Part shown: positions 1 to 32,892 of the stretch, piece by piece
Layout of the letters: every line of letters starts with the position of its first letter
Numbering within the stretch: the first letter of the stretch is position 1
NCBI RefSeq assembly: GCF_028618695.1
Contig: NZ_JAQIVI010000271.1
Coordinates: forward strand, 1-32,892
DNA length: 32,892 bases
Source of the DNA: Natrinema soli
Lineage (GTDB): Archaea; Halobacteriota; Halobacteria; Halobacteriales; Natrialbaceae
Direction of reading: 5' to 3'
Translations under genes and position numbers: made by a program
The notes under the pieces: model-generated
The model's database searches: none
Seen by the model: the letters and a program-made list of their open reading frames with translations, nothing else
Told to the model about the DNA's origin: nothing

Positions 1-66
1 CACACAGCGACCGCACCAGTCACTCAACAAACAACCGCCAGCGGAGGTGCTAAACTAGACAGTGCC
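1..66. mobile_element. Right end of an IS6-type element or MITE (runs off the left edge)
   Basis: Positions 52-66 read AACTAGACAGTGCC, whose reverse complement GGCACTGTCTAGTT has the GGCACTGT start typical of IS6-family terminal inverted repeats. The same terminus closes the MITE at 8695-8926. The outermost base is at 66, so the element extends leftward out of the window and only its last 66 bp are visible. No transposase is seen in this piece, so a full IS and a MITE are equally possible. The end abuts the C-terminal codons of a decayed IS6 transposase, which it seems to have interrupted. Confidence 0.6.
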
Positions 67-525
67 AGATATTTCGTGCTGTAGTAATGTTCGAGCTATT
101 CAATATTTTATCCGGCGTCTGTTCGGCTGCCGTCCCTCGAGTAGTGAAAGCGGCCAGCACGGAGTGTGAGAGCGTAAAACCACTTCTCGAGCAGGTTCCA
201 CTTGGCATAGTCGAGTTGATTGTCCAGTTATAATGGAACGAGAGACGTGAGATAGATGGAGCCACAGACGAGAAACAGAGGCCCGAATAGCTCGTGTTTT
301 CGGGGAGCCGCTGTGGAAACATTACAGCCGGATTGGTTCCATACCGACCAATAACTGCGATAGCGAGAAGCGTTGTTTCGCTGTGTGTTTTGTAGTATAT
401 ACCCAAAACTCCCATCCCACTTCTCTTGGAAGGAATATTATTAATAGCGGTTCGTGTCGGCTGTGCCATCCCAGAAAATAGAGATTTCTGAGAGGTGCAT
501 GAGAATGTTGCTCTCGCGTCCGTGG
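67..525 (-). pseudogene. Decayed IS6-family transposase fragment, copy A
   Basis: Read on the minus strand with frameshifts and stops, this stretch follows the haloarchaeal IS6 transposase order. First comes a degenerate region around MAQPTRTAINN where the first catalytic Asp would lie. Next is LGIYYKTHSETTLLA, then AVIGRYGTNP near 333-352 (family pattern FxRHGTDP), and LDYAKWNLLEKWFYALTL with RFHYSRDGSR near 150-200 (family pattern DRNHIEKWFQTLxMRIDRFH). The roughly 57-codon gap between the GRYG and KWF motifs fits the intact family. The C-terminus stops at the inverted repeat ending at 66. The gene is non-functional. I matched family motifs from memory, without an alignment. Confidence 0.6.
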
Positions 526-984
526 CAGGTCTGAAACGCTGTCAGCAGCCGATGTATTTAGTACCAAATCATCTGCTGAGACCGTTCAGCACCGATCAGG
601 CGACGAATGCTTGTGTCTTTCGAAGCGAACAACCAGTTGTGTAGGACCGGACAGCAACGCTCGATCGAGATCGCTATCGATCACGCGAACGATCTAAAAC
701 AACTAACTAGCAGTTCCTATATAAGGATCTGTGAAAATATTCGAAGAGTATTATAATCACCTACTTATCTTTTAATCTATATGTATAACACTAGTCTGAT
801 TCCCAGATCGCTCATCTCCGAAATCGAGACCGCGGCAGGTCTCGTTCAGCACAATATACAAACAATAAAATGCAGTGTTATTGCCCCCATTTTTCTTGTG
901 TAGTTCCCCATAAATACCGAATTGGCTTGTTTCTTGTCTATTTATCCCGTGTCTGGTGGAAACTTCCCAATTGTAGAGCGGTCG
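526..984. other. AT-richer gene-free stretch
   Basis: No convincing coding signal appears on either strand: open frames are short, rich in Ser, Arg and Cys, and lack third-position GC bias. The DNA is clearly AT-richer than the gene-bearing part, for example around 700-800. Its place between two IS6 transposase fragments suggests decayed mobile-element DNA. Confidence 0.4.
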
Positions 985-1215
985 TGGTACACTGCTAATA
1001 CTGCTCATTGTCGAGTTGAATCGCGGTTTCATCGATCGCAACGTGATCCGGATTGCGGTCAGTATCAGGGTGGAGATCAGGTTGTGACTCAGTTTGGCCG
1101 GTCAATTAATCATATTTGCCATCATACACGTATGTGAAATCGTCAGTATTTGAAATAGATAGTTTAGCGGGATGATCGGAACTACCTGGCTAATAAATTC
1201 CGTTAGAGTTTCTTT
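985..1215 (-). pseudogene. Decayed IS6-family transposase N-terminal fragment
   Basis: The minus strand encodes LSISNTDDFTYVYDGKYD, a stop, then DLHPDTDRNPDHVAIDETAI and QLDNEQY. This follows the N-terminal half of haloarchaeal IS6 transposases, in which a LSLSNT helix-turn-helix segment and an HNWV-linker precede the first catalytic Asp of a VAxDETxIQL motif. Similarity is lost just after NEQY, where the family has WLYAAVD. There is an internal stop and frame disruption upstream. Copy A at 67-525 carries its own diverged version of this segment, so this looks like a second element of a different IS6 subgroup. Confidence 0.5.
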
Positions 1216-1375
1216 CGACGCCACAAAACCCCAGTTAGCCCGACTGATACCAGAAGTGATGTCTGCGTTTTCGGCATGGATCGCGTAGAAAATGCCACAC
1301 TTTCCTCCGCTAATTGTATCTGAACATCGCTGGGGTACCAACGGTATACGTATTTTGGTGTGACAACCCTACTGG

Positions 1376-1527
1376 TTGTACGAGCGATGCCTATGTAACC
1401 GGGCGCCGGCCAGGTCGTCGAAGTGTTCAAACAGCTCTCGGGGAACGCGGGCGAACGACAGGTCGAGAATCCGACCCGTGAGCTCACCCACAACGTCGGC
1501 GGGAGCGGTGGTGCCGCCGTCGTTCAC
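1376..1527 (-). pseudogene. Possible truncated gene start, MmgE/PrpD-like (tentative)
   Basis: Just downstream of the dehydrogenase gene, the minus strand holds a GC3-biased frame. It starts at a possible GTG (1527) and reads through APADVVGELTGRILDLSF and ARVPRELFEHFDDLAG. The pattern of a helix followed by LDLSFxxVPxEL resembles the first 35 or so residues of MmgE/PrpD (2-methylcitrate dehydratase family) proteins. It ends abruptly near 1376, where IS-derived AT-rich DNA begins, so it would be a truncated fragment. The family assignment is a guess from a short stretch. The codon bias makes real coding ancestry more likely than the identity. Confidence 0.25.
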
Positions 1528-1618
1528 GTCTTCAAGCGTGAGAAGCGTCACTCCTCGAGGAACGCGAGCGGACCCCGTCCACGAGAGAAGGGAATCAGAG
1601 GTGAGCGCGTTGACCACG

Positions 1619-2842
1619 TCACCACATCCGCTCGAACACCGCTTCGATATCGGACTGGGTCGCCTCGAGTCCCCGCGGCCCGGCCTCCATGAACGGATCC
1701 TCGATGACCGCCTGCGCGAGTTCGGGGAAGTGACTCCGTTCCGCCCCCTCGACCGACCGGAGTTCCGACGGGAGATCGAGGGCGTCTCGCGTCTCCGCGA
1801 CGGCGTCGACGACCGCGTCGGCCGTCGCCTCGGCAGTGATCGTCTCGTCCCGAACGCGGAACGCTTCGGCCAGCAGATCCCGGCGACCGTCGACCTGCTC
1901 GAAGAGATAGCGGAGCACGTGCGGTGCGGTGATCGCGTGTGCGACCCCCTGCTGGACCTCGTAGTTCCGCGCGATGGCGTGGCCGAACGAGTGAACGACG
2001 GAGGCTCGATACGCGTTCGGGGTCGACAGTCCGTACTGTGCCGCGGCGATCCCCCGAACGATTCGGGAGAGATCGTCCTCGCCCATCGACTCCTCGGTGA
2101 TCGCCGGCAGCCCCTCGGATAGTAGTCGGACACCCCGAACCGCCGTTCCGTCGGTGATCGGATTATGATGTCTGGTGTACAGCATCTCGATCCCCTTGTC
2201 GAACCCGTTCATCGCCGACCGGGCGAGGATGCGTTCCGGCGTCGTGGCGAACAGTTCCAGGTCGTGGAAGACCGCCGTCGGCATCAGTCGGCTGTCGGAG
2301 ACGCCGGCGCTGGGGATTTCGGATTTGTCCTGGCCATCGGGATCCAGACTGAGTTTGACGCCCGCGACCTGCGAGAGATCGGCACCGGGGAGGGTCGTCG
2401 GAACCGCAAAGATGTCCGTCAGTTCGACACCTTCGTCGGGGAGGACCATTGCTTCCCGGTCCAGAATCTCGTCCGCGACGTCCTCGAGCGGACGGTCGTG
2501 TCCGGAGAGAACGCTGATCTGTTTCGCGATATCGAGGCTGCTCCCGCCGCCGAGCGCGATGAGCGCGTCGACTTCCTCGTCGCGGACGCGCTGAGCACCT
2601 TCGTACGCGGTCTGCAGGTACTTCTCCGGCGTCACTCCGTCGAAGATACCGACGAGTCGGTCGCCGGCCCCGTTCTCGACCGGCTCCATCACGACGGGGA
2701 CCTCGGACAGGGTGCCGTCGGTGACGATGAGGGCCCGCGAGAGGCCGTGACGGTCGAGTTCCGATTCGATAGTCGCGACGATACCCGGGCCGTGGTGGAT
2801 CGCGGCCGGTTCGTACTCGAAGGTAAATGAATTCCCGTTCAT
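1619..2842 (-). CDS. Iron-containing alcohol dehydrogenase-like / maleylacetate reductase-like oxidoreductase
   Basis: This 407-residue protein has the two-domain fold of group III (Fe-ADH) dehydrogenases, which reduce aldehydes or ketones with NAD(P)H. The dinucleotide motif GGGSSLD (98-104) is intact, and an all-helical C-terminal domain follows. At the metal site the usual Asp-His-His-His is altered. The pattern D-x3-H reads D215-K-G-I-E219, and the PHG His is Q298, while D215 and H284 remain. It may use another metal geometry or none. The ATG at 2842 is chosen over upstream starts because a TATA box (2871-2880) lies about 30 nt upstream, giving a leaderless mRNA. It could act on an aldehyde or maleylacetate-type product of the island. 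The substrate is unknown. Confidence 0.85.
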   Translation of the reverse strand: MNGNSFTFEYEPAAIHHGPGIVATIESELDRHGLSRALIVTDGTLSEVPVVMEPVENGAGDRLVGIFDGVTPEKYLQTAYEGAQRVRDEEVDALIALGGGSSLDIAKQISVLSGHDRPLEDVADEILDREAMVLPDEGVELTDIFAVPTTLPGADLSQVAGVKLSLDPDGQDKSEIPSAGVSDSRLMPTAVFHDLELFATTPERILARSAMNGFDKGIEMLYTRHHNPITDGTAVRGVRLLSEGLPAITEESMGEDDLSRIVRGIAAAQYGLSTPNAYRASVVHSFGHAIARNYEVQQGVAHAITAPHVLRYLFEQVDGRRDLLAEAFRVRDETITAEATADAVVDAVAETRDALDLPSELRSVEGAERSHFPELAQAVIEDPFMEAGPRGLEATQSDIEAVFERMW

Positions 2843-2995
2843 TCCGACCACTGACCGCTTCGACCTGTGAATATATAATAGTCGTCGTCCCTGAACGTTG
2901 TCACCGAAGAGAACCGCTCCGTCCGCCGGGCGTTTTCCGTTCAGCGGCGCGGATCGTGCACGTGTACTCGATCCCGGAGTACCCAACTTTTCGCT

Positions 2996-3703
2996 TCAGT
3001 CGTCCGCGCTGAGTTCGTCGATGATCGTCGATTCGTCGAGGAAGACGAAATCGTTATCGGCGGCGTACGATGCCGCATTGGTGCGAGAGAGCGCGCCGCC
3101 CGTCTCATCGTCGAGCATTTCACAGACGACAGCGGCCGGCGGAACGTCGGCCCGCTCGGCGAGCGCGACACCGAGTTCCGTGTGTCCCTGCCTGTTCTCA
3201 AGGAGGTTCGGCGCGGCCTTCAACAGGTGAACGTGTCCCGGAACGTCGAACTCGGCCGCGAACTCCGTCTCGGTCGGGCGCTGCGCCGCGTCGCCGAGCG
3301 CGGAGATAGTGAGCGCCCTGTCGTTATCGACGACTCCGGTGAAGGTCTCTCGGTGATTGACCGTCAGGGAGAACGACGACCGATCGTCGTATTCGATTTC
3401 GGTATCAGTCGTCGCCGGATGGTCGACCACCTCGTCGATGAACGATAATCCGAACTCCTCGGCGACGTCGTACGCCAGCGCAACGCAGATGAGTCCGCCC
3501 GCATCGTTTCGGAGGCGAGCGACGTCGGCCGGCGTAACGGAATACGCGGGATAGACGAGGTCGACCTCGTTTTCGCGCTCGGCGGCGTCGTGAATCAACA
3601 CCGGTTCGCCCCGTTTGAACGCCTCGACGGCGTTTTCAACTCCGCCGTCGGGGTCTTTCTGGCGGTACCTGTAGCTATCCGGGAGCATACTGTCACTCCA
3701 CAT
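2996..3703 (-). CDS. ribB: 3,4-dihydroxy-2-butanone 4-phosphate synthase
   Basis: RibB converts ribulose 5-phosphate to 3,4-dihydroxy-2-butanone 4-phosphate plus formate, the four-carbon precursor of riboflavin. This 235-residue protein carries the acidic loop ERENEVD near the N-terminus, RNDAGGLIC, the ETFTGVVDNDRA segment and the C-terminal pair PGHVHLLKA and RQGHTELGVALA, ending with CEMLDDETG. The second acidic-loop Gly is Val (canonical DREGE/NEGD), as in some archaeal forms. A Shine-Dalgarno-like GGTGAT sits 5 nt before the ATG at 3703. A second ATG at 3688 is a possible alternative. A riboflavin kinase gene lies 740 bp away and an LLM flavin monooxygenase follows, so this copy may feed FMN to that enzyme rather than serve only housekeeping. 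Confidence 0.9.
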   Translation of the reverse strand: MWSDSMLPDSYRYRQKDPDGGVENAVEAFKRGEPVLIHDAAERENEVDLVYPAYSVTPADVARLRNDAGGLICVALAYDVAEEFGLSFIDEVVDHPATTDTEIEYDDRSSFSLTVNHRETFTGVVDNDRALTISALGDAAQRPTETEFAAEFDVPGHVHLLKAAPNLLENRQGHTELGVALAERADVPPAAVVCEMLDDETGGALSRTNAASYAADNDFVFLDESTIIDELSADD

Positions 3704-3842
3704 CGGGGATCACCGTCGGCCGCAGTTCGTCGCTTCGCATGAATCATCGTGTGATATGATGACACGCCAAATAAACATTACTGTCGCATATCGAGAGTTC
3801 CACGCTGGAAAATGATAGCGACCCAGTGATTTAAGAGGTGAT

Positions 3843-4409
3843 ATGTCGAAGCGGTGGACGATGGATTCTCTCTTCGCCCCGTGGCGAATGCAGTGGGTGA
3901 ATCGGGAACGACCTGACGACGAAGACGATTCGGGGTGTCCGTTCTGCGCTCTCGTCGAGCAGGGCGACGACCGAGCGAGCAATATCGTCGCCAGAAGCGA
4001 ATACACCTTCGTTCTACTGAACAACATGCCGTACAATCCGGGACACGTGATGGTGCTGCCGTACGCTCACACCGGCGAGTTTCACACGCTCGACGGACGG
4101 GTGCTCGTCGATTGTATGAAGACGACACAGCTCGTCGTCACCGCGCTGAACGAGTCGCTCTCACCGGGCGGGTTCAACGTCGGGTTCAACATCGGTGCTG
4201 CAGGCGGTGCGTCGATTACGGACCATCTTCACCTCCATATCATTCCGCGCTGGGAGAGTGACACCTCCTTTTTGCCGCTTACGGCGAATACCGCGGTCGT
4301 CGAAGAAGCGGTCGACGAAACCTACGAGCGGCTCTCCGACGCGTTGCTCGAAACCGCGCAGGTGAGCGCCGCCGAGGGGAACGACTCCGTTCGAATCGAT
4401 CACGGCTGA
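3843..4409 (+). CDS. HIT-family nucleotide hydrolase/phosphorylase
   Basis: A 188-residue histidine-triad protein. HIT proteins cleave phosphoanhydride or phosphoramidate bonds in nucleotides such as Ap4A or AMP-NH2. The triad HLHLHIIP is at 128-135, with H128, H130 and H132. An N-terminal FAPWRMQWV followed by GCPFC (C32, C35) resembles the Ap4A-phosphorylase-like branch of actinobacteria, in which similar Cys residues help bind zinc. GAAGGASITDH before the triad is the usual nucleotide loop. The start at 3843 is favoured by the Shine-Dalgarno-like GAGGTGAT at 3835-3842; the ATG at 3861 is an alternative. It is divergent from ribB and convergent with ribK. A role in nucleotide or flavin-dinucleotide turnover is only an inference from its neighbours. 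Confidence 0.85.
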   Translation: MSKRWTMDSLFAPWRMQWVNRERPDDEDDSGCPFCALVEQGDDRASNIVARSEYTFVLLNNMPYNPGHVMVLPYAHTGEFHTLDGRVLVDCMKTTQLVVTALNESLSPGGFNVGFNIGAAGGASITDHLHLHIIPRWESDTSFLPLTANTAVVEEAVDETYERLSDALLETAQVSAAEGNDSVRIDHG

Positions 4410-4443
4410 GTCACGTCGTCTCGAGACTGCTCCGTTCGCGAGA

Positions 4444-4887
4444 TCAGTTCGAGAGCGATCCGCTATCCACAGTCTCGGTCTCCGACGGCGCAGACTCGAT
4501 GCGAATCGAGATCGAAGCGCCGTCGGAGAGCTCGAACCGTTCCCGAAGAGCGACGGGGGAGATGAGCTCGAGCGTCGACGTATCGTGGTCGGTCCGTTTC
4601 GGAACGATGGCGTGCAAACGGACGGACTCGTCAGCGTCGACGATCGTAGCGGGATAGCAGTAAACGATCCCGAACGAGCGGTCCCCATCCTGCCAGCCGT
4701 CGATACGTCTCGCCTCGAGTCGCTCGAATTGGCCATCGACCGAACGGGAAAGATCGAGATTGAGCGTTCCGGGATACGGTTCGTACCCCAATACGCCCTG
4801 AAACTGCCGAGAATATCCCTCTAGGGAGACGAACTCTTTGCCTCTACCGAACCCACTGGTGACGGTTCCGTCTACGGTAACTGTCAT
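4444..4887 (-). CDS. ribK: CTP-dependent riboflavin kinase (archaeal type, no HTH)
   Basis: RibK (DUF120 fold) phosphorylates riboflavin to FMN using CTP, an archaeal enzyme unrelated to bacterial RibF. This 147-residue protein shows the family signature in order: an N-terminal GTVTSGFGRG glycine loop, LEGYSRQF, the nucleotide/flavin-binding YEPYPGTLNLDL, and the C-terminal ELISPVALRERFELSDG. Many archaeal RibK proteins carry an N-terminal DNA-binding HTH; this one consists of the kinase domain alone. Its ATG overlaps the stop of the VOC gene by 4 bp (ATGA, 4884-4887), so it is translationally coupled to the LLM-VOC operon. That coupling supports local FMN production for the monooxygenase. 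Confidence 0.9.
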   Translation of the reverse strand: MTVTVDGTVTSGFGRGKEFVSLEGYSRQFQGVLGYEPYPGTLNLDLSRSVDGQFERLEARRIDGWQDGDRSFGIVYCYPATIVDADESVRLHAIVPKRTDHDTSTLELISPVALRERFELSDGASISIRIESAPSETETVDSGSLSN

Positions 4888-5300
4888 GTATTGGATCTCT
4901 GATCTTCCTTAAGCGGAGCCGAGATCTCGACCGTATAGTCGTCGGGATCGGCCAGGAGAGCCATCCGCCGTCCCCACTCGACATCGGTGGGATCCATCCG
5001 GACCGTCTCGTCCGCTTCGGCGGCCCGCTCGCAGACGGTGTCGACGGCTTCCGGATCGTCGACGCCGATCGCGACGATGACGCCTCGTCCCCGCTCGTCG
5101 CCGGGTTCGTCCAGACCGAACCCGTCGAGCACCTCCTGATCGAAGTCCGACTCGAGGACGAGCGTACACTCCCCGGTGTCGAACTCCACGTTCCCGTCGT
5201 TTCTCTCCACGGGCGCTACTCCGACGAGGTCCCGGTAGAACGCCACCGACGCCTCGAGGTCCGAGACCATCAACAGCGACTGGTGAAGCGATGGCGACAT
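4884..5300 (-). CDS. VOC-superfamily protein (glyoxalase/bleomycin-resistance fold)
   Basis: A 138-residue protein with two beta-alpha-beta modules of the vicinal oxygen chelate fold. The first spans HQSLLMVSDLEASVAFYRDLVG and the second GVIVAIGVDDPEAV to DPDDYTVEIS, the common DPDGNxxEL end. Such proteins bind a metal and act as isomerases, dioxygenases or binding proteins, and one domain of this length usually dimerises. The ATG at 5300 is preferred to the TTG at 5312. The gene starts 18 nt after the LLM stop and overlaps ribK by 4 bp, so LLM, VOC and ribK look like one transcript. The reaction is unknown. Confidence 0.8.
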   Translation of the reverse strand: MSPSLHQSLLMVSDLEASVAFYRDLVGVAPVERNDGNVEFDTGECTLVLESDFDQEVLDGFGLDEPGDERGRGVIVAIGVDDPEAVDTVCERAAEADETVRMDPTDVEWGRRMALLADPDDYTVEISAPLKEDQRSNT

Positions 5301-5318
5301 AGCTGTATTCAACTCGTC

Positions 5319-6482
5319 TCAGGGGTTGACGTCGCCGATCTTGTCGGCTTCGGGCTTGACCTCGTCGGCGTACAGTCGGAGGTTCTTGCGGACCTTCCAG
5401 TCGGGGAGGTCGCCGAAGTGGAACTGACCGACGATCCGCCCGAACCCGCCGACGGCCTCGTACTGTTTCTCGAGTTGTTCGACGACGTACTCGGGAGTGC
5501 CGACGATCGTCTCGCCGTACTCCTGGAACTCCTCGAAGTCGTAATTGAACGCGAACTCGCCGTGTGGGTGGAGCTGTTCGACGTACTCGTCCCACTTCTC
5601 GGGGTCGTAGGGCTGATCGCCCATCATGCCCGCCGAGACGCCGATGTGGACGCCGGCGGTGAGCGTCTGGTAGAACTTTCGGAGGTGGGGCTCCGCTTCC
5701 TCGCGGGCTTTTTCCATCGTCTCGGCGACGTAGATGGCTCGCATGACGCTGAAGTCTTCGTCGCTGGGACTCCAGCCGTAGTCGTCCTCGGCGTACTGGC
5801 GGTACTCGCCGAATTTCTCGGTGATGGTTTCGACCGGCTGGAAGACCAGCCCCGTCGGGACCTGTTTTTCGGCGGTAAAGCGCAGCGACTCTTCGCTCTC
5901 GGCCGGCATCCAGAGCGGCGGATGGGGATCCTGATAGGGCCGGGGCCAGATGTAGACGTTCTCGTACTGGAAGTGTTCGCCGTCCCAGTCGAAGGGTTCG
6001 TCGGCGGTCCAGGATTTGATGATGAGATCCCACGCTTCCTCGAAGCGACTGCGGGACTCCTCCATGTCGATTCCGTACGCGAGGTACTCGCTGGGGATGC
6101 CGCGGGGGAAGCCGCTGATGATCCGACCTTCGGTGATGTTGTCCAGCATCGCGAGTTCCTCCGCGAGTCGGATCGGGTTCTCGCGGAGCGCCGGCAGATT
6201 CCCGAAGAACGCGATCGTGGTATCGTCGGTGCGGGCCGCCAGGTTCGACGCCGTGATGTTCGGACCCGGCTGCAACCCGTAGGCGTTGAAGTGGTGCTCG
6301 TTGACGCCGATACCGTCGAATCCCAGCTCGGCGGCGTACTCGAGCTGGCCGAGATAGTCCTGATAGTACTGCGCCCCCTTCTCCGGATCGTACTCGTGTT
6401 CGATCCAAGGCCAGGCGGATTTCTTTTCGGTAATATTGTCAATATCCTGATACGGCATCAGATGGAACGCAAAGGTTTCCAT
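5319..6482 (-). CDS. LLM-class (luciferase-like) flavin-dependent monooxygenase
   Basis: A 387-residue TIM-barrel protein of the bacterial luciferase-like family, whose members use reduced FMN (or F420) with O2 to oxidise organic substrates. Recognisable segments are FAFHLMPYQDID at the N-terminus, GFDGIGVNEHHFNAYG, NPIRLAEELAMLDNI, GRIISGFPRGIPSEY and WPRPYQDPHPPLWMP, as in luciferase-like hydroxylases. A TATA box at 6507-6516 lies about 29 nt from the ATG at 6482, so the mRNA is probably leaderless. This favours 6482 over the upstream ATG at 6497. The downstream VOC and ribK genes are co-transcribed, and ribB follows on the same strand. FMN rather than F420 is therefore likely, but not proven. 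A fossil of a second copy lies at 26663-26705. Confidence 0.9.
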   Translation of the reverse strand: METFAFHLMPYQDIDNITEKKSAWPWIEHEYDPEKGAQYYQDYLGQLEYAAELGFDGIGVNEHHFNAYGLQPGPNITASNLAARTDDTTIAFFGNLPALRENPIRLAEELAMLDNITEGRIISGFPRGIPSEYLAYGIDMEESRSRFEEAWDLIIKSWTADEPFDWDGEHFQYENVYIWPRPYQDPHPPLWMPAESEESLRFTAEKQVPTGLVFQPVETITEKFGEYRQYAEDDYGWSPSDEDFSVMRAIYVAETMEKAREEAEPHLRKFYQTLTAGVHIGVSAGMMGDQPYDPEKWDEYVEQLHPHGEFAFNYDFEEFQEYGETIVGTPEYVVEQLEKQYEAVGGFGRIVGQFHFGDLPDWKVRKNLRLYADEVKPEADKIGDVNP

Positions 6483-6505
6483 GTGGTCACTGTTCACATG
6501 GCACC

Positions 6506-6517
6506 ACTTAATAGTAC
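6506..6517 (-). promoter_or_regulatory. TATA box of the LLM-VOC-ribK operon, with a nearby inverted repeat
   Basis: On the minus strand TACTATTAAG is centred about 29 nt before the LLM ATG at 6482. Between the box and the start, GTGGT (6483-6487) and ACCAC (6503-6507) form the arms of an imperfect inverted repeat, placed where a repressor would block initiation. The operator role is inferred. Confidence 0.5.
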
Positions 6518-6625
6518 CTGCTGACCGTCTGAACCGGCGATACGTTCCGCATCGCCCCGTTCACTCGAGCGGGTTCTGGCAACCGGCGGAAGGATTATTG
6601 GAACGTGAGCGCGTCAATTACTGCC

Positions 6626-7054
6626 ATGGGAGAGACCCCAGACCCAGCTATCGAACGGAAAGGTATCGTCCTCGAGTACTTCAGGCGGTTAGATCGCGGA
6701 GACAACCTTCTCGAACTCTTCGCGGACGACGCCCGCGTGTTCTATCCGAAGTGGGGGATCGCGACCGGGCACGAGGAGATCGGGGAACTGTTCGGCGACG
6801 TCGGCGGTATCGTCACGTCGATGTCTCACGACTACGAGACGTTCAACTACGTTATCGACGGCGATATCGTCGTCGTCGAGGGGACGAGTACCGGCGAGAC
6901 CGCAGCGGGAACGGAGTGGCGACCGGACGGAGCGCCCGGCGGTGGCCGCTGGTGTGACGTGTTCGAGGTGCGAGACGGCGTGATCCAGCGCCTGTTCATC
7001 TATCTCGACCCCGATTACGCGGGGACGGACACGGAGCAGTATCCCTGGCTCTAG
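6626..7054 (+). CDS. SnoaL-like / NTF2-fold protein
   Basis: A 142-residue protein with the cone-shaped NTF2/SnoaL fold. An N-terminal helix pair (KGIVLEYFRRLDRGD, ELFADDARVFYP) is followed by a GHEEIGELF segment and a beta-sheet ending GRWCDVFEVRDGVIQRLFIYLDPDYAG. This arrangement is seen in small isomerases, dehydratases and binding proteins of catabolic clusters. The ATG at 6626 is chosen because an ATTATT box at 6594-6599 sits about 29 nt upstream; a GTG at 6605 is the longer alternative. It diverges from the LLM gene across a 143-bp region, so both may share control. Substrate unknown. Confidence 0.8.
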   Translation: MGETPDPAIERKGIVLEYFRRLDRGDNLLELFADDARVFYPKWGIATGHEEIGELFGDVGGIVTSMSHDYETFNYVIDGDIVVVEGTSTGETAAGTEWRPDGAPGGGRWCDVFEVRDGVIQRLFIYLDPDYAGTDTEQYPWL

Positions 7055-7205
7055 GGCGATAACGAACCGGGGAACTCGAGTCGTGCCGGTATAGCGTCCC
7101 GGAGTAAACGCGGGTCGAAGGCGGTTCTGTCCGCTCGTAGACGATGCATCACTATCGGTAACATAGACCCTATGCTTTATATTCCGGTAGGAGATATGGC
7201 TGGCT

Positions 7206-7931
7206 ATGCTAACGGTTAGCGGTGTTACCAAACGCTTCGGCGGGCTGACCGCAGTCGACGACGTCAGTCTCGGCATCGATCGCAACGAGATCGTCGGCTT
7301 GATCGGCCCCAACGGAGCGGGGAAGACGACGCTTTTCAACACCATCGCCGGCGTGTATGCGCCGGTGACCGGTTCGATCACGTTCCGTGGAGACGAACTG
7401 ATCGGGAAGGGGCCCCACGAAATCGCACGGCACGGCATCACCCGTACCTTCCAGACGGCGCGGACGTTCAACGAATCGACGGTTATCGACAACGTTCTCG
7501 CCGGCGCCGTCTTCGGGAAGGAGGACCCGGATTCGCTGGCGGACGAACGAGAGAACGTCCGGCAGTACCTCGAGTTCATCGGTCTCGACGGGAAGGCCGA
7601 GGAGGACGCGAGCAGCCTCACGATCGCGCATCGGAAACAGCTCGAATTAGCGCGGGCGCTCGCGTCGGAACCAGAACTCATTCTGGTCGACGAGATCGGA
7701 AGCGGGTTGACACCGACCGAACTCGACGAACTCTCCCGGAACCTCCGACAGATACGGAACGAGTTCGGCATCTCCGTGTTCTGGATCGAGCACGTGATGG
7801 ACGCGATCATGAACGCGACCGATCGAATTATCGTCCTCAATCAGGGGAAGAAAATCGCCGACGGAACGCCGACGCAGATTCAACAGGATAGCCGAGTCGC
7901 CGAGGCGTACCTCGGAGGTGCGGAGGCGTAG
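7206..7931 (+). CDS. livG: Branched-chain-type ABC transporter ATP-binding protein (LivG-like)
   Basis: A 241-residue ATPase of the LivG type, which powers import with LivF, LivH, LivM and a LivK-type binding protein. Walker A is GPNGAGKT (34-41), the LivG-typical TFQTARTF follows near 81-88, Walker B is LILVDE (158-163) and the switch His is H196. The signature loop is unusual: LTIAHRKQLE (138-147) replaces the common LSxGQQ form, although the following LARALASEP is normal. A TATA box at 7176-7181 lies 28 nt from the ATG, so the mRNA is probably leaderless. The stop is one base before the livF ATG, indicating co-transcription. The substrate class may be amino acids, amides or aromatic acids. 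Confidence 0.9.
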   Translation: MLTVSGVTKRFGGLTAVDDVSLGIDRNEIVGLIGPNGAGKTTLFNTIAGVYAPVTGSITFRGDELIGKGPHEIARHGITRTFQTARTFNESTVIDNVLAGAVFGKEDPDSLADERENVRQYLEFIGLDGKAEEDASSLTIAHRKQLELARALASEPELILVDEIGSGLTPTELDELSRNLRQIRNEFGISVFWIEHVMDAIMNATDRIIVLNQGKKIADGTPTQIQQDSRVAEAYLGGAEA

Positions 7932-7932
7932 T

Positions 7933-8631
7933 ATGATCTCGGTCGAAGACATCGACGTTCACTACGGCGATCTTCAGGTGCTGTGGGAACTTTCGCTCGA
8001 GATCAGAGAGGACGACTCTATCGTCGCGATCGTCGGCCCGAACGGAGCGGGGAAGACGACTCTCCTCAAGACGCTCTCTGGGGTACTCAGACCGACGACC
8101 GGCAGTATCGAACTGTTCGGCGAGGCGACGCACGACCTCTCCCCGAGCGACATCGTTCAGCGGGGATTCGTCCACGTCTCGGAAAAGCGAAATCTGTTCC
8201 ACGATCTGACGGTGTACGAGAACCTCCGAATGGGTGCGTATACGCAACGTGACGAGTTCGACGAGACCTACGAGGAAGTCACCGATATGTTCCCCGTTCT
8301 CGAGGAGCGCCGCGACCAGAAGGCGGGGACGCTCAGCGGCGGCGAACAACAGATGCTCGCGATCGGGCGCGGACTGATGGCACACCCGACGGTCCTGGCG
8401 CTCGACGAACCGTCCGGCGCGCTCGCGCCGCAGTTGGCGGGGCGCGTCTTCGAGAAGATAGACGAGATCAGCGAGGACATCACGATCATTCTCATCGAAC
8501 AGCACGTCGATCAGGCCCTCGACCTGTCGGATCGCGTCTACCTGCTCGAGAACGGTCGGATCGCTACCGAAGGGACCGGGGCCGAGATGCTCGAAAGCGA
8601 CCACGTGAGAGAGACGTACCTGAGTGGCTGA
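7933..8631 (+). CDS. livF: Branched-chain-type ABC transporter ATP-binding protein (LivF-like)
   Basis: A 232-residue ATPase, the LivF partner of the importer. Walker A is GPNGAGKT (35-42), the signature LSGGEQQ (134-140) is canonical, Walker B is LALDEP (155-160) and the switch segment is IEQHVDQAL. The ATG at 7933 is one base after the livG stop, so the two are translated from one message; the upstream in-frame start at 7918 would overlap livG. A complete signature here next to a degenerate one in livG gives an asymmetric ATPase pair. A MITE is inserted 56 bp after the stop, separating livF from livK. Confidence 0.92.
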   Translation: MISVEDIDVHYGDLQVLWELSLEIREDDSIVAIVGPNGAGKTTLLKTLSGVLRPTTGSIELFGEATHDLSPSDIVQRGFVHVSEKRNLFHDLTVYENLRMGAYTQRDEFDETYEEVTDMFPVLEERRDQKAGTLSGGEQQMLAIGRGLMAHPTVLALDEPSGALAPQLAGRVFEKIDEISEDITIILIEQHVDQALDLSDRVYLLENGRIATEGTGAEMLESDHVRETYLSG

Positions 8632-8686
8632 TCGTTCCGTTCAGAACTCCGTCTTCTAAGCGAATTTTCGCGGATCAGTCGTTTTC

Positions 8687-8694
8687 TGCCGCCC
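8687..8694. repeat. Left 8-bp target-site duplication of the MITE
   Basis: TGCCGCCC at 8687-8694 is repeated exactly at 8927-8934 on the other side of the element. Eight base pairs is the duplication length known for IS6-family insertion. Confidence 0.85.
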
Positions 8695-8926
8695 GGTACT
8701 GTCTAGATAAGGGAAACCGCAAGACAGGACGACAATGAAGTGACGGTATCGGTTGTGAAATTACCATCTATGATTTAACATAAAGAGACCCTGTTCCACG
8801 AGCAGCGAAAATTCGGCTGCTTCAGCAAACGTCCCATAAACAGTAATGGTCCCAGATCCCATCGGTGTTGCTTCGACAGACGCTGAAACGGCGTTTGACG
8901 TTAGAATCGCTTAACTAGACAGTGCC
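8695..8926. mobile_element. 232-bp MITE with IS6-type inverted repeats
   Basis: The left end GGTACTGTCTAGATAAGGG and the reverse complement of the right end, GGCACTGTCTAGTTAAGCG, match at 16 of 19 positions. The element is flanked by the perfect 8-bp direct repeat TGCCGCCC. It has no open frame of note, so it must have been moved in trans by an IS6-family transposase with the same termini. The terminus at position 66 is nearly identical. The element fills most of the livF-livK gap and ends 38 bp before the livK TATA box. It may have split an original livGFK transcript, but that is inference. Confidence 0.85.
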
Positions 8927-8934
8927 TGCCGCCC
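8927..8934. repeat. Right 8-bp target-site duplication of the MITE
   Basis: An exact copy of TGCCGCCC from 8687-8694, directly abutting the right inverted repeat. Confidence 0.85.
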
Positions 8935-9001
8935 CATCACGTCAACTGTTATCAACCACCAAAGTTTTAATACGTATCGGGTAGCTTGAGAATATGGCAG
9001 T

Positions 9002-10228
9002 ATGACTAGAACGCCTGAGACGCGCATGAACAGACGTAACTATATCAAAGCAACTGGCACTGGCGTCAGTACGTCGCTCCTGGCCGGGTGCTTCATCAGC
9101 GGTGAGGGGAGCAGTGACACGATCACGATTGTCGCCCTCGAACCGTTGTCGGGCGTGTTCTCGGTGTACGGTCCGCGGCACCGAGACGGAGCCGAGTTCG
9201 CGGCCGAACAGATAAACGCCGACGGCGGCGTCCGTGACCGGGACATAGAGATCGATGTCGTCGACACCGAGGGAACGGCCCAGGAGACAGTGACGGCCTT
9301 TACCGAGGCGATCGAGCGGAACAACGCGGTCGCGGGGATCGGGCCGGGTGCGTCCGAGGCGGCGATTCGCGGCGGCGACATCGCACTGGAGAACGAGGTC
9401 CCGCTGTACTTGCATGCTGCAGGTGCCGTCGCAGCGAACCCGCGGGACAACGACTACGTCTTCCGGACGAGCCTGCCCGCGACCCCGACGGTCGGGAGAG
9501 CACAGGCCCAGATGATCGAAGAGGGAGGGTACAACAACATCGGTGTCATCTTCGAGGACGGCGTCTGGGGTGACGAGTACAGTGCCGCGATAGACGCGTA
9601 CTTCCCCGACGGCATCACCCTCACTACCGAGACCGCACCGATCCCCGAAACGGACTTCGTCCCCTTGTTGCGCGGATTCCCCGACGATACCGAGGTGATA
9701 CTCGGGAGCGGCCATCCGGCGGGCGTCAGCAGCATGTACAACCAAGTGTACGAAGTCGGTCTCGACCCGGATCTGTATCTCGGTGCCATCACGCCGATGG
9801 AAGCGGATTACGACGCGCTCGGAGACGACATCGAAGATTCGTTCGCCTCGTTCAACGCGACGGACATGTACAGCGACGACTACGCGGACGTGGCGTCGAC
9901 GTACCAGAATGAAACCGGAGACGTCTTCGACCACGCGCAGGTCAACGGGTACGTCTCGGTTCAGTTGATCGCCAACTCGATAGAGGAAGCGGGATCGGCC
10001 GATCCGGCCGACATCGCCGAGGCGACGCGAACGGGCTCCTTCGACCTCCTCTTCGGATCGCCGATCGAGTACACGGAGTGGGGCGAGATCGAGAATTCGG
10101 TCCAGATCTACAACTCCTTCACCATCGGCGAATCGCCGGACCACTGGCCCGACGTCGGCTTCGCCCCGGAAGAAGCGTTCCGGACGGATCCGCTCCCGGC
10201 GTACGAACCCGGGGAACTCGACATATAA
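9002..10228 (+). CDS. livK: ABC transporter substrate-binding lipoprotein (LivK-like)
   Basis: A 408-residue periplasmic-binding-protein fold of the leucine/amide-binding family, which captures substrate outside the cell for the LivFGHM importer. The N-terminus has a twin-Arg-like RRNYIK and a lipobox LAGC with the lipidation Cys at 30, the usual Tat lipoprotein export of haloarchaea. The mature part begins ITIVALEPLSGVFSVYG and carries the PLSG...G ligand-loop pattern, then FAAEQINADGG, typical of the family. A TATA box at 8965-8972 lies about 33 nt before the ATG. It is convergent with livM. The neighbouring genes suggest that the cargo is the catabolic substrate of the island. Confidence 0.92.
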   Translation: MTRTPETRMNRRNYIKATGTGVSTSLLAGCFISGEGSSDTITIVALEPLSGVFSVYGPRHRDGAEFAAEQINADGGVRDRDIEIDVVDTEGTAQETVTAFTEAIERNNAVAGIGPGASEAAIRGGDIALENEVPLYLHAAGAVAANPRDNDYVFRTSLPATPTVGRAQAQMIEEGGYNNIGVIFEDGVWGDEYSAAIDAYFPDGITLTTETAPIPETDFVPLLRGFPDDTEVILGSGHPAGVSSMYNQVYEVGLDPDLYLGAITPMEADYDALGDDIEDSFASFNATDMYSDDYADVASTYQNETGDVFDHAQVNGYVSVQLIANSIEEAGSADPADIAEATRTGSFDLLFGSPIEYTEWGEIENSVQIYNSFTIGESPDHWPDVGFAPEEAFRTDPLPAYEPGELDI

Positions 10229-10509
10229 CACGCTGCTTTTCCGGCGGTTCCGTACCGACGAATCCGGTCTCGAGACAGCATATCGGGACGCCCGTTGACG
10301 TCTTGTTGTACTCTCACCCGCCGTACCGACGGTTTCCCCTCGTCCACTCTACGGCGATGGACGGAACGCTGTCGAGTAGTTCTCGGTGAGATACCAACGG
10401 GCGGGATTGGGAGCCGTGTTGGAACGCTTCGCTTCCAGACCATCCCACTCGAGCGAGCGGGTTCTACTGCCCGCCGAACGTGAGAAACGAGACGAACCGG
10501 AGCTGCCGG
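10229..10509. other. Convergent livK/livM intergenic region
   Basis: 281 bp between the convergent stops of livK and livM. CCGTACCGACG occurs at about 10249 and again near 10320. I see no RNA gene, no clear U-tract terminator and no inverted-repeat pair that would mark an element. Confidence 0.4.
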
Positions 10510-11505
10510 TTACGAACGCGCCAGCAATTCGGTGGCGCGCCGTCTGACACCGTATTTGTCGAGGCACTTCTCGGAGAAGGGAACGACTCCCTGTCGGAAG
10601 TAGAGGAAGAGTGCCATGAGCAACAACCCGAAGAGAATCGATCGGTACTCGGCGAAATTCCGGAGCTGCTCGTTCAGGTAGATGATCAACGCCGCGCCGA
10701 TGAGCGGCCCGTACATCGTTCGGAGCCCGCCGACGATGAGCATGATGAGAATCATCACGTCGATGTTGTTGAACGTGAACGTGCCGGGGCCGATGAACCC
10801 CGATAGCTGACCGAAGAACGGACCGGTCAGCCCGATAGCGAACGTCGCGATGAACCCGGCGATCACCTTGTACTTGACGACGTTGAGTCCGATGGATTTC
10901 GCCGCCGTCTCGTCCTGACGAATCATCTCAAACGCGAGCCCGTACTTCGAGTTCAGCAGATACTGGTAGAGCGCCAACAGCGCGAGGAGAATCGCGCTGA
11001 GGGTGTAGAAGAGGACGATGTCCTCGGTGAACCACGGGAGGTTCTCGAGCGGCCGAATTCGGAGCTCGTTGAACATGAGACCCGTGACGCCGCCCGTAAT
11101 ATCCCGCAAACTGTTAATCAACTCGATGAGGGAAAACTGCAGCGCGAGCGTGAGAATCGAAATGACGATAACCGTGAGATCGCGGATGGCCGCGACGTAC
11201 GTCACGACGATACCGACGATTCCGGCGAAGGAAGCGCCCAGAAGGAGGGTGAGCCAAGGGGACACACCGAGCCACTGCGCTCCGAGGGCCGTCGTGTAGG
11301 CACCGATCGCGGCGACTGCTCCCGTAAACAGGAGAAGCTGATCGGTGTGGCCGAAGACGATGTTGAGCGCCGTCGTCAAGATTGCGTACAGCGCCATCAG
11401 GATGAAGATACGCGCTATGTAACCCGCCCCGGGAGCGAAGAACGACGGCGGAATGAGGACGAGTACGAGCGCGACGATTGCGAGGCGGTGGGAATCCCAG
11501 TTCAT
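10510..11505 (-). CDS. livM: Branched-chain-type ABC transporter permease (LivM-like)
   Basis: A 331-residue polytopic permease of the LivM type. Hydrophobic segments begin at LAIVALVLVLIPPSFF and continue through most of the protein. The hallmark YAILTTALNIVFGHTDQLLL near residue 40-60 and the cytoplasmic EMIRQDETAAKSIGLNV EAA-like loop, which contacts the ATPases, are clear. It ends with a Pro-rich GVVPF and a basic tail. The ATG overlaps the livH stop by 4 bp (11502-11505), so it is translated after LivH from the same mRNA. Membrane protein; it forms the channel with LivH. Confidence 0.92.
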   Translation of the reverse strand: MNWDSHRLAIVALVLVLIPPSFFAPGAGYIARIFILMALYAILTTALNIVFGHTDQLLLFTGAVAAIGAYTTALGAQWLGVSPWLTLLLGASFAGIVGIVVTYVAAIRDLTVIVISILTLALQFSLIELINSLRDITGGVTGLMFNELRIRPLENLPWFTEDIVLFYTLSAILLALLALYQYLLNSKYGLAFEMIRQDETAAKSIGLNVVKYKVIAGFIATFAIGLTGPFFGQLSGFIGPGTFTFNNIDVMILIMLIVGGLRTMYGPLIGAALIIYLNEQLRNFAEYRSILFGLLLMALFLYFRQGVVPFSEKCLDKYGVRRRATELLARS

Positions 11506-12365
11506 TGTATTCCCTCCGGTTTGACGAGTAACACGCCGATTGCGATTCCGAACAGTGCTATCGTCGAGATGTACGCACCGAGGTACGCGCTGATAAACGT
11601 CGTCAGTATCCCCAGCCCGACGCCGGCGACGACCACGCCGAGAATGCTGGTGACGCCACCGACGATCGAAACGACGACGGCGGTGATAGTCAGGTCGAAC
11701 GCGCCGGCGACGCTGGTTTCGAACGACGTCCCGTACAACACGCCGGCGAACGCGGCGATGGCGACGCTCAGCACGAAAACGAACGTCCGCATTCGTTTCG
11801 TGTCGATACCACAGAAGACCGCACCGGTTTCGTCCTGCAGTATCGTTCGCGTCGCCAGACCGGTGTACGTGCGACTGAAAAAGAGGTACATTCCCGCGAG
11901 GGTCACCAGTGAGACGACGATGATGAGTATCGAACTTCCCCTGATGAACGCACCGGACAGTTCTACCGTATCGATGTGAACCGGGACAGAGAACTCGCCG
12001 CTGTATCGGAGCGAGAGCGCTCCCTGAAGCGCTATCGACAACCCGAGGGTCGTGAAGATGCCCAGCAATAGGCGTTCGTCCCCTTCGGATCGGTACACCA
12101 GCTGGAGGAGGGTTCGCTCGAGAAACAGTCCGAACGCCGCCGTCGCGGCGATCGCAACGACCGCCGCAGCGACGACGGGGAGACTGCCGGTCAGTTCGAA
12201 CGTGAGCAGGATTGCGATAACCGTGAACGCACCCAGCGCCAGATTCAAAACGCCGCCGAGTCCGAACACGAGCGTAATTCCTAACCCGAGCATCGCGTAC
12301 AAGAGCCCGATACTGAGCCCGTCTACTAGCAACGCACCTATTCGTACGAGTGTGTCTGTCGCCAT
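11502..12365 (-). CDS. livH: Branched-chain-type ABC transporter permease (LivH-like)
   Basis: A 287-residue polytopic permease with the LivH landmarks. LVDGLSIGLLYAMLGLGITL opens the first membrane segment, LVFGLGGVLNLALGAF follows, and a coupling-loop region contains RTYTGLATRTILQDETGAV and GIDTKRMRT. Later segments include LTITAVVVSIVGG, and the protein ends in the usual LLVKPEGIQ. A TATA box at 12401-12410 lies about 40 nt upstream. A perfect 7-bp inverted repeat lies between it and the ATG, so this livHM operon may be controlled by a repressor at the start site. It is encoded opposite to livGFK. Confidence 0.92.
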   Translation of the reverse strand: MATDTLVRIGALLVDGLSIGLLYAMLGLGITLVFGLGGVLNLALGAFTVIAILLTFELTGSLPVVAAAVVAIAATAAFGLFLERTLLQLVYRSEGDERLLLGIFTTLGLSIALQGALSLRYSGEFSVPVHIDTVELSGAFIRGSSILIIVVSLVTLAGMYLFFSRTYTGLATRTILQDETGAVFCGIDTKRMRTFVFVLSVAIAAFAGVLYGTSFETSVAGAFDLTITAVVVSIVGGVTSILGVVVAGVGLGILTTFISAYLGAYISTIALFGIAIGVLLVKPEGIQ

Positions 12366-12372
12366 TATTGCC

Positions 12373-12410
12373 GTCTGTCTCTCAGTGGGACAGACAATTT
12401 CTTATATGTT
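12373..12410 (-). promoter_or_regulatory. livH promoter with operator-like inverted repeat
   Basis: The TATA-like element at 12401-12410 (minus-strand AACATATAAG) is followed by GTCTGTC (12373-12379) and GACAGAC (12389-12395). These are perfect 7-bp arms separated by 9 bp. They lie across the expected start site and 5' leader, so they could be an operator or an mRNA hairpin. The regulator is not identified. Confidence 0.5.
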
Positions 12411-12487
12411 TTGGTGATTGAGAACACACCACATTCAAAAATCGATCCGCAATCACGAAAACGGAGCACGACGACCGACTCGGCCGA

Positions 12488-13114
12488 TTACTCGGGCCCG
12501 AAACTCTCGATCTCGACGGTATCGAGGTCGACTCCGACTCGAGTAAGAGCTTCTTTCGTCTCTTCGACGAACTGTTGGAATCCGAACGCGTAGATTTCGA
12601 CCGTGGAGAGATCGAGCGATTCGACTGCGGCTCCGAGGTCGTCCGAGAGAACGACCGTGGTACCGCTTTCTTCCAGGGTCGTGAGACGATCTCCGTGTGG
12701 CGGGTGGCTGCCGCCGTAGAGGATCGTCACGTCGTGATCCAGCCGCCGGGCGCGCTCGGCGATACCGACCGCCGGTCCGATACCGGGTCCGCTCGCGAAC
12801 ACGAGAGCGTCACCGTCGTCGATATACTGGATGTCGCCGAACGGACCCTCGACGGTGATCGTCTCGCCGAGCGTGCGTTCGACGAGCCAGGGGCCGAGCG
12901 TCCCGTCGGGATCAGCCGCGACCGTCAGTTCGAACCGTTCCTCGACGTCAGGAGAAGAGATCGTATAATACCCGGTTTCTTCCTCGCCGTCGATGGTCGC
13001 CCGGACCAAGACGAACTGTCCGGGATAGGCCTCGAAATCGGCCGGCGCTTCGACTTCGATAGCGGCAGTTCGGTCACCGACGTCCTCGAGTCTGGTAATT
13101 CGCAGTTCCGGCAT
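12488..13114 (-). CDS. FNR-superfamily flavin/NAD(P)H reductase (Fre/LuxG-sized)
   Basis: A 208-residue protein with the ferredoxin-NADP reductase fold and no iron-sulfur domain. Residues 1-100 form the FAD/FMN-binding barrel with GQFVLVRA and the flavin motif YYTISSP (49-55), plus GPFGD (90-94). The second half is the pyridine-nucleotide domain with ASGPGIGPAVG (107-117) and a C-terminal VEIESFG. Size and layout resemble Fre/LuxG reductases, which supply free reduced flavin to monooxygenases. It could be the reductase partner of the LLM enzyme, but it might equally reduce another redox partner. A TATA box at 13139-13146 is about 28 nt from the ATG, so the mRNA is probably leaderless. Confidence 0.85.
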   Translation of the reverse strand: MPELRITRLEDVGDRTAAIEVEAPADFEAYPGQFVLVRATIDGEEETGYYTISSPDVEERFELTVAADPDGTLGPWLVERTLGETITVEGPFGDIQYIDDGDALVFASGPGIGPAVGIAERARRLDHDVTILYGGSHPPHGDRLTTLEESGTTVVLSDDLGAAVESLDLSTVEIYAFGFQQFVEETKEALTRVGVDLDTVEIESFGPE

Positions 13115-13159
13115 ACCGTACTCTCCCAGTGAACGGAGTAAAAAGATTTGGTCGGTGCA

Positions 13160-13969
13160 CTACACCCCGAGGGCGAACTCCCGGAGTTCGCGGTTGAACC
13201 GCTCCGGTCGCTCCCAGAACGGCGAGTGGCCCGTCTCCGGATAGACGGACCGCTCCGCGTCGTCGATGAGCTCGGCGTACTGTCGCGAGGCCTCGGGGAG
13301 CACGACGGCGTCTTCTTCGCCGTGCGTGAGGAGGACGGGGACGTCCAGCGCCGCGAGTTCGGTCTCGTGGCTCACCGTTCGGTCGCGGAGACTGTCGCGG
13401 ACGTGCGGCGGGACGACGACGTTGTATCCTAACATGTAGGATCGGTCTTCCGGCGAGAGATCGCCGTAGACGCACAGTTCGACGAACTGTCGCATCGTTT
13501 CGACGCTCTCTTCGGCGTCGGTCGAAACGAATCCCGACACGAGATCGATGTACTTCGATCCGAGTCGTTCGGTCGCCGTCTCGGTGCCGATCGACGAAAC
13601 CGCGCCGACGAGGTTGATACCTGCAACGTCGTCCGTTCCGAAGGCTTCGACGTAGTCGAGAACGACCAGTCCGCCGTACGACCAGCCGACGAGGACGACG
13701 TCCTCCAGATCGAGCGCCGCGATGACCGAGCGAACGTCCTCGGCCCACAGTTCGGACCCCTCATACGCGTCGCGGGGTTTGTCCGAGTCGCCGTGGCCGC
13801 GGTTGTCCATCGCGACGAGTCGGAGATCGTCCGTGAGTCCCGACCTGAATTGCTTTCGCCAGCAGAGCCGACTCTGGGAGTAGCCGTGAACGAGCAACAC
13901 CGGCTGGCCGCTGCCGACCGCCTCGACGTGAAGCGCCAGATCACCGCTGTAGACCGCGTGGGAAACCAT
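13160..13969 (-). CDS. Alpha/beta-fold hydrolase
   Basis: A 269-residue hydrolase resembling 3-oxoadipate enol-lactonase and meta-cleavage hydrolases. It has the oxyanion HGYSQS loop (29-34), MDNRGHGDSD after strand 4, and the nucleophile elbow GWSYGG with S97. Acid D220 lies in THGEEDAVVLP and base H248 in ETGHSPFWERPERF. The ATG at 13969 is preferred to the upstream starts at 13999 and 14029. A TATA-like GAATACGT element lies 23-30 nt upstream, and family alignment also begins there. It diverges from the SDR gene. The function is probably hydrolysis of an ester, lactone or C-C bond in the island's pathway; the substrate is unknown. Confidence 0.88.
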   Translation of the reverse strand: MVSHAVYSGDLALHVEAVGSGQPVLLVHGYSQSRLCWRKQFRSGLTDDLRLVAMDNRGHGDSDKPRDAYEGSELWAEDVRSVIAALDLEDVVLVGWSYGGLVVLDYVEAFGTDDVAGINLVGAVSSIGTETATERLGSKYIDLVSGFVSTDAEESVETMRQFVELCVYGDLSPEDRSYMLGYNVVVPPHVRDSLRDRTVSHETELAALDVPVLLTHGEEDAVVLPEASRQYAELIDDAERSVYPETGHSPFWERPERFNRELREFALGV

Positions 13970-14128
13970 GGTAACGAATCGCTTCCGATACGTATTCATT
14001 GTTGGGATCACAGCCGTCAATCCGGGCACCGTTGGAATCGCTCGATCGGCGGCGAACGGACTCGAGCCAACTTCGATCTCGGTCGACTGATCAGAGCTTT
14101 TATATCTATGTCTGGGTATTGTGAACGC

Positions 14129-14905
14129 ATGTCTTCCCTACTAACCGGAAAGACGGCCGTCGTTACGGGCGGTGCGAGCGGCATCGGTCGCGGTATCGCG
14201 CTGAAACTGGCCTCCCACGGCGCGGATATCGTCGTCGCCGACCTGCGAGAAACGCCCCGAACACCGGAAACGACACCGACACTGGAGGCGATCGAAGCGG
14301 AGACCGATTCGCAGGGTCGCTTCGTCGAATGCGACGTGACGAACTACGAGGACGTGGTCGACGCGGTCGATGCGGCGGACGAGTTCGGCGGGATCGACGT
14401 GATGGTCAACAATGCGGGGATCGTTCACCCGGTCGAGTTCTTCGAAACTGACGACGACGACTTCGAGACGCTCGTGAACGTCAACCTGAAGGGCGCGTAC
14501 TTCGGGTGCCAGGCCGCCGGCGAGCGAATGCTGGAAAACGGTGGCGGATCCATTATCAACGTCGCGAGCACCGCCGCGGAACAGGGATTCGTCGAACCCG
14601 GCGCTATCCTCTACTGTGCGGCGAAAGGCGGCGTGAAATCGATGACGTTCGCGATCGCCGACCTGCTCGGTCCGGAGGTGCGAGTGAACGCGATTCAGCC
14701 GGGGTTCACCGACGAGACCGGACTCGCCGAAAACCACGACGAAGAAGCCGCGAGGGCTCGAGCGGCCGAGACGTCACTGGACCGGCTCGGCAATCCCGAC
14801 GATCTGGGTAACGTCGCCGTCTTCCTCGCGAGCGATCTCTCGTCGTACGTGACCGCGGAAGGGATCCTGGTCGACGGGGGCTGGGTCAATACCGGTGGTC
14901 CCTGA
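14129..14905 (+). CDS. Short-chain dehydrogenase/reductase (SDR)
   Basis: A 258-residue classical SDR that oxidises or reduces hydroxyl/keto groups with NAD(P)(H). It has TGGASGIG (13-20), an acidic D38 after the second strand (VVADLR) favouring NAD(H), NNAG (94-97), and the catalytic set S147 (NVAST), Y162 and K166 (YCAAK). The family C-terminus is ILVDGGW. The ATG at 14129 is chosen because TTTATAT at 14098-14104 sits about 28 nt upstream; the ATG at 14108 would lie too close to that box. It is divergent from the hydrolase and is followed by a zinc alcohol dehydrogenase, making a pair of dehydrogenases. Confidence 0.92.
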   Translation: MSSLLTGKTAVVTGGASGIGRGIALKLASHGADIVVADLRETPRTPETTPTLEAIEAETDSQGRFVECDVTNYEDVVDAVDAADEFGGIDVMVNNAGIVHPVEFFETDDDDFETLVNVNLKGAYFGCQAAGERMLENGGGSIINVASTAAEQGFVEPGAILYCAAKGGVKSMTFAIADLLGPEVRVNAIQPGFTDETGLAENHDEEAARARAAETSLDRLGNPDDLGNVAVFLASDLSSYVTAEGILVDGGWVNTGGP

Positions 14906-15165
14906 CGGCCGTTCGTCGATTGTGCGAACCGATCAGGTCCCGCCCCCGTTTGTCCCGCCGAGATGAGTGGCAGCCGATCCGGTACGAGTGTTACCCGACT
15001 CACACAGCGAGACGAACGAGTTCTACGGTACCTCGAGCACGGGTTGACGAACAGTTCGATCCTCGAAGCCGTCTCGATCGGCTATCGGCTCGGTACCGGT
15101 GTCGCCGCGGCGCCGTCAACGCCGCACCAACGTTTATTGCAACTGGCTTGAAACTATACCTCGAC

Positions 15166-16227
15166 ATGCGAGCAGCACGATATTACGGTCCAAGGGACGT
15201 CCGCGTCGAAGAGATGGACCCGGAAACGGTCGGTGCGAACGACGTACGGGTCGAGGTCGCGGCGTGCGGAATCTGTGGATCCGACCTCCACGAGTACGCC
15301 GCCGGTCCGATCACGATACCCGAAGCGCCCCATCCCGTCACCGGTGACGCGCTTCCGATCACGATCGGACACGAAATCGGCGGGACGATCGTCGAAACGG
15401 GGGCTGACGTCGATCTCGAGGAGGGAACGAACGTCGCCGTCAACCCGATCATCTGGTGTGGCGACTGTCAGTACTGCGACGGGGGGAACTATCACCGCTG
15501 CCAGTCGGGCGGCTTCGTCGGCCTCTCCGGTGGAGGCGGCGGCTTCTCGGAGAACGTCGTCGTCTCCGCCGAGAAGGCCATCCCCATTCCGGACGACGTC
15601 CCGGTCGAACTCGCCGCGCTCGTCGAACCGTTCACGGTCGGCGTTCACGCCGTCGAACAATCGGGTCTCAGACCCGGCGATGCCGTCGCCGTCTTCGGAA
15701 GCGGCCCCATCGGTCTCGCGGTCCTTCAGGCCGCTCTTGCGGCCGGTGCGGGACCGGTGTACGTGTCGGAACCGCAGGCGACTCGACGAACGCGAGCCGC
15801 GGACTGCGGTGCCGACGTAACTATCGATCCGAGCGACGGTGACCCCGTTTCAACCATCCGCGACGAGACCGGCGGTGTCGACGTCGCGTTCGAGGTCGCC
15901 GGCGTCGAACAGTCGCTCAATCACGCACTCACCGTCACGAGAGCCGGCGGGACAGCGACTATCGTGAGTCTCTTCGAGGAACCGGTCGCTATCGATCCGA
16001 ACGACATCGTGGTCACCGAGCGAATCGTCGTCGGAACGGCGGCGTTCGAGGGGGGACCGCTTTCCGGCCGCGAGTTCGGAACGACCGTTCGGAACTTCGC
16101 GACCGGCGACTTCGACCCGGAGGCGCTCGTGACGTCGCGGATCGATCTCGAGGATATCGTCGAGGACGGATTCGAGACGCTCATGGCGGACGGGAGCGAC
16201 GAAGTGAAGATTCTGGTCCGGCCGTAA
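15166..16227 (+). CDS. Zinc-dependent alcohol dehydrogenase, 2,3-butanediol dehydrogenase type
   Basis: A 353-residue medium-chain dehydrogenase. Catalytic zinc ligands are C37 in CGICGSD, H69 and E70 in GHE; structural zinc ligands are C98, C101, C104 and C112. A long insert with GPITIPEAPHPVTGDALP before GHE resembles (R,R)-butanediol/threonine dehydrogenase relatives. The Rossmann motif is VFGSGPIGLAV and strand 2 ends VSEP, favouring NAD(H). The ATG at 15166 is set by TTTATT at 15132-15137, about 30 nt upstream. It oxidises a secondary alcohol or diol, with identity unproven. An IclR pseudogene follows convergently. Confidence 0.9.
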   Translation: MRAARYYGPRDVRVEEMDPETVGANDVRVEVAACGICGSDLHEYAAGPITIPEAPHPVTGDALPITIGHEIGGTIVETGADVDLEEGTNVAVNPIIWCGDCQYCDGGNYHRCQSGGFVGLSGGGGGFSENVVVSAEKAIPIPDDVPVELAALVEPFTVGVHAVEQSGLRPGDAVAVFGSGPIGLAVLQAALAAGAGPVYVSEPQATRRTRAADCGADVTIDPSDGDPVSTIRDETGGVDVAFEVAGVEQSLNHALTVTRAGGTATIVSLFEEPVAIDPNDIVVTERIVVGTAAFEGGPLSGREFGTTVRNFATGDFDPEALVTSRIDLEDIVEDGFETLMADGSDEVKILVRP

Positions 16228-16289
16228 CTGGGGCCGATACCGGAGCGCTCCGCGAGCAACGATACGCAGTTGTCGTGACCCTGCTGGCC

Positions 16290-16690
16290 GACTCCCGCGA
16301 GTGGGTGATAGTCAGCTCGACCTCGTTGACGACGCTCAGAATCAGTTCGACGACGTCTTCTTTCAGATATTCGTCGTCCATACGATGGCGTGGCCCCGCG
16401 ACGGAACACGCGCCGATGACGGTCTCATCGGGAACGACGGGGACTGCGACGGCGACGAGCTCCGCCAGTAACTCCGCCTCGTCGGTTAGCGTCTTCTCCA
16501 TTGTCCCCGGAACCCGACGTCGTCGATGTGGCTTCGAACTGTCGATTCCGGAAGCTGAGAGGATGGCCTTTCCGCCCGCGTTCAGGGTGGATCGAGCCGG
16601 CGGCCGAGACGGGTCCGCGTGAAAACGCCCTGCGTCCCGTTTTCTCGGAACAGAGTGATACCCGGCCGGCCTCGAGGATGGAGACCATAT
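16290..16690 (-). pseudogene. Broken IclR-family transcriptional regulator
   Basis: Pieces of an IclR effector domain can be read on the minus strand in more than one frame. ILEAGRVSLCSEKTG comes first, then in another frame LNAGGKAILSASG. After a shortened middle part come AVAVPVVPDETVIGACSVAG and PRHRMDDEYLKEDVVELI with NEVELTITHS. The intact IclR at 19884 has the matching blocks RVYLYTEVGES, VSAAGKAILAML, GALSVSGPANRL and NEVELHIAHS. The DNA-binding wHTH is absent and there is at least one frameshift and an internal deletion, so the gene is dead. It probably once regulated the neighbouring ADH/SDR genes. Confidence 0.75.
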
Positions 16691-16761
16691 CTGTCCGTAA
16701 ACCGGAATTCGCGGAACCATCTCACTCTCTTCTCGGTTTGTCCGTCTGGTCACCGCTTCTG

Positions 16762-16781
16762 TAACAACGGTACTGCTGTTA
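16762..16781. promoter_or_regulatory. Palindromic operator-like site 1
   Basis: TAACAACGGTACTGCTGTTA is an imperfect 20-bp palindrome of the form TAAC-N12-GTTA. Its centre is 39 bp from that of a better second copy at 16801-16820. It lies upstream of both the IclR pseudogene and rdfA. Confidence 0.45.
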
Positions 16782-16800
16782 TCCTAATCGGGAGTTTTCG

Positions 16801-16820
16801 TAACAGTGGTACCACCGTTA
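16801..16820. promoter_or_regulatory. Palindromic operator-like site 2
   Basis: TAACAGTGGTACCACCGTTA is a 20-bp palindrome with one mismatched pair (perfect arms TAAC and GTGGTACCAC core). With site 1 it forms a spaced pair suited to a dimeric or tetrameric repressor. The most economical owner is the dead IclR gene, autoregulating itself, but rdfA starts 128 bp downstream and could also be controlled. Confidence 0.5.
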
Positions 16821-16947
16821 TGGTAATCCCCTGATTGAGACTACTCGTTGCTGTCGATCGGAGATGAAACGGCGAAACGAGGCCCGAGAGCGTCGATATC
16901 CGGCGCAGTCACAAAGTATTTCTTCGATACACCCGACCGTGTGCAGT

Positions 16948-17574
16948 ATGCCCGCGACGGACGATGACTTGGACGAAACTCGAGGTCGGAACAGCAAGGT
17001 CAACCGTCTCATAGAGACGTACGAACTGCGGGGTCTCGGCGGGGAACTCGAACGATTATGGACGGCCGATGAAAGCGAGAATCGAAAGAGTTTGCGCGAA
17101 CTCGCGACCTTGTTCAACCGACGATTGGTACAGAGTGCGATGGAAGACGTCAGAATGCAATCGCTCGACGGTGAGGCGGAGAATATCTGCCGGCTCCTCA
17201 CTGACGAGCACGTCGCCAGTGCCGATCGCACGCGAACGCGTCGGCGACTCGAACGGGACGGCGTCGACGTCGACGCGCTCGAAGCCGATTTCGTCTCGTA
17301 CCAGTCGATACGGACCTATCTCACCACCTATCGGGATGCGAGTTACACGAAGAACGCCGAATCCACGAACTCGGTCAAAGAGACGGTCCAGCGGTTACGA
17401 AGCAGGATTACGGAAGTCACGGAGAGCAAACTATCCCGTTTAGCGAAGCGGGGCGAACTACTCCCCGGCGATTTCCGCGTTATCGTCGATATCCGTGCCG
17501 TCTGCGAAAACTGCGGCACGCAAACGGGCGTGATTGCGCTCATAGACGACGGCGGCTGTGACTGTCAGGAGTAG
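16948..17574 (+). CDS. rdfA: Rod-determining factor RdfA homologue
   Basis: A 208-residue haloarchaeal protein recognised as RdfA, a cell-shape factor needed for rods in Haloferax volcanii. The N-terminal part reads GRNSKVNRLIETYELRGLG and ELERLWTADESENRKSLREL, the usual family opening. Helical, coiled-coil-prone segments follow, and the end is DFRVIVDIRAVCENCGTQTG with CDC near the terminus. C186, C189, C204 and C206 may form a zinc site. The ATG at 16948 is set by AGTATTTC at 16915-16922, about 30 nt upstream. It precedes an SMC-related gene on the same strand, an arrangement seen for rdfA elsewhere. How it acts is not known from sequence. Confidence 0.8.
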   Translation: MPATDDDLDETRGRNSKVNRLIETYELRGLGGELERLWTADESENRKSLRELATLFNRRLVQSAMEDVRMQSLDGEAENICRLLTDEHVASADRTRTRRRLERDGVDVDALEADFVSYQSIRTYLTTYRDASYTKNAESTNSVKETVQRLRSRITEVTESKLSRLAKRGELLPGDFRVIVDIRAVCENCGTQTGVIALIDDGGCDCQE

Positions 17575-17750
17575 TCCCGACTCCCGAAATAAAACGCTGC
17601 GTGCCGATTACGTTCTGCTACGGTCTGCATAACCGAGAGACAGCCGTAGCGTGAACGGACCACGCCGAGCGCTACTGACACGTAACTTCGTTCGGAGACG
17701 GAATACAGTCGTTTCGATAGAACAAATAAGTTATCCGTCTCGGAGCGAAA

Positions 17751-19712
17751 ATGAGCGACAATATGGATTCTACACAAAAGAAGCACGGAACGGTGCACGT
17801 CGATATCGAGAATATCGGTGGTATCGACCGGACGGACGTCGCATTCGAACCGGGAGTCACGTTACTGGTCGGTCGAAACGCGACAAACCGCACCTCCTTC
17901 CAGACTGCCCTTATGGCCGCACTGGGGAGCGACAGTGCCTCCCTCAAAGGCGATGCTGAAGAAGGGCACGTCGAACTGTCGGTCGACGGCGAAACCTACT
18001 CTCGGACGTTGACTCGAGATGGACCGACCGTTCGGACTACTGGCGACGCGTATTTCGACGATCCGACGCTCGGTGATCTCTTCGCGTTCCTTCTCGAGAA
18101 CAACGACGCCAGACAAGCCGTCGCTCGAGGTGACGATCTTCGAGAGATTATCATGCACCCGATCGACACGAAGGAGATTCAGTCGGAGATCGACCGGCTG
18201 CTGGAGCGAAGAAGCGACGTGGAACGTCGACTGGACGAAATCGACTCCCTGAAACGGGAGCTTCCGTCGCTGGAGGCGGAGAGACGCGATCTCGACGGCG
18301 AAATCGAGGAGAAAAAATCCGAGCTCTCGGAAATAGAGGAGGAGATAGATCAGAAAGACGCCGATATCGAGGAAAGCAGGCAAACGGAGGACGAAGCGGA
18401 CGAGAAACTCGACGAGTTACAGGAGACGAGGCGCGAACTCACCGACGTTCGATACGATCTCGAAACGGAACAGGACAGTGTCGCTGAGCTGCGATCGGAA
18501 TTGCAGGAGCTAGAGGACGAGCGGGCCGAACTCTCGGAGATGAATGCGGATGAACTCCAGCGGATCGAATCGGAAGTCGACCGTCTTCGGTCGAAAAAAC
18601 GAGCGATAGAATCGGAGATCAGTGAACTCCAGAGTATTCTGCAGTTCAACGAGGGAATGCTGGAAGACGTCGACGACGAGATCCTCTCCGCTCTCGGTTT
18701 CGAAAAGAGCGAACAGGAATCGGTGACGGACAGATTGGTGCCCGACGACACCGTCCAGTGTTGGACCTGTGGCAGTACGGTCGAGGCCGACCAGATCGAA
18801 GCGACCGTCGACACGCTTCGCGAGCTCAGCCGAACGAAATTCCAAACGGTACGGGAGATCGACGACGACCTCAAGGAACTGAAGCAGAAGAAGCGAGCGA
18901 TACAACAGCAGAAACAGCGTCGAGAACGGCTGGATACGAAGCTGCAGCGGGTGGAGCAAAACATCGAGCGGAGTACGGCTCGCATCGAAGACCTGCAGGA
19001 TCGACGGGACGAGTTCACTCAGGAGATCGAACGCATCGAAGAAACGATCGGCAAACGGGAAGACGAAGCGCGAAGCGAGATACTCTCCCTTCACAGGGAC
19101 GCGAACCAGCTCGAGTACGAACTCGGACAACTCGAAAACGAGCGCGAGAGCGTGGACGACGAAATCACCGCGATCGAGGAACAGCTGGCCGAGCAGCGCG
19201 ACTTGGAAGACGAGGCGGACGAGATACGGGACGAGGTAGAACAGCTCCGGACGAGAATCGATCGAATAGAGCAGGAAGCGGTCGAAGAATTCAACCACCA
19301 TATGGACGAGATTCTCGACCGGCTCGGATACGAAAACCTCGAGCGCATCTGGCTCGAACGAGTCGATACTGCGGTTCGTGACGGCCGGAAGAAAGTCTCC
19401 AAAACGACGTTCGAACTCCATATCGTGAGAACGACTGCGTCCGGCACTTCCTACGAGGATACCGTCGATCATCTCAGCGAGAGCGAACGGAACGTGGCCG
19501 GACTCGTCTTTGCGCTGGCCGGGTATCTCGCACACGACGTCTACGAGACGCTTCCGTTTATGGTGTTAGATTCCCTCGAAGCGATCGACTCGAAACGGAT
19601 CGCGAAGCTGGTCGACTACTTTCAGGGCTACTGTCAGTATCTCGTCGTCGCGCTGCTGCCGGAAGACGCCGAATCGCTCGACGGCGACTACGAGCGGATA
19701 ACGGAGATATAA
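17751..19712 (+). CDS. Archaea-specific SMC-related protein (Sph-like coiled-coil ATPase)
   Basis: A 653-residue Rad50/SMC-like protein. The N-terminal head has a Walker A variant GRNATNRTS (41-49), with Arg in place of the usual Lys. Two long coiled coils (about 140-325 and 355-540) flank a zinc-hook-like C337-W-T-C340 at the hinge, as in Rad50. The C-terminal head has the signature HLSESERNVAGLVFALAG and a Walker B-like PFMVLDSLEAID in which Asp-Ser replaces Asp-Glu. The ATPase is therefore altered or weak. An AATAAGTTA box at 17725-17733 lies about 24 nt before the ATG. Being next to rdfA, it probably acts with it in cell shape or chromosome organisation. Confidence 0.85.
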   Translation: MSDNMDSTQKKHGTVHVDIENIGGIDRTDVAFEPGVTLLVGRNATNRTSFQTALMAALGSDSASLKGDAEEGHVELSVDGETYSRTLTRDGPTVRTTGDAYFDDPTLGDLFAFLLENNDARQAVARGDDLREIIMHPIDTKEIQSEIDRLLERRSDVERRLDEIDSLKRELPSLEAERRDLDGEIEEKKSELSEIEEEIDQKDADIEESRQTEDEADEKLDELQETRRELTDVRYDLETEQDSVAELRSELQELEDERAELSEMNADELQRIESEVDRLRSKKRAIESEISELQSILQFNEGMLEDVDDEILSALGFEKSEQESVTDRLVPDDTVQCWTCGSTVEADQIEATVDTLRELSRTKFQTVREIDDDLKELKQKKRAIQQQKQRRERLDTKLQRVEQNIERSTARIEDLQDRRDEFTQEIERIEETIGKREDEARSEILSLHRDANQLEYELGQLENERESVDDEITAIEEQLAEQRDLEDEADEIRDEVEQLRTRIDRIEQEAVEEFNHHMDEILDRLGYENLERIWLERVDTAVRDGRKKVSKTTFELHIVRTTASGTSYEDTVDHLSESERNVAGLVFALAGYLAHDVYETLPFMVLDSLEAIDSKRIAKLVDYFQGYCQYLVVALLPEDAESLDGDYERITEI

Positions 19713-19883
19713 GGGCGTCTCGGTATCTTTCGATCGCTCGCTTCCAGCGCGTGCTGGAGAGAGGGACATCCCGATTGACCCGTCCGGTCACGTGCGGTAG
19801 CCCGTTCGTTTCTCACCACGACCTCGTCAGTTCTCACTTCCGAGTATGTGGGATTTTTGTTGTAGGGCGCGTATGATGCTGCT

Positions 19884-20651
19884 ATGGGAAACAGGATCAA
19901 AACGCGGTCGAAAACGACGGAAACATCGCTCGATATCGTCGATGTAATTCGCGAACTGGAAGGTGCAACTATCGCAGAACTGTCCGAACATATGGGATTG
20001 TCCGAAAGCACGGTTCACCGCCATCTGGTTTCGCTGCAGGAATACGGGTACGTCGTGAAAGACGAGGACCGCTACCACGTCGGGCTCCGATTTCTCACGT
20101 TGGGCGGCTACGCACAGCAGCGGGTTACCGCGTACCCGATGATCAAAGAAAAAGTGGATCAACTCGCGGAGAAGACGGGGGAACGCGCCCAGTGCATCGT
20201 CGAAGAGAACGGCCGTCGAGTGTACCTCTACACGGAGGTCGGCGAAAGCGCCGTCCAGACGGGTGCCCACATCGGACGGCGCGGCCCCTTACACGTGAGC
20301 GCGGCCGGGAAGGCGATACTCGCCATGCTCCCGGACGAGCGGGTCGACGAGATAGTCGATACGTACGGGTTGTCGGGCGGAACGCGGAACAGCATCTCGA
20401 CTCGAGCGGAACTGGCGGAAACGCTTCGAGCAGTCCGCGACAGGGGGTACGGGCTCAACAAACAGGAGACGACGGAGGGCGTCAACGCCATCGGTGCGCC
20501 GATCATGAACAACGACGAGGAAGTTATCGGCGCGCTGAGCGTCTCGGGACCGGCGAATCGACTCAAAGAGGAACAGCTGGTCGAGACCGTTTCCGAAGAG
20601 GTGTTGGCGGCGACCAACGAAGTCGAACTCCACATCGCCCATTCGGTCTGA
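19884..20651 (+). CDS. IclR-family transcriptional regulator
   Basis: A 255-residue regulator. Residues 15-75 form the winged HTH (ATIAELSEHMGLSESTVHRH then EYGYV), and residues 85-250 the IclR effector-binding domain, with VSAAGKAILAML, ISTRAELAETLRAVRDRGYG, GAPIMNNDEEVIGALSVSG and the C-terminal NEVELHIAHS. IclR proteins respond to aromatic or organic acid intermediates and control catabolic operons, often divergently. A T-rich box at 19851-19859 is about 28 nt from the ATG. It sits convergently to the CocE-type hydrolase and is the only intact catabolic regulator in the island; a sister copy at 16290-16690 is dead. Confidence 0.92.
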   Translation: MGNRIKTRSKTTETSLDIVDVIRELEGATIAELSEHMGLSESTVHRHLVSLQEYGYVVKDEDRYHVGLRFLTLGGYAQQRVTAYPMIKEKVDQLAEKTGERAQCIVEENGRRVYLYTEVGESAVQTGAHIGRRGPLHVSAAGKAILAMLPDERVDEIVDTYGLSGGTRNSISTRAELAETLRAVRDRGYGLNKQETTEGVNAIGAPIMNNDEEVIGALSVSGPANRLKEEQLVETVSEEVLAATNEVELHIAHSV

Positions 20652-20671
20652 TCGCGGCATCGGGCCGCGAT
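20651..20671 (+). terminator. Hairpin after iclR
   Basis: ATCGCGG (20651-20657) and CCGCGAT (20665-20671) form a perfect 7-bp stem with a 7-nt loop starting on the last base of the iclR stop codon. There is no following U tract, so termination is only a possibility. Confidence 0.3.
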
Positions 20672-20732
20672 TCGTGCTCGATCAGTCGACCGACAGAAAA
20701 GCATCACTCGAGTTGCGGACACTCTCGGTTAC

Positions 20733-20879
20733 TGCTGCCATTTTGAATCCAGTTCACAGTACGGCTCGACCCGCAGCACGTCGCCGCAGCCCGCAACCGC
20801 CGTCCGACATCTGATATAATTTGTAGGACTGAAGGGGTCGGCGTTCACGGCCGGAATTACTGTCTCTCCGAGAGATCTG
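20733..20879 (-). pseudogene. Unidentified C-terminal gene fragment
   Basis: Directly downstream of the CocE-type stop, the minus strand has a frame reading GETVIPAVNADPFSPTNYI, then GCGDVLRVEPYCELDSKW and a stop at 20733. It has coding-like composition and Cys/Trp-containing conserved-looking motifs but no start, so it looks like the tail of a gene whose front was lost. I do not recognise the family. Chance openness of a shadow frame is possible upstream of 20880, less so here. Confidence 0.25.
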
Positions 20880-22757
20880 TTACCGCGGAACGACGGGTAG
20901 CTCCACGGAAGTCGGGTGCTTTCGGTCGTGGTAAATCGTATTCGTTGCGGTTTCGGCCGTTCGTCCGCCGTACAATCGTTCTCCCGTATTTCGATTGACG
21001 TCGTACCGCGGGAAGTTCGAAGACGAGATATCCAGCCGAATCCGGTGGCCTTCAGTGAAGACATTCGCCGTCGGATACAGCTCGAGTTCGTATTCGTACA
21101 CCGCTCCGGGTTCGACGAAGTCAGGGTCATCTCGATAGCCGCGATACCGCGCCCGACAGATCGAATCGGTGAGATTGAGAGCGAATCCGTCACTGAAGTC
21201 ATCGGACGGCGGATACTCGTCGATCAACTTCGCGGTGAAGTCCGTGTCGACGGCCGTCGTTTCGGCGTACAGTCGAACCCGGATCGGCCCGGTAATCGTC
21301 AGGTCGCGCTCTAACGGGGTAGTCCTGAAGACAACCACGTCGTCCCGGTGTTCGAGCGGTCCGTACGGCGGCTCCGCGCCGAACGTGTCTGGCCGCGTCC
21401 GTTGATCGAATCCGCCGCTGCCCGTAATAGTCTCGAGATGGCGCTCTTCGAGCGGATACTCGAGGAGCGATTCGTCCCGTTGCTCGTACGTGACGTACGA
21501 CGAGCAGTTCCCGCCGATCGTCGGAACGGGATCGTCGGGATCGAACTGATACGTGGTGGTAGCGGACGATGCGGTCGGCTCCGTCCGCTCGAGCGAGCCG
21601 TCGGGGTGGGCGTAGAACGTCGCGTACTCCGTCTCGGGAAGCGGCCACCCCTCGGCCGTCGCCCACTCGCCGCCGTGGGAGAGACGGTCGCTCGAGCGAC
21701 GGGAACCGTCTCCCGTCCCCATCCGGAAGTACCGGACCGGCGGCTCGTCCCACGTGTCCAGTCCCTTCAGGTAGCGGTCGAAAAATCGCAGTCTCATCTC
21801 CTGGTAGTTCAAGAGCGCCCGGTCCCCGAACGCGATTTCACCGGCGTACGGTTTGTTCCAGGACGGAAGCGGATACTCGTTCCACCCGTGGGTCCAGGGT
21901 CCCATCAGGAGGAACTGATCCGACTCATTCCGCTCGGAGAGCGCCTCGAAATTGTCGCAGGTTCCCTTGGTGTACGAATCGTACCAGGCGCCCGCGTAGA
22001 CGGTCGGCACGTCCGCCATCTCGTCGTAGTACGCTTCGAAGTTAATGCCGGGAGACTGCCACACGCGGTCGTCAGCGTCGCCCGTCTCCAGGAGTTCGAA
22101 CAGCCACTCCTCGTAGTCGGGTATCTCTCGGAGGGGCGACTGGCCGCGTTGGACCGCTCCCTCGGCGAGCACGTCGCGGACGTCGACGTTCGCCAGTCGT
22201 TCCTGGAGCGCCGAGTCCTGGAGTACTCGCGTCGCAAATCCGCCGCCGAGCGTCAGCGCCCAGCAGAGCCACCGGAGTTCGAACGCCCCGTGGTGGCGAA
22301 GCGTCGCCGTCCGGCCGTTCGCCGGCCCCTGATTGACGAACATCGCCTCGAGGTGCGGCGGGTCCTGGGTCGCGAGCGCGCTCTGGACCCACGCCCCGTA
22401 CGACGTTCCGATCGTCCCGACCGATCCGTTACAGTACTCCCGCTCGGCCAGCCACTCCACGGTGTCGTACCCGTCCTCCGGTTCGTTGACGAACAGTTCG
22501 AACGCCCCGTCGCTCCCGAACCGACCGCGACAGTCCTGCACGGCGACGACGTAGCCGCGTTTCGCGAACCACTCGCCGTGTCGTTCCAGCTCCCCGCGCT
22601 TGTTGTACGGCGTTCGGCTGAGCAGTGCGGGCCGCGGGCGCTCGAGGATGCCGTCGTCGGCAGGCAGATAGATGTCGGTGGCGAGTTCGGTTCCGTCGCG
22701 CATCTCGACCGTCACGTCCAGTCGAGCGTGCACGTCGTACTCGGGGTCGGAAGTCAT
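20880..22757 (-). CDS. CocE/NonD-family hydrolase (X-Pro dipeptidyl-peptidase S15 fold)
   Basis: A 625-residue serine hydrolase of the cocaine-esterase/X-prolyl peptidase family, which cleaves acyl esters, amides or peptides. The N-terminal RDGTELATDIYLP and VAVQDCRGRFGSDG are typical. The nucleophile elbow is GTSYGA with S119, the acid D260 lies in AGAWYDSYTKG, and the base H290 in GPWTHGW. A C-terminal jelly-roll begins after about residue 430 and includes LDISSSNFPRYDVNRNTG. The full domain set and family length are present. A TATA box at 22782-22793 is about 30 nt before the ATG at 22757. It is probably cytoplasmic, since there is no signal peptide. Substrate unknown. Confidence 0.9.
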   Translation of the reverse strand: MTSDPEYDVHARLDVTVEMRDGTELATDIYLPADDGILERPRPALLSRTPYNKRGELERHGEWFAKRGYVVAVQDCRGRFGSDGAFELFVNEPEDGYDTVEWLAEREYCNGSVGTIGTSYGAWVQSALATQDPPHLEAMFVNQGPANGRTATLRHHGAFELRWLCWALTLGGGFATRVLQDSALQERLANVDVRDVLAEGAVQRGQSPLREIPDYEEWLFELLETGDADDRVWQSPGINFEAYYDEMADVPTVYAGAWYDSYTKGTCDNFEALSERNESDQFLLMGPWTHGWNEYPLPSWNKPYAGEIAFGDRALLNYQEMRLRFFDRYLKGLDTWDEPPVRYFRMGTGDGSRRSSDRLSHGGEWATAEGWPLPETEYATFYAHPDGSLERTEPTASSATTTYQFDPDDPVPTIGGNCSSYVTYEQRDESLLEYPLEERHLETITGSGGFDQRTRPDTFGAEPPYGPLEHRDDVVVFRTTPLERDLTITGPIRVRLYAETTAVDTDFTAKLIDEYPPSDDFSDGFALNLTDSICRARYRGYRDDPDFVEPGAVYEYELELYPTANVFTEGHRIRLDISSSNFPRYDVNRNTGERLYGGRTAETATNTIYHDRKHPTSVELPVVPR

Positions 22758-22856
22758 AGACGTACTACGTCGCTACCGGCACTTAATAATATACCCGCGG
22801 AATTCCGATCGTCGCGGTTCCGAACGGACGGAGACGGGAGACGAACGAATCGTCGA

Positions 22857-23858
22857 TCAGTTCAGGACGTCTCGCGGATTCTCGTACACGACTTGCCGAA
22901 TCGTCTCGACGTCGAGCCCCATCCGGTACATCTCGAGGATCGTCCGCTTGAAGGCGAACACGTCGCTCCGGAGCACGCCCGCGCTGTCGGTTTCGACCAG
23001 GATACGATCCGGACCGTACTCCGCGACTACTTCGGCGACGTCAGTGGGCGTAACGCCGAGCAGCCACGGGTAGCTGACGGTGAAGCTGAGGTAGCAATCG
23101 GTGTTCTCCAGGACGTACGGCGCGATTTTCGTGTCCGCGTGAGACAACACCAGCTGCTCGTCCGGCAGTCCCGCGTCGTCTTTCAGGTCGATATCGATCT
23201 CGACCGCTTCCCGTTTCGGATAGTCCGACGTCAGGACCGGCTCCTGTTGCAGGGAGAGGTCCAGTTCGTAGCCCGGAACGTCGCCGCGCACTCGATCCGG
23301 GAAGTCGACGTCCTCGAGGTCGGCGGGCGTGTGCAGGATCGCCGGAAGGTCGTGGTCCGCGGCGATCTCGAGTTGCCGTCTCGTGACGTCCTTCTGGCTC
23401 TCGAGATCCCAGCCGGCGACGTGTTGTGCCTCGGTGATGCCGATCTCGCCGACCGCGGCGACCTCCTCGAGTTCGCAGTAGTCCGGCAAGACGTCGAGGA
23501 GTTCCTCGTAGTTTTCGACGCGCGCTCCGGTGTGGATGCCGATACCGACGTTCGCGTCCACCAGGTGCGATTCCCGGATCTGTGCGAGTCGGCTGAGCGC
23601 ATCGTCCCAGAGGTACCGGACGTCCTCCGGTGCCACGGGCTTGTACGGCGTCCAGTAGTACGCCGCGGCCATCATCACCATCGACTGACAGCCGCTGATC
23701 GCGAACTTCTCGCGTTCGTTCCACGAGAGCGTATGCGCGTGGTTGTGAACGTCTATCCACGGCATACTGGTCAGTTCCGGCGGAATCGCTTCGCTCTCCT
23801 CGAGACCGGACTCGGCGTCCGTCGGACGCCGCGTGGGGTACTCCTGTGGCATGGTCAT
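22857..23858 (-). CDS. TatD-like metal-dependent hydrolase, copy 1
   Basis: A 333-residue amidohydrolase-superfamily TIM barrel related to TatD. Metal ligand motifs occur in order: DVHNH (H38, H40), a GIHTG segment, [22 protein letters not shown], and the last Asp in VETDS. Bacterial TatD proteins are nucleases of about 260 residues. This form is longer, with N-terminal and mid-barrel insertions (WDDALSR and [11 protein letters not shown] regions), so a small-molecule hydrolase role is possible. A paralogue at 27902-28906 shares all motifs and the insert pattern. Its ATG overlaps by 4 bp the stop of an FAH remnant upstream, showing a former coupled FAH-TatD operon. Confidence 0.85.
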
Positions 23859-24008
23859 TCAGTGTACTGGCAGGGGTTTGTAAGTTCCCCGAGTCCATCG
23901 ATACCGACCGTCACACTATCCCCGTCGGAGAGGAGCACCTGCGGATCGCGGAAGTAGCCGACGCCGTCCGGCGTTCCGGTGAATAGCACGTCCCCCGGAG
24001 AACGCTCG
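23855..24008 (-). pseudogene. Truncated FAH-family hydrolase (C-terminal remnant)
   Basis: The minus strand reads [40 protein letters not shown] and TNPCQYTE, then a stop. The intact FAH protein at 24665 ends with the equivalent TPGDLIFTGTPPGVGVYRDP block; about 31 of 47 residues agree by eye. Everything upstream of this piece is missing, and the DoxX gene stop lies only 4 bp before it. The remnant stop overlaps the TatD copy 1 ATG by 4 bp. So an FAH gene was cut off here and a DoxX gene joined on. It is not functional. Confidence 0.85.
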
Positions 24009-24011
24009 TCT

Positions 24012-24419
24012 TCAGAACAGACTCACGTTCACGGCGTAGGCCCACGTTTCGCTTCCCACCGACAGCAGAACCAGGGCTCCGCCGAGCAGGCCGACGTTCT
24101 TCAGAAAGTGGTTCAGTTCGTTCTGTCGGTCCTCTCCGGACGCGTTCCAGAAATCGTGGAACAACGGCGTCGCAACGATGAGGAACGTGGCGAGCGCTCC
24201 CGCCGAGATCACCGGATACACCCCGAAAATGATCCCCAGCGAGCCGAGGACGAGGACGACTCCCGACGAGATCACAGACAGTGACGGGGCGACCATACCC
24301 TTGTACTGTGCGTATCCGACGCGTCCCTCGTAATCCGCGAAGTGATTGTACCCGTTGTACAGGAACAGGACGCCGAACAGGAGGCGTCCGGCTAACAGGA
24401 ACTCGCCTTCAAGCGCCAT
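24012..24419 (-). CDS. DoxX-family membrane protein
   Basis: A 135-residue integral membrane protein with four hydrophobic segments: [20 protein letters not shown], the segment [33 protein letters not shown] and [12 protein letters not shown]. The first motif with GxxFLYNGxNHF and the DFWN loop are the DoxX pattern. Family members include a thiosulfate:quinone oxidoreductase subunit and many uncharacterised proteins, so a redox role is possible but not shown. The ATG at 24419 overlaps by 11 bp a small ORF at 24409-24486 that follows a TATA box. It replaced the front of an FAH gene, whose remnant starts just after the DoxX stop. Confidence 0.85.
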
Positions 24420-24486
24420 TGGCCCCCTCCCGGAACGATTGCTTTGCATCTGACATACTCGGCTGCTGGTAACGAATCTCGAACAT
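24409..24486 (-). CDS. Possible leaderless 25-residue small protein upstream of doxX
   Basis: A small frame starts at ATG 24486 with MFEIRYQQPS, continues through MSDAKQSF and ends in GANGA. The TATA-like GTATAGT at 24511-24517 lies about 28 nt upstream, exactly where a leaderless message would begin with this ATG. Its stop overlaps the DoxX ATG by 11 nt, allowing translational coupling. I know of no family match. It could be a true small protein, a leader that recruits ribosomes for doxX, or a fossil N-terminus of a lost gene. Confidence 0.4.
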   Translation of the reverse strand: MFEIRYQQPSMSDAKQSFREGANGA

Positions 24487-24510
24487 CGCCCTATCATACG
24501 AACTGTTAAC

Positions 24511-24517
24511 ACTATAC
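24511..24517 (-). promoter_or_regulatory. TATA box of the small ORF/doxX transcript
   Basis: Minus-strand GTATAGT, within GATGTATAGTGTTAAC, is centred about 28 nt before ATG 24486 but about 95 nt before the doxX ATG, so doxX itself is not leaderless. Confidence 0.45.
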
Positions 24518-24664
24518 ATCTTACGGCAGGAGATACTGTCGGCTCTCGCGAGATGACGGCCATCGTCGATCCGAGAACCGGGATCGCCGGTCTTCGGGTG
24601 CGGATCGAGCCCGGCCCCTCCCATCATCGGGATTAAGTACCACGGGCGTGTTTTTCGAGTCAGA

Positions 24665-25552
24665 ATGAGAATTGGGCAATTCAGCGCGGGAGAAACCGAG
24701 CAGCAGTGGTGTGGCGCACTCGTCGACGACGACACCGTCGTGAATCTCCCCGCGTCCGGAACGGCAGCGGGGGTCGATATCCCGCGGACCCTCTCGGCCC
24801 TGCTCGAGGAATGGAACTGGCAGCGAAAGGTCTCGCTCGCGCTCGAATACGCGACGGAAACCGGCATGAATCAGTACGACATCGACGAACTCACGCGACA
24901 CGCGCCCGTCGGCGACCCGCAGAAGGTCGTGTGCGTCGGACTGAATTACGAGGATCACGCCGAGGAAGGCGACAATCCGATCCCCGACGAACCGGTCCTG
25001 TTCTCGAAGTTTCCGACGGCGGTGACGGGGCCCGGTGACGAGATCACGTGGGATCCGGAGTACACCGAGCAGGTAGATTACGAAGCCGAACTCGTCGTCG
25101 TGATCGGTCGGGAAGCGCGGAACGTGAGCGAAGACGACGCCGAGGAGTATATCGCCGGGGTCACCGTCGGGAACGATATTTCGGCGCGCGACCTGCAACA
25201 CAGCGACGGACAGTGGGTTCGCGGGAAGAGTCTGGATACGTTCGCGCCCACCGGCCCGGAGCTGGTCACGCTGGAGGAGATCGACGATCCCCACGACCTC
25301 GACATCTGGGCCGAAATCGACGGCGAACGCCGCCAGGATTCGACGACGTCGAATCTCATCTTCGGGATCGACGAACTCGTTTCGTTCTGCAGTCAGGCCT
25401 TCACGCTCACCCCCGGCGACCTCATCTTCACCGGGACGCCGCCGGGCGTCGGCGTCTACCGCGACCCGCCGGTTCTCCTGGACGACGGAACGACGGTAAC
25501 CATCGGCATCGACGGCGTCGGCGAACTGACGAACACGTGTCGGCAGCAGTAG
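24665..25552 (+). CDS. Fumarylacetoacetate hydrolase (FAH)-family protein
   Basis: A 295-residue FAH-fold enzyme. The family includes acylpyruvate hydrolases, fumarylpyruvate hydrolases and homoprotocatechuate-pathway isomerases, acting on beta-diketo or acylpyruvate acids. The metal site DYEAEL supplies E140 and E142, and GNDISARDLQ supplies D171. Other conserved parts are CVGLNYEDHAEEG (90-102), the WVRGKSLDTFAPTGP loop, and the C-terminal TPGDLIFTGTPPGVG. An ATTAAG box at 24632-24637 lies about 30 nt before the ATG. It fits downstream of ring cleavage by the VOC dioxygenase, but the substrate cannot be read. A truncated second copy lies at 23855-24008. Confidence 0.92.
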   Translation: MRIGQFSAGETEQQWCGALVDDDTVVNLPASGTAAGVDIPRTLSALLEEWNWQRKVSLALEYATETGMNQYDIDELTRHAPVGDPQKVVCVGLNYEDHAEEGDNPIPDEPVLFSKFPTAVTGPGDEITWDPEYTEQVDYEAELVVVIGREARNVSEDDAEEYIAGVTVGNDISARDLQHSDGQWVRGKSLDTFAPTGPELVTLEEIDDPHDLDIWAEIDGERRQDSTTSNLIFGIDELVSFCSQAFTLTPGDLIFTGTPPGVGVYRDPPVLLDDGTTVTIGIDGVGELTNTCRQQ

Positions 25553-25621
25553 CCGAATACTCCGCCGGCCCGACGCGCAGAAACGAACCGTTCGAAACGC
25601 GATCCGACTGTTTTGACGGTC

Positions 25622-26560
25622 TCACTCGAGAGCGGTTCGCAGATCGTCGGCGATATCCGCGAGCGCTTCCCGCGACCGATCGAACTCGAACGGCTCCGCG
25701 GCTAACTGGACGAAGGCGTGGATGGCGTCGTCGTAGTGGTGGTGGGAGACGTCGACACCGGCCTCCTCGAGTCGCTCGGCATACGCGACTCCCTCGTCGC
25801 GAAGCGGGTCGAATCCGCCCGTTACGACCGTCGCGGGCGGTAGCCCTTCGAAGTCGGGAGCCAAGAGCGGAAACGCGTAGACGTTCATCGCATCGATCTC
25901 GCGTTCGAAGTACTGCTCGTCGAACCAGGTCAGGTCCGCTGCCGTGATGAAGTACCCCTCTCCGTTCTCGTCGATCGAGTCCCAGTCCTGATGGGGGGAG
26001 ACCGACGGATAGAGAAGTACCTGATATGCGATGTCGGGACCGTCTCGGTCGCGGGCCATGTGTGCGACGACCGCCGCGAGGGTTCCGCCGGCCGAATCGC
26101 CGGCGACGACGAGTTCGTCGGGGTCGCAACCGAATTCCGTCGCGTTCTCGGCGACCCACTCCGTCGCCGCGTACGCGTCCTCGACGGCCGCCGGGAAGGG
26201 ATGTTCCGGTGCGAGCCGGTAGTCGACTGCGACGACGGCGACGCCTGCGGTGTTTCCGAACGTTCGGCAGAACTGGTCGTGACTCTCGAGTCCGCCGGCG
26301 ACGAAGCCGCCGCCGTGGAAGAACATCGTCACCGCGAACGGCTCTTCCCCGTCCGGAAGGTAGATCCGAAGCGGAAGGTCGCCGCCGGGTCCGTCGATGG
26401 TTCGGTCGATGACGTCTCCGACCGGTTCGGGTTCCTCGACCGCGAACACGTCGTCCGTGATCGCTCGAACCTCTTCGACCGGTAGTTCGTGAAACGCCGG
26501 TGCGTCTTCCGATTCTTCGATGAACGCCTGTAACTGTGGGTGTGTCTCTTGTGCACGCAT
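25622..26560 (-). CDS. Alpha/beta hydrolase of the HSL/lipase family
   Basis: A 312-residue esterase of the hormone-sensitive-lipase branch. It has the oxyanion motif HGGG (82-85), DYRLAPEHPFPAAVED typical of the branch, nucleophile S156 in GDSAGG (154-159), acid D251 in GGFDPLRDEG and base H281 in DDAIHAF. It hydrolyses short acyl esters. The ATG at 26560 is used rather than the GTG at 26563. An AATAAATAT box at 26585-26593 lies about 29 nt upstream, so the mRNA is probably leaderless. A fossil of an LLM gene start lies upstream on the same strand, so an older operon may have stood here. Confidence 0.92.
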   Translation of the reverse strand: MRAQETHPQLQAFIEESEDAPAFHELPVEEVRAITDDVFAVEEPEPVGDVIDRTIDGPGGDLPLRIYLPDGEEPFAVTMFFHGGGFVAGGLESHDQFCRTFGNTAGVAVVAVDYRLAPEHPFPAAVEDAYAATEWVAENATEFGCDPDELVVAGDSAGGTLAAVVAHMARDRDGPDIAYQVLLYPSVSPHQDWDSIDENGEGYFITAADLTWFDEQYFEREIDAMNVYAFPLLAPDFEGLPPATVVTGGFDPLRDEGVAYAERLEEAGVDVSHHHYDDAIHAFVQLAAEPFEFDRSREALADIADDLRTALE

Positions 26561-26662
26561 CACACTGTTACATGACCCTCATTCAATAAATATGTTTAGG
26601 GGGAATGAGTTCCCGCTCGTCCCGATGCGTTCTCTCGTCTTCTCGACTCGGCCCCTGGTCCG

Positions 26663-26705
26663 CAATGTCCTGATTCGACAGCAGGTGGAACGCAAACGGT
26701 TCTGT
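26663..26705 (-). pseudogene. Fossil of the 5' end of an LLM monooxygenase gene
   Basis: The minus strand here encodes EPFAFHLLSNQDIAD, against ETFAFHLMPYQDIDN at the start of the intact LLM protein. By eye 29 of 34 nucleotides agree over 26664-26697, and the start codon position reads ACA instead of ATG. Similarity ends soon after, and no barrel follows before the hydrolase gene. It is the stub of a lost second LLM gene, or an insertion duplicate. Confidence 0.6.
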
Positions 26706-26838
26706 GGAACCGCTTCCAGATCCCTCTACAGCTCCGCTGTTTGATACCATCCAAAAAGTGGTAGCAGAAACCTAACTGGCCGATATTTCATGGAAAACTA
26801 TTTTAGGGTTCCCTCTAAACGTAATGGTGTACCATACC

Positions 26839-27795
26839 ATGCCAGAGATTCCAGGGATCCACCACGTAACAGCGTTCTGTGACGACCCGCAGGAAAACTA
26901 CGACTTCTTCACGAACGTTCTCGGGATGCGCTTCGTCAAGCGAACGGTCCGCTTCGACGTTCCCGAGAAGATCTATCACCTCTACTACGGGGACGAGGAG
27001 GGGACGCCCGGCACGATCGTGACCTACTTCCCGATGACCAACATGCCGATGGAGGAGGGGATGGTCGGCAAGGGAATGATGCGCTCGGTCGGGCTGACGA
27101 TTCCCGACGGCTCGGTCGACTACTGGACGAACCGCTTCGAAGAGCACGACGTCGAGTTCACGCTCGACGAGCGCTTCGACGAGACCGCCATCGAGTTCAC
27201 CGATCCCGACGGCCTTCCGTTCGAACTCGTCACCGGTGAGTCGGACATCGAGCCGTGGACAGATGGCAGCGACGTTCCCGCCGAACACGGCATCCGCGGG
27301 ATGTTCAACACGACGCTGCACTCGAACGATCCAGCCGGCACCATGGACGTCCTCGAGACGATGGGGTGGGATCGCGTCGGCGAAGCAACTCACCCGCAGG
27401 CGGGCGACCGCATCCGATATGAAGCACCCGGCGACGCGCCGTGTGCCACCACGGTCGACGTCCTCATTCGTCCAAACGCACCGCAGGGCCGCATGGGAAT
27501 CGGCACCTACCTCCACGTCGCCTACCGCGTCGCCAACGGCTGGGAACAGGACGAGGTCAGCGACACCCTCCGCGAAAACGGCTACATCACCACCTCGACG
27601 AAGGATCGCGACTACTTCCACTCGCGGTACATCACCGAACCCGGTGGTGCCATCTTCGAGTACGCGACCGACGGGCCCGGCTTCACCATCGATCAAGACC
27701 CCGCCGAGTACGGCGACGAACTGAAAGTTCCCGACTGGCTCGAGGTCGACATCGAGCGGATCGAAGAGATGCTCCCGCCACTCGAAACCAACTGA
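26839..27795 (+). CDS. Ring-cleaving VOC-family dioxygenase
   Basis: A 318-residue extradiol-type dioxygenase of the hydroquinone/MhqO-like VOC group. Four beta-alpha-beta modules are expected; the N-terminal GIHHVTAFCDDPQENYDFFT and YFPMTNMPMEEGMVGKG form are clear. The likely Fe(II) ligands are H9 (IHHVT), a His in TYLHVAYRV in the second half and a Glu in AIFEYATDGPGF. These enzymes open dihydroxylated rings. The ATG at 26839 is chosen as the conserved family start; an in-frame ATG at 26824 is the alternative. A CTATTTTAGG box at 26799-26808 lies upstream. It would act before the FAH-type hydrolase in a ring-fission pathway, which is an inference. Confidence 0.88.
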   Translation: MPEIPGIHHVTAFCDDPQENYDFFTNVLGMRFVKRTVRFDVPEKIYHLYYGDEEGTPGTIVTYFPMTNMPMEEGMVGKGMMRSVGLTIPDGSVDYWTNRFEEHDVEFTLDERFDETAIEFTDPDGLPFELVTGESDIEPWTDGSDVPAEHGIRGMFNTTLHSNDPAGTMDVLETMGWDRVGEATHPQAGDRIRYEAPGDAPCATTVDVLIRPNAPQGRMGIGTYLHVAYRVANGWEQDEVSDTLRENGYITTSTKDRDYFHSRYITEPGGAIFEYATDGPGFTIDQDPAEYGDELKVPDWLEVDIERIEEMLPPLETN

Positions 27796-27901
27796 CCTGA
27801 TTTACTCCGCTCTCTTTCGTATCGGAGGCGAATAGGGCCGAGAACGAGACTGCTGGCCGGGGGACCATCATCGGGTCTCAGATACGTTCTCGAGTCTCCG
27901 A

Positions 27902-28906
27902 TCAGTTCCCGAATCCAAACACGTCCCGCGGGTTCTCCAACACGACTTTCCGGATCGCCGCCTCGTCGATCCCGTAGCGATACAGTTCGAAGATCGCTCG
28001 TTTCAGCGCGAACGGATCGGTGCGGAGGACGTTCGCGCAGTCCGTATCGATCATGATCCGGTCCGGACCGTACTCGTCGATCGCGTCGGCGACGTCCGCG
28101 GCGGTAACGCCGATCAGCCACGAGTGGCCGATCGTAAAGCTCAGATAGCAGTCCGTGTGCTCCATCAGATACGCGGTATTGTTTTGGTCAGCGTGCGAGG
28201 CGACGACCCGCTCGTCGTCAATGCCCGCATCCCGCATGGCTTCGACGTCGAGTTCAACCGCCTCGAGCGCCGGGTTGTCGCCGTCGATCACCGGCTCCGT
28301 GCCGAGCCCCGTGTTCTTCTCGTAGCCGGGGGTCTGCACCTCCGGGCGGTACGACCGCTTTGATTCGGCAGATCGGTTGGGCGTATGGAGTATAATCGGC
28401 AGGTCGTAGGTATCCGCGAGTTCCATCTGCGCCTGGACGATCGCTCGCTGTTCGTCCACGTTCCAGCTACTGACCTGTTGGGATGGTGTGACGCCCGTCT
28501 CGCCGATCGCTGCAACCGCGTCCAGTTCGCAGTAGTCGTCCATCGCGTCCAGTAGCTCGTCCGGATCCTCGATCCGAACGCCCGTGTGAATACCGAGGCC
28601 GAGTTTGGCCTCGAAAAAGTGATTCCGCTCGATGGCCGCCCGACGATTGACCGCGTCGTCCCAGAGAAAGCGGACGTCGTCCGCTTCGACCGGCTTGTAC
28701 GGCGTCCAGTGGTAGCCCGAGGTGACCAGTATCATCGCCTCACAGCCCGAAAGCGCGTACCGTTCTCGATCCGCCCACGAAAGCGTCTGCGCGTGATTGT
28801 GAACGTCGATCCAGGGGAGATTGAGGAGGTCGGTCGGCGGGTCGAACTCGTCCTCGTCGACGTACGCTGCGTCGGTCGGTCGCTTCGTCGGAGCGGTCGG
28901 TGACAT
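27902..28906 (-). CDS. TatD-like metal-dependent hydrolase, copy 2
   Basis: A 334-residue paralogue of the protein at 22857-23858. It has DVHNH (H36, H38), GIHTG, GETGVTPSQQV, LHTPNR, VASHADQNN and MIDTDC in the same order, the shared WTPYKPV and WDDA segments and the same C-terminal KRxIxExYRxGxD and ENPRDV pattern. The metal-site motifs are kept, so it is probably active. It lies downstream of the CoA-transferase on the same strand. A weak ACGTATTGG box about 33 nt upstream suits a leaderless start at 28906. Substrate unknown; two retained copies in one island suggest related but distinct substrates. Confidence 0.85.
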   Translation of the reverse strand: MSPTAPTKRPTDAAYVDEDEFDPPTDLLNLPWIDVHNHAQTLSWADRERYALSGCEAMILVTSGYHWTPYKPVEADDVRFLWDDAVNRRAAIERNHFFEAKLGLGIHTGVRIEDPDELLDAMDDYCELDAVAAIGETGVTPSQQVSSWNVDEQRAIVQAQMELADTYDLPIILHTPNRSAESKRSYRPEVQTPGYEKNTGLGTEPVIDGDNPALEAVELDVEAMRDAGIDDERVVASHADQNNTAYLMEHTDCYLSFTIGHSWLIGVTAADVADAIDEYGPDRIMIDTDCANVLRTDPFALKRAIFELYRYGIDEAAIRKVVLENPRDVFGFGN

Positions 28907-29094
28907 TGTTCGGTATATGGGTTGCGTCGGACCCCCAATACGTCTTCGGGTCGTCGTTCGGCGTCTCCCCGCTCGGGAAATCGGTACGGCTGCTTCGGAC
29001 GACGATTATCGCGACTCGACGCTCATCGGTCGCGGTTCGTCGATCGCGTCTCTCTCCCATCCCGGGAGTATCCCGCACCGGGCCCCTCAGTCTC

Positions 29095-30324
29095 TCATTC
29101 GCCCTCGCTCTCGGAGTCGGGCCGGGCACCGAAGACGCCGGCGTCCGCCATCTCGTTGATTTCGTCCGCCGAGTAGCCCAACTCCCGGAGGATCTCCCGA
29201 TTGTGCTCGCCGAGTAGCGGCGGTGCCCGCTCGAACCCGCTGTCGACGCTATCGTACTTCAACGGGTGTTCGATCACGGGGATGGTCCCCAGCTCCGGGT
29301 GCTCGATTTCGGTCAGCGCGTCGCGCGCATCGATTTGCGGGTTGTGCAACGCCTCTTCGACGTCGAACACGGGACCCGCCGGTATCCCACCCTCCTCGGC
29401 GATGATTTCGGTCCACTCGTCGGTCGTCTTCGTTCGGAGCGTGGTCTCGATTTCGGCCTCGAGTTCGTCGAGATGATCGACTCGGTCGGCGTTCGTCTCG
29501 AAGCGCTCGTCCTCGGGCAAGTCGGGGCGGTCGATAACGTCGCACAGTTCGCCCCAGAGCTTCTCGTTGAGGATGCAGATGTTGATGTAGCTGTCTTCGG
29601 TCTCGAACGTCTGATACGGGGCGAGGACGGGATCCTTCGTCCCCATTCGCCGGGGTTCGTTGCCGGCGAAAACCTGGCCGGCCTGCTTGGTCAGCCACGG
29701 CAGTGCGGACTCGAGCATCCCGAGATCGATGTACTCGCCGTCGCCGGTCAGCTCTCGTCGGTACAGGGCGGTCGTCGCCCCGAACGCCGCCCACATCGCC
29801 GTGATAAGATCCGTCATCGGGAGCCCGACTTTCGCCGGCTGTCGGCCTTCTTCGCCGGTGACGCTCATGATCCCGCTCATTCCCTGAATGAGCAGGTCGT
29901 AGCCGGATCGCTCCCGCCACGGGCCCGTCTGCCCGAACGCGGAGATCGCAAGGTAGATGATATCCTCGTTGTGTTCCGTGATCGAATCGTAATCGACCTC
30001 GAGACGCTCGGCAGTTCCCGGGCGGAAGTTCTGAATGAAGATGTCCGCCGTTTCGGCGAGTTCGTACAGCGCCTCCTTGGCCTGCGGGTTCTTCAGATCG
30101 AGCTCGAGGCTTCGCTTCCCGTAGTTTACCGTCCAGTAGTACGGTGATTCACCCTGAACGAACGGCGGCCCGGAGTGTCGAATGGCATCTCCGTACCCCG
30201 GCTGCTCTATTTTGACGACCTCTGCGCCCTGATTCGCGAGCATCGACGAACAGAAGCCGCCGGTAACGAACGTGGAAAGGTCCAAAACCGTCACGCCATC
30301 CAATATCTTTTCTGTTCCAGTCAT
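29095..30324 (-). CDS. CaiB/BaiF-type (class III) CoA-transferase
   Basis: A 409-residue enzyme of the family III CoA-transferases, which move CoA between organic acids through an Asp-anhydride intermediate. The N-terminus ILDGVTVLDLSTFVTGGFCS is typical, as are AEVVKIEQPGYGDAIR, NYGKRSLELDL and FRPGTAERL. Catalytic D172 lies in VGLPMTDLITAMWA. The C-terminal domain ends with the usual REILRELGYSADEI. No strong TATA box is visible upstream of 30324. It would activate an organic acid of the pathway as a CoA thioester, before or after the TatD-like enzyme encoded downstream. Confidence 0.92.
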   Translation of the reverse strand: MTGTEKILDGVTVLDLSTFVTGGFCSSMLANQGAEVVKIEQPGYGDAIRHSGPPFVQGESPYYWTVNYGKRSLELDLKNPQAKEALYELAETADIFIQNFRPGTAERLEVDYDSITEHNEDIIYLAISAFGQTGPWRERSGYDLLIQGMSGIMSVTGEEGRQPAKVGLPMTDLITAMWAAFGATTALYRRELTGDGEYIDLGMLESALPWLTKQAGQVFAGNEPRRMGTKDPVLAPYQTFETEDSYINICILNEKLWGELCDVIDRPDLPEDERFETNADRVDHLDELEAEIETTLRTKTTDEWTEIIAEEGGIPAGPVFDVEEALHNPQIDARDALTEIEHPELGTIPVIEHPLKYDSVDSGFERAPPLLGEHNREILRELGYSADEINEMADAGVFGARPDSESEGE

Positions 30325-30714
30325 TCGTATCGATCAACCCGACGAACTGCCGGTGTGGTTTCGTGTCTCATAGTGTCGACGTGCGGACGAGCGGGAGCGA
30401 CCCGCCGTAACTGCGGCTCCGCGTCCGTCCGCATCCGGTAATTGCGTGCAATCCCTCGCCGTCCGGTTCACCGGGGAGACGCTCCGCCAGCCGTACTTCG
30501 ATCCCGGTACGTCCCTCGTTATCGGAACGGGTCCTCTCGTCGAGATACACTCGAGAACCGGTATAGCGACTCAACCGGCTCATAGGTCAAGATCCATCCA
30601 TTTATTCATAAAACTACCGGCAATCGAACTCCCGCGCATTCAAACGCTTGTTCGGTTCATAGATGCCGTACTATGATAGCCACTGCAACGATTTACACCC
30701 TGATCGCACAGTCC
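30325..30714. other. Gene-free stretch upstream of the CoA-transferase
   Basis: Short frames here lack coding bias. An AT-rich patch at 30597-30612 could hold a promoter, but no gene start follows within range. I see nothing else. Confidence 0.35.
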
Positions 30715-30856
30715 GCGGTTCTCGCTCACTGTGTCTGCTCACGGCTCGCGTCGCTCACCGTTCGCGTTCCCGCGGTTCTCGCTCACTCTGTTCGCTCACG
30801 GCTCGTTTCACTCACCGTTCGCGTTCCCGCGGTTCTCGCTCACTGAGTTCGCTCCG
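30715..30856. repeat. 57-bp tandem repeat, two full copies and a partial
   Basis: Units starting GCGGTTCTCGCTCAC begin at 30715, 30772 and 30829, exactly 57 bp apart. The first two are full length and the third breaks off at about 30856, where the 17-bp repeats begin. The units differ at a few positions and contain shorter GCTCAC sub-repeats. Confidence 0.8.
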
Positions 30857-30917
30857 AACCGCGCCTCGCTCCGAACCGCGCCTCGCTCCGAACCGCGTAT
30901 CGCTCCGAACCGCGCCT
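30850..30917. repeat. 17-bp tandem repeat, four copies
   Basis: CGCTCCGAACCGCGCCT is repeated at 30850, 30867, 30884 (as CGCTCCGAACCGCGTAT) and 30901. The tract follows directly from the 57-bp repeat. No coding function is supported; such GC-rich minisatellites are common between haloarchaeal genes. Confidence 0.85.
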
Positions 30918-31299
30918 CCGTCGGGCGATTGGGTGTGCAGTGACTTGCAATGGCTATCTGCTGAGAATGACATGGCTTGGTCGGATGTGGCTCGAGGGTA
31001 TCGGTCTCCGTGAGTCGCACTGATTCAGGAGATCCTAATAATTAGGATCGATGGTTTACAGTCATATATCTGTAATTCTATCCAATCCGTCTTTGATATT
31101 GCTGTCACAGATCGAACACTGTGCCCGTATCGAGTGAATCCTGATATGTAGGATCAGGGCTCTGCGGTGATAGTCTCCGTTTTCGACTGGGGACCCGAAC
31201 GGCTGATCGGGCATCTCGCTGGTCCACCGACTGAAGCACCTCCGAACGAGAAGCGGGAGCGATCGAACCAGCTGTAACGTCTAGTGTCGCATCACCACG
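30918..31299. other. Gene-free stretch with two related palindromes
   Basis: No coding signal. It holds the palindromes at 31031-31049 and 31136-31155. The DNA turns AT-richer towards the decayed IS6 transposase at its right end. Confidence 0.4.
31031..31049. repeat. Perfect 19-bp palindrome
   Basis: GATCCTAATAATTAGGATC has perfect 9-bp arms around one central base. It could be an operator or a hairpin. A degenerate relative, GAATCCTGATATGTAGGATC, lies at 31136-31155, about 105 bp away. No gene start lies close enough to assign it. Confidence 0.6.
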
Positions 31300-31690
31300 A
31301 TTACCTATTTATTATATGACCTATGTGTGATACACGCGTTATAGCAGTGTATTAAATAGACAAGATAGACACTGAGACGTGCCCGACTGCTGACCCACGA
31401 GTTGGAAAGCGACCCACGCTCATTTTGAGCGTGTGAAACTGCTCTTTGAGCGGTTTTCGTTCGATAGAGCCGATTCATCATTCAGTCTTACTCGAGAGAG
31501 AAGGCAGATGGCTGAACAACAGTTGAGAAAGAGAATCTCCCGGATAAATCACGCATATCGGGCAATTAGTACAGAAGCGCAGCGCCTGGATCGATTCCAT
31601 ACCGACCAACAACTGCGAGAGCAAGAATGAGTTTGCCCCAGTTATTATTGTAGTATATTCCCAAATCTGAGTTCTTCTATTTTTGAAAGA
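31300..31690 (-). pseudogene. Decayed IS6-family transposase fragment, copy B
   Basis: Read on the minus strand, NSDLGIYYNNNWGKLILALA and VVGRYGIDPGA (31590-31680) match copy A at 67-525. About 57 codons later come EQFHTLKMSVGRF (near 31420-31450) and LVYLIHCYNA, the IS6 family FQTLxMRIDRFH and HYYN blocks. DNA identity to copy A is high around TTCCATACCGACCAA, which both share on the plus strand. Several stops and frame changes make it inactive. It has the same orientation as copy A, about 31 kb away. No intact inverted repeat was found beside it. Confidence 0.6.
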
Positions 31691-32038
31691 TTCCTCACCT
31701 ATACCGGCTAGACGCTGCCATCGCAACTATCCCAGTGATCCGTTTGTCTGCGTGTTCGCTGCGGCTTCGACAACGCCACCGAGAAATTCCGACAAAATAG
31801 AGACGGTCTCGAGTCGTCGATCCGCAGTACAGTGGTGGCCCGTGTGCTCGTCACGAAGACTGCCAACTGCCGCCGTTCGATCCGAACTCGAGTCGTCTCA
31901 TCGATCGCCCCCAGTGACGTCGCGGGCGAGCTGACGGTTTAGCAGTGTGCTCGAGTCATAGACGTGACTGACATTAGTTCCCGTCGTGGTCGAATCCTGA
32001 TTCTCCGTTCTCAGTTGTCTCGTCGACCGAGGATCCCG
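31691..32038. other. Gene-free stretch with a possible coding relic
   Basis: A minus-strand frame around 31733-31890 reads TVSILSEFLGGVVEAAANTQ with coding-like composition, but has no start and I do not recognise it. Otherwise nothing. Confidence 0.3.
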
Positions 32039-32290
32039 TCAGTCCTCGCTCGTATCGAACTCGCCGTCGAGGTACGCCTCACCGCGCTCTGTAATCACGT
32101 AAACACCGTTGCCGAGATGAGTGAGTAAATCGTGCTCTGCCAGTGTCCGAAGACGCCGAGAGATGTGGGATTTCGAAACCCGCACGTAGCCGCTCTCCTC
32201 GAGTTTCTTCGGCGAACCGGAGTCCTCGTTTCTGATGTACTCGAGTATACGGTCGTCCCAGATCGTCATCCATGACCCAGATTTTCGCAT
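32039..32290 (-). CDS. Winged-helix DNA-binding protein (PhiH1 repressor-like)
   Basis: An 83-residue winged-helix protein. MTIWDDRILEYI begins the first helix, SPKKLEESGYVRVSKSHISR holds the recognition helix, and LRTLAEHDLLTHLGNGVYVI with TERGEAYL forms the wing and last helix. This is the compact form common in haloarchaea and their viruses and named after the phage phiH repressor. The start at 32290 has GGAG (32298-32301) 7 nt upstream and a weak TATA-like AAATAGGG about 30 nt upstream. The family usually starts at the second Met (32269), so this is an alternative. It probably regulates nearby mobile or accessory genes. Confidence 0.82.
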   Translation of the reverse strand: MRKSGSWMTIWDDRILEYIRNEDSGSPKKLEESGYVRVSKSHISRRLRTLAEHDLLTHLGNGVYVITERGEAYLDGEFDTSED

Positions 32291-32384
32291 TCCTGTCTCC
32301 TTTACACCGTTTGCTCCCCTATTTGCCCCGTATAGTGCCTTTTAGACACAAGATTACATTTATGCAATATCAGGGCATTAGTGG

Positions 32385-32546
32385 CCAGTATGGAGCGACA
32401 GACTCGGCGAGGATGACTCTCGTCAGTTGGTGAGACCGAACGGCGTTGCAGCGCCGTCCGGCGAAAGCTCCGTGATCCAGAATGAATCTCGGATGGCCCG
32501 TGGGGCGGACGCCCCACAGACGATACGCGGCATCGCTCGCAGATAA
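32385..32546 (+). pseudogene. Unidentified C-terminal tail with hairpins
   Basis: A plus-strand frame reads DDSRQLVRPNGVAAPSGESS, then RMARGADAPQTIRG and a stop at 32544-32546; no start is present. The DNA contains two strong hairpins: ACGGCG/CGCCGT (32440-32457, loop 6) and GTGGGGCG/CGCCCCAC (32500-32517, loop 2). A disordered protein tail over structured DNA is what the 3' end of a TnpB-type (IS1341/IS605 orfB) gene with its overlapping guide RNA would look like. I cannot confirm this without comparison. Confidence 0.25.
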
Positions 32547-32625
32547 ATTGGGGGTTCGCTCTCGCTGTAACACTCGAGCCACCACCCCACTAACACCTCC
32601 TCGATGACACAGCAGGTGATCCAAA

Positions 32626-32892
32626 TTGCTCCCTGACCCGCGACCGCCAACGTGGATCGAACTCACCGCCTTCCAGCGTGACTGTCTCGAGGCCATCGCC
32701 CGCCGCGAGCGGACCGGACGGCGCTGCGACGAACGCGGTATTATCCACACCCTCGAGCGCCGGTATCCCAGCGTCACCCGAACCAGACTCGAGCCGAACC
32801 TGCGGACCCTCGTCGGGCGCGGCCTCCTCGCGAAACGCGCGGGAGCTGACGACCGGTCGACCTATTCCCTGACCGACGAGGGGCGCGCCCTT
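32626..32892 (+). CDS. Winged-helix (PadR-like) regulator, cut by the window edge
   Basis: An 89-codon open frame running off the right edge reads PTWIELTAFQRDCLEAIARR, then LERRYPSVTRTRLEPNLRTL and DDRSTYSLTDEGRAL. The order LTxFQRDxL-helix, recognition helix with YPNL-like RLEPNL and a wing ending in LTDEGR matches haloarchaeal PadR-like winged-helix regulators. The start is uncertain. TTG at 32626 is the only in-frame start. An ATG at 32604 lies one base out of frame and reads MTQQVIQIAP before a stop, so a frameshift is possible. About 85 residues is near full family length. Confidence 0.6.
   Translation, partial: MLPDPRPPTWIELTAFQRDCLEAIARRERTGRRCDERGIIHTLERRYPSVTRTRLEPNLRTLVGRGLLAKRAGADDRSTYSLTDEGRAL

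What the first reader, a model, noticed from the sequence alone, without database searches (positions are those of the whole stretch)
4444..6482. A lux-rib-like arrangement in an archaeon: LLM monooxygenase coupled to its own FMN supply
A luciferase-like monooxygenase, a VOC protein and a CTP-dependent riboflavin kinase overlap as one operon, with ribB next on the same strand. A Fre/LuxG-sized reductase (12488-13114) is in the same island. Marine luminous bacteria place rib genes beside lux genes for a similar reason. Here the archaeal enzymes (RibK, RibB) are recruited, and the RibK has no HTH domain, so the pathway is probably a second, dedicated copy. I know of no described archaeal counterpart.
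Basis: partly seen in the sequence, partly recalled or inferred. Interest (0 to 1): 0.78.

Follow-up and report, generated by a model that had tools for sequence, protein, structure and literature searches.

The report
Monooxygenase with its own flavin supply
In some salt-loving archaea a pathway built round a flavin-using oxygenase carries its own extra copies of two vitamin B2 (flavin) genes, apparently without the usual shut-off control, much as glowing bacteria keep flavin genes beside their light-making genes.

Summary
In detail: LLM, VOC and an HTH-less CTP-dependent riboflavin kinase (RibK) lie in one operon, with a paralogous ribB next on the same strand. All 391 haloarchaeal genomes searched hold a riboflavin kinase gene; 18 gave two or more matches. 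LLM orthologs occur in 5 of 391, and each of those 5 has an extra RibK-RibB pair within 8 kb. More widely, in 8 of 9 genomes with a resolvable extra pair, an LLM gene lies within 2 kb of it, against 0 of 20 housekeeping loci. The LLM subfamilies differ and the ribB tree needs at least five switches, so recruitment was repeated. A putative RbkR operator lies before 20 of 20 housekeeping rbkR genes and was not found at the LLM-linked loci: these copies seem to have left flavin feedback. Bacteria show parallels, so this is a new archaeal variant of a known kind. FMN supply, co-transcription and substrate are inferred. The window's own assembly is not held, so its housekeeping copy is inferred too.

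The parts
5319..6482 (-). LLM: FMN-type luciferase-like monooxygenase, 387 aa
   Evidence: PF00296; nearest solved chains 7bip, 8cbb, 1brl; orthologs in 5 of 391 genomes
4884..5300 (-). VOC protein, second gene of the operon (first-stage ORF start 5312)
   Evidence: PF00903; same place after LLM in all the window-type loci
4444..4887 (-). RibK: CTP-dependent riboflavin kinase paralog without the HTH domain, 147 aa
   Evidence: PF01982; MJ0056 relative with intact motifs; short clade of 28 rows, support 98/96; no HTH
3843..4409 (+). HIT-domain protein on the opposite strand between RibK and RibB
   Evidence: PF01230; also at the Haladaptatus, Haloarcula and G236 (L029) pairs
2996..3703 (-). [quoted passage not shown]
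   Evidence: PF00926, above TIGR00506 cut-off; M. jannaschii enzyme 1pvw nearest solved; clade of 6, support 99/97
1619..2986 (-). iron-containing alcohol dehydrogenase, directly after RibB
   Evidence: PF00465; lactaldehyde-reductase type
6506..6513 (-). TATA-like box TATTAAGT before LLM; its core TTAAGT is conserved in 6 of 6 aligned loci
3769..3776 (-). TATA-like box GTTTATTT before RibB; TTTAT conserved in 6 of 6 aligned loci
12488..13114 (-). FNR-superfamily reductase, 208 aa, candidate flavin reductase
   Evidence: PF00970; weak match to Fre 1qfj; model pLDDT 84 matches FNR-type FAD/NAD reductases over its length
26824..27795 (+). ring-cleaving dioxygenase of the MhqO/PcpA type, same island
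   Evidence: 3oaj MhqO E 6.1e-63, 4huz PcpA E 6.9e-42

Best explanation
The window carries a catabolic island whose key oxygenation is done by a two-component, FMNH2-dependent luciferase-like monooxygenase. RibK (riboflavin + CTP to FMN + CDP) and RibB (first step of the butanone branch of riboflavin synthesis) are paralogs of the housekeeping rbkR-ribB pair kept with the pathway to raise FMN when the pathway is switched on; an FNR-type reductase of the island probably makes FMNH2. Loss of the DNA-binding domain and of the RbkR operator frees these copies from the flavin-sensing repression that governs the housekeeping pair. Shown by sequence: the genes, the repeated linkage, the missing HTH and missing operator. 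Inferred: enzyme activities, co-transcription, induction, FMN as limiting cofactor, reductase partner, substrate.
For: Synteny LLM-VOC-RibK-RibB in the window plus five other species. LLM orthologs in 5 of 391 genomes, each with an extra RibK-RibB pair 0.4-7 kb away (Fisher p 1.2e-7). LLM within 2 kb of 8 of 9 resolvable extra pairs against 0 of 20 housekeeping loci (p 2e-6; expected 0.05 LLM per 20 kb). Different LLM subfamilies (23-30% identity over long alignments) and a ribB tree needing at least 5 changes, one LLM-linked clade rejected at p-AU 0.023. Putative RbkR operator at 20 of 20 housekeeping genes, at most 11.8 bits at the LLM-linked loci. RibK and RibB motifs intact.
Against: One extra pair of nine (H. 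turkmenica, L022) has no LLM nearby, yet also lacks the operator; Natrinema halophilum (L034) has a RibK but no RibB was found and its LLMs are 6.5 kb or more away. Extra ribB alone sits in other settings (L031, L032, L037). L024, L022 and L027 keep a recognisable HTH. The FNR-like gene was not found in the fetched stretches of L018, L023, L024, L025. The nearest bacterial LLM (Neorhizobium, about 40%) has no rib gene among 16 annotated features. In L023 and L024 the RibK glycine-rich loop is altered. No activity or expression data.
Confidence: 0.72

Rival explanations
1. The RibK and RibB paralogs have taken on a new task: they modify a pathway intermediate (phosphorylation by CTP, or cleavage of a sugar phosphate) or make a modified flavin, and do not feed the FMN pool.
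For: The short RibK clade is well apart from RbkR (44-47% identity to the nearest HTH proteins), and extra ribB genes also sit in sugar-type clusters.
Against: Motifs of both enzymes are intact in the window, both genes come as a pair, and linkage is specific to LLM genes of unrelated subfamilies, whose shared need is reduced FMN.
Confidence: 0.14
2. The rib genes only ride along: large catabolic plasmids and islands pick up a spare flavin pair, and the nearness to LLM genes reflects that LLM genes are common in such islands.
For: Several loci are on plasmids or secondary replicons, and LLM genes are frequent (199 in 18 genomes).
Against: The extra pairs lie within 2 kb of an LLM in 8 of 9 genomes, the window-type RibK overlaps its neighbour gene, and different rib pairs stand by orthologous LLMs (window against G027).
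Confidence: 0.09
3. The LLM is F420-dependent and the linkage serves another flavoenzyme of the island.
For: F420-type NCBIfam models also score (TIGR03619 78.8 bits, below cut-off), and haloarchaea make F420 (recalled).
Against: Best model is luciferase alpha (100.3 bits, also below cut-off); the 18 PDB sequences at E <= 0.001 carry names of luciferase-type or other FMN-type enzymes where named, none named F420-dependent; four of five LuxA FMN-phosphate residues are identical and the fifth is T to S (roles recalled).
Confidence: 0.05

Closest known systems
lux-rib operons of Photobacterium and luxH (ribB) of luminous Vibrio
   Same: Flavin-synthesis genes kept beside an FMNH2-dependent luciferase-family enzyme and a flavin reductase.
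   Different: Here one LLM and no luxB or luxCDE genes seen; the kinase is the archaeal CTP type; only ribB of the synthesis genes; catabolic setting. Known to me from recall and from a reference title in PMC9378992.
mel2 locus of Mycobacterium marinum (PMC1793995, passages seen)
   Same: Non-luminous cluster with an LLM; passages say its genes resemble luxA, luxG and luxH, and a figure legend lists flavin reductase, DHBP synthase and GTP cyclohydrolase II domains.
   Different: Bacterial, no riboflavin kinase mentioned in the passages; I did not see which gene carries the DHBP synthase domain.
Plasmid clusters LLM - flavin reductase - RibB or RibBA (M. branderi, Rhodococcus oxybenzonivorans, Azospirillum oryzae)
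   Same: Extra RibB beside an LLM and a flavin reductase in catabolic clusters.
   Different: Bacterial RibB/RibBA and reductase families; no kinase gene annotated in the stretches shown.
RbkR-RibB locus of haloarchaea (HVO_0326-HVO_0327; PMC8305020, passages seen)
   Same: Same enzyme families and gene pairing; evident source of the paralogs.
   Different: RbkR is also a regulator with HTH and, by the present scan, an operator; the window copy has neither.
MJ0056 riboflavin kinase of Methanocaldococcus jannaschii
   Same: Enzyme-only RibK without HTH; nearest solved relative.
   Different: MJ0056 is a different lineage; the window copy falls in a haloarchaeal paralog clade (MJ0056 itself was not in that tree).

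Membership tests
CTP-dependent riboflavin kinase (PF01982) | Domain match over the curated cut-off | tested here: met
   120.2 bits against 25
CTP-dependent riboflavin kinase (PF01982) | Conserved glycine-rich loop, PGTLN and RT-H motifs | tested here: met
   present in the window copy; that these bind substrate is recalled
CTP-dependent riboflavin kinase (PF01982) | CTP-dependent phosphorylation of riboflavin | not testable with these tools
   needs an assay
RbkR regulator-kinase | N-terminal winged HTH | tested here: not met
   9 codons of open frame upstream; no HTH match
RbkR regulator-kinase | RbkR operator near its gene | tested here: not met
   no site over 8 bits in the window by a matrix built here; the motif itself is inferred, not from a paper
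DHBP synthase RibB | Family match over cut-off and aligned catalytic stretches | tested here: met
   TIGR00506 207 against 177.45 bits; aligns with 1pvw over 209 residues
FMN-dependent luciferase-like monooxygenase | PF00296 domain and FMN-phosphate residues | tested here: met
   152.3 bits; R107, R125, E175, S176 of LuxA identical, T179 to S (roles recalled)
FMN-dependent luciferase-like monooxygenase | Uses FMNH2 from a reductase | not testable with these tools
   candidate reductase present in the island
Bacterial luciferase (lux) system | LuxA equivalog score | tested here: not met
   100.3 bits against a cut-off of 600
Bacterial luciferase (lux) system | luxB partner and luxCDE aldehyde-making genes | tested here: not met
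   none among 30 window ORFs scanned with Pfam; rest of the genome not held

The most novel reading that the evidence does not exclude
In haloarchaea the rbkR-ribB locus has been captured at least several times by unrelated FMNH2-monooxygenase pathways, and in the window lineage it was turned from a self-limiting into a feedback-free flavin supply by loss of the repressor domain and of the operator, so that flavin output follows the pathway's substrate instead of the cell's flavin level. A bolder addition: the HIT protein that often lies between RibK and RibB may recover FMN from FAD.
Probability: 0.55. Interest if true: 0.72.

Novelty: new variant of a known kind. Interest (0 to 1): 0.6.

Why it matters
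It extends the lux-rib principle (an oxygenase that bleeds reduced flavin brings its own flavin genes) to archaea and to catabolism, gives an evolutionary replicate set, and offers a clear test of whether cofactor supply limits flavin-dependent catabolism. Extra RibK-RibB pairs also become a genomic marker for unknown FMNH2-dependent pathways, and the loss of HTH and operator is a simple route from regulator-enzyme to constitutive or substrate-driven enzyme.

Tried and rejected
Maleylacetate reductase as the role of the Fe-ADH (to complete a hydroquinone route): rejected, its best matches are lactaldehyde-reductase-type enzymes. A full hydroquinone pathway: left open; only the MhqO/PcpA-type dioxygenase is well supported. 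LLM fold comparison: the model was poor (pLDDT 52.4) and was not searched. A lux system: rejected (score, no luxCDE family). One operon for LLM to RibB: rejected for the window because of the HIT gene and RibB's own TATA-like box. Universal linkage of extra ribB with LLM: rejected, 5 of 8 sampled bacterial plasmid copies and L022, L031, L032, L037 have no LLM in the stretch seen. Papers PMC6868719, PMC13104607 and PMC3169409 (passages only) held nothing on the question; the search term 'ribB' had matched 'ribbon' in one of them.

Full report
What is there. On the minus strand the window holds LLM (5319-6482), VOC (4884-5300), RibK (4444-4887) and RibB (2996-3703), followed by an iron-containing alcohol dehydrogenase (1619-2986); a HIT gene (3843-4409) lies on the other strand between RibK and RibB. 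VOC and RibK overlap by four bases, LLM and VOC are 18 bases apart. A TATA-like TATTAAGT stands 24 bases before the LLM start codon, with TTAAGT kept in 6 of 6 aligned loci, and a second TATA-like box (TTTAT in 6 of 6) before RibB. I read this as two promoters: LLM-VOC-RibK and RibB-FeADH. Other genes of the island are a branched-chain-type ABC transporter, an FNR-like reductase, hydrolases, an SDR, an IclR regulator, amidohydrolases, an FAA hydrolase, an MhqO/PcpA-type ring-cleaving dioxygenase and a family III CoA-transferase. This looks like an island for breakdown of an aromatic or cyclic compound; the substrate is unknown.

Is RibK a second copy? The window's own assembly is not held. All 391 class genomes searched have a PF01982 match, and 18 have two or more. 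Two of the 18 (G018, G062) look like one gene matched in two pieces, and the extra matches of G120, G126, G310 and G246 are distant relatives (28-38% identity); those of G328 and G269 were not found with the window RibK at all. The short RibK proteins of the window type form one clade of 28 rows with support 98/96, holding window, N. zhouii, G272, G239, Haladaptatus, Haloarcula and 22 database proteins.

Linkage with LLM. Orthologs of the window LLM (E <= 1e-60) occur in 5 of 391 genomes: G001, G272, G027, G239, G271. All five are among the 18 with extra matches and all five have an extra RibK-RibB pair 0.4 to 7 kb away; Fisher p 1.2e-7. I then took all genomes of the 18 whose extra RibK and RibB lie together on a contig that is not broken there: nine (G001, G144, G182, G272, G314, G372, G027, G239, G271). 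An LLM profile built here from ten of these loci's LLMs found an LLM gene within 2 kb of the pair in eight; G182 (Haloterrigena turkmenica) has none in 19 kb (neighbours). G236 was left out because its two extra pairs sit on contigs of 11.5 and 6.9 kb while LLM fragments lie at the ends of two other short contigs. As control, none of 20 housekeeping rbkR-ribB loci of 19.9 kb (15 from genomes of the 18, 5 from single-copy genomes) had an LLM hit, nor did the housekeeping locus of G027 (L026). The profile is my own, so sensitivity could be questioned; in the Pfam listing (150 of 199 rows shown, 16 of the 20 control genomes covered) I also saw none within 10 kb of a housekeeping pair. 8 of 9 against 0 of 20 gives p 2e-6; density gives 0.05 LLM per 20 kb.

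Repeated recruitment. The window LLM is 54-98% identical to those of the five genomes and Haladaptatus, but only 23-28% to the LLMs beside the pairs of L021, L023, L024 and the second LLM of L025; these differ from one another too, except L023 and L025b at 53%. In the ribB tree the six window-type genes form a clade (99/97), while L021, L023, L024 and L025 fall elsewhere. One clade of all ten LLM-linked genes is rejected at p-AU 0.023, a test run after the tree was seen, and at least five changes are needed. Support in parts of this tree is low and L021 is a long branch, so the number is rough. G027 pairs an orthologous LLM with a different rib pair, which I count as strong evidence that the LLM pathway needs the function and not a given gene.

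Loss of feedback. Upstream of the housekeeping rbkR genes a 26-base site, consensus ATGCATTCCACATTCGGTATGCTTTT with a GCATaCC-GGTATGC inverted repeat, lies at nearly one distance (312-322 bases before the kinase domain) in 20 of 20 loci (26.7-43.3 bits). The matrix was trained on these 20, so that score range is partly by construction. Loci not used for training also have it: the housekeeping locus of G027 (26.0) and the ribB-only copies L031 (24.1) and L032 (27.4). The window, L003, L004, L005, L016, L018, L021, L023, L024, L025, L027, L029 and L034 have nothing above 11.8 bits; neither have L022 and L037, which are not LLM-linked, so the loss is not specific to LLM linkage. I infer that this is the RbkR operator; the paper that defined RbkR sites is not held. 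The window-type RibK has also lost the HTH (9 codons of open frame upstream; no match), whereas L024, L022 and L027 keep it, L025 and L029 weakly, and in L021 and L023 it is not recognisable.

Chemistry. RibK aligns with MJ0056 and TA1064 with motifs intact; RibB with the M. jannaschii enzyme. The LLM's nearest solved relatives are 7bip, 8cbb and luciferase alpha; R107, R125, E175, S176 and H44 of LuxA are identical and T179 is S (I counted the numbering by hand and recall the roles). The FNR-like protein matches Fre weakly by sequence; its model (pLDDT 84.4) matches FAD/NAD reductases of the FNR class over its length. It is near six of the LLM loci examined in whole or part (window, L003, L016, L020, Haladaptatus L038, L021; a fragment in L028) and not found in L018, L023, L024, L025. 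So a partner reductase is likely in the window but not linked everywhere.

Comparison with bacteria. In plasmid records, hand-picked extra ribB genes lie with an LLM and a flavin reductase in Mycobacterium branderi, Rhodococcus oxybenzonivorans and Agrobacterium pAt1D1609b, with a flavin reductase and an acyl-CoA-dehydrogenase-family gene in Pseudonocardia, and in a sugar-type cluster in Rhizobium T136. Of 24 evenly spread rows, 16 had a named feature; I examined 8 of them (one more is the haloarchaeal record; 7 were not looked at). LLM within 6 kb: 3 of 8; an FMN reductase next door but no LLM: 1; sugar ABC genes instead: 4. Passages of PMC1793995 describe mel2 as similar to luxA, luxG and luxH, with DHBP synthase in a figure legend; passages of PMC6498646 list a DHBP synthase/GTP cyclohydrolase II and an NADH-FMN oxidoreductase in a Rhodococcus central pathway. 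PMC12239570 (passages) shows an LLM acting as a Baeyer-Villiger enzyme in steroid breakdown, a possible model for the window LLM.

Verdict. It is a new archaeal variant of a known logic, not a new kind of system. What is missing is any experiment.

Noticed in passing
L031 (G120) and L032 (G310), about 9.3-10.2 kb: Extra ribB genes without a kinase beside an FGGY sugar kinase and a lipoyl-ligase-like gene, with an operator-like site upstream; bacterial plasmid ribB genes also recur beside sugar ABC transporters. A second, different use of extra ribB.
   Followed up: partly
G120:C5:214586, G126:C2:301675, G310:C2:57062, G246:C1:1221813: Distant PF01982 relatives (28-38% identity to the window RibK) in open frames of 313-455 aa; a possible separate DUF120 family.
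   Followed up: no
window 5319-6482 against L004: The LLM is 91.5% identical to the Haladaptatus plasmid copy while RibK is 61% and RibB 76%: the parts of the cluster have different histories or constraints.
   Followed up: no
window 3843-4409; L029 4448-4984: A HIT gene stands by the RibK-RibB pair in window, Haladaptatus, Haloarcula and, beside an unrelated pair, G236; none in the 20 housekeeping loci. Role unknown.
   Followed up: partly
window 6479-6501: Inverted repeat CCATGTG-N9-CACATGG over the LLM start; kept in N. zhouii, nearly in G272, not in the other three aligned loci. Possible regulator site.
   Followed up: partly
window 16864-19712: An rdfA-like gene and an archaeal SMC-like gene inside the catabolic island; the same pair lies near the N. 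zhouii, Haloarcula and Natrinema halophilum clusters.
   Followed up: no
L018 12219-12612: The VOC match in G239 is split over two reading frames.
   Followed up: no
L037 (Natronosalvus amylolyticus plasmid) 7565-10928: A ribB-only copy between a FAD-binding oxidoreductase and a sulfite oxidase: another flavoenzyme neighbourhood.
   Followed up: no
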